From Collinsella sp. An2 (GTDB lineage Bacteria > Actinomycetota > Coriobacteriia > Coriobacteriales > Coriobacteriaceae), in assembly GCF_002160065.1 (NCBI RefSeq), contig NZ_NFJW01000007.1, forward strand, positions 56,609 to 120,608: a stretch of 64,000 nucleotides of DNA. The letters are read 5' to 3'. The position numbers were made by a program, and so were the translations under genes. The notes under the pieces were generated by a model that was not told the DNA's origin, ran no database searches, and worked only from the letters and a program-made list of their open reading frames with translations. Below are positions 1 to 64,000 of the stretch, piece by piece. The first letter of the stretch is position 1. Each line of letters begins with the position of its first letter.

Positions 1-402
1 GTCGCTTGCCGCACCAGGCACCACCGCGGCCGAGCCCGAATAAGCTCCCGAAGCGTCATCCGGGGTGTCTGGGGCAAGCACCATCCCGTGATGCTCCCAT
101 CGCACCAAATCACGGCTTGTCACGTGCCCCCACCCGCGCGGCGCATGAGGCTGCGGCCACTCGGGGCTGTACTGGTGGAACACGTGATAGACGCCACGGA
201 ACTGGCAGAGTCCGTTGGGGTCGTTGAGCCAGCCGGTCGGCGGCATGATGTGAAAGCCCATGCGCCAGCGTTTCAGGACCTCCTTGTCCAGCGTCGCGGA
301 AGGGTCCTCGGCGGCACGCGCCGAAAGGTCGCCCCGCCCTTCTGGCACCGTCACTTCCGTCGGAATCTGGACCGCCGCTTCGCGCTGCATGACCGTGGAC
401 AT
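1..402 (-). CDS. Glycoside hydrolase family 32 (sucrose-6-phosphate hydrolase), N-terminal part, truncated by the window edge
   Basis: Reverse-strand reading from ATG at 402: MSTVMQREAAVQIPTEVTVPEGRGDL...MGFHIMPPTGWLNDPNGLCQFRGVYHVFHQYSPEWP. WLNDPNG and the HVFHQY context are GH32 hallmarks. Open at position 1, so absent from the ORF track. Confidence 0.9.
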   Translation of the reverse strand, partial: MSTVMQREAAVQIPTEVTVPEGRGDLSARAAEDPSATLDKEVLKRWRMGFHIMPPTGWLNDPNGLCQFRGVYHVFHQYSPEWPQPHAPRGWGHVTSRDLVRWEHHGMVLAPDTPDDASGAYSGSAAVVPGAASD

Positions 403-488
403 CGTTCTCCCATCGTTCTCGTTCGTCCCGAACAGCCGGCGGGACACGCACGGCATCCCGCCGGCGACATATTGCGTCGTGAAGGCTT

Positions 489-584
489 CTAGGGAAACAC
501 CGATCAAAGCATTCCGTACCCGGCCCCGCCGCGCCGGGCGCCTACGGCCCCGAGCACGAGAGCCTTCAATCAGCGTTTCCCTAG
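489..584. repeat. ~96-bp MITE-like element with imperfect terminal inverted repeats
   Basis: CTAGGGAAACACCGATCAAAGC (489-510) versus reverse complement of 562-584, CTAGGGAAACGCTGATTGAAGGC, flanking a GC-rich core. Confidence 0.5.
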
Positions 585-602
585 GCTACCGCACGATTCG
601 GC

Positions 603-2582
603 CTAGCGCACGTCGATGAGCGCATCGCCCGGCTTGACCGTAGCGCCCGCATGGGCCTCGACCGTGTCGTAGGTGGGCGTGTTGGCCACGATCACCGGCG
701 TCACGGGGTTGAGCCCCGCAGCCTTGATGGCCTCAAGGTCGATGTCGAGAAGCAGCTGGCCGCGCTCGACATGGTCACCCACCTTGGCATGCGCCGTGAA
801 GGGCTTGCCCTCAAGCGTCACCGTATCGATGCCCACATGCATGAGCAGCTCGCAGCCACTGTCGGAAATCATGCCCACGGCATGTCCCGTGTCGGCGAAG
901 ACGGTGATGGTACCCGAAACCGGGGCGAATAGCTTGCCCTCGCTCGGGACGACCGCGGCGCCCTTGCCCATGATCTCGCCGGCAAAGACGGGGTCGGGAA
1001 CCTCGCTCATGGGAATGGCCTGGCCGGCAATCGGCGATGCGATGGTCTCTGCGACCGCAGGAGCGTCTTCGGCCTTAGGCGTGGCAGCAGAGAGCGCAGC
1101 GTCGGCAGCAGCGGCGGAAAGTGCGGCTGCGGTCTCGGCATCGTCGGCAGGGGCGGCCACCGACGCCTGGACGGTAGGCGCAGCCTCCTCCTCGACGGGG
1201 TCGCGATAGAGCATGAAGGAGATGCCGAAGGCCACAAGTCCCGCGATGGCGAACATGATCGCATACTGAACAGGCTGGTTCAGGCACAGCAGGATGCCGA
1301 AGATGCCCGTGACACCGGTGCCGTTGGCAGCAAGGCCGACGATGGAGGCGAACATGGCGCCCAGGCCGCCGCCGATGCAGCCGGCGATGAAGGGCTTAAA
1401 GAAGCGCAGGTTCACACCGAAGATGGCGGGCTCGGTAATGCCCATGAACGCCGAGAGCGACGACGGAAGGGCAAGCGAACGAATCTTGACGTCATGCGTC
1501 TTGAGCGCGACGGCAAGCGCGGCACCGGCCTGGCCGATGTTTGCGGCGCTCGCGAGCGGCAGCCAGTAGGTCACGCCGTACTGTGCGATCTGACCGAGGT
1601 CGATAGTAGTGTACATCTGGTGGATGCCGGTGACGACCGTCGGCGCATACAGCGCGCCCATGATAAGCGAGCCCAGACCGAGCGGCAGCGTCAGCAGCCA
1701 CTGAATGGCACCGAGGATAGCGTTTTCTGCCCAGACGAAGATGGGGCCGACGGCAATCATGACGATGTAGGCGGTGACAGCGACCGAGACCAGCGGGGTC
1801 ACGAACAGGTCAAAGGCCTCGGGAACCACCTTGTGCAGACGCTTCTCGAAGAAGGCAAGGATGCCTGCGGCGATAACGATGGGGATGACGTGTCCCTGAT
1901 AGCCCACCCACTCGATGCTGTAGACGCCGGGGATGACCGCAAAGGTCTGCGCCACGCCGTCGGTCGCGACGGTGTTGGCGTTTTGCAGGGCCGGGTTGAT
2001 GAGAATCATGCCCATGACCGCGCCCAGATACGGGTTGGCACCGAAGGCCTTGGCGGCCGAGAATCCGATGAGAATCTGCAGGAAGGTGAACGCCGTGTTG
2101 GAAACGAGGTTCAGGATCTGGTACCAGGCGTTATCGGTCGCAAGCGTGATAAACCCGTTCGAATCCATGAAGGAGAGTGCGCTCATGATGCCCAGCAGCA
2201 GGCCCGAGGCCACGATTGCCGGGATGATGGGCACGAAGACGTCGCCCAACAGCTTGATTGCGCGCATGAAGGGGTTCTTCTGCTGCCCCGCCGCGGCGGC
2301 CTTGGCCTCCTCCTTGGAGGCGGCGCTGATGTTGCCGAGCGCGATGAACTCGTCGTAGACCTTATTGACCGTACCGGTGCCGTAGATGACCTGCAGCTGG
2401 CCGGACGCCTTGAAGTTGCCCTTTGCACCGATGGCATTGTCCACCGCTTGCTGGTTCACCTTCGAGTCATCGGCAAGCACCAGACGCAGACGCGTCGCGC
2501 AGTGCGCCGCCGAGACCACGTTGCCGGGTCCGCCGATTGCGTCCAGAATCTGTTGGGCCGCCTGCCTATAGTCAAGCGCCAT
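603..2582 (-). CDS. PTS beta-glucoside/sucrose-type transporter subunit IIBCA
   Basis: N-terminal IIB (CATRLRLVL), IIC membrane domain (GITEPAIFGVNLR), C-terminal IIA (FAPVSGT...HVGIDTVTLEGKPFTAH). Start MALDYRQAAQQ preferred over the long ORF start. Confidence 0.93.
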   Translation of the reverse strand: MALDYRQAAQQILDAIGGPGNVVSAAHCATRLRLVLADDSKVNQQAVDNAIGAKGNFKASGQLQVIYGTGTVNKVYDEFIALGNISAASKEEAKAAAAGQQKNPFMRAIKLLGDVFVPIIPAIVASGLLLGIMSALSFMDSNGFITLATDNAWYQILNLVSNTAFTFLQILIGFSAAKAFGANPYLGAVMGMILINPALQNANTVATDGVAQTFAVIPGVYSIEWVGYQGHVIPIVIAAGILAFFEKRLHKVVPEAFDLFVTPLVSVAVTAYIVMIAVGPIFVWAENAILGAIQWLLTLPLGLGSLIMGALYAPTVVTGIHQMYTTIDLGQIAQYGVTYWLPLASAANIGQAGAALAVALKTHDVKIRSLALPSSLSAFMGITEPAIFGVNLRFFKPFIAGCIGGGLGAMFASIVGLAANGTGVTGIFGILLCLNQPVQYAIMFAIAGLVAFGISFMLYRDPVEEEAAPTVQASVAAPADDAETAAALSAAAADAALSAATPKAEDAPAVAETIASPIAGQAIPMSEVPDPVFAGEIMGKGAAVVPSEGKLFAPVSGTITVFADTGHAVGMISDSGCELLMHVGIDTVTLEGKPFTAHAKVGDHVERGQLLLDIDLEAIKAAGLNPVTPVIVANTPTYDTVEAHAGATVKPGDALIDVR

Positions 2583-2637
2583 AGGACCACCTTTCCCTTT
2601 CCTATGCCCTACGCTCAATGGGTTCCGACTTGGTGTA

Positions 2638-2667
2638 TGAAATCGTTCCCATATGAAATCGTTCTCA
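2638..2667. promoter_or_regulatory. Tandem LacI-family operator candidates upstream of the PTS gene
   Basis: TGAAATCGTTCCCA (2638-2651) and TGAAATCGTTCTCA (2654-2667); reverse strand TGAGAACGATTTCA is a near-palindrome with central CG typical of LacI-family operators. Confidence 0.6.
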
Positions 2668-2948
2668 CCATACGCCGGACATCGGGTTACAAGCCTTCTT
2701 TGACAGACTTTTGATTGTGGGCGGTAGGTATTTATCGGTAAACGGCAGGAGGTCCGTCTAGCAAGACGCTCTGTGCGCTCGGCAGCAAAAGCCATTCTAC
2801 AGGCGTCGCTAGCAAATTGTGCCGCCGCTTTGCCGCGGGCCGAGAGGACGGCCCGTGCATCGTCGATAAAGCCTACCGATTATCCTGAGCATGCGTCCCG
2901 TCCGACATCACCCCGTCGGGCGGGACGCGCGCCATGCATGTCCGGTGC

Positions 2949-3941
2949 CTACGCAGGGCAGTCGGTCGAATCCCTCATCACGATCTCGAATCCCATCTTG
3001 ACCTCTCGCGGCACCATATCGTCGCTCGTCATGAGGCCCACCAGCATCTTGGCGGCCTCGACGCCCGAGGTCTTGTAATGGTGATGCACCGTCGTAAGCC
3101 GCGGCGTCACCACCTGCGACAGCTCGCTGTCGCCCACGCCGGTCACCTGCACGTCACGCGGCACCTCGATGCCGTTTTCGCGCAGGCAGGTAAGGGCGCC
3201 GTAGGCGATGGAGTCCGTCGCACACACAATGGCGTCCACCTGCGGATACGAGGCAAGCAGCTGCTCGCAGCACCCATAGCCTCCATCGACCGAGAAATCC
3301 GCGACCAGCTGGGCCTCGTCGGGAACATGCACGTCGCGCGAGCGGCAGGCTGCCAAAAAGCCATCGTGGCGCTGCCGGCCGGCAGCGACGTCCTCTTCAA
3401 AGACGCCGATGTACGCCGGGTGCTCGGCGCGCTCGAGCACGCGCTCGGTCACCTCGCGCAGCGCCCCAAAGTCATCCTGATAGACACAGGACCGGCCCGA
3501 AAGCACCTGGTCGAGCACCACGAGTGGAACGGGCAGCTGGTCCAGGACCTCGCGATGCGCCGGGGTGAAGACCGTGGCCACCAGAATGACGCCGTCAACC
3601 TTGCTGCGCTCGGAAAAGAGTCGCAGAAACTCGACCTCGCGCGCTGCATCGTTGTCCGTATTGGCAAGCAGCACCTGGTAGCCGGCATCGTTGAGAACAG
3701 ACGTGATACCGGCCGTCATGCGACCGACCGACGTTGAATTGATCTTGGGAATCACGACACCCACCACGTAGGACTTGCCGGTGCGCAGCGACTTCGCCTG
3801 CTGCGAGGGGACGTATCCCGTCTGCTCGATGACGCGGCGAATCGCGACGCGCTTCTCTTGGGAGACATAGCCGTCGTTGAGGTAGCGAGAGACCGTGGCG
3901 CGAGACACGCCCGCCATCTGTGCGATCTGGTTGATATCCAT
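2949..3941 (-). CDS. LacI family transcriptional regulator
   Basis: MDINQIAQMAGVSRATVSRYLNDGYVSQEKR HTH plus periplasmic-binding-like effector domain. Confidence 0.93.
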   Translation of the reverse strand: MDINQIAQMAGVSRATVSRYLNDGYVSQEKRVAIRRVIEQTGYVPSQQAKSLRTGKSYVVGVVIPKINSTSVGRMTAGITSVLNDAGYQVLLANTDNDAAREVEFLRLFSERSKVDGVILVATVFTPAHREVLDQLPVPLVVLDQVLSGRSCVYQDDFGALREVTERVLERAEHPAYIGVFEEDVAAGRQRHDGFLAACRSRDVHVPDEAQLVADFSVDGGYGCCEQLLASYPQVDAIVCATDSIAYGALTCLRENGIEVPRDVQVTGVGDSELSQVVTPRLTTVHHHYKTSGVEAAKMLVGLMTSDDMVPREVKMGFEIVMRDSTDCPA

Positions 3942-4081
3942 GGTGCCGCCTCCTTCGATGCTCTCGAGTCTACCGCAGCGCTTGAACACCCGGCAAGCAA
4001 ATGGCCGGGAGGGAGCACGAAGCACCATCCTCCCGGCCTGAGCGACAGCCAGCCCTGTCCTTGTTACAACGTATGTCGCCG

Positions 4082-4570
4082 CTAGCGCGTACGCTCGATC
4101 TCGACCGCTACGCTCGAAAGCGGCAGCCCGATGGGTGCCCAGGGCTTCTCGAGCTTAAGGCGTACGCCAAGCAACATCGGGTAGCGGCCAAGAAGATAGG
4201 CCGTAAGCGCCTCCGCCGCCGCCTCGATAAGCTTGTAGGTATGATCGTGCATAAAAGCAACGATGTCGTGGCATACGGCACCGTAGTCGATCGAGGCGTC
4301 CAGGTCGTCGTTCTCGCCGGCGGTGCGCAGGTTGGCGTAGAGCGTCGCGGACACCACGAACTTCTGTCCCAGCTCGGTCTCGGCGGGATAGACGCCGTGG
4401 TTCGCAAACACCTCAAGACCCGAGATGACAATCTTGTCGGCGCGCTCAAGCATGCCGGGCTCGACCGTCGCGAGCTCGCGACGCGCCACCGGCAGCCCCG
4501 CCTTGTCGCGATGTGCCAGCCGGCGCTCCTCCCCCGCCGAAGTATCTTCGGGAAGCTTCTTGTCTGCCAT
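4082..4570 (-). CDS. folB: Dihydroneopterin aldolase-like (FolB) protein
   Basis: KIVISGLEVFANHGVYPAETELGQKFVV...SIDYGAVCHDIVAFM...LIEAAAE. Confidence 0.88.
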   Translation of the reverse strand: MADKKLPEDTSAGEERRLAHRDKAGLPVARRELATVEPGMLERADKIVISGLEVFANHGVYPAETELGQKFVVSATLYANLRTAGENDDLDASIDYGAVCHDIVAFMHDHTYKLIEAAAEALTAYLLGRYPMLLGVRLKLEKPWAPIGLPLSSVAVEIERTR

Positions 4571-4719
4571 GGATATCAACTCCATCCTCTGTGCGGGCGC
4601 TTCTATGGGCGCCTACACCGTCCTAGTATTCCAAGGATGTTCTATACCCAATTGGCCAGGCTGCCAAAGCGTGGCGGTGCACCCGCCGTAACTGCGACGC
4701 CCGCGCTGGCCGCTTGACA

Positions 4720-5256
4720 TTAGACGCAAATGATGAGGTTCTTCTTGGACTCAGACCAGCTGCAGGCGGCACGGACCTCGGGCTGGCAGGCAAAACAGGC
4801 ACGCGAGGCCTTGTCGGCCTGGTAAAGCAGCCGCTCGAGTGGTTCGGCATCGTCGCGCAGGCGGCGATGGCCTCGAATGGCCGTCAGCATCGCGGCGCGC
4901 TCATCGTCGGAGAAGTGAGCCCCCTCCGGCAAGCTCGCAAGAATCTCCCCCGCAAGACGCTCCCCGGCAAGCTCGTGCGGCTCACCGGACTCATACTGTG
5001 TCGCCTTGCCAACGTCATGCAACAGCGCCGTCGCATACACGACCTCGCGGTCAAGGCCAAACCCAAACTCCAGGTTGCGCGCCCACATGATGCGCGCCGT
5101 GTCGATAAGGTGCTGCACGCCGTGGCGGCAAAACACCCGGTCCTGCTCGAGCGCGCCAAGCCGCGCTAACTCGCGCTGAAACACCGAGTGCTCCCACACG
5201 GCCTGCACCCGCGGCATCGGTGCAAGCCCCTGCTTATGCGGAACGCTTTCAGCCAT
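4720..5256 (-). CDS. HD-domain phosphohydrolase
   Basis: RHGVQHLIDTARIMW...ATALLHDVGKATQYE...AIRGHR HD motif. Confidence 0.82.
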   Translation of the reverse strand: MAESVPHKQGLAPMPRVQAVWEHSVFQRELARLGALEQDRVFCRHGVQHLIDTARIMWARNLEFGFGLDREVVYATALLHDVGKATQYESGEPHELAGERLAGEILASLPEGAHFSDDERAAMLTAIRGHRRLRDDAEPLERLLYQADKASRACFACQPEVRAACSWSESKKNLIICV

Positions 5257-5305
5257 GCGGCCCCCTTCATCCTCGTTGTGGTACGCCGATACGCACACGC
5301 GGCAA

Positions 5306-5905
5306 TTACATGCTGTGCGTCGAATAGATCTGCTCGTCCTGCCAAAGCTGAACGGCCTCGGCAAGCGAGCAGCCGCGCTCGGCGGCCGCGGCGCGCGTGG
5401 CATTGAGGTCGATAAGCCGCTGGTTGGACGAGCCGTGAAAGCGCAGCGAGATATCGTAGAGTTCCTGCACCCAGGGTCCATCGACGAGAACGTCGATACA
5501 GTCGAGCAGGCGATCCGTCACGTCGGTGTGGTGCTTGGCTCCCGACATGAGCTCGTCAAGCGTGTCGCCCGTAAAGCACCAGATCGTCTTGGCGGGAGCG
5601 CCGCCGGCGTGCTCTCCGCGAGGGAAACGTTCGCGAACCCGCTCGACAAAGTCCACGAGCCCCGCCTGGTTCTCGGGCTCCATAGGCTCGCCGCCCAGGA
5701 TGGTGAGTCCGTCGCAGAACTCATGGTCCAGGCTGTCGATGATCTTATCCTCAACCTCACGCGTAAAGGGCTCGCCCGCCTTGAAGCTCCAAGCACCCGA
5801 GTTGAAGCACCCCGGGCAGCCGCGCCGGCATCCGCTCACAAAGAGCGACGTACGCACGCCCTCCCCATTGGCGATATCGAAGTACTTGATCTCGGCGTAG
5901 TTCAT
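5306..5905 (-). CDS. nrdG: Anaerobic ribonucleoside-triphosphate reductase activating protein
   Basis: VSGCRRGCPGCFN radical-SAM CxxxxxxC/CxxC context, LTILGGEPM. Confidence 0.92.
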   Translation of the reverse strand: MNYAEIKYFDIANGEGVRTSLFVSGCRRGCPGCFNSGAWSFKAGEPFTREVEDKIIDSLDHEFCDGLTILGGEPMEPENQAGLVDFVERVRERFPRGEHAGGAPAKTIWCFTGDTLDELMSGAKHHTDVTDRLLDCIDVLVDGPWVQELYDISLRFHGSSNQRLIDLNATRAAAAERGCSLAEAVQLWQDEQIYSTHSM

Positions 5906-7074
5906 AGTTCCCCCTTTGCGGCATCTCGCTGTGGGAAACACCGCTCATGCTCTGCCTTGTACTCTCTCACGCGATCGATACGGGCATCAGCGCCAAAATG
6001 AATAATTGAGCATCCGTCAAATTCCTGCGGAGTAGACTCCATTGCAGCAAAGGTCCACGTCACTACAACCGTATTACCATCAGCGCCCTCCACAACGTCG
6101 TGGATATCCCACGAACTGACACGTTGCACTGCCAGCATATGGTCAATCCATCCGTGTAGCTCTGCTGCACCATCGTAGATAGGGCCGCAGCATTCTTCAT
6201 ATCGGCATCGGGGAGAAAACAGCTCGTCGAAATGCGAGAAATCGCGCGAGACCCACATCGCAAAATAGGAACGTACCGCTTGCTCCATCTGCCCTTGAAC
6301 CAAACCGGATGCCCTCGCAGGAACTCCCACCATCTTCGCATAGGGATTGTCGCGCAAAAACGTTTCGGTATGCGTCAGAGACACTCCATAACGCGTCGGC
6401 TCAGAAACTAGCATCCTAAATAACTCGACCGTCATTCTCCCGATATTGAGCGGCTCAAACGCCGGGTCCTTTGGGTCAAAAAGATGTTCGTGGTGAGCGA
6501 TGCGATTGCGCGCGGTATTTACAAGGCGAATCTTTGCGTCAAGCTCAGAACGGTCAGTACCTTTTGGCCACGCATGACGAAGATAGGGGATCCAAAGCGT
6601 GCGCTCATGAGCACGATCCGTCAGATGCGCCCAAAATCCAAAGGAAAGATGCGAGATGACACTCCCCGCCTGGGGCGACAGGACGCCATGGGGAATAGCA
6701 GCATCGATAGCGCGCCGATTGAGCGTATTCACATCGCGCTGCTCCCCCGAGCGCATCGTGCGCAACAACGGCGCGCGCACCGGCGATGCGTCGTCAAAGA
6801 GCCAATGGCATCCCTCATGATTCCAAGAGGAAAGAACGCGGTCGTATACGTTTCTCAGAGCGACTTCAAAATAGGAAATGTCTTTGAGAAGGGCAGCGCC
6901 TAAATCAAGGTTCCATTCGTAGAGCGCCAGAGCGCGTCGAGGATCTCCGTCACATGCATCGAGATACCGCTGGAAGCGAGGAGCAGAGAGCCATGACTCC
7001 GCCCATGCACGCACGTCATCGCTCGTTCGTCCCTCCCTCATTTGAGCCCTCCAAAAACGATGCCCCGGTGACAT
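5902..7074 (-). CDS. Abi-like (Abi_2/AbiD-F type) protein with C-terminal SnoaL/NTF2-like domain
   Basis: N-terminal LYEWNLDLGAALLKDISYFEVALRNVYD ... NTARNRIAHHE (Abi-type RNxxAHxE); C-terminal YFAMWVSRDFSHFDELFSPRCRYEECCGPIYDGAAELHGWIDHML is NTF2/SnoaL-like. Stop overlaps the nrdG start as ATGA. Confidence 0.7.
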   Translation of the reverse strand: MSPGHRFWRAQMREGRTSDDVRAWAESWLSAPRFQRYLDACDGDPRRALALYEWNLDLGAALLKDISYFEVALRNVYDRVLSSWNHEGCHWLFDDASPVRAPLLRTMRSGEQRDVNTLNRRAIDAAIPHGVLSPQAGSVISHLSFGFWAHLTDRAHERTLWIPYLRHAWPKGTDRSELDAKIRLVNTARNRIAHHEHLFDPKDPAFEPLNIGRMTVELFRMLVSEPTRYGVSLTHTETFLRDNPYAKMVGVPARASGLVQGQMEQAVRSYFAMWVSRDFSHFDELFSPRCRYEECCGPIYDGAAELHGWIDHMLAVQRVSSWDIHDVVEGADGNTVVVTWTFAAMESTPQEFDGCSIIHFGADARIDRVREYKAEHERCFPQRDAAKGEL

Positions 7075-7287
7075 GGAAACCAGCGGTCACACGGGGCTTG
7101 CATACGTAACTATACCCGATTCTCGCTGCAAACAAAAGAAGCTCGCACTTCTATCTTTCATCCCGACACCCAAGCGTTCCAAAGTGCAAGCCCCAACGGC
7201 AGTGGCCGTCACAGCCACGCCCCCCCATGTGCCCGTTCTCTTATAAAAGCCGAACCTGTGGTGACCCAGCGCAGCCGATTCACCGTA

Positions 7288-7393
7288 GGCCTGCCGCCTT
7301 GGATATTCCCAAAGGGAGTTTCCCGCAGGCGCGTCGCGCAACGCGCGACCCGCCGAGGACCACGACCGAAGGGAATATCCCGGGCGGCAGGCC
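7288..7393. repeat. Nested inverted-repeat element between nrdD and the abi-like gene (candidate structured RNA or terminator)
   Basis: 23-nt arms 7288-7310 (GGCCTGCCGCCTTGGATATTCCC) and 7371-7393 (GGGAATATCCCGGGCGGCAGGCC), 2 non-complementary positions; internal hairpin GTCGCGC-AAC-GCGCGAC at 7333-7349. Confidence 0.75.
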
Positions 7394-7423
7394 GACCGAG
7401 CGCATACTCGACCGGCTACGCCC

Positions 7424-9646
7424 CTACAGATGCAGCACGCGGTCGCGAATCTCTTCGGTGCGGCCCTGGTTCCAGAACTGCGTTCCGATGTAGCCGCAGG
7501 TACGGCGTGCGACGTTCAGCTTCTCCTGGTCGCGGTTGCCGCAGTTCGGGCACTCCCACACCAGCTTGCCGTCGTCCTCGACGATCTTGATCTCGCCGTC
7601 ATAGCCGCAAACCTGGCAGTAATCGCTCTTGGTGTTGAGCTCCGCGTACATGATGTTGTCGTAGATGTACTGCATAACGCGGATGACGGCCTTGAGGTTG
7701 TCCTGCATGTTGGGCACCTCGACGTAGGAGATGGCGCCGCCCGGGGAAAGCGCCTGGAACTCGCTCTCGAACTTGAGCTTGTCAAACGCGTCGATTTCCT
7801 CGGTCACATGCACGTGGTAGCTGTTCGTGATGTAGCCCTTGTCCGTCACGCCCGGAATGATGCCGAAGCGACGCTGCAGGCACTTGGCGAACTTGTAGGT
7901 CGTGGACTCAAGCGGCGTGCCGTAGAGCGAATAGTCGATGTCCTCGGCGGCCTTCCACTCGGCGCACTTATCGTTCATGTGCTGCATGACCGAAAGCGCG
8001 AAGCCCTTGCCGTGCTCATCGGTGTGGCTGGCGCCCGTCATGTACTTCACGCACTCGTAGAGGCCCGCATATCCCAGGCTGATGGTGGAGTACCCGCCAT
8101 AGAGCAGCTTGTCGATGGTCTCGCCCTTGTCCAGGCGCGCGAGCGCACCATACTGCCACAGAATCGGCGCGGCGTCGGAAAGGGTGCCCTTCAGGCGCTC
8201 GTGACGGCAGCGCAGAGCCTTGTGGCAGAGCTCCAGACGCTCGTCGAAGATCTCCCAGAACTTCTTCTCGTCGCCCTTCGAGGACAGCGCGACATCGGGC
8301 AGGTTGATGGTCACGACACCCTGGTTGAAGCGGCCGTAGTACTTGGGCTTGTTCGGCTCGTAGTTCTTGGCGCGAGCGACGTTGTCGTAGCCGTTGCCCG
8401 AACGGTCCGGCGTGAGGAAGCTGCGGCAGCCCATGCAGGTGTAGACATCGCCCTCGCCCGGCTTCTCGCCCTTCGAGAGCTTGAGCTCGCGCATCTTCTT
8501 GGCCGAGATGTAGTCGGGCACCATGCGCTTGGCGGTGCACTTGGCCGCGAGCTGCGTAAGGTAGAAGTACGGGCTGTCCTCGTGGATGTTCTCTTCCTCA
8601 AGCACGTAGATGAGCTTGGGGAACGCCGGCGTGATCCATACGCCCTGCTCGTTCTTTACGCCCTCGTAGCGCTGGCGCAGGGTCTCCTCGATGATCATGG
8701 CCAGGTCGTGCTTCTCGGCCTCGTTACGAGCCTCGCCCAGGTACATGAACACGGTCACGAAGGGCGCCTGGCCGTTCGTGGTCATAAGGGTCACGACCTG
8801 ATACTGGATGGTCTGCACGCCGCGGCGAATCTCGTCGCGCAGGCGGCCTTCGACGACCTCGGAGATCTTGTCCTCGGAGGCATCGACACCCAGCTCCTCG
8901 AGCTCGGCAAGCACCTGGCGGCGGATCTTCTGACGGCTCACGTCCACGAAAGGCGCGAGGTGCGTGAGCGAGATGGACTGCCCGCCGTACTGGCAGGAAG
9001 CAACCTGGGCGATGATCTGCGTAGCGATGTTGCAGGCCGTCGAGAAGCTATGCGGGCGCTCGATGAGTGTGCCGGAAATGACGGTGCCGTTCTGCAGCAT
9101 ATCCTCGAGGTTCACGAGGTCGCAGTTGTGCATGTGCTGCGCAAAGTAGTCGGAGTCATGGAAGTGGATAAGACCCTCGTTGTGCGCCTCGACCACGTCG
9201 GCCGGCAGCAGCACGCGCTGGGTGAGGTCCTTGGAGACCTCGCCTGCCATGTAGTCGCGCTGCACCGAGTTCACCGTGGGGTTCTTGTTGGAGTTCTCCT
9301 GCTTGACCTCTTCGTTGTTGCACTCGATGAGCGAGAGGATCTTGTCGTCGGTGGTGTTCTTCTGGCGCTTCAGGCTCTGTACATAGCGATAGATGATGTA
9401 CTTGCGGGCAACCTCGAACTTGTCGAGCTTCATGAGCTCGTCCTCGACCATGTCCTGGATTTCCTCGACCGAGACGGTGTGGCCGGCATTCTCGCATGCC
9501 TCCGCGACGTTCTGCGAGGCATAGATGACCTGGCGCTCGGTGAGGCGCTCGGACTCAGGGGCATCCAAGTTCGCGGCGCGGATGGCGTTCTCGATCTTGG
9601 TGATGTCGAACGCGACCTCAATACCGCTGCGCTTGATGATCTTCAT
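7424..9646 (-). CDS. nrdD: Anaerobic ribonucleoside-triphosphate reductase
   Basis: N-terminal ATP-cone, C-terminal CQVCGY...CPNCG Zn site and RRTCGYIGTQFWNQGRTEEIRDRV glycyl-radical motif. Confidence 0.97.
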   Translation of the reverse strand: MKIIKRSGIEVAFDITKIENAIRAANLDAPESERLTERQVIYASQNVAEACENAGHTVSVEEIQDMVEDELMKLDKFEVARKYIIYRYVQSLKRQKNTTDDKILSLIECNNEEVKQENSNKNPTVNSVQRDYMAGEVSKDLTQRVLLPADVVEAHNEGLIHFHDSDYFAQHMHNCDLVNLEDMLQNGTVISGTLIERPHSFSTACNIATQIIAQVASCQYGGQSISLTHLAPFVDVSRQKIRRQVLAELEELGVDASEDKISEVVEGRLRDEIRRGVQTIQYQVVTLMTTNGQAPFVTVFMYLGEARNEAEKHDLAMIIEETLRQRYEGVKNEQGVWITPAFPKLIYVLEEENIHEDSPYFYLTQLAAKCTAKRMVPDYISAKKMRELKLSKGEKPGEGDVYTCMGCRSFLTPDRSGNGYDNVARAKNYEPNKPKYYGRFNQGVVTINLPDVALSSKGDEKKFWEIFDERLELCHKALRCRHERLKGTLSDAAPILWQYGALARLDKGETIDKLLYGGYSTISLGYAGLYECVKYMTGASHTDEHGKGFALSVMQHMNDKCAEWKAAEDIDYSLYGTPLESTTYKFAKCLQRRFGIIPGVTDKGYITNSYHVHVTEEIDAFDKLKFESEFQALSPGGAISYVEVPNMQDNLKAVIRVMQYIYDNIMYAELNTKSDYCQVCGYDGEIKIVEDDGKLVWECPNCGNRDQEKLNVARRTCGYIGTQFWNQGRTEEIRDRVLHL

Positions 9647-9717
9647 GTCCCGTCGCCTTTCTTAACGCTGCTTTCTTAACGCTGTTGTGTCGGGTACCCA
9701 TCTTAGCGGTTCCGCGC

Positions 9718-9764
9718 TCACTATATGCAGTAAATGTTTTGCGGGTCATCACTACATATTGTGT
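9718..9764. promoter_or_regulatory. Two NrdR-box-like sites upstream of nrdD
   Basis: TCACTATATGCAGTAA (9718-9733) and TCACTACATATTGTGT (9749-9764), 31 bp start-to-start. Confidence 0.65.
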
Positions 9765-10099
9765 TTTAGCAGGTCAGCATAATTGGTGAATCTTGCCTCA
9801 CATTACTGTGAAGATTTTCAATAACGTCGGTGGGGGCAAAGCCCACGCGTCCCACCTGCGGTTGCCTTGAATGGCGCATACGGGATGGGGTGTCAGCATT
9901 CAACGACTTCTTCACCCTTACGATTCGGCGAGCGGTCAAGAAACCCCCTTGACCAAGATGTTGTGCTCCGCGCGGGCGCGACGGGGCGAGAGCGGGGCGA
10001 CGGCCCCAACGCGAGCATGATGACGCGGCGGCCCAGCGCGCGCCGTCGCAAGCGGACGCGAGGGCCGACGCCGCCATGGGCTCCGACGCCCGCGGCCGC

Positions 10100-11470
10100 C
10101 TACTCCATCGGCAGCTCGACGGTAAAGGTGGTGCGGCCGGCCTCGCTCGTGGCAAAGATGCGGCCGCCGTGGAGCTCGACGATTTCCCGCGCGATGGCGA
10201 GCCCCAGGCCCGCTCCTCCCGTGGAGCTGGCCCTGGCTTCGTCCAAGCGGAAAAACTTGTCGAAAATGGCCTCGAGCTTGTGCGGAGGAATGGTGACCCC
10301 TTCATCCGTGACGGCCACGCGCACGATCTCGGAGGACGCCGCGGAGCCATCTTCCGGCGCGCCCGAGTCGGCACAGGCCGTCGCGCCGTCCGAAGCAGCT
10401 GGCGCAGAGTCGCCGGAGATATCGGCCTCCCCTGCCGCCACGTGCTCGGCAACCACAGCGATCTCTGTGCCCTCGTGGCTATAGGCGATCGCGTTTTTCA
10501 AGATGTTGTTGAACACACGCGCCAGCCGCGCGGCGTCGCCCATGATCATGAGGGCGGGTCCGGGATCGTCGGTGGTAACAACGCGCCCTTCGACCTCCAG
10601 CCGAACAGTGTTCCCATGTGCGCCCAGCAGCGGGTAGAACTCGTCGGCCATCTGCACGAGCAGAAACGACAGGTCGACCGGCTCGAGCTCGAGCTCGATA
10701 TGCGTGAGGTTGTAGCGCGTGATGTCAAAGAACTCGTTGATGAGACGCTCCAGGCGGCGGGCCTTATCCAGCGTGATGCCAACATAGCGGCAGCGCTGCT
10801 CCATGGGCATCTCGGGTATCTCGTCCAAAAGCGACAGGTAACCGATCACCGAGGTCAGAGGCGTTTTGAGGTCGTGCGCCAAATAGGTGATGAGGTCGTT
10901 TTTGCGGGCGGCCTCGTCGCGCAAGGCGCGCTCGTGGTCGAGCATCGTCCCTTTCATCTGGGTCGCCTGCAGGGCCAACGCGTCGTAGCCCTCGGGAAAG
11001 ACCTCGCTCGCCTCGGCATCGTGCCGCATGTAAAACGAGAGCAGCGATGCGGCCTCCTCGACCGTGGCGCGCGAGCGACGACGCGCATACCACCGGGCGA
11101 CCCCAGCCGAGACCACCACCAGCACGATCACGAATATGAGCCCGAGCCTGAGGAAGAACTCCTTGGCGCCCACGGGATCGAATACCAGGTTATAGGTGGT
11201 GTTGGTCTGGTAGTCAACTTCCCAGGAGCTCACGAACGTGTTGAAAAACCAGTTCACGAAGGCGCCGTTCAGCCCGTCATCGACAAAGCGAAACAGCAGA
11301 AGATACAGCATGATGCCGACGCCGATCCCCGCGATGATGACCACGGCGAAGCGCAGGCGCTCACGGTTCTGCCGCTGCCCCCGCGTAGCAGCGAGGTCGG
11401 CCGCGCCTGCAGTGACCGGCGCGTCGGACGACGTGCTCCGACCGCGGCCAGACAGTCCTGCAGGCGGCAT
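10100..11470 (-). CDS. Sensor histidine kinase (VanS-like)
   Basis: Two TM segments, HDLKTPLTSVIGYL H-box, NNILKNAIAYS N-box, GGAGLGLAIAREIVELHGG G-box. Confidence 0.92.
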   Translation of the reverse strand: MPPAGLSGRGRSTSSDAPVTAGAADLAATRGQRQNRERLRFAVVIIAGIGVGIMLYLLLFRFVDDGLNGAFVNWFFNTFVSSWEVDYQTNTTYNLVFDPVGAKEFFLRLGLIFVIVLVVVSAGVARWYARRRSRATVEEAASLLSFYMRHDAEASEVFPEGYDALALQATQMKGTMLDHERALRDEAARKNDLITYLAHDLKTPLTSVIGYLSLLDEIPEMPMEQRCRYVGITLDKARRLERLINEFFDITRYNLTHIELELEPVDLSFLLVQMADEFYPLLGAHGNTVRLEVEGRVVTTDDPGPALMIMGDAARLARVFNNILKNAIAYSHEGTEIAVVAEHVAAGEADISGDSAPAASDGATACADSGAPEDGSAASSEIVRVAVTDEGVTIPPHKLEAIFDKFFRLDEARASSTGGAGLGLAIAREIVELHGGRIFATSEAGRTTFTVELPME

Positions 11471-11489
11471 GGGACCGCCCTGACGAGAT

Positions 11490-12227
11490 TCAGCGTTCAA
11501 TCTTGTATCCACATCCCCATACCGTCTTGATGTATTTCGGGTCCTCGAACGAGTCACCCATCTTTTCGCGCAGGTGCCGTATATGTACGGCGATCGAACC
11601 CGACCCCTTGTCGTAGTAGGCGTCGCCAAACGTCTTGAAATACAGGTCGCGCGCCGAGACGACCGACCCGTTCGCCTCGAGCAGGATGCGCAGGATGGAG
11701 AACTCGGTAGGCGTAAGCGCGAGCGGGCGTTCGTTGAGCGTGCAGGCGTGCGCAGGCACGTCCATGACCAGGCCGGCGTAGGTGATGACCTCCCCCGGTC
11801 GGCGCGTCCCGTGGCCCTCTGCATCCGGCCCGTCGACCTCGGCGCCATAGCGCTTATAGCGTCGCAGCTGCGCCTTTACGCGCGCCACGAGCTCAAGCGG
11901 CAAAAAGGGCTTCGTCACGTAGTCGTCGGCACCCAGGGCAAGGCCGCGGATCTTGTCAATCTCCTCGCCCTTCGCGGTGAGCATGATCACCGGATACGTG
12001 TGGTGCTCGCGGATTTTGCGGCACACCTCGAAGCCATCCGTCCCCGGCATCATGATGTCCAGGACCGCAAGGTCGATCGGAGCGGCCTGAGCGTCCTCTA
12101 TGCGCGCCAGGGCGGCGTCGCCGTCAAGAAACGGCTCGACCACAAAGCCTTCGTTTTCCAGGTAGACCTTCACCAGGTCGCAGATCTCGCGTTCATCGTC
12201 TGCGACGAGGATCCTCTCGCCCGCCAT
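11490..12227 (-). CDS. OmpR/VanR-like response regulator
   Basis: ILVADDE...LAVLDIMMPGTDG...MLTAKGEEIDKIRGLALGADDYVTKPF receiver; winged-helix C-terminus. Confidence 0.95.
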   Translation of the reverse strand: MAGERILVADDEREICDLVKVYLENEGFVVEPFLDGDAALARIEDAQAAPIDLAVLDIMMPGTDGFEVCRKIREHHTYPVIMLTAKGEEIDKIRGLALGADDYVTKPFLPLELVARVKAQLRRYKRYGAEVDGPDAEGHGTRRPGEVITYAGLVMDVPAHACTLNERPLALTPTEFSILRILLEANGSVVSARDLYFKTFGDAYYDKGSGSIAVHIRHLREKMGDSFEDPKYIKTVWGCGYKIER

Positions 12228-12328
12228 GCTCCTCCTTCGACCACGTTCAAGCTGTCGCCACGTCGCGCTTCAGCGTACCGCAGGGCGGGCGCGAAGTCTT
12301 AAAGGAATTGTTAAGGTGACGCGCGGCC

Positions 12329-12498
12329 TTCAACCCGATTGACCCGTGTCCGCACGAGATGCATCATAGAAGAAGAACATATGTTCTAGATTGGCCTTGG
12401 ATGCACCACGGACTTGGGAGGCGTGTCATGCACAGGAGAAAGCGCTATGTGGGTGTGACGCTCAAAGTGGACACCGCCGGCGTGGCGCGACCGATCTC
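12329..12498. repeat. Left copy of ~170-bp direct repeat (target duplication) flanking the IS
   Basis: Appears identical base-for-base to 14482-14651 (constant offset 2153). Confidence 0.93.
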
Positions 12499-12520
12499 CC
12501 GAGTTTTGCAGCATAGTTGA
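12428..12520 (+). pseudogene. Truncated 5' copy of the 88-aa gene, running into the IS end
   Basis: [24 protein letters not shown] then IS-derived RVLQHS*. Confidence 0.8.
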
Positions 12521-12605
12521 ATAGATCAGGCCACATTCGCCCTGCTCAATGGGCTTTTTCTTCGTCGGGATTCTATGACTTTTATGCACGGTGTATATCG
12601 GTGTA

Positions 12606-12614
12606 TGGTATAAT
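12606..12614 (+). promoter_or_regulatory. Extended -10 promoter element for the transposase
   Basis: TGGTATAAT (TGnTATAAT), 35 bp before ATG at 12649. Confidence 0.55.
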
Positions 12615-12648
12615 GCGGGTATATGTTCCCGCAGGTCAGGGGCCGGAT

Positions 12649-14391
12649 ATGTACCTCAGGAAGTCCAGGAAGAAGAACGGGCGCGTCTACCTCACGATCG
12701 TGGAGGGCTACCGCGACGGGCGCGGCAAGAACATGTCGAGGACGGTCGAGAGCCTCGGCTACGTCGACGACCTCGAGAGGTCGGGCATCGCCGACCCGGT
12801 TGCCCACTTCACGGCGGAGTGCGCCAGGCGCAACGAGGCCAGACGGGCTGGGACGGAGCCGGTGATCGCCAAGATCAGCCCCCTGCAGAGGGTCGACAAG
12901 CGCGACGAGGGGGCGCGCCTCGAGCTCGGGGCCGCCGTGGTCGACGCCTACCTCAACCGGGACCTGGGGCTGCTGTCCTTCTTCGAGCGCAGGAGGACGG
13001 CCCGCAAGGTCGGGTTCGACCCCTACCGCGTGCTCGAGCTGCTGGTGTGGGACCGCATCGCGCACCCCTCGTCCAAGAAGGGGGCCTGGGAGAAGAGGGC
13101 CGCGTTCCCCAGGAAGTGCCCCTTCTCGCTCGACGACGTCTACCGCGCGCTCACCTACCTGGACGATAGGCGCGGCGGGCTCGTGGCGCACGCCAACGCC
13201 TCCCTCGAGGCGGCCCGGGGCCCGCGCGACACCCGCGTGCTCTACTACGACGTCACCAACTACTACTTCGAGGCCGAGGGCGAGGACGGGTTCCGCATGC
13301 GCGGGGTCTCCAAGGAGCACAGGCCCAGCCCGATCGTGCAGATGGGGCTGTTCCTGGACGCCGACGGCATCCCCCTGGACTACGCGCTGTTCCCGGGCAA
13401 CGTGCCCGACGTCTCGACGCTCGTGCCGGCGATGGACGCCGCCGGGGTGAGGTTCGGGCCGGACACCCCGGGGCGGGTCGTGGTCGTGGCCGACAGGGGG
13501 CTGAACGCGTCGGCGAACATCGCGCGCTGCGTCCTGGACGGCAACGGCTACGTCTTCTCCCAGAGCGTGCGCGGCGCGGACCGCGAGCTCAAGTCCTGGG
13601 TGCTCTCGGAGGAGGGCTACGCCGCGAACGAGGCCGGGACCTACAAGGTCAAGTCCCGCGTCGGCGAGAAGGCCGTCTACGTGGCCGGCGAGGACGGGCG
13701 CAGGCACCGGGTCATGGTGCCGGTCAAGCAGGTCGCCTTCTGGTCCAGGGACTTCGCCGAGCGCAGCCGCGCCGAGCGCGCCAAGGTCGTCGAGAAGAGC
13801 CTGCGCGCGATCGCGCGCGGCGACGCGGCGCGCGCCTACGAGCGCTCCAGCTCCCGCTACGCGCGGCCCGTTCCGGTGGACCCGGAGACCGGCGAGGTCG
13901 GCGCCACCGCCTGGGCGCTCGACGAGGCCCGGATCGAGGAGGACGCGCGCTGCGACGGCTACTACTGCATCGTCACGAGCGAGCAGGACATGGCCGACGG
14001 CGAGGTCATCGACTGCTACCGCGGCCTCTGGAGGATCGAGGAGTCGTTCCGCGTCGTGAAGGGCGACCTGGGCGCGAGGCCGGTCTACTGCTCGACCGGG
14101 GCCCACATCAGGGCGCACTTCCTGGTCTGCTTCCTGGCCCTGCTCGTCATGCGCCTCATGCAGGCCGACGTCGAGAGGCTGACGGGCTCGCGCCCGTCTG
14201 CGGGCGCCGTCCGGGAGGCCCTCGCGAACGTGGTGGGCCACCGCCTCGACGCGGGCAGCTGGCTGTTCGACTACAGGACCGACCTCACCGACGCGCTCGG
14301 CGACGCCGTCGGGGTGGACCTCACGCGCCGCGTGGCGACCAGGGGCCGCGTCCGCGACATCATGGCCTCCGTGAGGAAACCGAGGAGCTGA
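12649..14391 (+). CDS. IS1634-family transposase
   Basis: MYLRKSRKKNGRVYLTIVEGYRDGRGK...VLYYDVTNYYFEAE...VVVVADRGLNASANI...CYRGLWRIEESFRVVKGDL: DDE (IS4/IS1634-type) catalytic motifs. Confidence 0.93.
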   Translation: MYLRKSRKKNGRVYLTIVEGYRDGRGKNMSRTVESLGYVDDLERSGIADPVAHFTAECARRNEARRAGTEPVIAKISPLQRVDKRDEGARLELGAAVVDAYLNRDLGLLSFFERRRTARKVGFDPYRVLELLVWDRIAHPSSKKGAWEKRAAFPRKCPFSLDDVYRALTYLDDRRGGLVAHANASLEAARGPRDTRVLYYDVTNYYFEAEGEDGFRMRGVSKEHRPSPIVQMGLFLDADGIPLDYALFPGNVPDVSTLVPAMDAAGVRFGPDTPGRVVVVADRGLNASANIARCVLDGNGYVFSQSVRGADRELKSWVLSEEGYAANEAGTYKVKSRVGEKAVYVAGEDGRRHRVMVPVKQVAFWSRDFAERSRAERAKVVEKSLRAIARGDAARAYERSSSRYARPVPVDPETGEVGATAWALDEARIEEDARCDGYYCIVTSEQDMADGEVIDCYRGLWRIEESFRVVKGDLGARPVYCSTGAHIRAHFLVCFLALLVMRLMQADVERLTGSRPSAGAVREALANVVGHRLDAGSWLFDYRTDLTDALGDAVGVDLTRRVATRGRVRDIMASVRKPRS

Positions 14392-14423
14392 GGCGTTCCA
14401 CGTCAATAAATGTCATGCGATAG

Positions 14424-14464
14424 AGGACGGTTCTCCCAGCTAGATACGGGAGAACCGTCCTTTT
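14424..14464 (+). terminator. Rho-independent terminator at the IS 3' end
   Basis: GGACGGTTCTCCC-loop-GGGAGAACCGTCC followed by TTTT. Confidence 0.85.
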
Positions 14465-14481
14465 CTACTGCAAAAGTCAGG

Positions 14482-14651
14482 TTCAACCCGATTGACCCGT
14501 GTCCGCACGAGATGCATCATAGAAGAAGAACATATGTTCTAGATTGGCCTTGGATGCACCACGGACTTGGGAGGCGTGTCATGCACAGGAGAAAGCGCTA
14601 TGTGGGTGTGACGCTCAAAGTGGACACCGCCGGCGTGGCGCGACCGATCTC
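14482..14651. repeat. Right copy of ~170-bp direct repeat (target duplication)
   Basis: See 12329-12498. Confidence 0.93.
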
Positions 14652-14847
14652 TGTGGACTGGAGCAACAAGATCTCGTATCCCGTGGACGAGATCTTGGAC
14701 ATGCGCCACACGAAGGGCAGCATCGGAGGGGACGAGGGGGTGCGCTACACCCTGCGTTTCGGAGGCGTCACCACCTACCTGTGGCGTACGGGCAAGCTCT
14801 GGTTCGTGGAAGAGAAGCTCATCGACACCGACGATTCCGCACTCTAG
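14581..14847 (+). CDS. Conserved-looking hypothetical protein, 88 aa (intact copy regenerated by target duplication)
   Basis: [88 protein letters not shown] with upstream GGGAG. Confidence 0.75.
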
Positions 14848-15022
14848 GGCAAGCCTTTGATCAGTGTTTCTCTGGGCCGTGCCCGCAGGCGTCGAGCAAG
14901 ACGGTGCGCGCTGGTGCGCGCGAAAACGCGCGCTCTTCACGCATAGGGCGCACGAAACCTCGGCGCGGCACATCCGTGGGGTACAGTGAACACGTTGCAA
15001 GCAATGCCGAAAGGAGCCGCAC

Positions 15023-16126
15023 ATGGCACGCATCTACAACAGCCCGGGCAAGTATGTTCAGGGTCCAGACGCCCTTGCCGAACTTGCCCGATACGTCGAG
15101 CCCTTGGGCAGCAAGGTCCTGGCGCTGTCGACGCCGTCCGGCATCGAGCGCATCGGCGACAAGGTGCGCCGCGGATTCGAGTCCTCTTCCGCCGACGTGG
15201 CACTCGAGGCCTTTAACGGCGAGTGCTGCGACACCGAGATCGCACGGCTGGGCGAGGTGGCGCGCGCAGCAGGCTGTGACGTCATCGCCGGCATTGGAGG
15301 CGGCAAGGTGCTCGACACCGCGAAAGCCGTGGCCTACCAGCTGAACGCGCCCGTGATCGTCTGCCCCACGGCGGCATCCTCGGACGCGCCCTGCAGCGCG
15401 CTCTCCGTCATCTATACCGAAGACGGGGCCTTCGATCGATACCTCTATCTCAACGCCAACCCCGACGTGGTCCTCATGGACACCACCGTCATCGCCGCGG
15501 CCCCGCCCCGCCTCATCGTCTCGGGCATGGGAGACGCGCTCGCAACCTATTTCGAAGCCAAGGCGTCGGTCGACGCGGACGGCAGCACCTGTGCAGGCGG
15601 CCAGGCAACGGCTGCGGCTCTTGCCCTGGCGCGCCTGTGCTACGACACCCTCATGGCCGACGGCGTGAAGGCGAAGCTCGCCGTCGAGGCAGGTTGCCTC
15701 ACACCGGCCGTGGAGCACGTCATCGAAGCCAACACGCTGCTCTCGGGCATCGGCTTTGAAAGCTGCGGCCTCGCGGCGGCCCACGCCGTTCACAACGGCC
15801 TTACGCTGCTGCCGGAGACACACGCGATGCTTCACGGCGAGAAGGTGGCATTCGGCGCGCTCGTACAGCTGGTGCTGGAAGACGCCCCCACCGAGACCAT
15901 AGAGCAGGTCCTAGGCTTCTGCATGGAAGTCGGCCTACCTACGACGCTTGCGGACCTCGGCGTGGAAGATGCCTCGCGCGACCACCTGATGCCCGTCGCC
16001 GAACGCGCTTGCGCCGCGACCGACACCATGGGCAACCTCCCCTTCGCGGTCACGCCCGCCATGGTGTGCGACGCCATCATCGCAGCCGACGCGCTGGGAC
16101 GCTACTACCACCTCGACGGCGAATAG
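15023..16126 (+). CDS. gldA: Glycerol dehydrogenase-family iron alcohol dehydrogenase
   Basis: GIGGGKVLDTAKAVA, PTAASSDAPCSALSVIYTEDG, HAVHNGLTLLPETHAMLHGEKVAFG. Confidence 0.93.
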   Translation: MARIYNSPGKYVQGPDALAELARYVEPLGSKVLALSTPSGIERIGDKVRRGFESSSADVALEAFNGECCDTEIARLGEVARAAGCDVIAGIGGGKVLDTAKAVAYQLNAPVIVCPTAASSDAPCSALSVIYTEDGAFDRYLYLNANPDVVLMDTTVIAAAPPRLIVSGMGDALATYFEAKASVDADGSTCAGGQATAAALALARLCYDTLMADGVKAKLAVEAGCLTPAVEHVIEANTLLSGIGFESCGLAAAHAVHNGLTLLPETHAMLHGEKVAFGALVQLVLEDAPTETIEQVLGFCMEVGLPTTLADLGVEDASRDHLMPVAERACAATDTMGNLPFAVTPAMVCDAIIAADALGRYYHLDGE

Positions 16127-16136
16127 TGCGGCGACA

Positions 16137-17075
16137 TCACGACCCGATGAGCACCGTCACGAGCGGAATCGTTGCAATCGAGCCGATGATGGAGAGAAAC
16201 GTGGTCTGAAGCATGGGCATGACATCGCGGTCGTGCTGGAGGCAAAAGAGGATTCCCGCCGTCGCAACCGGCATGGAGCAGTCGATGACCACAATGCCCA
16301 GCAGGTAGGTGTCGAGCGGGAAAAGGCGAGCCACCGCCAGGCTCGCGAGCGGGATGATCAACAGGCGCGCCGCGCACGCCACGTAGGCGCGCCAGTTGCC
16401 CAGCATGGCAAGGGGCTGGTAGTTAGCAAGCGAAGAGCCGGTGACCAGCAGGGCAAGCGGCGTGGTCATCTGCCCCACGATCGACACCGAGTCGCCTATC
16501 AGACCGAGGTCGCTGATGCCCAGCATGGCCAGCACGAACACGACCACGCTCATGACGAGCGTAGGGCTCTTGAGCGACCCCATGGCGTGGCGCAGGCGGC
16601 GGGCAAGCCCTTGTTCCGACGTGGCGTCGAACATGATGGCACCAGCGCTGAACAGTGCGAAGTTGGCAGGAATGAGCGAGATCGCAGCATAGAGCAGCGC
16701 CTCATCGCCAAAAATCGCTGAAATGACCGGGAGACCGATGAAGCCACAGTTGCCAAACGCCATGGCGAACTGATAGACGCCGCGTGAGCCGTCGGGAACC
16801 CGCAAGACGGCCGTGACCACAACCGCGATCACGATCGCGACCACATAGGTCGCCAACGTCGCAGCCATGATGAGCAGCATGACGCCCGTCTCGGGCAAGA
16901 CGGGCGTGCTGCCCAGCGATGAGAGAATCGTGCAGGGCAGACCGATGTTCATGACGAGGCGGGAGAGCCCCGAGTCGAGTTGGTCATCGAGGAAACCCAG
17001 CTTGTGCACGGCCCAGCCCAACAGGATGGGCAACGAGACCATAAGCATCTGCGAGGCAACGAACTGGAACTCCAC
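16137..17075 (-). CDS. AEC (auxin efflux carrier) family permease
   Basis: Multi-TM; MNIGLPCTILSS, GNCGFIGLPV. Confidence 0.85.
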   Translation of the reverse strand: MEFQFVASQMLMVSLPILLGWAVHKLGFLDDQLDSGLSRLVMNIGLPCTILSSLGSTPVLPETGVMLLIMAATLATYVVAIVIAVVVTAVLRVPDGSRGVYQFAMAFGNCGFIGLPVISAIFGDEALLYAAISLIPANFALFSAGAIMFDATSEQGLARRLRHAMGSLKSPTLVMSVVVFVLAMLGISDLGLIGDSVSIVGQMTTPLALLVTGSSLANYQPLAMLGNWRAYVACAARLLIIPLASLAVARLFPLDTYLLGIVVIDCSMPVATAGILFCLQHDRDVMPMLQTTFLSIIGSIATIPLVTVLIGS

Positions 17076-17385
17076 GGGACCCCCTACCGGTGACGACGCG
17101 CCGGCAGCGGGTACGGCGCGCACATGTTGTAACGGATAAAACTCTAACCCCGTCGAGGCGCAAGCGAACAGAGAATCTGCCCGCACCGAGAAGCGCGACG
17201 TCTGGGACCCCTCGGTCGCCGTGCTCATATCGCCACGTCACAGGCCATGTTTCAACATGACGCGACACGCTGAATAGCCTCGAGCGACGCGCCAGCGTGC
17301 TAGAATACCTGTTTTTGAACAACGCTCCGGGCCGGACGAACCTCAGAGCCCCGGCCATCATCAAACGTCATATCTGGAGGCGGCC

Positions 17386-18564
17386 ATGACCAACTGGCTT
17401 GTCAAACACTTCGTGCACGACGCCCAAAACACCTCGAGCCCTGCGGTGCGCACCGCATACGGGCAGCTGGCGGGAATCGTATGCATCCTCTGCAACCTGG
17501 CCCTCTGCCTGGCAAAGGGAATCATCGGCCTCGCCTCGGGCTCGGTCTCGATCGTCGCGGACGCCGTGAACAACCTGTCCGACGCATCGAGCAACATCGT
17601 CAGCCTGCTCGGTTTCAAGCTGGCAAGCCGTCCGGCAGACCCAGAGCACCCCTACGGACACGGCCGCTATGAATACCTCGCCGGGCTCGTGGTGGCAGCG
17701 CTCGTCCTTGCCATCGGCATCAACCTCGTATGGTCTTCCGTAACCAAGATCTTGCATCCCGAGGCGGCGGAATTCTCCGCAGCGCTTGTCGTCGTGCTCC
17801 TTCTGTCCATACTCGTGAAGTTCTGGATGGCGGCGTTCAACCGCACCATCGGCCGCCGTATCGATTCCGACACGCTCGAAGCGACCGCCGTCGACTCGCG
17901 CAACGACGTCATCTCCACCGCGGCTGTACTTGTCTGCGCCTGCATATCGCAGGTCACGGGCATCGACCTGGACGGCTGGGCCGGTGCCGGTGTGGGCCTG
18001 TTCATCGTATGGAGCGGCGTCGGCCTTGTCCGTGATACCATCAACCCCCTGCTTGGCCAGGCGCCCTCGCCGGAGCTCGTGGCACATATTCGCGACAAGA
18101 TCATGAGCTACCCGGGCGTGCTCGGCACGCACGACCTCATGGTGCACGACTACGGTCCCGGCCGCCAGTTCGCGAGCGCGCACGTAGAGATGGCCGCCGA
18201 GGCCGACCCCATGGAGAGCCACGACCTCATCGATAACATCGAACAGGATTTCAAGGACGAGGATGGGCTCATCGTGACGCTGCACTACGACCCCATCGTG
18301 ACCGACGACCCGCAGGTCAACGACATGCGCAACTGGATCAATCGGGCAGTCAAGCAGATCGACGAGCGCCTCACAATCCACGACCTGCGCACCGTACCCG
18401 GGCCCACCCACACCAACGTGATCTTTGACTGCGTGCGCCCACACGACCTGCCGCTCTCGCCGGACGAGCTACGGCAGCGCATCTCGCGGATCGTGTCGGA
18501 CCACTATCCGCGCACCATCTGCAAGATCACCGTTGACGAAAGCTACGTGAGCTCAAAGCAATAG
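17386..18564 (+). CDS. Cation diffusion facilitator family transporter
   Basis: GSVSIVADAVNNLSDASSNIVSLLGFKLASRPADPEHPYGHGRYEYLAGL. Confidence 0.95.
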   Translation: MTNWLVKHFVHDAQNTSSPAVRTAYGQLAGIVCILCNLALCLAKGIIGLASGSVSIVADAVNNLSDASSNIVSLLGFKLASRPADPEHPYGHGRYEYLAGLVVAALVLAIGINLVWSSVTKILHPEAAEFSAALVVVLLLSILVKFWMAAFNRTIGRRIDSDTLEATAVDSRNDVISTAAVLVCACISQVTGIDLDGWAGAGVGLFIVWSGVGLVRDTINPLLGQAPSPELVAHIRDKIMSYPGVLGTHDLMVHDYGPGRQFASAHVEMAAEADPMESHDLIDNIEQDFKDEDGLIVTLHYDPIVTDDPQVNDMRNWINRAVKQIDERLTIHDLRTVPGPTHTNVIFDCVRPHDLPLSPDELRQRISRIVSDHYPRTICKITVDESYVSSKQ

Positions 18565-18704
18565 ACACGGGACCTTGCAGAAGCGCCTTGACCATCTCCG
18601 TGACATCCCGAACACCCACCCAAGCGGCCCTGCCTGCGACGACGCGCCTCTGGCCGGGGCCGCTTGCCGTATGCATGGGAGCTATCCCCGCAGCTGTCAT
18701 AGGG

Positions 18705-19232
18705 CTATGACGAGGCCTCATTCGCACCACCCCAAAACAGCGCCTGCGCATCGCCTGCGGCCGCAAGCTTGAGATAGCGCTGCGCCCGCGCAATGCGCCC
18801 TACAGCGGATGCGGACAGCGGTGTGGGCAGATCGTCGGGGTCGAACCATCCCACATCCAGGCTCTCGTCATCGTTCACCCGCGGCTCTGCCGCCCCATCC
18901 GGGCGCAGGCGGCACACAAATAGCAGGTCAAGATACATGGTGCGGTCTCCGTTGGCATAGACGGTCTCGTGCTGCGCCGCCTTGACGGCGGCGAGCGCCA
19001 CAGGCTCCACGTCGACGCCGGTCTCCTCGAAGACCTCGCGCACGCAGGTGTCGGCCGGCTCCTCACCCGGCTCGTTGATACCGCAGACAAGAGCCCACTC
19101 GCCTGTATCCGCCCGGCGTCCAAGCAGCAGGCGCCCCGACCCATCCTGCACAAAGGCTGTCACGCCCACAAGCCACAGCAGGTCGTGACCGATGCCCTTC
19201 CGCAACTCAACGATGAAGTCCGGTGTCGCCAT
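18705..19232 (-). CDS. NUDIX hydrolase
   Basis: GINEPGEEPADTCVREVFEETGVDVEP Nudix box. Confidence 0.93.
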   Translation of the reverse strand: MATPDFIVELRKGIGHDLLWLVGVTAFVQDGSGRLLLGRRADTGEWALVCGINEPGEEPADTCVREVFEETGVDVEPVALAAVKAAQHETVYANGDRTMYLDLLFVCRLRPDGAAEPRVNDDESLDVGWFDPDDLPTPLSASAVGRIARAQRYLKLAAAGDAQALFWGGANEASS

Positions 19233-19253
19233 GCCTTCTCCTTTCGCCTGGCC

Positions 19254-19940
19254 CTACCCCGCCGTGCCCGGATCGAATCCGTATTTCTTCATCTGGCGCA
19301 CCACCACACGCTGTCGAGCGGCGGCCGCCTCCGGGTCCGCCGAGAACACGTTCGGAGCGTTGGGCAGGCCCGCCATGAGGGTGCACTCGTAATCGTTCAT
19401 CTCCGCTGGGTCTTTCCCCAGCAGCCCCCGCGACGCCTGTCCGATTCCGGTCAGGCCGTCGCCGAAGTACGACGAGTTCACATAGAGCTCGAGAATCTCG
19501 CGCTTCGTGAAGGCGGCTTCGAGGTCGAACGCCATAAAGACCTCGGCGACCTTGCGCGAGAATCGCTTTTCCTGCGTGAAAAAGAGGTTCTTTGCCAGCT
19601 GCTGCGTGATGGTGCTGCCGCCCTCGCGGAGGCTCAACGTACGGATGTCGTTTACCGCAGCTCGACCGATGGCAATGACGTCGATGCCGCCGTGCTCATA
19701 AAAGCGATGGTCCTCCACAGCGACCACCGCATCCACGTACACCGTCGGCAAGTCGTCGATCGGCGTATATCCCGGCTCGGCGCGGAGGTCTGCCACCGCC
19801 TGCTCGATGCTCTTGTGAGCCAGGGCATCTCGATACAGGTCGTATCCGTGCCATACCGTCACGGCGCATGCCGCCACGGCGAGCAGGACCGCCGCAATCA
19901 GGACTCGTTTGACCACCTTGAGCAGGATGCGCATCGTCAC
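19254..19940 (-). CDS. Monofunctional biosynthetic peptidoglycan transglycosylase (GT51)
   Basis: VAVEDHRFYEHGGID, REGGSTITQQLAKNLFF, KREILELYVNSSYFG. Confidence 0.93.
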   Translation of the reverse strand: MTMRILLKVVKRVLIAAVLLAVAACAVTVWHGYDLYRDALAHKSIEQAVADLRAEPGYTPIDDLPTVYVDAVVAVEDHRFYEHGGIDVIAIGRAAVNDIRTLSLREGGSTITQQLAKNLFFTQEKRFSRKVAEVFMAFDLEAAFTKREILELYVNSSYFGDGLTGIGQASRGLLGKDPAEMNDYECTLMAGLPNAPNVFSADPEAAAARQRVVVRQMKKYGFDPGTAG

Positions 19941-20045
19941 CTCCGTCCACCATCATCATTGTGCGGCATCACGCGGCGAAAAGGAACCGATACGGACAAA
20001 CGGCCAGGTGACAGTTTTGAAAGGTGCACATCGCCGCAGAAGGCA

Positions 20046-20942
20046 TCAAGACCGGAACTCCCTCCCCAGCGCCGCAATGAAGCGGTCGACGAGCTCGGAG
20101 CGCCTGCCGCGCCGCACGCGCACACCGAACCCGATCGGGTCGATGTCCTCGACCGGAATCGTGCACAGGTCCGACCCTGCCATCTTTGGAAGCTGCGGCA
20201 TGAGCGCAAACGCCACGCCGGCGCGGGCGAGCGCCATACAGACCTCGATGTTCGACCCCATCATGACGTGATCGGTCTCCATTTCCATCGCTACCTGCCG
20301 CTGGGCGCGCACGAGCGGCGCTGCGCAGTGGTGAGGGTCACCGACGGCCATACGTCCCGCCGTCACGAGGTCTAAAACGCGCACCGATGCAGACGCAGCG
20401 AGCGCAAGCGGGTGGTCGGTCGAACAGACACAGACGACCGGCATCTCGCAGACGCCGCAATACGTCGTCGCGCTCTGCGCGTGCTCCTTCGGGTCACGGT
20501 ACTCTGGCACCACGTCGACGCCTCCGGTCTCGAGCATATCGCGCAACGCCGACTCCGCCCCCATGCGCAGCACCGGATCGAACCGTGGCAGCTCTTGACG
20601 CAACGCACGCAGTACGGGCGCTATGAGCTGCGCTTCCATGCCGTCGTGTACCCCGACCTTCAGAATCGTCGAGATGTCGCGGGCCCGCCCGTGTGCCAGG
20701 TCGCGCTGGGAACGCGCCATGAGGTCCAGCATCTCGTAGGCGTACCCAAGGAACCTCATGCCCTCGTCGGTCAGACGCACCGTACGAGTGCTGCGTGTCA
20801 ACAGCGCGCAGCCCAGCTCGTCCTCGAGCGCCTTGATCTGATGGCTCACCGTCGGTTGCGACACATGCAGCGACGAGGCCGCCTTGGAAAAGGAGAGCTG
20901 CGTCGCCACCTCGACAAAACAGGAGATCTGCATCGTGTTCAT
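20046..20942 (-). CDS. LysR family transcriptional regulator
   Basis: QISCFVEVATQLSFSKAASSLHVSQPTVSHQIKALEDELGCALLTRSTRTVRLTDEG. Confidence 0.95.
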   Translation of the reverse strand: MNTMQISCFVEVATQLSFSKAASSLHVSQPTVSHQIKALEDELGCALLTRSTRTVRLTDEGMRFLGYAYEMLDLMARSQRDLAHGRARDISTILKVGVHDGMEAQLIAPVLRALRQELPRFDPVLRMGAESALRDMLETGGVDVVPEYRDPKEHAQSATTYCGVCEMPVVCVCSTDHPLALAASASVRVLDLVTAGRMAVGDPHHCAAPLVRAQRQVAMEMETDHVMMGSNIEVCMALARAGVAFALMPQLPKMAGSDLCTIPVEDIDPIGFGVRVRRGRRSELVDRFIAALGREFRS

Positions 20943-21115
20943 GCGGCCCCTTTCACCTCGGTTCTGCTCGTGCGTGCCTGCATACCATTATGTATATAGA
21001 TATTACTTATAACCATTTCCTATTAGTTATAGAAGAAATGACAGATAGATGCAGATGTAATGCGTGAATACTAGTACCGCCTTGCTGAAAACCAAAACCC
21101 CAAAGGAGGTATGAC

Positions 21116-22924
21116 ATGCATCACATCTTCGCCTGCTTCGGTCGCTATACGAAAGACGCTGCGCTCGCAGCGCTGTGCACCGTTGGCGAGGTCCTCATGG
21201 AGGTGCTGCTGCCCTTCGTCATGGCGTTCATCATCGACCAGGGCGTCGAGACCGGAGACATGGGCGCTATCGGGCGCTACGGCCTCATCATGATCGTCAT
21301 GGCGTTCGCCAGCCTCGCCTTCGGCGCCGCGTCGGGCGCGTTCGCCGCACGCGCCTCGACCGGCGTAGCCGCCAACCTGCGAGAAGCGGTCTTTGACAAG
21401 GTGCAGACCTACTCGTTCGCCAACATCGACAAGTTCAGCACCGCAGGCCTCGTCACCCGCATGACCACCGACGTCACCAACGTCCAAAACGCCGTGCTCA
21501 TGTGCCTGCGCGTCGGCCTGCGCTCGCCCATCATGCTCATCTCGAGCCTGTGTGCGGCAATCAGTATCTCCGGACACCTGAGCTGGGTCTTCGGTGTCGC
21601 TATCATCTTCTTGGCGCTCGCGCTCGGCGTCATCATGGTAAAGGCCAACAAGCGCTTCACCGTCGTATTTGACACCTACGACGACCTGAATGCCAGCGTC
21701 CAGGAGAACATCGGCGCCATCCGCGTCGTGAAGGCGTTCGTACGCGAGGCCTACGAGAACAGCAAATTCAAGAAGGCCGTCGACACGCTGTACAAGCGTT
21801 TCGTTTCGGCTGAAGGCCTCGTCGCGTTCAACAACCCCATCATGATGCTTGCGGTCTACGCCTGCGTGCTGGGCCTCTCCTGGTTCGGCGCGCGCTTCGT
21901 GGTGGCCGGCAGCATGACGACCGGCCAGCTCACCAGCATGTTCAGCTACATCATGCAGGTGCTCATGAGCCTCATGATGCTCTCCATGATCATCGTCATG
22001 CTCACCATGAGCATGACAAGCATCCGTCGTATCAGCCAAGCGCTCGACGAGGTACCCGACATCGCAAACCCCAAGCAGCCCGTCCATGAGCTTGCCGACG
22101 GCTCAGTCGAGTTCGACCACGTCAACTTCGCCTACGGTCAGGGCACGGGCGAGAACGTGCTGCAGGACATCGACCTGAAGATCGCCTCGGGCGAGACGAT
22201 CGGAGTCATAGGCGGCACCGGCTCGGGCAAGTCGAGCCTGGTGAATCTCATCTGCCGCCTGTATGACGCCACCTCGGGAACCGTACGCGTTGGTGGCCGG
22301 GACGTGCGCGACTACGACCTCGATACGCTGCGCAACGGCGTCGCCATGGTGCTCCAGAAAAACGTCCTGTTCTCGGGCACCATCTTGGAGAACCTGCGGT
22401 GGGGCAACGACGACGCGACCGACGAGGAATGCCGAGAAGCCTGCCGCGCCGCTTGCGCCGACGAGTTCATCGACCAGATGCCCGATGGCTACAACACCTT
22501 CATCGAACGCGGCGGCACCAATGTCTCCGGCGGCCAGAAGCAGCGCCTCTGCATCGCCCGCGCCCTGCTCAAGCGGCCGAAGGTGCTGATCCTCGACGAC
22601 TCCACGAGCGCCGTCGATACCGCCACCGACGCCAAGATCCGCGAGGCCTTCGCCCGTTACATCCCCGGCACGACCAAGATCATCATCGCCCAGCGCATCT
22701 CGAGCGTTGCCGACGCCGACCGGATCATCGTGCTCGAAGGTGGCCGCATCAACGCCGTAGGCACGCACGATGAGCTGGTCGAGTCCAACGACATCTATCG
22801 CTCCATCTACGAATCGCAGATGGAGGGCGGCGGAGACTTCGACATCCAGGCAAGCGGCGCCGCAGCACAGCCCGGCGCCTCTGCCGACGCTGCATCCACC
22901 CCTTCTGCCCGAAAGGAGGCATAG
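21116..22924 (+). CDS. ABC transporter, fused permease/ATPase (exporter subunit 1)
   Basis: GGTGSGKSSLVNLI Walker A, VSGGQKQRLCIARALLKRPKVLILDDSTSAVDTATD. Confidence 0.95.
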   Translation: MHHIFACFGRYTKDAALAALCTVGEVLMEVLLPFVMAFIIDQGVETGDMGAIGRYGLIMIVMAFASLAFGAASGAFAARASTGVAANLREAVFDKVQTYSFANIDKFSTAGLVTRMTTDVTNVQNAVLMCLRVGLRSPIMLISSLCAAISISGHLSWVFGVAIIFLALALGVIMVKANKRFTVVFDTYDDLNASVQENIGAIRVVKAFVREAYENSKFKKAVDTLYKRFVSAEGLVAFNNPIMMLAVYACVLGLSWFGARFVVAGSMTTGQLTSMFSYIMQVLMSLMMLSMIIVMLTMSMTSIRRISQALDEVPDIANPKQPVHELADGSVEFDHVNFAYGQGTGENVLQDIDLKIASGETIGVIGGTGSGKSSLVNLICRLYDATSGTVRVGGRDVRDYDLDTLRNGVAMVLQKNVLFSGTILENLRWGNDDATDEECREACRAACADEFIDQMPDGYNTFIERGGTNVSGGQKQRLCIARALLKRPKVLILDDSTSAVDTATDAKIREAFARYIPGTTKIIIAQRISSVADADRIIVLEGGRINAVGTHDELVESNDIYRSIYESQMEGGGDFDIQASGAAAQPGASADAASTPSARKEA

Positions 22925-22927
22925 GCA

Positions 22928-24832
22928 ATGGCACAGAGCACTCATGATTCCACCAAGCAGCCCAAACAATCCGCCACGTTCTCGTTCCAGGCGCTGGGCC
23001 GCGCCCTTGGGTACATGCTCGACCACTACCGTCTGCCGTTCGTCATCGTTGTGTGCTGCGTGATCGTCTCGGCCATCGTCACCGCCTATTCGGTACTGTT
23101 CTCGCAGACCCTGGTCGACGACTACATCACACCCATGCTCGCCAGTGGCAGCACCGACTTCTCCGGCCTGTTCGGCGATCTTGTCGGCCTGGCCGCTGTC
23201 CTCGTCGTGGGCGCCGTCGCCTCGTCCGTCTACAACCGCCTCATGGTCACGATCAGCCAGGGCACCATGCGCTCGCTGCGAGACGACCTATTCGAGCACA
23301 TGGAAAGCCTGCCCATCAAGTATTTCGACACGCACGCCCACGGCGACATCATGTCCATCTACACCAACGACGTGGACACCCTGCGCCAGCTGTACGGCCA
23401 GACCGTGCCACAGGTGGTCAACTCGCTCGTCACGCTGGTGGTGACCTTCGTCTCCATGGTGACGCTCGACGTTCCGCTGACCGTGCTGTCGGTTGCGATG
23501 GTCGTCATCATGCTGGTCGTCACCAAGCGCATTTCGGGCCTGTCGGGAACCTACTTCGCCGCGCAGCAGCGCGACCTGGGCACCGTCGACGGTTTCATCG
23601 AGGAAATGATGGACGGCCAAAAGGTCGTGAAGGTCTTCTGCCACGAGGAGGACACCAAGGCGGACTTCCGCCGCGTGAACGAGCAGCTGCGCGAGAGCTC
23701 GTTTGCAGCCAACAAGTACGCGAACATCATCATGCCGATCAACGCCAATATCGGGAACCTCTCTTACGTGCTGATCACCGCCGCGGGCGCCTTCATGGCC
23801 ATCAACGGCCTGTCGGGCCTCACGCTCGGCGCGCTTGTGAGCTTCATCACGCTCAACCGCAACTTCTCGCAGCCCATCACGCAGATCTCGCAGCAGATGA
23901 CCTTCGTGACCACCGCAGCCGCCGGCGCCGAACGCATCTTCTCGCTGCTTGACGAGAAGCCCGAGGAGGACCACGGCTACGTGACGCTCGTGAACGCCCG
24001 CGAGACCGCCGACGGAGGGATCGAACCGTGCGAGGAACGCACGGGCACCCGGGCATGGCGTCACCCGCACCACGACGGCACGCTCACCTTCCACAAGCTC
24101 GAGGGCGCGCTGGTCATGGACCACGTGGACTTCGGCTACACGCCCGAGAAGTGCGTGCTGCACGACATCAGCCTGTTTGCCGAGCCCGGCCAGAAGATCG
24201 CCTTCGTGGGATCGACGGGCGCAGGCAAGACCACGATCACGAACCTCATCAACCGCTTCTACGACATCGATGACGGCAAGATCCGCTACGACGGCATCAA
24301 CGTCAACAAGATCCGCAAGGGCGACCTGCGCCGCAGCCTCGGCATCGTGCTGCAGGACACGCACCTGTTCACCGGCACCGTCATGGACAACATCCGCTAC
24401 GGCCGCCTGGAAGCAAGCGACGAAGAGTGCATCGCTGCGGCCAAGCTCGCCGGCGCGGACGGCTTCATCCGCCGCCTGCCGGAGGGCTACCAGACGGTGA
24501 TCTCGGGCGACGGCGCCTCGCTGTCGCAGGGGCAGTGCCAGCTGCTGGCCATCGCCCGCGCCGCCGTGGCCGACCCGCCGGCGCTCATCCTGGACGAGGC
24601 GACCTCATCGATCGACACGCGCACCGAAGAGATCGTGCAGCGCGGCATGGACGCCCTCATGGCGGGGCGCACCACGTTCGTGATCGCACATCGTCTCTCC
24701 ACAGTGAAAAACGCCGACTGCATCATGGTCATGGACCACGGTCGCATCATCGAGCGCGGCAACCATGACGAGCTCATGGCGCAGCACGGCCGCTACTGGC
24801 AGCTCTACACCGGCGGCCTCGAGGACAATTAG
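22928..24832 (+). CDS. ABC transporter, fused permease/ATPase (exporter subunit 2)
   Basis: GSTGAGKTTITNLINRFYDID, LSQGQCQLLAIARAAVADPPALILDEATSSIDTRTE. Confidence 0.95.
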   Translation: MAQSTHDSTKQPKQSATFSFQALGRALGYMLDHYRLPFVIVVCCVIVSAIVTAYSVLFSQTLVDDYITPMLASGSTDFSGLFGDLVGLAAVLVVGAVASSVYNRLMVTISQGTMRSLRDDLFEHMESLPIKYFDTHAHGDIMSIYTNDVDTLRQLYGQTVPQVVNSLVTLVVTFVSMVTLDVPLTVLSVAMVVIMLVVTKRISGLSGTYFAAQQRDLGTVDGFIEEMMDGQKVVKVFCHEEDTKADFRRVNEQLRESSFAANKYANIIMPINANIGNLSYVLITAAGAFMAINGLSGLTLGALVSFITLNRNFSQPITQISQQMTFVTTAAAGAERIFSLLDEKPEEDHGYVTLVNARETADGGIEPCEERTGTRAWRHPHHDGTLTFHKLEGALVMDHVDFGYTPEKCVLHDISLFAEPGQKIAFVGSTGAGKTTITNLINRFYDIDDGKIRYDGINVNKIRKGDLRRSLGIVLQDTHLFTGTVMDNIRYGRLEASDEECIAAAKLAGADGFIRRLPEGYQTVISGDGASLSQGQCQLLAIARAAVADPPALILDEATSSIDTRTEEIVQRGMDALMAGRTTFVIAHRLSTVKNADCIMVMDHGRIIERGNHDELMAQHGRYWQLYTGGLEDN

Positions 24833-24870
24833 GCCTCCGGAAGCCCCCTCGACGCCCCCTTGTTCCACAA

Positions 24871-24931
24871 TGTCCCCGGGAAAGACGTCAAGCCGACGAA
24901 AACGTCGGGCTGGCGCGCTTCCCCGGGGACA
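24871..24931. terminator. Large nested stem-loop in a convergent intergenic region (bidirectional terminator candidate)
   Basis: TGTCCCCGGGAAAG...CTTCCCCGGGGACA outer arms; inner AGCCGACG-AAAA-CGTCGGGCT. Confidence 0.6.
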
Positions 24932-24934
24932 GCG

Positions 24935-26302
24935 TTATGCGCGCAGAAGATAGCGCGTCTCATACGGGGAGAGCGAGAGCGTGCCGTCCAGATGGATGGG
25001 ACCCTCCCCCTCGTCGCCCAGCATGTCATAGAAGTCGCCTGCGAGCTCTCCGGCCGCAAGGTCAAACGGCTCGTCCACGGCGTTGACCGCAACAAGCACG
25101 CACTCGGCGTCCTGCCCATCTGCGGCATCGACCGCACGCTCGAACAGCAGCTGCTTGTTGGTGATGACTACGTTTCGATATGCGCCGTAGCACAGCGCCC
25201 GCGACCCAGCGCCACCTCCTGTTCGCGCAGCAATGAGCCGCTCGATATAATCGGTGAGCTCGTTGGGGGCGGGCTCGTCGAACGATGGACGCAGGTCCCA
25301 GTCGTCGTGGGCGCCCTTCACGCCCGTCTGGCCCCACTCGCTGCCGTAATACAAGCACGGAATGCCCGGCATGCCAAACAGCACGCCGTACGCAGGGCGA
25401 ATGCACGCAGGGTCGGTAAGGATGCTCGCCAAGCGCGTGACGTCGTGGTTGTCCGCGAAGCTCAGCAGGTGCAGCCCGCGATAGATGCACCACGGGTCGC
25501 CGCCAAACTGGCGATGCAGCGAATGGGCGATCTCGAACATGTTCTTGCTGTTGAAGCTCGAATACAAGCCCTTGTAGCACTCATAGTTCGTGCAAGAGTG
25601 CAGCATCTGGTCGTTGACGATCTGGCTGTAGTCGCCGTGCAACGTTTCGCCGATGAGCACGAACTCGTGCTCGGGACCGGATGCGGCCGTAAGCTCATTG
25701 GCGACGCCGCGCAAACGACGCATGAAGTCGTGATCGAGAGAATACGCCACGTCCAGACGCAGGCCATCGATCATAAATTGGGAGCGCCACGAACGCACGC
25801 AATCCAACAGATACTCAACGACCTCGGGATTGCGCAGGTTGAGCTTCACAAGGTCGAAGCACCCTTCCCATCCCTCATACCAGAAACCGTCGTTAAAGGC
25901 AGAGTTTCCGTCGAAGTTCGTAAAGAACCAGTCGCGGTACGGAGAATCCCATCGCTTCTCGCGCACGTCTGCAAACGCCCAGAACTCTCGCCCCACGTGG
26001 TTGAACACAGCGTCCAGCACCACGCGTATCCCGCGCTCATGCAGGGTCTCGACCACCGCAGCGAAGTCCTCGTTCGTTCCCAGACGGCAATCGATGCGGT
26101 GTAGGTCGCGCGTGTCGTAGCCGTGCGTGCTGGATTCAAACACCGGGTTGAGCAGGACGGCACCGACGCCGAGGCCCTGAAGGTAGTCCGCCCATTCGGC
26201 AACCTTGCGTATGCGCGGCGCGCACTCGCCGTCGTTGACGCGCGGGGCGCCGCAGAACCCGATGGGATAAATCTGGTAGAACGTACTCTCATATGCCCAC
26301 AT
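24935..26302 (-). CDS. Alpha-amylase (GH13) family protein
   Basis: FYQIYPIGF, VVLDAVFNHVG, GLRLDVAYSLD, FVLIGETLHG, SFADNHDVTRLAS: GH13 conserved regions. Confidence 0.93.
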   Translation of the reverse strand: MWAYESTFYQIYPIGFCGAPRVNDGECAPRIRKVAEWADYLQGLGVGAVLLNPVFESSTHGYDTRDLHRIDCRLGTNEDFAAVVETLHERGIRVVLDAVFNHVGREFWAFADVREKRWDSPYRDWFFTNFDGNSAFNDGFWYEGWEGCFDLVKLNLRNPEVVEYLLDCVRSWRSQFMIDGLRLDVAYSLDHDFMRRLRGVANELTAASGPEHEFVLIGETLHGDYSQIVNDQMLHSCTNYECYKGLYSSFNSKNMFEIAHSLHRQFGGDPWCIYRGLHLLSFADNHDVTRLASILTDPACIRPAYGVLFGMPGIPCLYYGSEWGQTGVKGAHDDWDLRPSFDEPAPNELTDYIERLIAARTGGGAGSRALCYGAYRNVVITNKQLLFERAVDAADGQDAECVLVAVNAVDEPFDLAAGELAGDFYDMLGDEGEGPIHLDGTLSLSPYETRYLLRA

Positions 26303-26549
26303 GACGACCTCCTAGTTGACGGGTTGTCCACGTGCCAGTGTAGCGTACGGGCGACGCGGCCGGCGGCAGCGCCGTTGGCAAGGCCACGCGCGCCGCTCGC
26401 CGATACGCCAAAGCTGGAGGCGCCGTCCACAGGAACAAGCAAACCGCCCAGCCTCGCCCGTCGATACCAGGAAAGCTACCCGCGCCCCCGGCGGTCAAGT
26501 GCTACCGTCACGCCGCGAAACCGCTGCGAAAGAAATCGCGTGCCAAGCG

Positions 26550-27455
26550 CTACGCGACGCCCTGGCGCGCAAGGAACGCGCATGCGAGGTCGAACCAAGC
26601 GCCAACGGCTCGCTGCTGCTCTTCGTTCTCAAAGCAGGTGTTGCGGTTTGCGACCGAAAGGCAGTGGCCTCCCTGATCGAACACATGGACCTCATGCGCC
26701 ACGCCCTCGCGTGCCAGCGCGGCGGCGAAGGCATGGACCTGGACGATGGGGCAGGTCTTGTCGTCGGCCGTACCCCACACGAAGGTGGGCGGGACATCGC
26801 GCGTCACGTGGGTTGTGGGGCAGACATCCTTCAGACGCTCTTCGGTCGCCTCGCCACCCACGACCATCGATAGATAGTCGTTAAGCAGGTCGCGCCCCGT
26901 CTTGCCGCCCGTCTTGGGCACACGCAAGTCAATGCGAGGGTCGCGCGTCCGCTCATCGCGCGTGACGCGCAGATCGATGAGCGGGTATCCCAGCACCACG
27001 GCATCGGGGCGGATGCGCTCCGGCCGGTCACCTACGAGAGAAGCAAAATCGCGGTCCTTCCACGACGTCGCGACCGAGGCACATATAAAACCGCCCGCAG
27101 AGAAGCCGACGGCACACACCTTATCGGGGTCGACGCGCCATGCCTCAGCGTTGGCGCGAACCGTCGCGAGCATCTTCGCCAGATCGGCCTCAGGGGCAGG
27201 ATAAGAAACATCGCCGGTGGAGTTCGTCACATAATCGAGCACGAATGCCTGGTAGCCAGCGTTAAGGAATGCAAATGCCACCGGCTCCTGCTCGTGCTCG
27301 GCAACACGCTGAAACGCCCCTCCCCCGCAGATGACAGCGGCGGGACGCCGCTCGTCCGGCTTGCCGGGAAGCGCATCTGCTAAGTAGGCGGTATAGGTCG
27401 CCGGATGCTCCGCGGTGGACTCGTCTCCCCAGAGGGCATGCTGCTCGATGATCAT
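26550..27455 (-). CDS. Alpha/beta hydrolase (esterase)
   Basis: VICGGGAFQRVAEHEQEPVAFAFLNAGYQAFVLDY, CAVGFSAGGFICAS (GxSxG), VFDQGGHCLS. Confidence 0.88.
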   Translation of the reverse strand: MIIEQHALWGDESTAEHPATYTAYLADALPGKPDERRPAAVICGGGAFQRVAEHEQEPVAFAFLNAGYQAFVLDYVTNSTGDVSYPAPEADLAKMLATVRANAEAWRVDPDKVCAVGFSAGGFICASVATSWKDRDFASLVGDRPERIRPDAVVLGYPLIDLRVTRDERTRDPRIDLRVPKTGGKTGRDLLNDYLSMVVGGEATEERLKDVCPTTHVTRDVPPTFVWGTADDKTCPIVQVHAFAAALAREGVAHEVHVFDQGGHCLSVANRNTCFENEEQQRAVGAWFDLACAFLARQGVA

Positions 27456-27612
27456 GTGATAGTGCTCCGTTTCTGGCTGTCGTTGCAATGGGTGATTCGA
27501 GTGTAGCGTCTTTCGCGCCAAAGCGGCGCCCGTGAAGCGCCGGAACCTGAAGCCCACACGGTTTGTAACCCACCCTTTTCAAGCCAAACGCCGCTCGAAA
27601 TCGCTAAAACAT

Positions 27613-27832
27613 AAACGAGTGGTCAATTTACCCACTGAAGTAGTTTTCACAATCAGTATGCATTGCGTTTACGGGCACCCGCATGGCCCTCATTTCCAAA
27701 ACTGGCTGTACGAACGAACCCGTGAACGTTCAGAAGAATGAAATTTACTTCTTTTGCCCGGCATGGCCGCACCGGTCGCCGGCCAACCTTTGCAGAAAAA
27801 ACTACCTCAGTGGGTAAATTGACCACTCGTTT
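27613..27832. repeat. 35-bp inverted repeats flanking a 150-bp segment
   Basis: 27613-27647 AAACGAGTGGTCAATTTACCCACTGAAGTAGTTTT; 27798-27832 is its reverse complement with 1 mismatch. Confidence 0.93.
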
Positions 27833-27976
27833 GATTTCTTATAATTCCGCCTCGATAAGGCGCGCATATTCCGGCCACTATTTCATGAATCTTTGCATAA
27901 CTAGGTGCGAGCGGCCCGCAACGTACCCTTTCGCAGCAAGTGCGAGGCCGCCAAGGCCTCATGCTGGCATCGAGCA

Positions 27977-28011
27977 GTGGGCGGACAGCCGCGTAGCGGC
28001 TGTCCGCCCAC
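27977..28011. repeat. Perfect 16-bp stem-loop
   Basis: GTGGGCGGACAGCCGC-GTA-GCGGCTGTCCGCCCAC. Confidence 0.9.
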
Positions 28012-28209
28012 CTTACGTTACCAATGCACATACCTGTAAGAGAGTCCCTCAAGCAGTCCGAGCCCGACTTGGCGCCGCACACAACGCCATTCCCGATCTG
28101 ACACCATTTGCAGCCCCGAACACAACGCTTTTTTCAATCCAGCACCATGCGCAACCCCGAACCGCTTGCCAGCAATTCCAACCGGTAGCGGATTGATCAA
28201 ACAAGTTTC

Positions 28210-28269
28210 TTGACATATGAGTGCGTGTTCATATAATCGCAATTAACAAACACATGAACATCTGTTCAT
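28210..28269 (+). promoter_or_regulatory. Promoter and SmtB/ArsR-type operator of the metal-efflux operon
   Basis: TTGACA (28210) - 16 bp - TATAAT (28232); dyad ATGAACA-TC-TGTTCAT at 28254-28269. Confidence 0.8.
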
Positions 28270-28285
28270 ACGAGAAAGGAACACG

Positions 28286-28618
28286 ATGGCTGACCAGGAA
28301 CCCCCTGTCCCCGACGAAGCAAAGGAATGCTGCATGCCCGATGAAGAGCTGCTCTATGACCTTGCAGACCTCTTCAAAGTGTTCAGCGACACCACGCGCA
28401 TCAAAATCCTCTACTCGCTCTTCGATGAGCCTCGCTCGGTGGGCAGCATTGCCGAAACCATCGGCGCTACCCAAAGCGCCGTCTCGCACCAGCTCCGCAT
28501 TCTCAAGCAGGCGCGCCTCGTGCGCTTCGACCGAGACGGGCGCAGCCTCATCTACTCACTTGCCGACGATCACGTGCACACCATGCTTGCCCAGGGCATG
28601 AACCATATCTGCGAATAG
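28286..28618 (+). CDS. ArsR/SmtB family metal-sensing repressor
   Basis: LFKVFSDTTRIKILYSLFDEPRSVGSIAETIGATQSAVSHQLRILKQARLV; C-terminal DDHVHTMLAQGMNHICE fits the alpha5 DxHx10HxxE metal site. Confidence 0.93.
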   Translation: MADQEPPVPDEAKECCMPDEELLYDLADLFKVFSDTTRIKILYSLFDEPRSVGSIAETIGATQSAVSHQLRILKQARLVRFDRDGRSLIYSLADDHVHTMLAQGMNHICE

Positions 28619-28683
28619 CGCCGGACCCGATTCGACCTGCCTTCGCACCACATGTCACGCAATCCCGCCCCCTCAAAGGCCTC

Positions 28684-28917
28684 ATGAAAGGAACGACCAT
28701 GCGTAAGTCCTACAAGCTCGACGAGATCGACTGCGCAAATTGCGCTCGCAAGCTCGAAGACGCCATCAACAAGCTCGAAGGAGTCCAAAAGGCCACGGTG
28801 AACTTCATGACCCAGAAGCTTACCCTCACCGCCGACGACGCGTCCTTCGACGACGTGTTCGAACGCGTCGTGAAGCTGGCCGCCGACATCGAGCCCGACT
28901 GCGAAATCCTTCGCTAG
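28684..28917 (+). CDS. Stand-alone heavy-metal-associated (HMA) domain protein
   Basis: MRKSYKLDEIDCANCARKLEDAINKLEGVQKATVNFMTQKLTL, CxxC in HMA context. Confidence 0.9.
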   Translation: MKGTTMRKSYKLDEIDCANCARKLEDAINKLEGVQKATVNFMTQKLTLTADDASFDDVFERVVKLAADIEPDCEILR

Positions 28918-29016
28918 CGCCGCCCCGCGTCCGACCGCGGCGCCCATACAGCCGCTGGGACACACGTCACACATTGCCCGATTATGTAGCCCCGTCATCT
29001 AGAAGGTGAATCCGTC

Positions 29017-30924
<1,908 letters not shown>

Positions 30925-30992
30925 GGCGGCACAGGCACGCGGCGCTCACCCGCGCGATGCCTTAAGTCGCCTCCAGACGATAAGCGCCACGA

Positions 30993-31032
30993 AGGGGCGG
31001 TTCCCCAGAGCACAAGCCCGGGAACCGCCCCT
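30993..31032 (+). terminator. Stem-loop after the P-type ATPase operon
   Basis: AGGGGCGGTTCCC / GGGAACCGCCCCT, 13-bp arms; no strong T-tract. Confidence 0.65.
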
Positions 31033-31064
31033 ATTATGTGCGGCGACATGTGTGACAAACGCAA

Positions 31065-31640
31065 TTATTGCGGTCGATCGGCATCGGTTATCGGGCGCAG
31101 CACACGGCACGGATTGCCCACTGCGATCACTCCCGCAGGCACATCGTGCGTCACCACGCTGCCAGCCCCGATCACGCTTCCGCGTCCGACGGTCACGCCG
31201 GGCAGAAGCGTCACGTTGGCCCCAAGCCAGACGTCGTCTTCAACCGTGATGGGCAACGCGCGCTCCAGCCCCGCGTTGCGCTCCTCTGCCGTAAGCGGAT
31301 GCTGAGCGGTGTACATACCGCAATACGGGCCGATGAATACGTGGCTTCCGATTGTGATGGGCGCGCCGTCCATGAGGTACGCATGATGGTTCACAAACGA
31401 TGCGTCGCCGATATGAACGTTGTAGCCGTAATCGACGTTGAGCGGAGTGAGCAGCTCGACATCGCGGCCAAGGCTTCCGAGAAGCCCATCGAGAACCTTG
31501 CGCCTCATATCGACCTGGTCGGGTGCCAGCGCGTTGAGGCGAAAGACCGCCCGCTCGGCCTCCATGCGCTCGGCAAGCAGCTCGCGGTCGAAATTCGCGT
31601 CGTACCAACGTCCCTGGTCGCGCTTGTCCTTTTCGGTCAT
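31065..31640 (-). CDS. Maltose/galactoside O-acetyltransferase-like (hexapeptide repeat)
   Basis: NVHIGDASFVNHHAYLMDGAPITIGSHVFIGPYCGMYTAQHP...VWLGANVTLLPGVTVGRGSVIGAGSVVTHDVPAGVIAVGNPCRVLR. Confidence 0.95.
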   Translation of the reverse strand: MTEKDKRDQGRWYDANFDRELLAERMEAERAVFRLNALAPDQVDMRRKVLDGLLGSLGRDVELLTPLNVDYGYNVHIGDASFVNHHAYLMDGAPITIGSHVFIGPYCGMYTAQHPLTAEERNAGLERALPITVEDDVWLGANVTLLPGVTVGRGSVIGAGSVVTHDVPAGVIAVGNPCRVLRPITDADRPQ

Positions 31641-31672
31641 GGCCCATCCTTTCCCACTTAGGTAGGTCGTTG

Positions 31673-32698
31673 TCATTCCACCCCATACAGCGGCGCGGCC
31701 CGCAGCGCGCCCGCCTCCAGCCGAGCGTCGAGCGCCCGCGCCACGAGACCGCGCACATAGCCGTTCTCCATGTTGTCCCGATAATCCAACTGCGGCAGAT
31801 AGCGGCGCGGAATCCAAGACGCCAGCAAGCCATCGACTTCCTCGAGCGTCTTTTCGTCTACGAGCTCGCCCGTACAAAGAATGAGGTCGGGGTTAACCAC
31901 CGTCACCACAGAGGCAAGGCAATGTGCCACCAGCTCCGGACAAGGCGCTGTGAAGTCTGTAGGCTCGGGAGCTTCAAGACGGCCGCCGCGCTCCGCCGGG
32001 ACAAATCCCACCATGCCGGCAAAGCTTCCCGCACCTTCCACGACAACGCCTCGATAGACGGTCGCCGTTCCCGGGCGAACGCCCTCGGGGAAATACGCGA
32101 CGGTCACGACCTCGTCATTGATGCCAAGCTCGCGATACAGGCCATATGCCGCGGTGTGCATGTCGTTTCCCGCCACCGTCGTCAGGCCAAGGGCGTTTTC
32201 GACGAGGGAGACGATCGGGGCCCCATCGAGCTCAGAGATGTCGCAGTCGCGCACAAATCTTCCCTGTATGATGCCGGGCACCCCAAGGGACACCTGAACA
32301 ACCTCGGGATGCTGTGTCCTCGCGTGCTCTAAGGCATCGACCAGAGCCCGGGCATCCAGATAGCCCAGGCGCTCCTCGCTGCGCGCAAGGACACGCCCCG
32401 TCACCGACACGACCAGCAGGGACAGTACGCGCTCTCCGCCTTTAAGCTCGCAGTAGGCCGCAAGGATCGGCGCCGCCGATTCGTTCACGCGATAGAGTGC
32501 GGCGCTTCTGCCGGCACGGCCTTGCACGCGCTCGGTGAGCACGACCTCTCCTGCAGCCTCCATCTCGTTGAGGGCCCCGTTGCACGTCGCAACAGAAAGC
32601 CCGGTCAGCCGCGACAGCTCGCGCTTGCTGCAGGCACGCCCCTCCCACAGTATGCGACGAATGGCATTCTTGCTCGTCTCGGACACGGCAGCGCGCAT
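31673..32698 (-). CDS. ROK family transcriptional regulator
   Basis: N-terminal wHTH (RELSRLTGLSVATCNGALNEM) plus ROK-type actin fold (VSLGVPGIIQG, GNDMHTAAYG). Confidence 0.85.
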   Translation of the reverse strand: MRAAVSETSKNAIRRILWEGRACSKRELSRLTGLSVATCNGALNEMEAAGEVVLTERVQGRAGRSAALYRVNESAAPILAAYCELKGGERVLSLLVVSVTGRVLARSEERLGYLDARALVDALEHARTQHPEVVQVSLGVPGIIQGRFVRDCDISELDGAPIVSLVENALGLTTVAGNDMHTAAYGLYRELGINDEVVTVAYFPEGVRPGTATVYRGVVVEGAGSFAGMVGFVPAERGGRLEAPEPTDFTAPCPELVAHCLASVVTVVNPDLILCTGELVDEKTLEEVDGLLASWIPRRYLPQLDYRDNMENGYVRGLVARALDARLEAGALRAAPLYGVE

Positions 32699-32900
32699 GG
32701 AACCCCTTTCCGTATTTTTATGCTATTTATTATATATGCTGTAATAATAAGTACAACCAAAATGACGAAACCGCGCGTAACGCAACGGTAAGCCCTATGC
32801 GGGGGTACGGTGGAAAACCGCTCTACCCTTCCCTCTTCCGCTACACTTCCCACAGCACGGAAATGCGCCGCAAAGGGGCGCATCCGATCAAAGGAGCGTC

Positions 32901-33593
32901 ATGGAAGACCTGTTCTTCAATTTCATCAATCAGTTCGGCTACTTCGCGGTGGGCGCGCTCATCTTCATCGAGAACATCTTTCCGCCCATCCCCAGCGAGC
33001 TGATCTTGCCTCTATCGGGCTTTTTCACCACCACGACCGACATGGTCCTGCCCCTCGTCATCGTCTCGGCAACCGCGGGGTCGGTCTTCGGCGCCTATAT
33101 CCTCTACGGCATCGGCTATGTGCTCAATCGTGACCGCCTCATGCGTTTCTTCGAGACGCGCCCCATGCGTCTTTTGGGATTCAAGGGCGAAGACATCGCC
33201 AAGGCCATCGATTGGTTCGACCGCCGCGGCCAGGTTTCGGTACTCATCTGCCGTTTCGTGCCGATCGTACGCAGCCTCATTTCCATCCCCGCAGGCGTGG
33301 CGCGCATGAACATGGTCAAGTTCGCCATCTACACACTTCTGGGCTCTGCGGTATGGAACACCGTGCTGTGCTCGCTGGGCGCCGCCGCCGGCAGCGCGTG
33401 GGAGACCGTGACCGAGCAGGCCAACTGGGTCTCTGACGTCGTGAAATACGTCATCATCGCCATCGTCGTGGTGGTCGCCATCTTCTGGATCGTAAAGCGC
33501 ATCATCCCCAACCTAAAAGGCGAGAACAAGGAAAACAAGGACGACGCGGATACGGGCAACGACAGCGGCTACACTCCGACGCACATGAAATAG
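32901..33593 (+). CDS. DedA family membrane protein
   Basis: ENIFPPIPSELILPLSGF, FVPIVRSLISIPAGVARMNMVKFAIYTLLGSAVWNTVL. Confidence 0.93.
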   Translation: MEDLFFNFINQFGYFAVGALIFIENIFPPIPSELILPLSGFFTTTTDMVLPLVIVSATAGSVFGAYILYGIGYVLNRDRLMRFFETRPMRLLGFKGEDIAKAIDWFDRRGQVSVLICRFVPIVRSLISIPAGVARMNMVKFAIYTLLGSAVWNTVLCSLGAAAGSAWETVTEQANWVSDVVKYVIIAIVVVVAIFWIVKRIIPNLKGENKENKDDADTGNDSGYTPTHMK

Positions 33594-33654
33594 TTGCGGT
33601 GGATTGTGCCCTGTAGAGGCACGCCCGCAACACACGAAGCATAGATACGTCTAG

Positions 33655-33682
33655 GGCGTCGGCGCAAGCCGGCGCCTTTTTC
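33655..33682 (+). terminator. Rho-independent terminator downstream of dedA
   Basis: GGCGTCGGC-GCAA-GCCGGCGCC-TTTTT. Confidence 0.75.
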
Positions 33683-33832
33683 ATATGAATGTGGGCGGCA
33701 CATAATGGAAAGCTGTCGGAGGGCGACGGTCATGCCGTGTGCCTCGCCGAACACGCGGTCGCGACCGTGGGCCCGGCCGATGAGCGGTGTAACGAAACGT
33801 CATACCCGTGCCGAAAGGCCTATAGCCCTGAC

Positions 33833-34207
33833 CTATCGCGGCGAAAGATCCGATAGGTACGATTTAAGCTTGTGAAACGAATCATCCGAAAGGCAGTGCT
33901 CCATGTGGCAGCCTTCCTCGGCGGCGCGATCTGCCTCGACACCCGCAGCCACAAGCAGGCTGCAGAAGAACTCGTGACGCTCCAGCATGCGCTCCGCGAC
34001 CTCACGGCCGGCATCGGTCAGCCGCACATCGCGTTTGATCATTTCCACATATCCGCGCGCCTCGAGGTTCGCCATGGCCTTCGAGACGCTCGCCTTGGTG
34101 ACGCCCAGCCGCGCCGCAATGTCGACCGAGCGCACGCTGCCGCGCTCGATCTGCAGCATCAAGATGGCCTCGAGGTAATCCTCGCCTGATTCGTGGAGGG
34201 TCGTCAT
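33833..34207 (-). CDS. DtxR/MntR family metal-dependent regulator
   Basis: HESGEDYLEAILML...VRSVDIAARLGVTKASVSKAMANLEARGYV...ERHEFF...EGCHMEHCLSDD. Confidence 0.9.
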   Translation of the reverse strand: MTTLHESGEDYLEAILMLQIERGSVRSVDIAARLGVTKASVSKAMANLEARGYVEMIKRDVRLTDAGREVAERMLERHEFFCSLLVAAGVEADRAAEEGCHMEHCLSDDSFHKLKSYLSDLSPR

Positions 34208-34424
34208 GGGCGGACCTTTCGCAAGCTTGAGGGTAGCTCGTCGCTCCCCTGTTAGTTAACTCAAGCTTACTCTATCCGAACCCCCTGCGATAATCCAGGC
34301 GCTAACAGGATGACCATATGTTACCGGCGGCGGAACAAAACGGGGGCAGGGCTGCCGAGCGGTCGCGCGCGCCGCGTGTCAGGCACGCAGGCCGGCCACG
34401 CCGCGCGCCGGCCTTATGCGCCGG

Positions 34425-35231
34425 CTACAGCATCCCCAGCTTCTCGCAGGCGTTCCAGATTCCGTCGTGGTCCACGTCGTCGGTCACCATGTCGGCGCGC
34501 TCCTTGACGGCATCCCACGCGTTTCCCATGGCAACGCCGGTTCCCACCGCGTCAAACATGCTCAGGTCGTTTTCTCCGTCACCGAATGCGACGGCCTCGT
34601 CCGGGGAGATGCCGAAGCGCTCGAGCGTCGCCGTAACGCCCACCTTCTTGCCGCCGCCCGCAGGCAGGATATCGCAGAAGAGGTCCGTCCAACGCGTATG
34701 CTCAAGCGTCGGGATGAGCTTCAGGTACTCCCCTTCTTCCTCCGGACTAACGAACATGCAGAACTGATACACCGGCGCATCGAAAGCGTGGTCGATGTCA
34801 TCCTGCTCGTAGACAAGGCCGGAATTCTGCGCCGTCTGGGTCACGCGCGGACTGAGCTCATTGGCGAAGGCCCGGTCGCGCTGCATGACCAGCACGTCGA
34901 AGCAGCCTGCCTTGACCCGGTCGACGACGGCCTCGACATCGCGGCGCGGAATATGGTTCTCGTGGTAGATGCCGTGCTCGTCATAGCACAGCTGCCCTGA
35001 AAGCGACACATAGGCATCGAAGCCCTGGCGCAACTCCTCGGGAAGCTGGTAGGACGGACGCCCCGACGAGATGACGATCTTGATCCCCCTCTCGCGCAGG
35101 CGAGCGAGCGCGCGCCGCGTCGAAGGCGGCATCCCGTGGGTTTTAAAGCTCAACAACGTGCCGTCGATGTCGAAAAACGCGGCCTTGATCACATCGTCCT
35201 CCACTCGTGGTAGCCCTTTAGCCCGACTCAT
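34425..35231 (-). CDS. HAD superfamily Cof-type hydrolase
   Basis: AAFFDIDGTLLSF, VISSGRPSYQLPEEL, VAFGDGENDLSMFDAVG. Confidence 0.92.
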   Translation of the reverse strand: MSRAKGLPRVEDDVIKAAFFDIDGTLLSFKTHGMPPSTRRALARLRERGIKIVISSGRPSYQLPEELRQGFDAYVSLSGQLCYDEHGIYHENHIPRRDVEAVVDRVKAGCFDVLVMQRDRAFANELSPRVTQTAQNSGLVYEQDDIDHAFDAPVYQFCMFVSPEEEGEYLKLIPTLEHTRWTDLFCDILPAGGGKKVGVTATLERFGISPDEAVAFGDGENDLSMFDAVGTGVAMGNAWDAVKERADMVTDDVDHDGIWNACEKLGML

Positions 35232-35382
35232 TGTATCCAACGGACAGCCTCGAAGCACGCTGACGACCCATTGAGCACGATGCTGCAACGAGCCTGCATA
35301 ACCTGCCCGTCGCCCGGTCTGCTAGGATGGTTGGGATAACGCATCGAGGTGCCGACGGCGCCTCTAGAAAAGGAACGGTCTC

Positions 35383-37251
35383 ATGGCGATTCTGCTTGGA
35401 TGCGATGGCATCGATCTTGAATACCCAACCAAACATGTGCTGCAGGGCGTGACGCTCGGCGTGAACGAGGGCGACCGCATCGGCATCGTCGGGCGCAACG
35501 GCGACGGCAAGTCCACGCTGCTCTCGGTGCTCTCCGGAAGCCAGGAGCCCGACGAGGGCCGCGTCACCAGGCGTCGCGACGTGAGCGTGGGCCTTCTTGG
35601 ACAGAAGGACTCGCTCGCGGACACCGACACCGTTCATCACGCCGTCGTGGGCGACCTGCCGGAATACGAATGGGCGTCGAGCGCTCGCGTGCGGCAGATC
35701 CTCGACGGCCTCATCACCGATGTGCCCTGGGAAGGCACCGTGGGCGCGCTGTCGGGCGGCCAGCGGCGTCGCGTGGACCTTGCCCGCCTGCTCATCGGTG
35801 ACTACGACATCCTCATGCTCGACGAGCCCACGAACCATCTGGACATGCGCACGATCAACTGGCTCGCCCAGCACCTCAAGACCCGCTGGCAGGCGGGAGT
35901 GGGCGCGCTTCTCATGGTCACGCACGACCGCTGGTTTTTGGACGAGGTCTGCACGTCCATGTGGGAGGTCCACGACGGCAAGGTCGACCCCTTCGAGGGA
36001 GGTTACTCGGCCTACATCCTTCAGCGCGTCGAGCGCGACCGCATGGCGCAGGTCGCCGAGGAACGCCGCCGCAACATGGCGCGCAAAGAGCTCGCCTGGC
36101 TCTCGCGCGGCGCCCAGGCACGCTCCACGAAGCCGAAGTTTCGCGTCGAGGCGGCTCGCGAGCTCATCGCCGACGTCCCGCCGCTGCGAAACGAACTCGA
36201 GCTCAAACGCCTCGCCGTGTCGCGTCTGGGCAAGCAGGTCATCGACGTCATCGATGTGACGGCAGGCTACGCCGACCAGCCCGGCGGGCCAGATGGCTCA
36301 AAGCAATCTCAATCCGGCGTGGTCCATCCGGTGCTCGACGATATTACGTGGCTCATCGGCGCAGGCGACCGCTTTGGCCTGCTGGGAGAAAACGGGGCCG
36401 GAAAGTCGACGCTGCTCGACGTGATCCAGGGACGCCTGAAACCGCTGACCGGCCGCGTGAAGATCGGCCAGACGGTGCGCTTCGGCGTGCTCTCCCAGCA
36501 GCTTGACGAGCTGAAACCCCTTGAGAAGTTCACCATTCGCGAGGTGCTCTCACGCTACAAGCGCGTCTATGTGGTCGACGGCAAAGAGACGAGCCCCGAA
36601 AAGCTGCTTGAGCGACTCGACTTCACCACCAAGCAACTGTGGAGCCGCATCGGCGACCTGTCGGGCGGACAGAAGCGTCGCCTCCAGCTGCTGCTCACGC
36701 TGCTCGAGGAGCCCAATGTGCTCATCCTGGACGAGCCGGGCAACGACCTTGACACCGACATGCTCGCCATCGTGGAAGACCTGCTGGATGGCTGGCCCGG
36801 GACGCTCATCCTGGTCACGCACGACCGCTACCTCATGGAGCGTGTGACCGACCAGCAGTATGCCCTCATCGGCGGGCATCTGCGCCATGTGCCCGGCGGC
36901 GTCGACGAATACCTGCGCCTTGTGGGCACAGGCAGCGCGCCCGCCCGCCACAACGCCGCCCGCTCCGGCTCCCCGAGCTCCTCTCCCGCCAAGCCCGCAG
37001 ACGACGCGAACGGTGCGCCCGCCCTTTCGAACGCCGAGCGGCAGCGCCTGCGCAAAGAGGCCTCCTCGCTTGAGCGTAAGATCGAAACCCAGCGCCGGCG
37101 CGAAGAGGAGCTCCAGGCTGCCTTCCAGGACATCGACCCTACGGATTACCAGGCGCTCGAGGCCCAGCAGGAAAAGATCGCGCAGGTGAAAGCCACCATC
37201 GACGAGCTCGAAACCTCCTGGCTTGAAGTGAGCGAGCAGCTCGAGGGCTAA
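35383..37251 (+). CDS. ABC-F family ATP-binding protein (Uup-like)
   Basis: Two ABC domains (GRNGDGKSTLL, GENGAGKSTLL; two LSGGQ motifs), no TM, C-terminal coiled coil. Confidence 0.93.
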   Translation: MAILLGCDGIDLEYPTKHVLQGVTLGVNEGDRIGIVGRNGDGKSTLLSVLSGSQEPDEGRVTRRRDVSVGLLGQKDSLADTDTVHHAVVGDLPEYEWASSARVRQILDGLITDVPWEGTVGALSGGQRRRVDLARLLIGDYDILMLDEPTNHLDMRTINWLAQHLKTRWQAGVGALLMVTHDRWFLDEVCTSMWEVHDGKVDPFEGGYSAYILQRVERDRMAQVAEERRRNMARKELAWLSRGAQARSTKPKFRVEAARELIADVPPLRNELELKRLAVSRLGKQVIDVIDVTAGYADQPGGPDGSKQSQSGVVHPVLDDITWLIGAGDRFGLLGENGAGKSTLLDVIQGRLKPLTGRVKIGQTVRFGVLSQQLDELKPLEKFTIREVLSRYKRVYVVDGKETSPEKLLERLDFTTKQLWSRIGDLSGGQKRRLQLLLTLLEEPNVLILDEPGNDLDTDMLAIVEDLLDGWPGTLILVTHDRYLMERVTDQQYALIGGHLRHVPGGVDEYLRLVGTGSAPARHNAARSGSPSSSPAKPADDANGAPALSNAERQRLRKEASSLERKIETQRRREEELQAAFQDIDPTDYQALEAQQEKIAQVKATIDELETSWLEVSEQLEG

Positions 37252-37285
37252 AGGGTATCAAAGCGCGTCTCGCCTTCCCATGCAA

Positions 37286-37318
37286 AAGCGGCGACCCGCA
37301 TGGACACAGGTCGCCGCA
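37286..37318 (-). terminator. Terminator downstream of pstB
   Basis: Reverse strand GCGGCGACC-loop-GGTCGCCGC-TTTT. Confidence 0.7.
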
Positions 37319-37417
37319 GCAAGGGGAGCGCCGCATCGTGCACAGTTGGCATGGCAGGAACACACGACGGGCGAAGTCTGAATCGGGGTGCACAGGACGA
37401 ACGGCGTCCGCCTGTCG

Positions 37418-38254
37418 CTACGAGAACATACCGGTCAGATAGTCGTTCAGACGCTTGTCTTTTGGACGCTGGAAAATCTGGTTGGTCTCGCCGTACTCGA
37501 CCATATCGCCCATGTAGAAGAAGGCGGTGCGGTTGGACACACGCGAGGCCTGCTCCATGTTGTGCGTCACGATAACGATGGCACGGTTCTCGACAATCGA
37601 CGACATGAGGTCCTCGATCGCAAGCGTCGAGATGGGGTCGAGCGCGGAACACGGCTCGTCGAACAGGATCACGTCGGGATGCATGGCAAGCGTGCGGGCG
37701 ATGCACAGACGCTGCTGCTGGCCGCCGGAAAGCGCGAAGGCGCTCTTGTCGAGCTTATCCTTCACCTCGTCCCAAAGCGCCGCGCCGCGCAGGCTTTCCT
37801 CGACTAGCTCGTCGAGCTTGGCCTTGTCCTTCAGGCCGTGGCGCTTGAGGGCGAACGTGATGTTCTCGCGAATCGATTTATGGAACGGGTTCGGCTGCTG
37901 GAACACCATGCCGATGGACTTGCGCAGTTCGTAGAGGTTCTCGGTCTTGGTGTTGATGTTGTGGCCGTCATAGATGATCTCGCCCGTGACGCGGCATCCC
38001 TTGATCTCTCGGTTCATGAGGTTAAGGCTCCGCAGGAAGGTCGACTTGCCGCAGCCGGACGGGCCGATCAGCGCGGTGATCTCACCTTTATGGAAGGCCA
38101 GGCTCGTGTCGTGCAGCGCGTGATGGTCACCGTAGTACACGTTGACGTTCTTCGTCTCGAGCATGACCTCGTCGGAGACAGCCACGCCGGAGACGCGCGT
38201 CCCCCGCTCGCTCGAGGAGACGTCGGCTAGGAACTGGTCGGTTTCGTTCGTCAT
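37418..38254 (-). CDS. pstB: Phosphate ABC transporter ATP-binding protein
   Basis: GPSGCGKSTFLRSLNLMN, LSGGQQQRLCIARTLAMHPDVILFDEPCSALDPIST. Confidence 0.97.
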   Translation of the reverse strand: MTNETDQFLADVSSSERGTRVSGVAVSDEVMLETKNVNVYYGDHHALHDTSLAFHKGEITALIGPSGCGKSTFLRSLNLMNREIKGCRVTGEIIYDGHNINTKTENLYELRKSIGMVFQQPNPFHKSIRENITFALKRHGLKDKAKLDELVEESLRGAALWDEVKDKLDKSAFALSGGQQQRLCIARTLAMHPDVILFDEPCSALDPISTLAIEDLMSSIVENRAIVIVTHNMEQASRVSNRTAFFYMGDMVEYGETNQIFQRPKDKRLNDYLTGMFS

Positions 38255-39177
38255 TCGGCGGTCATCCTCCTAGCGAGAGCCTTGCCGGCGATGCGCGAGA
38301 GCACATTGAACAGCAGCACGCAGATCATGAGGACCGCAGCGGCGCCCCAAACGATGTGCTGAGCCTCGGGTGAGCCCTCTCCGTAAATCTTGTAGATGTG
38401 CACGGCGAGCGACTCACCCGGGCGGAAGATGTTCCACGCGCACGTGGGGCTCGCGAAGTTGAGCGACAGGAAGTTGAGGCGCGCGGGGCTCGACATACCC
38501 GAGGTGAAGAGCAACGCCGCTGCCTCGCCGAACACGCGGCCGGCCGAGAGCACGATACCCGTCACAATCGCGGGCATGGCCGCAGGGATGAGCACGTGGA
38601 GCGTCGTCTCCCAGCGCGTGAGGCCCATGGCCAGGCACGCATCACGCTGCGACGCGGGCACGTCCTCGAGCGCCTGAGTGATGACGCGCGTGAGGATAGG
38701 GATGTTGAACATCGTGAGCGCGATGGCACCCGAGATGAGCGAATAGCCCCAGCCGAAGTTCACCGAGAACATGAGGAAGCCGAACATGCCCACGACGATC
38801 GACGGCAGGCTCGAGAGCGTCTCGATGGCTGTGGACGCGACCTTGGTGACGGGCCCGTCGGGCGCGTACTCCACGAGGAAGACCGCACCGAAGAGCGAGA
38901 TGGGCACCGAGATGACAAGCGTGAGCACGAGAAGGTAGAACGAGTCAAACAACTGATAGGCGATGCCGCCCTCCGTGCCGTTGGAACGCGACGCCTCAGT
39001 GAGGAAGCCGGGCTGGAAGAGCTGGCCCACGCCCTGGAAGAGGATGTAGGCGACCATGGCGACAACGATAAGCATGACGATCGCGACGATCACGGTGAGG
39101 ATGCCCGTCGCGATCTTGTCGTTGCGCATGGAGCGACGAATGCGCGCGTCTTGCGCCTGAGCGGTTGCGTTAGCCAC
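38251..39177 (-). CDS. pstA: Phosphate ABC transporter permease
   Basis: PstA-type permease (AIETLSSLPSIVVGMFGF); 4-bp overlap with pstB. Confidence 0.95.
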   Translation of the reverse strand: MANATAQAQDARIRRSMRNDKIATGILTVIVAIVMLIVVAMVAYILFQGVGQLFQPGFLTEASRSNGTEGGIAYQLFDSFYLLVLTLVISVPISLFGAVFLVEYAPDGPVTKVASTAIETLSSLPSIVVGMFGFLMFSVNFGWGYSLISGAIALTMFNIPILTRVITQALEDVPASQRDACLAMGLTRWETTLHVLIPAAMPAIVTGIVLSAGRVFGEAAALLFTSGMSSPARLNFLSLNFASPTCAWNIFRPGESLAVHIYKIYGEGSPEAQHIVWGAAAVLMICVLLFNVLSRIAGKALARRMTAE

Positions 39178-40081
39178 GGGACTTCGCCCCCTTCGCGCCG
39201 ATGAGATGGATGATCAGGATGAAGATAAGGGACATGCCCATAAGCAGCAGACCAAGCGTCCACAGCGCGTCATTTTGCACCGAGCCCGTGGCGTAGACCG
39301 CCATGGAAGTGGTGAGCGTCGTGGTGATAGTGGACGCGGAGTTGAGCAACGACGTAGGCATGGCCTCGACGCCGCCGATGACCATGCGCACCGCGAGCGT
39401 CTCGCCAAAGGCGCGCGTCATGCCGAGAATCACGGCCGTCATGAGCGAGGGCGTGGCGCTCTTGAGCACGACGTGCCAGATGGTCTGCCAACGGGTGTAG
39501 CCGAGGGCAAGTGACCCATCGCGGTAGCTCTGCGGCACGGCGCGCAACGCATCGATGGAGAGCGTCGTGATGGTGGGGAGAATCATGAGCGCGAGCACGA
39601 TGGAGCCGGGCAGGATACCAAGGCCCATCTCGACGTTGAAAATCGCACGCACGGCTGCCACGATGACGTGGAAGCCGATGAGACCGAACACAACCGAGGG
39701 GATACCCACGAGGAGCTCGATGAGCGGCTGGAAATACTTCTGACCGAACTTGGGCTGGATCTCCACAACGTAGATGGCCGAGCCGATGGCAATCGGCAGG
39801 GCGATGACCGTGGAGATGATCGTCACGGCAAACGAGGTCACGATAAGCGGAAGCGCACCCGTGTAGGGCAGGCCCGTCGCCTCGTCCGTCATGGCGAGGT
39901 TCCACTTGGTGCCGGTGAAGAAGTTGAGGACGTCAACGCCGTCCTTGAGGAAGGTCGAGAGGCCACGCTGCGCAACCATGACGATGAGCGCCACAACGAC
40001 GAGTGTCACGAGCGCGACGCAGGCGCCCGTGACACTCAGTCCGACCTTCTCAAGGCTGCGCTTTGGCATCTGTTTTGCCAT
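39170..40081 (-). CDS. pstC: Phosphate ABC transporter permease
   Basis: PstC-type permease (IELLVGIPSVVFGLIGF; GMTRAFGETLAVRMVIGG). Confidence 0.95.
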   Translation of the reverse strand: MAKQMPKRSLEKVGLSVTGACVALVTLVVVALIVMVAQRGLSTFLKDGVDVLNFFTGTKWNLAMTDEATGLPYTGALPLIVTSFAVTIISTVIALPIAIGSAIYVVEIQPKFGQKYFQPLIELLVGIPSVVFGLIGFHVIVAAVRAIFNVEMGLGILPGSIVLALMILPTITTLSIDALRAVPQSYRDGSLALGYTRWQTIWHVVLKSATPSLMTAVILGMTRAFGETLAVRMVIGGVEAMPTSLLNSASTITTTLTTSMAVYATGSVQNDALWTLGLLLMGMSLIFILIIHLIGAKGAKSRG

Positions 40082-40149
40082 ATCGCACCTTTCGAAGAGA
40101 TATCAGCGCGCGCCCATCGCGCGCGCACAGGGCATGGGAACGGGGCGTC

Positions 40150-41085
40150 CTACTTGTTGGTGACGTTGCCCTCGGCGTCCTTCACGACCTTCATTTCGGA
40201 AACGGGGATGAAGCCCTGCTCCTCGACGAGCGAACCCTGGACGTCATCGGAAAGCATGTACTCGAGGAAGGCCTTGGTTGCCTCGTCGGCGTCCTTCTTG
40301 CAATACATATGCTCGGTAGCCCAGATGGGGAAGGAGTTGTCGTAGACATTCTCGGAGACAGGCTCGACGCCGTTGACCTTGACGGCCTTGAACTTGGTGT
40401 CGTCGAAGTGCGAGAAGTCAAGGTAGGAGATAGCGTTGTCCGTGGAGCCGATCTGGGTCTGGACGTCACCGGACTTGTCGAGCTCGGCCTCACCCTGGAA
40501 GTCGGGGGTCTCGTCACCGAAGACGGCCGCCTCGAACGTGGCGCGGGTGCCGGAGCCTGCCTTGCGGTTGAGAACATGGATCTCGGCATCCTCGCCACCA
40601 ACCTCGGACCAGTTGGTGATCTCGCCGGAGAAGATGCCCTTGAGCTGGTCAAGCGACAGGTCGTCGACGGTCACGTTCAGGGAGACGACCGGGCCCATGC
40701 CCACGACGGCGACCTCATGATCAACGAGGTCGGCGCACTGGTCGGCGTCGAGCTTGGTCTCGGCGAACACGTCGGAGTTGCCGATGGTCACGGTGCCGTC
40801 GGCGACAGCGGTCAGGCCGGTGCCGGAACCGTTGCCGGAGCCGGTGATGGAAACGTCCTGGTTCTCCTCCATGAACTGCTCAGCCGCAGCCTCGACGAGC
40901 GCCTGGAACGAAGAGGCGCCATCGTAGGTCACGGTGCCGGTGAGAGAGCTGGAGCCGGCGCCGGCGGCAGAGCCGGAAGAAGCCGGGGCGCTGCTGTTGC
41001 AGCCGGCGAGCCCAAGGCCCGCCACGGCGGCAGCACCACCGAAGATGCCGAGGAACTGACGACGAGAGCAATTGAAGTCGAGCAT
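40150..41085 (-). CDS. pstS: Phosphate ABC transporter substrate-binding lipoprotein
   Basis: PstS-like domain; signal MLDFNCSRRQFLGIFGGAAAVAGLGLAGC. Confidence 0.93.
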   Translation of the reverse strand: MLDFNCSRRQFLGIFGGAAAVAGLGLAGCNSSAPASSGSAAGAGSSSLTGTVTYDGASSFQALVEAAAEQFMEENQDVSITGSGNGSGTGLTAVADGTVTIGNSDVFAETKLDADQCADLVDHEVAVVGMGPVVSLNVTVDDLSLDQLKGIFSGEITNWSEVGGEDAEIHVLNRKAGSGTRATFEAAVFGDETPDFQGEAELDKSGDVQTQIGSTDNAISYLDFSHFDDTKFKAVKVNGVEPVSENVYDNSFPIWATEHMYCKKDADEATKAFLEYMLSDDVQGSLVEEQGFIPVSEMKVVKDAEGNVTNK

Positions 41086-41307
41086 GGTTCTCCTTCCAAA
41101 GAACACGTTGCGTGAGGTGCGGACGGATCGGCGTTTGTTGCAACGCCGGCGCCTGGCATGTCCACCTGCCCAGGCACGCTCCATCCGTTGTTCCGGAAGG
41201 TACTGTAACGCCCGAATTGCGACGTATTTGCCCTCATCCCCCAGCCATTACCCGTCGCTAATGAAACGTTACGGCGGCACGACGGAGAATTAACAGGCAG
41301 CTTACAT

Positions 41308-41484
41308 TCAGCGCTTTTTACGCGGTCGAGCTTTACGTTGCTGCCGACGCGCAGGCGCCGTGCCCCTGCGCGCACGGTCGTTTTTAGCTGCACGGCGTCG
41401 GTACAGCGTGACGCCAAAGAGCCCCGCGATGACGATGATGACCACGTACACGACCTGCTGTGCTATGGAGGATGAGGGGTCCAT
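41308..41484 (-). CDS. Small single-TM protein with basic C-terminal tail (58 aa)
   Basis: MDPSSSIAQQVVYVVIIVIAGLFGVTLYRRRAAKNDRARRGTAPARRQQRKARPRKKR. Confidence 0.5.
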   Translation of the reverse strand: MDPSSSIAQQVVYVVIIVIAGLFGVTLYRRRAAKNDRARRGTAPARRQQRKARPRKKR

Positions 41485-41497
41485 GCTCGCTCCTTGC

Positions 41498-41527
41498 AGA
41501 GAGGGGGCGCTATGCCGCCCCCTCATC
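41498..41527 (-). terminator. Terminator-like stem-loop after the M20 peptidase gene
   Basis: GAGGGGGCG-loop-CGCCCCCTC. Confidence 0.55.
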
Positions 41528-41551
41528 GTCATTGGCGTCAAGCGCCCTGTC

Positions 41552-42994
41552 TTACAGATCGAGCTGCATCAGGCGCACGATCGCCAGGATATAGATCTTG
41601 AGCGCCCGGCGCAGCAGCGCCTCGTTTGCGCCCTCGTTTGCACCGTGCATAGGACCGACCCAGCTTGGCACCTCCCCCTCGTCGCCCTCGGGGCCAAAGG
41701 AGACCGCGCGCTTGAAGTTGCGCGCATACGTGCCGCCGCCCATGGAGAACGGCTTCGCCTCGTTGCCCGTCACCTCGCGGTATACATCAAGCAGCGTCTG
41801 GACCGCCGGATGGTCGGCGCTCACCGAGAACGGGACCTTGTCGCGCGTGACCTCCAGCGTCGCGCCGTAGCGGGCGGCAAGCTCGCCCAGAACCTCGGTC
41901 ATGGCCTCCCCCGTCGTGCTGTCGGGATAGCGGACGTCGATGGTCTGGAAGATGTGGCCGTCGCGCACCTCGATGGTGCCGCCGTTCACCGTAAGCGGGC
42001 CAAAGGCGTCGCTCTCGGTCGCGATACCCAAGCCCTCTCCTGCGGTGTCGGCATGCACCTGGGCCAACAGGTCGCAGAAGCGCTCCTCGTCGGCCGCGAG
42101 GATACCCGGTTTGCCCTCCTGGGCAAGGGTTGCCGAGGCCTCGCGCAGATAGGTGACCATAAGGCCGATGGCGTTAAGGGTTCCCGCAGGAAGCGACGCA
42201 TGGCCGCCGATGCCCGTGGCGACGATGCGGGCCACGCCCGGACGCACGGCCTCGATACGAATGCGGTCGGCATGGGACTTGGGCGCGGGGAGCGCGTCCG
42301 CATCGGCCGCGATCTCAAGAACGGACTCGCCCGGAATGGCGTTGGTAACCTCGGCGCCACTCCACGAGAGAATGCGTCCGCCCTCGATGGGCCCGCTCAC
42401 GAACGTGGCACCGTAGCAGCCTTTCTCGGCGTTGCAGACCGGGAACTCCGCATCGGGGGTAAACAGGAACAGCGGGTCGTCGTGGCCGGCGAGGTAGTGG
42501 TGCACGTCGGTCATGCCCACCTCTTCGTCGCAGCCCAGAAGGGCGCGGAAGGTGTAGCGCGGCGTGATGCCGGCGTGCAGCAGGAATGCGCCGGCATACA
42601 GGGACAGAATCGCCGGGCCCTTGTCATCGATGACGCCGCGACCGAGCAGCCAGCCCTCTCGGCGCTCCATCGTGAAGGGGTCGCTCGCCCAGCCGGTGCC
42701 CGCAGGCACCACATCCACGTGAGCAATGGTCGCCACCTGCTCCGGGCGCTCGCCGGGGATGTCGGCAAACCCCACGTAGCCCTCGTCGTCGCCCGTCTGG
42801 TATCCCAAGCGCTCCGCAATGCCAAGTGCGCAGTCAAGCGCGGCGCGAACGGGCTCGCCAAACGGCGCCCCCTCCTTGCCCTGGGACGTATCCGCCACCG
42901 ACGGATGGGACACGACCTCGGCGATGTCGGCGACGACGTCTTCCCATACCCCGTCGATATAGGCATCTACCTGAGCTTCAAGATCAGCATCCAT
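41552..42994 (-). CDS. M20 family dipeptidase (PepV-like)
   Basis: VATIAHVDVVPAGTGW, GRGVIDDKGPAILSLYA, GCDEEVGMTDVHHYL, MGGGTYARNF. Confidence 0.93.
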   Translation of the reverse strand: MDADLEAQVDAYIDGVWEDVVADIAEVVSHPSVADTSQGKEGAPFGEPVRAALDCALGIAERLGYQTGDDEGYVGFADIPGERPEQVATIAHVDVVPAGTGWASDPFTMERREGWLLGRGVIDDKGPAILSLYAGAFLLHAGITPRYTFRALLGCDEEVGMTDVHHYLAGHDDPLFLFTPDAEFPVCNAEKGCYGATFVSGPIEGGRILSWSGAEVTNAIPGESVLEIAADADALPAPKSHADRIRIEAVRPGVARIVATGIGGHASLPAGTLNAIGLMVTYLREASATLAQEGKPGILAADEERFCDLLAQVHADTAGEGLGIATESDAFGPLTVNGGTIEVRDGHIFQTIDVRYPDSTTGEAMTEVLGELAARYGATLEVTRDKVPFSVSADHPAVQTLLDVYREVTGNEAKPFSMGGGTYARNFKRAVSFGPEGDEGEVPSWVGPMHGANEGANEALLRRALKIYILAIVRLMQLDL

Positions 42995-43087
42995 AGCCTT
43001 GTAACCTTTCCCGTTATGGCGCACCATGCGCCCGTTCGATGTACAGACCCGATTGTCTCAAACCGCGGATGGAACGGCAACGAACGG

Positions 43088-43744
43088 CTAGGCAAGTAAC
43101 ACGCCGCGTAACTCCTGAACGGAATGGCAGACGCACTCGGCACCGGCGCGCTCGTGCTCCCCTGGAGAGGCGGCGCCGGAATAGAGGCCCACGCAGGGCA
43201 GGCCTACCTCATGGGCTCCATCGACGTCGTTATGACGGTCCCCCACCATCACGGCCTCCGCCGGACTGGCGCCGAGGCCCGCAAGTGCCCCACGGATAGA
43301 GTCCGCCTTGGTCTCACGCACGCCGTGCACACGTCCGCACACGACCTCGAAGACGTCCAGACCAATGCCGCGCAGCATCGTGTTGCAGCTTGTCTCTAAA
43401 CGCGAGGTCGCCACCGCCAGGCGCCGTCCCGACGCTTTGAGGTCTTCAAGGAGTTCGACCATGCCGGGCAGCGGCGGATAGTCACCCGGCCGCACCGTCT
43501 CGTTGAAGATCTCGCGGTAGCGCTCGACAAGGCGGTCTGCCTGCGGCCGGTCTACACCCATAGTGATTATGAACCCCTGTTCGATGGGCGGGCCGATGAT
43601 CGGTGTCAGATCGGGAATCTCCGCGTCGTCGAACCCGGCTTCATGCAGCGTCTGGCGCGCGACGCGCAGCACGGCGGGCCCGGTGTTGACCACCGTCCCA
43701 TCGAAATCGAACAGCACCACAGGGCACTTCGATAGCTCAAGCAT
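43088..43744 (-). CDS. HAD hydrolase, phosphoglycolate phosphatase-like
   Basis: VVLFDFDGTVVNTGPAVLRV, VATSRLETSCNTML, VMVGDRHNDVDGAHEVGLP. Confidence 0.92.
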   Translation of the reverse strand: MLELSKCPVVLFDFDGTVVNTGPAVLRVARQTLHEAGFDDAEIPDLTPIIGPPIEQGFIITMGVDRPQADRLVERYREIFNETVRPGDYPPLPGMVELLEDLKASGRRLAVATSRLETSCNTMLRGIGLDVFEVVCGRVHGVRETKADSIRGALAGLGASPAEAVMVGDRHNDVDGAHEVGLPCVGLYSGAASPGEHERAGAECVCHSVQELRGVLLA

Positions 43745-43821
43745 TCCGTCCTCCTTTTGGCCCAAAGCACGAGCAGCAAGGCTCATACACCCCACGTCCC
43801 GGCACCTGGGCCGTACATACG

Positions 43822-43855
43822 AAAAACGGTCCGCCACCTTGCGGCAGCGGACCGT
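43822..43855 (-). terminator. Rho-independent terminator downstream of rpsA
   Basis: Reverse strand ACGGTCCGC-loop-GCGGACCGTTTTT. Confidence 0.85.
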
Positions 43856-43878
43856 ATCAAACGCTAGAAGCAATCAGG

Positions 43879-45036
43879 CTACTCGGCGTCCTTCTCCTCC
43901 GGCTTGTCCAGCGGAGCGACCTCCACCTCGACGCCCAGCGTCTCGGCGGCGGACTTCATGGAGAGGGAGATGCGACGACGGTCGAGGTCGATCTCCATGA
44001 CCTTTACCTGCACCTTGGCGCCCACATGGGTGACCTGGCTCGGCTGGTCAACGTGCTTGTTGGCCATCTCGGAGATGTGCACGAGGCCCTCGATGCCCTC
44101 GCCGAGGTCAACGAACGCACCGAACGGCACGAGCTTGGTGACGGTGCCCTCGACGATAGCGCCCACGGGGTACTTCTTGACGAGCGTGCGCCACGGATCC
44201 TCGGTGGTCTGCTTGAGGCCCAGCGAGATGCGCTCGCGGTTCAGATCGACGTCGAGCACCTCGACCTCGACCTCCTGGCCGACCTTGACGACCTCGGAAG
44301 GATGGTTGACGTGGTTCCAAGAGAGCTCGGAGATGTGGATGAGGCCGTCGATGCCGCCCAGATCCACGAAGGCGCCGAAGTCCACGATGGAGGAAACGGT
44401 GCCCTTGAGACGCATGCCAGCCTTGAGCTTGGACAGGATCTCGGTGCGCTCGGCCTTGCGGGACTCCTCGAGCACCACGCGGCGGGAGAGCACGACGTTG
44501 TTGCGGTTGCGGTCCATCTCGATGACGCGGGCCTCGATGCGGGTGCCCAGGTAGCTGGAGAGGTCCTTGACGCGACGAAGGTCGACGAGGGAGGCGGGCA
44601 GGAAGCCGCGCAGACCGATGTCGAGGATCAGGCCGCCCTTGACGACTTCGATGACCTCGCCCTCGACGTTCTCGCCAGAGTTGAACTTCTCCTCGATGCG
44701 GTTCCAGGCGCGCTCGTACTCAGCACGCTTCTTGGAAAGCACCAGACGGCCGTCCTTGTCCTCCTTCTGAAGGACCAGCGCCTCGATGGGATCGCCCAGG
44801 GAGACGATGTCTGCAGGGTTGGCGTCCTTGCGAATGGAAAGCTCGCGAACCGGGATGACGCCCTCGGACTTGAAGCCGATGTCAACGAGGACTTCGTCCT
44901 TCTCGATCTTGACAACGGTGCCGTTGACCAGATCGCCCTCATCGAAATCGGTGATCGTGCCGTCGATAAGGCTGTTCATCTCCTCATCGTTGACGTCGTC
45001 GAGGGAGAAGATGGACGAGTTCTGAATCTCACTCAA
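43879..45036 (-). CDS. rpsA: 30S ribosomal protein S1 (four S1 domains)
   Basis: Repeated S1 folds (GTVSSIVDFGAFVDLGGIDGLIHISELSW; GTVTKLVPFGAFVDLGEGIEGLVHISEMA). Confidence 0.96.
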   Translation of the reverse strand: MSEIQNSSIFSLDDVNDEEMNSLIDGTITDFDEGDLVNGTVVKIEKDEVLVDIGFKSEGVIPVRELSIRKDANPADIVSLGDPIEALVLQKEDKDGRLVLSKKRAEYERAWNRIEEKFNSGENVEGEVIEVVKGGLILDIGLRGFLPASLVDLRRVKDLSSYLGTRIEARVIEMDRNRNNVVLSRRVVLEESRKAERTEILSKLKAGMRLKGTVSSIVDFGAFVDLGGIDGLIHISELSWNHVNHPSEVVKVGQEVEVEVLDVDLNRERISLGLKQTTEDPWRTLVKKYPVGAIVEGTVTKLVPFGAFVDLGEGIEGLVHISEMANKHVDQPSQVTHVGAKVQVKVMEIDLDRRRISLSMKSAAETLGVEVEVAPLDKPEEKDAE

Positions 45037-45453
45037 AGGTGGACCCCTTTCGAACTACGGGGCCCCGATTGCAAGGACCTGCAGTGAACGTGAGCGCCGA
45101 CGTGGCGTCCGCGTGCGCCGCCTGGAACAACTCGGGGGCCGACAGATACTGATGTGAAGCATATGCATTCACGGTGTTATAGGGTACGAGGATTTTGGCC
45201 GGTTTTCAAGGTTGTCGACCGATTTTTTATCGATGACCCGGGAACTTTTACAGGCGCGGCTCTCCGGACGGCATGCCTGGGCCGGCGAACGGCCCTCTAC
45301 GGCATGTGGAGACGCGCCATCACGAAACGCCCTGGAAACAACCGGAGACAAAATGGGTAAGAAAGAACAACTTGTCGGCAGGTGCGACAGGTGCCCCCTA
45401 TGTCCCTCCGGCATAGAGGCCGGCCCGGATATGCGACGCGAGGAGGTGCGCCC

Positions 45454-46239
45454 ATGCTGAAAGCGGTCGTGTTCGATATGGACGACACGCTCATAGACAT
45501 CAATCTCAGCGCGTTTATAGCCGTATACGCCATGGACGTCGCTCGGCTGCTTGCCGACATTGCCCGGCGCAACCCGCTTGCCATGCTCGCCACTGTGACG
45601 GGCGCCATGCTGGAGCTCAACAACAACGACCGTCCCCAGGATGACCACCGCACCAACGGCGCCTTCTATGCCGAGAGCATCCGCCGCCGCTGTGACGTGC
45701 CGCTCGACGACCCCGTGATCGTCGAGGCCTTTACGTGCTACGAGCGCGAAATCCTTCCCCGCAAGAACGACGCGATCATCGCCGCTCGCCCACGCGCGGG
45801 CGCTCGCGAGGCGGTTGAGCTCGTGCTTTCACGCGGGCTGCGCGTGGGGCTGTTTACCAACCCGAGCTTCAGCCGCGCATGCGTCGAGTGCCGCATGGGA
45901 TGGGGCGAGCTCGGTGACCTGCCGTTCGAGGTTGTGACCACCATGGAAAACAGCACGCGCTGCAAGCCGGACCCTCAGTACTACCGCGAGCATCTGGACC
46001 GGATGGGCCTCTCCCCCAGCGAAGTCCTTATGGTGGGAAACGATCCGAAGCGCGACTTCCCCACGCCGGACATCGGCCTGCAAACAGCGTTCGTGGGACG
46101 CGGCGAGCCCGTGCGCGCCACCTGGAGCGGCCCCATGGCCGACTTCGCAAAAGACTTCGACACAATCGAGGCGCGCTTCTACGAGCGCCAGGAGCGCAAT
46201 CTGCTGGATATCGTGCAGGACACCGCAGGACGCGGGTAG
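45454..46239 (+). CDS. HAD family hydrolase
   Basis: MLKAVVFDMDDTLIDINLSAF, GLFTNPSF, KPDPQYYREHL, VLMVGNDPKRDFPTPDIGLQT. Confidence 0.9.
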   Translation: MLKAVVFDMDDTLIDINLSAFIAVYAMDVARLLADIARRNPLAMLATVTGAMLELNNNDRPQDDHRTNGAFYAESIRRRCDVPLDDPVIVEAFTCYEREILPRKNDAIIAARPRAGAREAVELVLSRGLRVGLFTNPSFSRACVECRMGWGELGDLPFEVVTTMENSTRCKPDPQYYREHLDRMGLSPSEVLMVGNDPKRDFPTPDIGLQTAFVGRGEPVRATWSGPMADFAKDFDTIEARFYERQERNLLDIVQDTAGRG

Positions 46240-46400
46240 CGGCGGCACGAACAGCAGAACCTTCTTCCGGGCAAAGGCCCAGGAGAGGCGTGGCCTGCGG
46301 TCGCCCGGCAGGGCATGCGCCAGCTCGATGACGCACTCGGTCACGCCGGCGATGGCCGTGGCCTTGCAGCCGCTCGCTGGTCGTATCTCCCGCCACGCCC

Positions 46401-46810
46401 GGTCCTTTCCCCGCCCCGTAAGTAAGAAGGCGACGTTGCAGACCTTCCGAGGTCAATTTCGCTGCCCACTGGGCAGGGCGATTGCGCCACAGGTACAGCC
46501 GCGGTCAATTTCGTCGCCCGCTGGGTGGGGTGCACACGCCGAAGATATCGCTGCAGTCATTTTTGCCGTCCGCTGGGCATCCCTGTGCGCCGCGAAGGGT
46601 CTGGCCGGCCATTTTTCCCGCCCCGTGGGCAGTGGAGGCAGCGAAACGCCAGCAAACCGCGCCATACGGACTACTCCACTACCCAGCGCTCATCAGAATT
46701 GACCACGACCGCTTCTCATCCGCAACCACCATGCCCAGCAGGCGGGGAAACTGACCACAGGGTTGCCCTCTCCATGTATCACGCGCCCAGTGCTCGTCAA
46801 CATCGACCAC
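46401..46810. repeat. Array of a degenerate 23-nt motif at 52-bp period: 5 direct units followed by 3 inverted units
   Basis: Motif starts 46401 (weak), 46451, 46503, 46555, 46607 on + strand; inverted copies with GACCAC at 46701, 46753, 46805. Consensus roughly GGTCAATTTCSCCGCCCGCTGGG. Confidence 0.85.
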
Positions 46811-46937
46811 AGCCCCGCCGTGTTGCGCCCGCAGGCGCTTCCCTTGGAGCTTACTCAAATGGGTACAATGACATGCATCTGCGTGCGGCACCTCGGCCAA
46901 GCACGTCCATCGTCCAGCAACCGAACGGAGCCATTCC

Positions 46938-48125
46938 GTGCTGTTCACAGCTCTACGCAACATCGTCGGCCTTTTGGTGCAAATTCTTCCCTGCGCAGCG
47001 CTCTGCCTGCTGCCGTTTCACGGCCGCTTCCGCTGGGACAATCGCCGCACGTATCTCGTCGCGGCCGGCATCCTCGTCATCGCGCTCGTTCCGTTCACGA
47101 TAATCTCCATCTGGCCGATGGACGACCTCATCGCCAGCGTTCGCACGCTCCTGCAGAACGTCATCTTCTTGGCCGCGCTTGCCGCGCTTCTTGCACTCTA
47201 TATACGGTCGGTGCAGGCGGGCACCTGGCAGAAGGCGTTCGTGTTCTTCCTCGTCATGTGCTATGGATTCGTGGTTACGTCGCTGGGAAACCTCATCCCC
47301 GGCGCACTTGGCATTCCCACCATCATAGGCTCGCTCTACAGTCCCGAGCGCCTTGTGGTACTCATCGTGCTTAACGCCATCCTGTTTCCCCTTATGGCAC
47401 GTTTTCTCGCCGCAGTCCGAGACCTGTCGAGCACCCCGCTCGACGACCACGACTGGCACTCTATGACATTCGTCCCCGCTGGTACCGTTGTCATCATGCT
47501 GGTGGGACTCTGGCTTCCCGGCACAAAGCTCAACCATGAAGAGCTCTATTATCTGATGCTCTTCACCATGGTCATGCTTACCGCGGCGCTCATGTGGTGG
47601 TCGATGAACGCCATCCGCTCCGCCGCCGTCAAGGCGCGCCGACAAGAGCAGCTGCGTTCAGCGTTGGAGCGGCGCGAGATGCAAAAGATCGACCTGATGC
47701 ACGAGCTCGCACAGGCAAAGGCGCGCGTCGAGACCCTCGAACGCGAGATCGCCGAGGCCAGGGCCAACAACGACGCCACGTCCTTTGAGCCTGTCCGCGA
47801 CGAGCCCATCGTGCTTGCCACCGCCAACCAGGCGGTAAGCTTTCATCCGTCCGACGTCCTCTATGTGGAGTCCGTCAACCGTGTGCGCATCCTGCATTTG
47901 GTAGACAACGAAGCGGTGCGCGTGCCGATCTCGCTCTCACAGATTGCCGAGCAGCTGCCCGCAGGGCTCTTTGCCTATTGCCATCGCTCAATCGTGGTCA
48001 ACTTGGACCGCCTCGCCGAGCTCACGCCCACCGAGGCCACGCTCTCCGACGGCACGAAGATCCCGGTGAGTCGCCGCCGCTTCTCCGAGCTGAGCGACTT
48101 GCTTGCCCAGCGCGCCAGAGGATAG
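46938..48125 (+). CDS. Membrane-anchored LytTR-domain transcriptional regulator
   Basis: ~7 TM segments, coiled coil, C-terminal LytTR (VSFHPSDVLYVESVNRVRILHLVDNEAVRVPISLSQIAEQLPAGLFAYCHRSIVVNLDRL). GTG start. Confidence 0.88.
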   Translation: MLFTALRNIVGLLVQILPCAALCLLPFHGRFRWDNRRTYLVAAGILVIALVPFTIISIWPMDDLIASVRTLLQNVIFLAALAALLALYIRSVQAGTWQKAFVFFLVMCYGFVVTSLGNLIPGALGIPTIIGSLYSPERLVVLIVLNAILFPLMARFLAAVRDLSSTPLDDHDWHSMTFVPAGTVVIMLVGLWLPGTKLNHEELYYLMLFTMVMLTAALMWWSMNAIRSAAVKARRQEQLRSALERREMQKIDLMHELAQAKARVETLEREIAEARANNDATSFEPVRDEPIVLATANQAVSFHPSDVLYVESVNRVRILHLVDNEAVRVPISLSQIAEQLPAGLFAYCHRSIVVNLDRLAELTPTEATLSDGTKIPVSRRRFSELSDLLAQRARG

Positions 48126-48174
48126 GCCTCAGGCGTCCGAAGCACCTCAGGCGGCCAAAGCAGCTGGACGCAGG

Positions 48175-49494
48175 CTACACCCGCGTCTTGCCGATCATGA
48201 TATTCAGGATCTCCACGTCTGTCGGCTGCATGCCCACGCGGCCCACGTAACCCATGCTCGCGATGGTCTCCTCGACCGTCTGCTGCACCAGGCCTTCTCC
48301 CGCATGGAAGCTCCGGCCCACCATCGCCATATCGTGGCCAAGGATCGCCGCGTCCACCGCCGCCGAGATCTTCGCCGCGCAGCTGGACTTGGCCCCGTCA
48401 CATACGATGCCGCCTACGTTGGCGAGCGTGTTCACCACGGTCGCCCCCACCTGCTCGGCCGTGCCGCCGGCCATCCACGTGATCGCGGCTCCCGCGCCGC
48501 ACGCCGCGCAGACCACGCCGCAAAAGGCGGAAAGCGCCCCGATGTAGCTCTTCACATGCACCGCGACGAGGTCGGAAAGCGCAAGCGCCCTGAGCAGTCC
48601 CTCATGCGGCACGCCGAACTTCCGAGCGTACTCAACCACGGGCATGCACGCGGTGATGCCCTGGTTGCCCGACCCGCACACGATGACCACCGGCATGGAG
48701 CAACCGTTCATGCGGGCGTCGGATCCGGCAGCCGCACGCGCACGCGCACGGCAGGCGACGTCTTCGCCGCGGCTTGCCAGAAGGGTCTTTCCCACCTGGG
48801 CTCCCCAGGGCTGCATCAGCCCCTCGTCCGAAATGGCACTGTTGAGCGAAATCTGGCGCTCCAACGCTTCGCGAGCCGCCGAGATATCGCCCGTCCGCGC
48901 GAAATCCATGATGGCATCAAGCGACAGCAGCTCATCCTGCTCGTGGGCCGAAGTCTTGGCATCCATGCACCCCTGCACCGCCGCATGCGACCCTTGAAGC
49001 TCCTCGCCGTCGAGGGCGCGCAGCACCACGTTGGTATGGTGGTTGGCAATCACGACCTCCGCCGTGTGGCCATCCGCCTCGGCGACCACCTTGATATAGA
49101 GGTTTGGCACACCTTGCTCAAGGGTCACCTCGCACATACCGGGCGTCTGGAGCAGCTCGCGACAACGAGCAAGGTCGTCTTCGCCCACCGATTCGAGGAC
49201 CTCGAGCGAGCTCGTGGGGTCGCCGCCCACGGCGCCCAGAATCGCCGCTGCCTCGATGCCACGCATGCCGCCCGAATTGGGGACCGTCACGCTCTTCACG
49301 TTCTTGATGATGTTGCCCGAGCATCCCACCTGCATGCGCTCGGGCTCGGCGCCCAACGTCTCGCGGGCCAAAGCCGCCGCATACGCCACCGCGATGGGCT
49401 CGGTGCACCCCAGAGCACAGACGAGTTCGCGATTAAGGATGTCGCAGAACAGGCGGTCGCGGGCAGAGGTATCGAGTGGCACGTCGGTCGTCAC
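48175..49494 (-). CDS. L-cysteine desulfidase family protein (CyuA/YhaM, UPF0597-like)
   Basis: ALGCTEPIAVAYAAALARETLG, VGCSGNIIKNVKSVTVPNSGGMRGIEAAAILG, GSGNQGITACMPVVEYA. Confidence 0.92.
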   Translation of the reverse strand: MTTDVPLDTSARDRLFCDILNRELVCALGCTEPIAVAYAAALARETLGAEPERMQVGCSGNIIKNVKSVTVPNSGGMRGIEAAAILGAVGGDPTSSLEVLESVGEDDLARCRELLQTPGMCEVTLEQGVPNLYIKVVAEADGHTAEVVIANHHTNVVLRALDGEELQGSHAAVQGCMDAKTSAHEQDELLSLDAIMDFARTGDISAAREALERQISLNSAISDEGLMQPWGAQVGKTLLASRGEDVACRARARAAAGSDARMNGCSMPVVIVCGSGNQGITACMPVVEYARKFGVPHEGLLRALALSDLVAVHVKSYIGALSAFCGVVCAACGAGAAITWMAGGTAEQVGATVVNTLANVGGIVCDGAKSSCAAKISAAVDAAILGHDMAMVGRSFHAGEGLVQQTVEETIASMGYVGRVGMQPTDVEILNIMIGKTRV

Positions 49495-49567
49495 GGAGTG
49501 CTCCTATCGGTTCGGCTCAATCAGTCGCTTTCAATTGTATGCGTCGCCACCGTTTCGTGAAAGCAAA

Positions 49568-49603
49568 ACCCCCTGTCGCGCGATGTGCCCGCGCGACAGG
49601 GGG
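49568..49603 (-). terminator. Rho-independent terminator downstream of argH
   Basis: CCCCCTGTCGCGC-loop-GCGCGACAGGGGG with TTTT on the reverse strand. Confidence 0.88.
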
Positions 49604-49648
49604 TTCTCAATGGATGAGGGCGAGCTCATCCCAACATGGATTTTTTGA

Positions 49649-51076
49649 CTAGGCGCCGACGCCCATCTCGACCACCGGCGTCAGCAGCGACACGGCGGAC
49701 TCATCAACCAGGTAGCGCGCCTGCGCCCGCTTGAGCTGGTCCGCCACGGCAGAGGGCGCAGTCCCGCCCTCGGTGGTGCGGGCAGCCACGATTGCATCGA
49801 TGTCAAGCGCGCCCGTAATGTCGCGCCGGAAGAGGTCGCTCGCCTGTTGGAACGCTTCGAAGGGCAACTCGGAGATGTCGCAGCCCTGCTTTTCCGCCTC
49901 GAGCACCAGGTGGCCCACCACCGCGTGCGCCTCGCGGAACGGCATACCGCGCTTGGCCAGGTAGTCCGCCACGTCGGTCGCCGCAAGATGTCCGCGGTGC
50001 ATGACCGCACGCATGCGGTCGGCGTTCACGGTCCAGGTGGAGACCATTCCCGTCATGACCGACAGGCATTGCGCGAGGGTATGCGCCGCATCAAGCGCAC
50101 CTTCCTTGTCTTCCTGCATGTCCTTGTTGTAGGCAAGCGGAAGCCCCTTGAGCGTCACGAGCAGCTGCATAAGGTCGCCCACGACACGGCCGGTCTTGCC
50201 GCGGATGAGCTCGGCGAAGTCGGGGTTCTTCTTCTGTGGCATGATCGACGAGCCGGTGGAGTAGGAATCGGACAGCGTGATGAAGCCGAACTCCTGCGAG
50301 CTCCACAGCACGATCTCCTCCGAAAGCCGCGAAAGGTGCACCGACATGACGGCACAGGCATATTCCAGGTCGAGCAGGAAGTCACGATCGGACACGGCGT
50401 CGAGAGAGTTCTCGATCACGCTCGTAAAGCCAAGCGCCTCGGCCGTCATGCGACGGTCGAGCGGATAGGTCGTTCCGGCGAGCGCCGCGGCACCAAGCGG
50501 AGAGGCGTCGGCCGCATCGAATGCGGCGTGCAGACGCCCGAAGTCGCGCGTGAACATCCACACATAGGCAAGCAGGTGATGCGAGAGCAGCACCGGCTGC
50601 GCATGCTGCAGGTGCGTCATGCCCGGCAGCACCGTGGAGCCCGCCTTCTCGGCCTGGTCCAGCAGCGCGCTCCGCAGGCTCAGGTTTGCCTCCATGAGAC
50701 CCTTGGCGAGCGCCTTCGCTGCCAGACGGGTGTCGGTCGCCACCTGGTCGTTGCGCGAACGACCGGTGTGCAAGCGACCCCCCGCCTCGCCGATGCGGCG
50801 CGTGAGCTCGCTCTCGATGGCCATGTGGATGTCTTCGTCGTTGATATCGAAGACGAAGTTGCCGGCGTCGATGTCGGCTTCGATGCCCTCCAGGCCCGTG
50901 CGAATGGCCTCCTCGTCCTCGGGCGAGATGATCCCCTGCGCGGCGAGCATGGCGGCATGCGCCTTCGAGCCGGCAATGTCCTGCTTGTAGAGGGCCTTAT
51001 CCACCGGCAGAGATGCCCCGAATTCCTGAGTGACCTCGGCGACGCCCTGCTCGAATCTGCCGCCCCAGAGCGCCAT
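49649..51076 (-). CDS. argH: Argininosuccinate lyase
   Basis: LWGGRFEQGV, HTGRSRNDQVATDTRL, GSSIMPQKKNPDFAELIRGKTG. Confidence 0.97.
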   Translation of the reverse strand: MALWGGRFEQGVAEVTQEFGASLPVDKALYKQDIAGSKAHAAMLAAQGIISPEDEEAIRTGLEGIEADIDAGNFVFDINDEDIHMAIESELTRRIGEAGGRLHTGRSRNDQVATDTRLAAKALAKGLMEANLSLRSALLDQAEKAGSTVLPGMTHLQHAQPVLLSHHLLAYVWMFTRDFGRLHAAFDAADASPLGAAALAGTTYPLDRRMTAEALGFTSVIENSLDAVSDRDFLLDLEYACAVMSVHLSRLSEEIVLWSSQEFGFITLSDSYSTGSSIMPQKKNPDFAELIRGKTGRVVGDLMQLLVTLKGLPLAYNKDMQEDKEGALDAAHTLAQCLSVMTGMVSTWTVNADRMRAVMHRGHLAATDVADYLAKRGMPFREAHAVVGHLVLEAEKQGCDISELPFEAFQQASDLFRRDITGALDIDAIVAARTTEGGTAPSAVADQLKRAQARYLVDESAVSLLTPVVEMGVGA

Positions 51077-51322
51077 CTAGCAAACCCCCTCGGCCAGACC
51101 GGCCGCAAAACGATGGACCGAAGTCTTCACGCCGCCGTTGTGCTGCATGGCCTGCAGGCTCACATGGTGGCTCTCGTCCGCGGCCTCCATAGAGGTGAAG
51201 GCGGCGACGTTTGTGCGCGGGCCAGACGTCGCGCACCATTCCTTGAGCGAAGACGGGGTCGCATAGACGAGCTCGGTGTCAAGCTCGGGCGCCATGGACG
51301 CCAGAAGGGAAACGATAGACAT
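51077..51322 (-). CDS. Uncharacterised 81-aa protein encoded between argG and argH
   Basis: MSIVSLLASMAPELDTELVYATPSSLKEWCATSGPRTNVAAFTSMEAADESHHVSLQAMQHNGGVKTSVHRFAAGLAEGVC*; upstream GGAGCAGTTATG; its stop abuts the argH ATG. Confidence 0.6.
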   Translation of the reverse strand: MSIVSLLASMAPELDTELVYATPSSLKEWCATSGPRTNVAAFTSMEAADESHHVSLQAMQHNGGVKTSVHRFAAGLAEGVC

Positions 51323-51460
51323 AACTGCTCCAAACGGTTTGGGGCGCGCCTCCGGCGAGTCGCTTCCGGAGGCGCGGGAACTACGGTGCGGCACGGCGCG
51401 AACCGTGCGGGGCGCATGGCGCGCGATCAAGCCCGAGGGGCGACCCTTGACAGCCAGGCC

Positions 51461-52693
51461 TTACGCAAGGTCCTTGGCAGCCTCGGACGTGGGGCCCTGC
51501 ATCTTTGCCCAGGTCTTGAGCGACAGGGTCTCGATCTGGATGAAGCCCTCGGCGGCCTTCTCGTCAAAGGTGGTGTCGCGGTCATAGGTGGCCAGGCCGA
51601 AGTCGTAGAGCGAGCAGGGGCTCTTGCGACCCATGACGGTGCAGTGGCCCTTGAAGAACTTCACGCGCACGGTGCCGGTGACAAACTTCTGGGTCTCGGC
51701 CATGAAGGCATCGAGGGCCTTCTTGAGCGGGCTGAACCACTGGCCGTTGTATACGCAGGTCGCCCAGGTCTGCTCGAGATAGAGCTTCTGATGCAGAACG
51801 TCGCGCTCGAGCGTCAGGTCCTCGAGGGCCTTATGGGCGTTGATGAGCGTGAGGGCAGCGGGCACCTCGTAGCACTCGCGAGACTTGAGGCCCACCATGC
51901 GGTTCTCCATGAGGTCCAGGCGGCCGTAGCCGTTGTCGCCCGCAATCTGATTGAGCTTCTCGACGAGCGCTGCAAGCGGCATCTTCTCACCGTCGAGCGC
52001 CACAGGCTTGCCGCCCTCGAAATCGATGTTGACATAGGTCGGGGTGTCCGGGGTCTCCTCGGGATCCTTGGTCATGACCCAGACGTCGTGCGGCGGCTCG
52101 TTCCACGGATCCTCCAGGACGCCGCACTCAATGGCGCGCCCCCACAGGTTGTCATCGATGGAATAGGGGTTGTCGTTAGCGCCCTCAGGCACCGGCACGC
52201 CATGCTTGTGGGCGTAGGCGACCTCGTCCGGACGGCACTTGAGGTCCCACTCACGCACCGGCGCGATCACCTTGAGCTCGGGGTCGAGCGTAAGGATCGA
52301 GGCCTCGAAGCGCACCTGGTCGTTGCCCTTGCCCGTGCAGCCGTGGGCGACGTACTTCGCACCGTACTGATGCGCGATGTCCACGAGTTTGGCGGCAAGC
52401 AGCGGACGAGAGAGAGCGGACAGCAGCGGGTACTTGTTCTCGTACATGGAGTTCGCAGCGATGGCCTTAGTGAGGTACTCGTCGGCGAACTCATCCTTGA
52501 GCTCCAGCACATGGCAGGCGATGACACCCAGGTCGAGGGCCTTCTGCTGCTTGTACTCGAGGCCGTGAAGCTCCTGGCCCACGTTGCCGAGCACGCAGAT
52601 GACGTCAAGCCCCTTCTCCTCCTGGAGCCACTTGATGCAGACCGAGGTATCCAGGCCGCCGGAGTATGCGAGTACGACTTTTTCCTTGCTCAT
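51461..52693 (-). CDS. argG: Argininosuccinate synthase
   Basis: MSKEKVVLAYSGGLDTSVCIKWL; HGCTGKGNDQVRFE; ENRMVGLKSRECYEVP. Confidence 0.97.
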   Translation of the reverse strand: MSKEKVVLAYSGGLDTSVCIKWLQEEKGLDVICVLGNVGQELHGLEYKQQKALDLGVIACHVLELKDEFADEYLTKAIAANSMYENKYPLLSALSRPLLAAKLVDIAHQYGAKYVAHGCTGKGNDQVRFEASILTLDPELKVIAPVREWDLKCRPDEVAYAHKHGVPVPEGANDNPYSIDDNLWGRAIECGVLEDPWNEPPHDVWVMTKDPEETPDTPTYVNIDFEGGKPVALDGEKMPLAALVEKLNQIAGDNGYGRLDLMENRMVGLKSRECYEVPAALTLINAHKALEDLTLERDVLHQKLYLEQTWATCVYNGQWFSPLKKALDAFMAETQKFVTGTVRVKFFKGHCTVMGRKSPCSLYDFGLATYDRDTTFDEKAAEGFIQIETLSLKTWAKMQGPTSEAAKDLA

Positions 52694-52907
52694 GGGAGTT
52701 CCTTTCGAAAATGGTTTGTGCAGATGGAACCGGATGAGCCCGTCAAACAGTGCTGCGCTGCGCACACGCGAATATCGAGTTGTTCTTGGAAAATCCCCTA
52801 CTTAGATCGCACACGTGACACCACGACCCTCATGGGAGGAACACCCGACGCACCCTATCGACGAACTCTGCTGAGGTCTACAGCCTCATGCAAACAGAGA
52901 CGACAGG

Positions 52908-53033
52908 TTATCGTCGTCGGGAAATAGCACGCTGGCGTCGGATAGCAGCCGCAAGGGCGTTCTGGCTGGGAAGGATGGCGACGGTCGCCATGCCCTCGTA
53001 TGTAGCCATCTCAAAGCCCACGTTGCTCTCCAT
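52908..53033 (-). CDS. Candidate arginine-rich leader peptide of the argGH operon (41 aa or a shorter form)
   Basis: MESNVGFEMATYEGMATVAILPSQNALAAAIRRQRAISRRR*; last codons CGA CGC CAG CGT GCT ATT TCC CGA CGA CGA TAA. Below the ORF-track length cutoff; start codon ambiguous. Confidence 0.5.
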   Translation of the reverse strand: MESNVGFEMATYEGMATVAILPSQNALAAAIRRQRAISRRR

Positions 53034-53115
53034 ACAAACGTCAGTCCGTGCAATACCAAACCTGCAAACGGTCCCGCTCTATCGATAAACGGCTATCCGT
53101 TTCAGGTTGGTCGCT

Positions 53116-53165
53116 ATCTTACGCTAAAGCGCGCGCTGGGCAACCGAGAATTTAAATATTTCTTC
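53116..53165 (-). promoter_or_regulatory. Candidate argG promoter with an AT-rich ARG-box-like site
   Basis: Reverse strand: GAAATATTTAAATTC, then TTGCCC -16- TAAGAT. Confidence 0.35.
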
Positions 53166-53175
53166 TCTGTTACAA

Positions 53176-53212
53176 AAAAGCCCGCTGCACCGCACGGCAC
53201 ATCGGGCTCTCC
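53176..53212 (-). terminator. Rho-independent terminator downstream of the HAD gene
   Basis: Reverse strand AGCCCG-loop-CGGGCTTTTTTGT. Confidence 0.8.
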
Positions 53213-53339
53213 AAAAGGTTATTTCTCATGTCGGGCGCGCCTCAAGCGCCGCAGGGGCACCCTTCAAGCGCTGCGGGCCCTCCCCCGTCAAACGGACCAG
53301 GTGGACTCAGGCAGCCTCGCGCCCCGACGTCGCCTAACG

Positions 53340-54185
53340 CTACAGCGTCACCCCATGCGCCGCAAGCACAGCATCGATGACCTGGGCCACGCCGCAATCA
53401 TTGTTAGACGGGGCCAAGAACCGCGCGTGGGCATGCATGTGCTCTTCGGCGTTGGCGACCACGTAGCTATGGCGCACGGTCTCAAGCATCTGCACATCGT
53501 TATAGGTGTCGCCAAACGCCATCGCATCGGCAAGGTCGACGCCCAGGCGCTCGCATAGATGAGCCATGCCCTGACCTTTGTCCACATGTTTGTTCATGAC
53601 ATCGATCCACTGCTTTCCGGCGTTGGTAACCGAAAAACGCTCTCCCCAAACATCGCGGTAGGTGCTCGCATAGACCTCTTCGCCATCGTTGTCCGGGAAG
53701 AACACGGTGTATTTGTTGACGTCTGCCGTGAGGTCGTCGAAGGAGTCCAGGTAGGTAATCCGCTTGTAAAACGTGCGAAGCGTGGGGTCCCAGTCTTCGT
53801 AGCGCTTCAAGACAAAGCAGGAGTCGATGCCGCATACCGTGGCAAATCCGCGACCATCTGCCGCGGTGAAATCGATGAGCTCATGGTAGGTCGGCACATC
53901 GATCAGGTCCTTGAAGATAAGCTCGCCGCGGCAATAGATGGCGGCGCCGTTATCGGAAAGCAGCGCCATCCGGTCAGCTACCTCGGCAAACATTTCGCGA
54001 AGCGTGTAGCTTGGACGACCGCTGGCGGCACAGAAGGTGACGCCCACCTCATCGAGCGCCCTGATACGGTCGAACATGCGCGGCGGCATGGATCCATCGT
54101 CTGCAAGCAAGGTGCAATCCATGTCGCTGGCGATGACCTTGATGCTTGCGAGGTCATCATCTTGCATGGTAAGCAGCTGAGGCAT
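53340..54185 (-). CDS. HAD superfamily Cof-type hydrolase
   Basis: VIASDMDCTLLADDGSMP, FCAASGRPSYTLREMF, DAMAFGDTYNDVQMLETV. Confidence 0.92.
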   Translation of the reverse strand: MPQLLTMQDDDLASIKVIASDMDCTLLADDGSMPPRMFDRIRALDEVGVTFCAASGRPSYTLREMFAEVADRMALLSDNGAAIYCRGELIFKDLIDVPTYHELIDFTAADGRGFATVCGIDSCFVLKRYEDWDPTLRTFYKRITYLDSFDDLTADVNKYTVFFPDNDGEEVYASTYRDVWGERFSVTNAGKQWIDVMNKHVDKGQGMAHLCERLGVDLADAMAFGDTYNDVQMLETVRHSYVVANAEEHMHAHARFLAPSNNDCGVAQVIDAVLAAHGVTL

Positions 54186-54430
54186 GGCGAAGCTCCTTCA
54201 TAAGCCGCGGCGCGGCAACTTGTGGTCATGGTGCGAGTCGCGTCGCGGAGGCCTGTGGCCTGGCGGACGACGTCCGGCGCATGATTATAACCGCCGACGC
54301 TCCCGTAGGTGCGCCGACGGCGTAAAGGTTCGAACAAGTTTCGCAGAGCGACGACGAGCGCACCACATTGTGTCACTATCGGCCACGTGCCCGTGGGCCG
54401 CTCTCGGCCATCCGCGGACGCCGGCAGCGG

Positions 54431-57211
<2,781 letters not shown>

Positions 57212-57431
57212 GCAGTGTCATCCTCTCTCGAAACGTTTCCCCATCAGTCTACGCGACCGAGCGGACGAAAACGAGGGCACGTCGGCGAAACCATAGGTCG
57301 CGACACTCGGGCCCCATGCGGGCGCAGCGCGCCACGCCTCCAGATCCCAACCGCATGCCCTGGCGATGCCAGATACCCCGGGCTCTCCCTGCCTGTGAAA
57401 ACGTGTCAATGAAGAGCGTCGCCGCACCGCA

Positions 57432-58133
57432 CTAGCCTTTCCGGGCAACGGCCAGGCAGGCGGTCATGCCCACCCGACGCCACCTGACGTGCTCAAACCA
57501 TGTTCCCAGCACATCGCGCAGCTCTGTCTCGGAATAGATGCGCACGTCCCCCTCGTGGCTCAACGGCATCCACGCGTTCATGAGCGACCGCGCAGGCGCC
57601 GGCTGCCACACATCGCCCACGATACACACGCCGTCGGCCGCAAGTACACGCCATGCCTGAAACGCCGCTCGGACAGGGTCGGGATAATGGTGAAACGAAT
57701 CGTTGCAGTACACGATGTCGAAGCTCCCGTCCTGAAACGGAAGCGCCTCGGCATCGGCTCGAAGCACGGTAGCTGCGCCGGCAAGCCGGCAAGATGCTCG
57801 CTCCACCATGGCCGACGACAGGTCGATGCCCGTCAGCTGGACCTCGGGCACCTCCTGCAGCACGAGCTCTGCAAGCGCACCGGTTCCACATCCCATATCT
57901 AGGATGCGCGGAGCCTTGCGAGCCGCAGCGAAACGCATAACCTCATCGAGCACCAACGGATAGAGTCGACGCGCATGGCTGCCCTGCATATCCTGGTCAT
58001 AGGTGGCAGCCTGCCGGTCGAACGCCGCCTGCGAGCGCGCCTTGAGCTCTTGCGGCACAAGCTCCCGCCCTGATGAAAGCGCGGTATTGCGCACATCGTT
58101 GCTGAGCCCTGCATGACCGAATCGCTTGCTCAT
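57432..58133 (-). CDS. Class I SAM-dependent methyltransferase
   Basis: ILDMGCGTGALAELVLQEVPEVQLTGIDLSSAMVERA. Confidence 0.92.
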   Translation of the reverse strand: MSKRFGHAGLSNDVRNTALSSGRELVPQELKARSQAAFDRQAATYDQDMQGSHARRLYPLVLDEVMRFAAARKAPRILDMGCGTGALAELVLQEVPEVQLTGIDLSSAMVERASCRLAGAATVLRADAEALPFQDGSFDIVYCNDSFHHYPDPVRAAFQAWRVLAADGVCIVGDVWQPAPARSLMNAWMPLSHEGDVRIYSETELRDVLGTWFEHVRWRRVGMTACLAVARKG

Positions 58134-58149
58134 GATGGTTCCTTTCTTG

Positions 58150-58164
58150 TTAAACATTGTTCAA
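58150..58164. promoter_or_regulatory. Candidate TetR operator upstream of the methyltransferase gene
   Basis: TTAAACATTGTTCAA; 13/15 identical to 58943-58957. Confidence 0.55.
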
Positions 58165-58328
58165 TAGTTGTGTTCAGAAAAAGCCCTGGCACCCCAGGGC
58201 CGGTATTTCCTGCCTGAGCATTTCGCCTGCAACACCGCGAGGACCTCTTAGGCTTCTACCGGAAGCCGGAATCCCTCGCCTGCCCTCAACACGGCATGCT
58301 TGTAGGCAGGTCGCCGCAAGACAGCAAC

Positions 58329-58907
58329 CTACGCGCTTCTGAATTCAGAGATCAGCGCACCGAGGTACCGACGCGCCGCTCGCAGGGCAGACTCATCGGG
58401 CATGTCGGGACCAGACACCAAGCCAATACAGCCATAGACCATGATGGCCGCAAGCTCGTCCGCGTCCGGAGCCGTTTTACCGCGCGCTGCTGCATCGCGT
58501 TCCAAGGCAGCCCGAAGATGTGGACGCACCGCCTCGCACATGCCAAGCGAAAGCCGATCGTGCAGGGCGCCGTTTCCCTGCGCATGGAAAAACGCTGCAT
58601 AGGGAAATGCGTCGTGGTCAGCTCCCACCGCAAGCGATCGGTCGAGCTTCTCCTCAAGCGAAAGACCGGGGTCGTCCAAAATCCCGCAGATGCCCTCGGC
58701 GCACACGTTTGAATATTCCTCGATCGCCGCAGAAAACAGATTCTGCTTCGAGTCGAAGTAGTGATACGCCAGTCCTGGCGCAACGCCTGCGGCCCGCGCC
58801 ACCGCACGCACCGAGACGTTGTCGTAGCCCTCCTCGGCAAAAAGCTTCATGGCGGTCGCTAGCAAATCATGACGCCGTTCGTCGGGACGTTTGACTGTTC
58901 GCACCAT
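58329..58907 (-). CDS. TetR family transcriptional regulator
   Basis: RRHDLLATAMKLFAEEGYDNVSVRAVARAAGVAPGLAYHYFDSKQNLF. Confidence 0.94.
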   Translation of the reverse strand: MVRTVKRPDERRHDLLATAMKLFAEEGYDNVSVRAVARAAGVAPGLAYHYFDSKQNLFSAAIEEYSNVCAEGICGILDDPGLSLEEKLDRSLAVGADHDAFPYAAFFHAQGNGALHDRLSLGMCEAVRPHLRAALERDAAARGKTAPDADELAAIMVYGCIGLVSGPDMPDESALRAARRYLGALISEFRSA

Positions 58908-58942
58908 CGCACACCTCCTTTGAAACGCAGAATACCTCTAGA

Positions 58943-58957
58943 TTGAACATTGGTCAA
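58943..58957. promoter_or_regulatory. Candidate TetR operator upstream of the tetR-type gene
   Basis: TTGAACATTGGTCAA near-palindrome. Confidence 0.55.
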
Positions 58958-59041
58958 TGCTTGCATACAGCAACTTCATAGGAAAGGGGCGCCCGTACGG
59001 ACGCCCCGAGCAAATCGCACAATCCCCTAGAGCATACGCCG

Positions 59042-60316
59042 CTAGGATTCCTTTGTACCTTGATTGGAGCCCGGCAGAATCAAATTCAGCACGATGCCGG
59101 CAAGAGCCGAGGTCGCCATTCCAGGAAGTGTGTAGTCGCCAATGGGAATCGCGATGCCACTTGTCTCCATGCCCACGCCGACGATGATGACAACCGACGC
59201 GATCATGAGATTGCGGTTCACGTCGAAATCGACACGATTCGACACGAGCATGCGCAGGCCGTTGGAGGCGATAAGGCCAAACAGCAGCAGGCACACGCCA
59301 CCCATGACGGGTCCGGGAATGGACTGGATAAGGGCGGCAAGCTTGGGACAGAATCCTCCGATCAGCAGGGCAAACCCGCCGGCATACCAAAAGATCTGCG
59401 TAGAGTAGACGCGCGTAACGCTCATGACGCCGATGTTCTCGGCATACGTGGTTGTGGGAGGACCGCCCAAGAAGCCCGAGATCATGGTCGAGATGCCATC
59501 GCCCGCAAGGGACCGGGGCAACATGGAGCGATAGTCTTTACCCACGATTTCGCCGACAGCCAGCAGGTGCCCGATGTGTTCGATCACCACGACAATCGCC
59601 ACCGGGGCCACCAGGGCAATCGCCCCCATATCGAAGCGCGGGGCCGAGATGTTGGGCAGGCCGATCCAAGCGGCTTCGACCACCGGCGCGAAGTCGACAA
59701 GCCCCAGCGGAACCGAGACGACGTAGCCCACAATGATCGCCAGCAGCACAGGGATGGTCCCAAAGATGCCTCCCATGCTGGAAAAGACGACGGCGGCGAT
59801 CAGGGTAATCGCAGCGACGATGGCTCCGAGCCCGAAAAACGCCGTCGTACCGTCGGGCAGATCGGTCATGAAGGCCATGTCGACCGCAGTGGCGGAGAGT
59901 CCGACACCGATCACGACCATCACAGATGCCACGAGGACCGGCGGCAGCAAGCGGTCAAGCCAGCCGGTGCCCACAAGACGTATGATGCCCGCGACGGCCA
60001 GAAACACCAAGCCGGCAACGATGACACCCGACATGGCGGCGCCGAGCCCCTGGGTTGCACCGACGGCCAGAATTGGGCTGATAAACGCAAATGAACTGCC
60101 CAGATAGCTCGGGATCTTGTTGCCCGTCACCAAAAGATAGCAGATCGTCCCGATGCCCGAGCACATGATGGCGACGTTGGGATCGAGCCCGGTAAGCACG
60201 GGTACAAGCACCGTCGAGCCGAACATGCTCATCATGTGCTGGATGCCCAACGGAATAGCCCTTCCCACCGAGACGCGGTCATCCACACCGATGACTTCCC
60301 GCTCATGTCTGCTCAT
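59042..60316 (-). CDS. Uracil/xanthine permease (NCS2 family)
   Basis: GIQHMMSMFGSTVLVPVLTGLDPNVAIMCSGIGTI; GGPPTTTYAENIGVMSVTRVYS. Confidence 0.94.
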   Translation of the reverse strand: MSRHEREVIGVDDRVSVGRAIPLGIQHMMSMFGSTVLVPVLTGLDPNVAIMCSGIGTICYLLVTGNKIPSYLGSSFAFISPILAVGATQGLGAAMSGVIVAGLVFLAVAGIIRLVGTGWLDRLLPPVLVASVMVVIGVGLSATAVDMAFMTDLPDGTTAFFGLGAIVAAITLIAAVVFSSMGGIFGTIPVLLAIIVGYVVSVPLGLVDFAPVVEAAWIGLPNISAPRFDMGAIALVAPVAIVVVIEHIGHLLAVGEIVGKDYRSMLPRSLAGDGISTMISGFLGGPPTTTYAENIGVMSVTRVYSTQIFWYAGGFALLIGGFCPKLAALIQSIPGPVMGGVCLLLFGLIASNGLRMLVSNRVDFDVNRNLMIASVVIIVGVGMETSGIAIPIGDYTLPGMATSALAGIVLNLILPGSNQGTKES

Positions 60317-60460
60317 GGCGACTCCCCTCAGCCAGAACGGCGAACGCGAACACAAACTGTCCACATTCTCGCACACCCCAGCTACAGGCATGGCCAAACC
60401 GCCGAGCGGCTCTCGCAAACGGCAGGCCTCGGCGCTGCGCACGCCGCGCTTCGACGGGGT

Positions 60461-60802
60461 CTACTCCCAGGCCTTCCAGACATCGGGTGCATACCCCACC
60501 GTTGCCTGGCGACCGTTGCGAACGATGGGCTCACGCAGCACCTGCTGGTTCTCCAGCAGCTTCTCGAACCGCTGGCTTTCCACAAGATGCTGGACGAGAG
60601 CGACGGTGTCTTGGTCTTTTGCGTCCTCATTCACCAGCGCATCTATCCCGCCCACAGCGCGCGCCACGCTTTGCAACTCGCCTTTGCTCATGCCCTTCTC
60701 ACGAAGGTCGATGAACTGAAACGGAATGCGACGCTCCTTGAAGTAGCGCTGGGCCTTCTTGGTATCGAAGCTCTTCTTAGTTCCAAAGATTTGAATGTTC
60801 AT
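60461..60802 (-). CDS. ArsC/Spx-like family protein
   Basis: MNIQIFGTKKSFDTKKAQRYFKERRIPFQFIDLREKGMSKGEL; VGYAPDVWKAW. Confidence 0.88.
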   Translation of the reverse strand: MNIQIFGTKKSFDTKKAQRYFKERRIPFQFIDLREKGMSKGELQSVARAVGGIDALVNEDAKDQDTVALVQHLVESQRFEKLLENQQVLREPIVRNGRQATVGYAPDVWKAWE

Positions 60803-61118
60803 CGTCTTTCCCGTCAAACGTTTGGTTGAATCTGTCCTGCATCATACCGGGCGAAAGACGTAGCGAATAGGGTCGGCATCGAAAACCGCTCTCTGCCTCC
60901 GATTGCCCAGACCCGTAGCTAAGCCTGCATGGAACGCCGCGCCGCGTTGCGCCGCGTCCTCAAGGAGCTGCCCACGCGGAGGCTTGATTAGGCGACAATA
61001 TACACAGCACGGCATGCTGGACACCATACAGGCATATGGTCCCCGCTGCCCGCTGTTCAGATAGAGCCACTTGTGCTCCGAGAGTTGACCGCGCGACCAT
61101 GTGGGAGGGGCTGTGACA

Positions 61119-61664
61119 ATGGATGCGACCGACCTTCGCGTTGCCATGATTGACGCGCTCGCCCGACGCGGCCTTATTGCACGACACGGGGACGACGTGG
61201 AATGCCCAGCCACCATCTACGGCCAGCCAGCATGGCGCGGCATTGCACCCGGACATGAGCCGCAAGCCTTGATGGACAGCACGACGCGTCAGCGAGACCT
61301 CGTGGTAAGCGCACATGCAACGCCCGCAGCACCGCCGGACCTCTGCGCCGCCTGGGTTGAACGGGCCTTCTCTCGACTTGGGCTCGGCTATGTGACCGGT
61401 CATGCCGCAGCACTCTATCATGACTGGTGTCACGATACCGATACACACGATCTTCTAGTAGGCATGATTGTGGCCACGCCTTCGCACCCCTATAGCAACG
61501 CTGGAAGGTCCTGGGGACATGTCGGGCTCTATATTGGCGACAGGTCCGTTATGCACAGCGTGGATGGACGCGTTCGCACCGTTCCGCTTGAGCTCTGGCT
61601 TTCAACCTACGGGGTCATGGCGGAGCCCCGATGGGGATGGCTCGGCGGCATTTCACTCGCATGA
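61119..61664 (+). CDS. NlpC/P60- or CHAP-like cysteine peptidase-fold protein, no obvious signal peptide
   Basis: DLCAAWVERAFSRLG ... SWGHVGLYIGDRSVMHS: Cys and His context of NlpC/P60-CHAP folds. Confidence 0.6.
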   Translation: MDATDLRVAMIDALARRGLIARHGDDVECPATIYGQPAWRGIAPGHEPQALMDSTTRQRDLVVSAHATPAAPPDLCAAWVERAFSRLGLGYVTGHAAALYHDWCHDTDTHDLLVGMIVATPSHPYSNAGRSWGHVGLYIGDRSVMHSVDGRVRTVPLELWLSTYGVMAEPRWGWLGGISLA

Positions 61665-61859
61665 GATGACCAGTCTTAGAATAGAGCCGCATCGCTCGCC
61701 GGGCCACATCGAGAATCTCACGTGACCCAAAGCGTAGACCCACCACCGTGCTACCATGACGTGCGGTATACCGAACGATCCCACACGCCGTTTCGATGGC
61801 GCCCTGTGGCACATGCGGCGCTTAAACAATGGCCATGGGAATGACCGGGAAGGAGTTCT

Positions 61860-63257
61860 ATGGAACGCCCCAATGCATGGAAAGCATACGACGAGGCAGC
61901 ACTTGCCGAGCTCGACCAGCTCTGCGACGACTACCGCGCGTTCATCAGCCAGAACAAGACTGAGCGTGAGTGCGTCGTCAGCAGCGTGAAGCTGGCCGAG
62001 GCCGCCGGTTACGTAAACCTTGCCGACGCCGTTGCCGAAGGCCGCGAGCTCAAGGCCGGCGACAAGGTTTACGCCGTCTCGCACAACAAGACCCTCATGT
62101 TGGTCAACCTGGGCACTCAGCCTCTTGAGCAGGGAATGAATATCCTGGGCGCGCACATCGACTCCCCGCGTCTTGACCTCAAGCAGAACCCCCTCTATGA
62201 AGCGGGAGATATGGCCTATCTCGACACGCATTACTATGGCGGCGTCAAGGCCTACCACTGGGTAGCGACCCCGCTTGCTCTTCACGGAGTCATCTGCAAG
62301 AAGGATGGATCGACCGTCACGGTTGCGGTGGGAGAAGAGGCCGGCGACCCGGTGTTCTGCATTTCCGACCTGCTCATTCATCTGGCAAGCGATCAGATGA
62401 AGAAGCCGGCAAGCGAGGCCGTGGACCACGAGAACCTCGATGTCATTGTTGGCGGCCGCCCTGTCGTCATCGAGGGCAGCGATGACGACGAGCCCAAAGA
62501 GCCCGTCAAGCAGATGCTACTCGACATCCTGAAAGAAAAGTACGACGTCGAGGAAGAGGACTTCCTCTCTGCCGAGCTTGAGGTCGTGCCCGCCGGCCCC
62601 GCGCGCGACATGGGCTTCGACCGTTCTATGATTCTGGGCTATGGCCAGGACGACCGCGTGTGCGCCTACACCTCTCTTGCAGCACAGCTTGCCGTCGAGA
62701 ACGTCGAGCGGACTTCCTGCACGCTTCTTGTTGACAAGGAAGAGATTGGCTCTGTGGGTGCTTCTGGCATGACGAGCCGCTTCTTCGAGAATACCGTCGC
62801 CGAGATCATGGCGCTCACTGGAAACGATTCCCCGCTCGCACTCCGTCGTTGCCTTGCCAGCTCTCGCATGCTTTCAAGCGACGTGTCAGCCGGATTCGAC
62901 CAGCTCTACGCCGATCGCTTCGAAAAGAAGAACGCCGCCATCATGGGACACGGCCTGTGCTTCAACAAGTACACGGGTTCTCGCGGCAAAAGCGGTTCCA
63001 ACGACGCCGATGCAGAGTATCTGGCGCTCGTCCGCGACATCATGGACGAGGCCGGCGTGGCCTTCCAGACCTGCGAGCTCGGCCGCATCGGCGCGGGCGG
63101 CGGCGGCACCATCGCGTACATCCTGGCCGAATACGGCATGCAGGTGATCGACTCCGGCGTGGCCGTGCTCTCCATGCACTCGCTCTACGAGGTCACCAAC
63201 AAGGCCGACGTCTACGAGGCCTACAGGGGCTACAAGGCGTTCATCAAGCGCGCCTAG
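61860..63257 (+). CDS. M18 family aminopeptidase
   Basis: NILGAHIDSPRLDLKQNPL, LDTHYYGGVK, VDKEEIGSVGASGM, GHGLCFNKYTGSRGKSGSNDADAEYLA. Confidence 0.96.
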   Translation: MERPNAWKAYDEAALAELDQLCDDYRAFISQNKTERECVVSSVKLAEAAGYVNLADAVAEGRELKAGDKVYAVSHNKTLMLVNLGTQPLEQGMNILGAHIDSPRLDLKQNPLYEAGDMAYLDTHYYGGVKAYHWVATPLALHGVICKKDGSTVTVAVGEEAGDPVFCISDLLIHLASDQMKKPASEAVDHENLDVIVGGRPVVIEGSDDDEPKEPVKQMLLDILKEKYDVEEEDFLSAELEVVPAGPARDMGFDRSMILGYGQDDRVCAYTSLAAQLAVENVERTSCTLLVDKEEIGSVGASGMTSRFFENTVAEIMALTGNDSPLALRRCLASSRMLSSDVSAGFDQLYADRFEKKNAAIMGHGLCFNKYTGSRGKSGSNDADAEYLALVRDIMDEAGVAFQTCELGRIGAGGGGTIAYILAEYGMQVIDSGVAVLSMHSLYEVTNKADVYEAYRGYKAFIKRA

Positions 63258-63305
63258 GCGCGGGCTCGGGGCGCCTGCCGGCATCCAAGGCGCGGTAAAA
63301 AAGCA

Positions 63306-63343
63306 GCGGGCGAATCCAGATGACGGATCCGCCCGCTTCTTTA
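63306..63343 (+). terminator. Rho-independent terminator downstream of the M18 aminopeptidase gene
   Basis: GCGGGCGAATCC-AGATGAC-GGATCCGCCCGC-TTCTTTATT. Confidence 0.8.
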
Positions 63344-63590
63344 TTCGGGTCGGACGGGCGCATGGCCGGGCGCCCCGGGAAGATGATGTATGTTAATCGG
63401 GAATCGTCGGCCTGTTCCCGCGCAGCGCCGGTGAGGGACAGCATCGGCGCGCCCTATACATGTTCCGCCGCGGGCATCGACATCGAGAGGAGGTCGCCCC
63501 CCTCGGCCCGGGACGTCCTGCGGCGATCCACATGCACCGAATAAGTCATGCGGCGATACACACGGATTAGGCGCCCAGAGAGGTGCCCGA

Positions 63591-63728
63591 GCGTGCGATT
63601 CGCCGCAAAACCCGGCCCAAGCCCAACCAAAGCGCGTGATTTGCCGCAAAAGAGGGACCTCGTTAGCTGCGGCGCGGACCCCGGCCCGAACCCGATCCAA
63701 GCGTGCGGTCTGCCGCAAAGGAGAGGGC
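63591..63728. repeat. Short degenerate repeats (GCGYGYGRTYTGCCGCAAAR) in a GC-rich non-coding tail
   Basis: Copies at 63591, 63632 and 63701; two are preceded by CCCGGCCCRARCCCRAYCAA. Confidence 0.6.
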
Positions 63729-63866
63729 CGCCCGCCGCGGCATAGACATGTCGGCGTGGCCTGCGGACCGGGCCGAGATGGGGGCCGGCACGGAGCGGCC
63801 CCGGCGCGGGCCGTGCCGGCCCGACATATCGACATCGATCTAGATATGGAAATAGACATGAAAAGA

Positions 63867-63895
63867 GGGGGGAGGGGCCTCAAGCCCCTCCCCCC
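63867..63895. repeat. Perfect 12-bp G/C stem-loop
   Basis: GGGGGGAGGGGC-CTCAA-GCCCCTCCCCCC. Confidence 0.8.
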
Positions 63896-64000
63896 TGCGC
63901 GGGCCTCGCGGGCCCTGCGCCGCCCGACGGCCAGCGGCGCCCTGCCCTCCCACGGGCTGTCCCCGCAGTACTCTCGGCGCGAGGGGGCTTAGCTTCCGGG

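Follow-up and report, generated by a model that had tools for sequence, protein, structure and literature searches.

Helically phased, inward-facing 52-bp arrays in Coriobacteriaceae genomes, with a nuclease-fold protein as their candidate partner

In centromeres of plasmids or chromosomes, such as parC/ParR, two groups of iterated protein sites (iterons, in steps of ~ 11 bp) make up one platform. The arrays described here differ from these centromeres in that they occupy ~ 15 loci per chromosome, proceed in 52-bp steps and face inward, and in that Par genes are absent among the neighbours examined. In REPIN-RAYT systems, inverted REPs flank the rayt gene, and gene and repeats co-evolve (PMC2817692). 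The homing endonuclease I-Bth0305I reportedly forms dimers on its target, which at nearly 60 bp is exceptionally long (PMC3943268) and comparable in length to the 52-bp array unit. The locus from which this analysis started lies in the window (i.e. the whole 64-kb stretch of DNA that was analysed) and is intergenic, with a HAD-type hydrolase gene on one side and a LytTR gene on the other. At 46450-46809, direct reading and a 27-column profile both give a 52-bp array of four forward cores followed by three reverse cores, with the following features:

46450..46476, + strand: forward unit 1, the 27-mer AGGTCAATTTCGCTGCCCACTGGGCAG; profile score 27.7 bits
46502..46528, + strand: forward unit 2, 52 bp after unit 1; 26.6 bits
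46554..46580, + strand: forward unit 3, after a further 52-bp step; 21.9 bits
46606..46632, + strand: forward unit 4, innermost and degenerate, again after a 52-bp step; weak, at 13.5 bits versus 22-32 for the better units
46633..46678, no strand: central gap of 46 bp with the orientation switch; the unit starts are 73 bp apart, i.e. 7 helical turns
46679..46705, - strand: reverse unit 1; 31.7 bits
46731..46757, - strand: reverse unit 2, after a 52-bp step; 29.6 bits
46783..46809, - strand: reverse unit 3, outermost, after a 52-bp step; 14.8 bits
46938..48125, + strand: neighbouring gene for a membrane-anchored LytTR regulator (PF04397, E = 7e-16), judged incidental and outside the system

A motif-blind detector, which counts the columns common to at least 5 of the 6 units in a stack of three forward and three reverse units, finds 16 of 27 columns conserved at the array versus a maximum of 9 elsewhere in the 64 kb. 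The array is therefore the outlier of the window, and the 52-bp periodicity with a switch of orientation, as claimed in an earlier note on this DNA, is real. The forward and reverse cores listed in that note are all present (with GACCAC at 46701, 46753 and 46805); the 'weak copy' it placed 50 bp upstream, at 46401, scores less than 3 bits and was left out of the count, being at most a decayed unit. Autocorrelation, which had been named beforehand as a refuting check, ranks lag 52 top in both arms with identities of 0.59 and 0.48, above all of 2000 shuffles in each arm (mean 0.27, maximum 0.42 and 0.43). A protein repeat was rejected, as had been argued before, since 52 is not divisible by 3 and every frame contains cores. 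Both Tandem Repeats Finder and a generic repeat search missed the array in the window, owing to the divergence of its spacers. The central gap contains neither conserved sequence nor clear structure.

The search for further copies in this genome and its relatives, which the earlier note had proposed, yielded a whole family. In the own, Enorma-type genome (G000), a pattern search returned 72 sites (versus 5 with a reversed control), nearly all within ~ 15 arrays; Enorma phocaeensis An718 (G002) has ~ 11 arrays, and a second Coriobacteriaceae genus has a set of its own. The Enorma catalogue comprises 26 arrays and 158 units from two species. Arrays typically consist of 5-9 units, at ~ 10-16 arrays per genome, and in the Enorma arrays forward units always precede reverse units, TGGTCA being the outer half-site. 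Every complete array has the switch as a constant feature, so it is to be regarded as architecture and not as the mark of the flipped satellite that had been suggested. Arrays are absent from the third genome of the genus (G001), where a scan without known motif covered ~ 240 kb, and among 397 genomes sampled evenly across the phylum, no other one matches the Enorma-type core.

The second genus was discovered with a sequence model of two units, which led to G021, and then with the relaxed pattern GGTCA N14 TGGG, occurring twice. Full sets are present in G009 and G021 (48 and 23 pairs, with 0 in the reversed control), and the remaining sampled members of the class gave no match to the relaxed pattern except for one isolated pair in G601. 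The core of this genus (TGGTCACGA....GACCTATGGGYGA) differs from that of Enorma, but both genera have the same spacing of half-sites, the same 52-bp step and arms that face inward. The deeply invariant features are therefore TGGTCA, the TGGG ~ 20 bp further and the geometry. Arrays with other cores were not found in stretches of G708 and G744 (~ 270 kb); the array-free status of relatives applies to the two core types searched. In IMG/VR, neither arrays nor relatives of the array-flanking gene B (see below) were found beyond chance single pairs, and a phage origin was rejected. A search of the open-access literature found no published description of such arrays, and the system appears to be previously undescribed.

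For the most part, the arrays have commonplace genes without relation to one another as neighbours (IlvC, Tgt, Pta, DUF711, a glycosyltransferase, surface proteins). With a rough gene caller, the genes flanking 32 arrays are oriented in tandem in 20 cases, convergently in 8 and divergently in 4. Two arrays appear to be situated beside essential operons, one (L016, G000:C34:156.5 kb) between apparent rplL and rpoB genes and one (L019, G000:C45:43 kb) upstream of an mraZ-like gene, these names being judged from sequence.

Within the arms of the Enorma arrays, 85 of 108 steps measure 52 bp and 21 measure 51 or 53 bp. The distances from arm to arm (computed after removing lost units, at 52 bp each) are quantised in both genera, at 63, 73/74, 83-85 and 95 bp, i.e. 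6-9 helical turns. Most two-armed Enorma arrays (20 of 24) belong to the 73/74 class, with single cases at 63 and 85, while the arm distances of 14 arrays in G009 give R = 0.96 at a period of 10.5 bp, a value as high as which was obtained in 0 of 200,000 uniform draws; a scan of periods from 7 to 15 peaks at 10.6 in this genome. The arms are 63-200 bp apart, and in no array is there cargo between them. The gain or loss of one whole turn is thus tolerated, no other changes of arm distance are seen, and this is direct evidence that the relative helix face matters. For evidence from sequence alone, whole-turn arm distances in two genera with different cores are an unusually clean sign of a symmetric protein assembly that occupies a single DNA face.

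Conservation is concentrated in the half-sites. In nine pairs of orthologous arrays from G009 and G021 (paired by their flanks), the half-sites are 98% identical (somewhat inflated, because the units were found by their half-sites), the middle 81%, the spacers 70% and the flanking DNA 84-91%. In the orthologous Enorma pairs L011/L065 and L014b/L064, both members have the same flanking genes, with cores that align and spacers that are near-saturated. Purifying selection acts on the half-sites, which strongly supports a protein-binding reading, and most arrays are maintained.

As for the turnover of the arrays, L010 and L012 share 77% identity along 317 bp including the spacers, and the identity ends at the outermost half-sites of L010. 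Their flanks are unrelated, and the borders of the copy coincide with the outermost TGGTCA/TGACCA; a target-site duplication is not seen by eye at these borders, but the copies are old. The pairs L014a/L014b and L061/L062 are homologous throughout, and ~ 3 of 11-15 sites are common to both Enorma species, a likeness of placement that could partly reflect a common insertion preference. The likeness of L010 and L012, together with the other homologous pairs and the small number of common sites, shows that an array can now and then be copied or homogenised as a unit, and that species differ by gains and losses of arrays, which are nevertheless retained once in position. The earlier idea of a decayed mobile repeat thus holds in part: the arrays are scattered over the genome, and there are cases both of copying as a whole unit and of decay, although the majority is maintained.

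The only recurring neighbour of the arrays found so far is a gene referred to here as gene B:

G000:C34:28330-29316: gene B, for a Vsr/EDxHD-like nuclease-fold protein of 329 aa

Orthologs of gene B with at least 50% identity occur in 4 of 67 Coriobacteriaceae genomes (G000, G002, G009 and G021), which are exactly the array-bearing ones, and in 0 of the 63 others, an association that represents two independent lineages only. The four orthologs form one clade (support 97/91), and all four adjoin an array: in G000 gene B lies between two arrays (L014), while in the other three it has an array on one intact side, 135 bp after the gene in G002 (L064) and ~ 250 bp before it in G021 and G009 (L236/L251, L250). 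Array-free members of the same genera have only paralogs, with at most 43% identity over the full length, and G744 (85% complete), in which arrays of this type are absent, carries a sister lineage with 44-48% identity.

In the AlphaFold model of gene B (pLDDT 90.6), the C-terminal domain is similar to the homing endonuclease I-Bth0305I of the EDxHD type (3r3p; Foldseek probability 0.93, but E = 0.23) and also to NGO0050, and sequence profiles match 3r3p and 3hrl (E = 0.004). There is no Pfam transposase match, but a weak one to MTES_1575/DUF559 instead. Among 40 relatives, E193, D230 and H248 are invariant and D256 is nearly so, these four being possible counterparts of the active-site residues of I-Bth0305I, and the conserved residues also include E241 and K243. 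Gene B is most likely the partner of the arrays, being the best candidate on the sequence evidence, but it may instead be a passenger, because its paralogs are common in array-free genomes and the sister lineage in G744 is without arrays. In fact, this nuclease-fold family is much expanded, with 3-7 DUF559/MTES_1575-like relatives of gene B per genome in 10 of 11 Coriobacteriaceae genomes, array-free genomes included.

That every paralog of gene B has its own arrays was considered and rejected, as a core-independent scan of the surroundings of the paralogs detected no array; the 51-bp signal that it gave in G708 (L311) comes from a repeat coding for RGG. In G006 (L163:692-850), a gene B paralog adjoins a 53-bp direct repeat that is degenerate and lacks inverted arms. 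Just upstream of a distant paralog in G000:C20 (L022:2225-2380), there is a long inverted repeat (TTTCGTTTTTATGCAGTT...AACTGCATAAAAACGAAA) with a single isolated array-type core. Upstream of gene B in G002 (L064:2366-2896), one reverse core is recognisable (11.8 bits), apparently in a decayed counterpart of L014a. In L014, a 71-bp piece from the 3' end of a DUF6020 gene (3077-3148) recurs with 93% identity directly after the second of the arrays flanking gene B (5540-5610), which points to a local rearrangement involving arrays.

The reading preferred here, with a probability of roughly 0.55, is that of a two-component system comparable to REPIN-RAYT: the arrays, dispersed and maintained by selection, would be bound cooperatively and on a single DNA face by a sequence-specific protein, which is probably gene B. 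The array in the window would then offer such a DNA-binding protein a docking platform with multiple sites, and ~ 15 such platforms would occupy intergenic positions around the chromosome. Each 52-bp unit carries a bipartite site, with TGGTCA followed ~ 20 bp (i.e. two turns) further by TGGG, successive units are five helical turns apart, and the inward-facing arms are separated by 6, 7, 8 or 9 whole turns. With five-turn steps and whole-turn arm distances, all sites lie on one DNA face and could therefore be bound by one symmetric protein assembly. Gene B, being of nuclease type and located beside its cognate repeats, would spread or use the arrays, which, as dispersed repeats, are occasionally copied as units and otherwise maintained by selection. 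We infer that the assembly is symmetric and cooperative, that gene B supplies its protein and that gene B is the agent of array copying. The benefit to the host might be chromosome organisation or control of the flanking transcription units, or there might simply be persistence of a selfish pair.

A fuller version of this reading is put forward more tentatively: the arrays and gene B may constitute a new kind of two-component genome system in Coriobacteriaceae, in which a sequence-specific nuclease with a Vsr/EDxHD fold assembles on the dispersed, phased arrays. Together with them it would serve to organise the chromosome, or else it would maintain and copy them as a domesticated selfish pair. 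Nuclease and core would co-evolve within each lineage, for which the difference in core between the two genera speaks. If gene B binds the arrays, a free-standing nuclease-fold protein partnering dispersed regulatory or structural repeats would be a second, independent solution to the role of REPIN-RAYT. The system would also be a compact test bed, in that each genome supplies ~ 15 natural sites, a candidate protein is at hand, and the specificities are swapped between two sets of species.

The strong phasing and the selection would also be expected if the arrays dock a host protein other than gene B (e.g. a lineage-specific nucleoid-organising or transcription-insulating factor), with gene B as a bystander. 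The position of the arrays beside many unrelated genes, mostly co-directional or convergent, is what a chromosome-wide function predicts, and paralogs of gene B are common without arrays. However, the adjacency of gene B in four out of four genomes and the coincidence of its clade with the arrays are then left unexplained, and a limited search found no other candidate, so that this explanation, albeit one to be taken seriously, is considered unlikely. Considerably more doubtful is that the arrays are non-autonomous transposable elements, now largely immobile, whose cores are transposase end sites (IS21, Tn7 and Mu having several bipartite sites per end). Bipartite GC-rich half-sites around a variable, AT-leaning middle do resemble the direct repeats of IS21 ends (PMC10122671), the arms are inverted, copying has sharp borders at the outermost TGGTCA/TGACCA, and the two Enorma species have few sites in common (~ 3 of 11-15). 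Nevertheless, no array carries cargo between its arms, there is no clear IS21 in G000, the cores are absent from the IS21-type loci of relatives examined, and no target-site duplication is seen by eye at the borders of the old copies L010/L012. The cores have, moreover, been selectively retained long after saturation of the spacers, unlike parasitic remnants. Ends of IS21 or another transposon were rejected as an identification for the lack of linked istA/istB, of cores at the IS21-type loci examined and of cargo.

The array in the window lies 130 bp upstream of the LytTR gene, to which the earlier note had linked it, and it could in principle be a cis-regulatory element of this regulator; yet ~ 25 sister arrays adjoin unrelated genes, a LytTR regulator is absent among the other array neighbours that were domain-searched, arrays are absent from the LytTR regions of relatives examined, and LytTR homologs are widespread in array-free genomes, which makes the link very improbable. 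The chance that the array acts as RNA, in the form of repeated structured units or one long hairpin, is close to negligible: the inverted arms could pair via GGTCAA/TTGACC and CTGGG/CCCAG, but 135 aligned units give no Watson-Crick covariation (best z of 2.65 versus a null maximum of ~ 2.8), folding z relative to shuffles is ~ 0 for units and spacers and -0.4 (marginal) for centres, there is no Rfam match, and phasing by helical turns would be meaningless for RNA. A cooperative protein-binding array with its cores on one DNA face, as the earlier note had also proposed, is in contrast strongly supported by the quantised arm distances, the purifying selection on half-sites and the lack of RNA structure.

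With protein binding as the preferred reading, the arrays can be set against described systems. A CRISPR array was rejected, as CRISPR needs near-identical repeats in one orientation, whereas here the cores vary, the orientation reverses and cas genes are absent among the neighbours examined. IS21, Mu and Tn7 (PMC10122671) likewise have two inverted ends, each with more than one bipartite site of ~ 20 bp for protein binding, but the arrays differ in their 52-bp helical stepping, the absence of cargo and of a linked transposase, and the selection on their sites. With I-Bth0305I and other Vsr-like, DUF559 and MTES_1575 proteins, gene B is predicted from its model to share the fold of the catalytic domain, and it may share the spaced conserved E, D, H and D. 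It differs from I-Bth0305I in being free-standing beside arrays rather than intronic, in its N-terminal part, and in that its supposed sites are many and conserved, where I-Bth0305I has one cleavage site.

The REPIN-RAYT and REP-BIME systems have in common with the arrays that dispersed intergenic inverted repeats are accompanied by a nuclease-type gene flanked by its cognate repeats (PMC2817692), that gene and repeat types co-vary between lineages, and that presence of the gene correlates with presence of the repeats. The partner in REPIN-RAYT is, however, an IS200/IS605-like HUH tyrosine transposase, whereas gene B has a Vsr/EDxHD-like fold; its repeats are hairpin-forming palindromes, whereas the array units are non-palindromic, without hairpin and helix-phased; and it comprises > 100 copies, versus ~ 10-16 arrays per genome here, with spacers that are mostly unrelated. 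These differences in the partner protein and in the repeats, which are neither palindromic nor able to form hairpins, keep the arrays and gene B outside REPIN-RAYT proper, which is instead their closest functional parallel.
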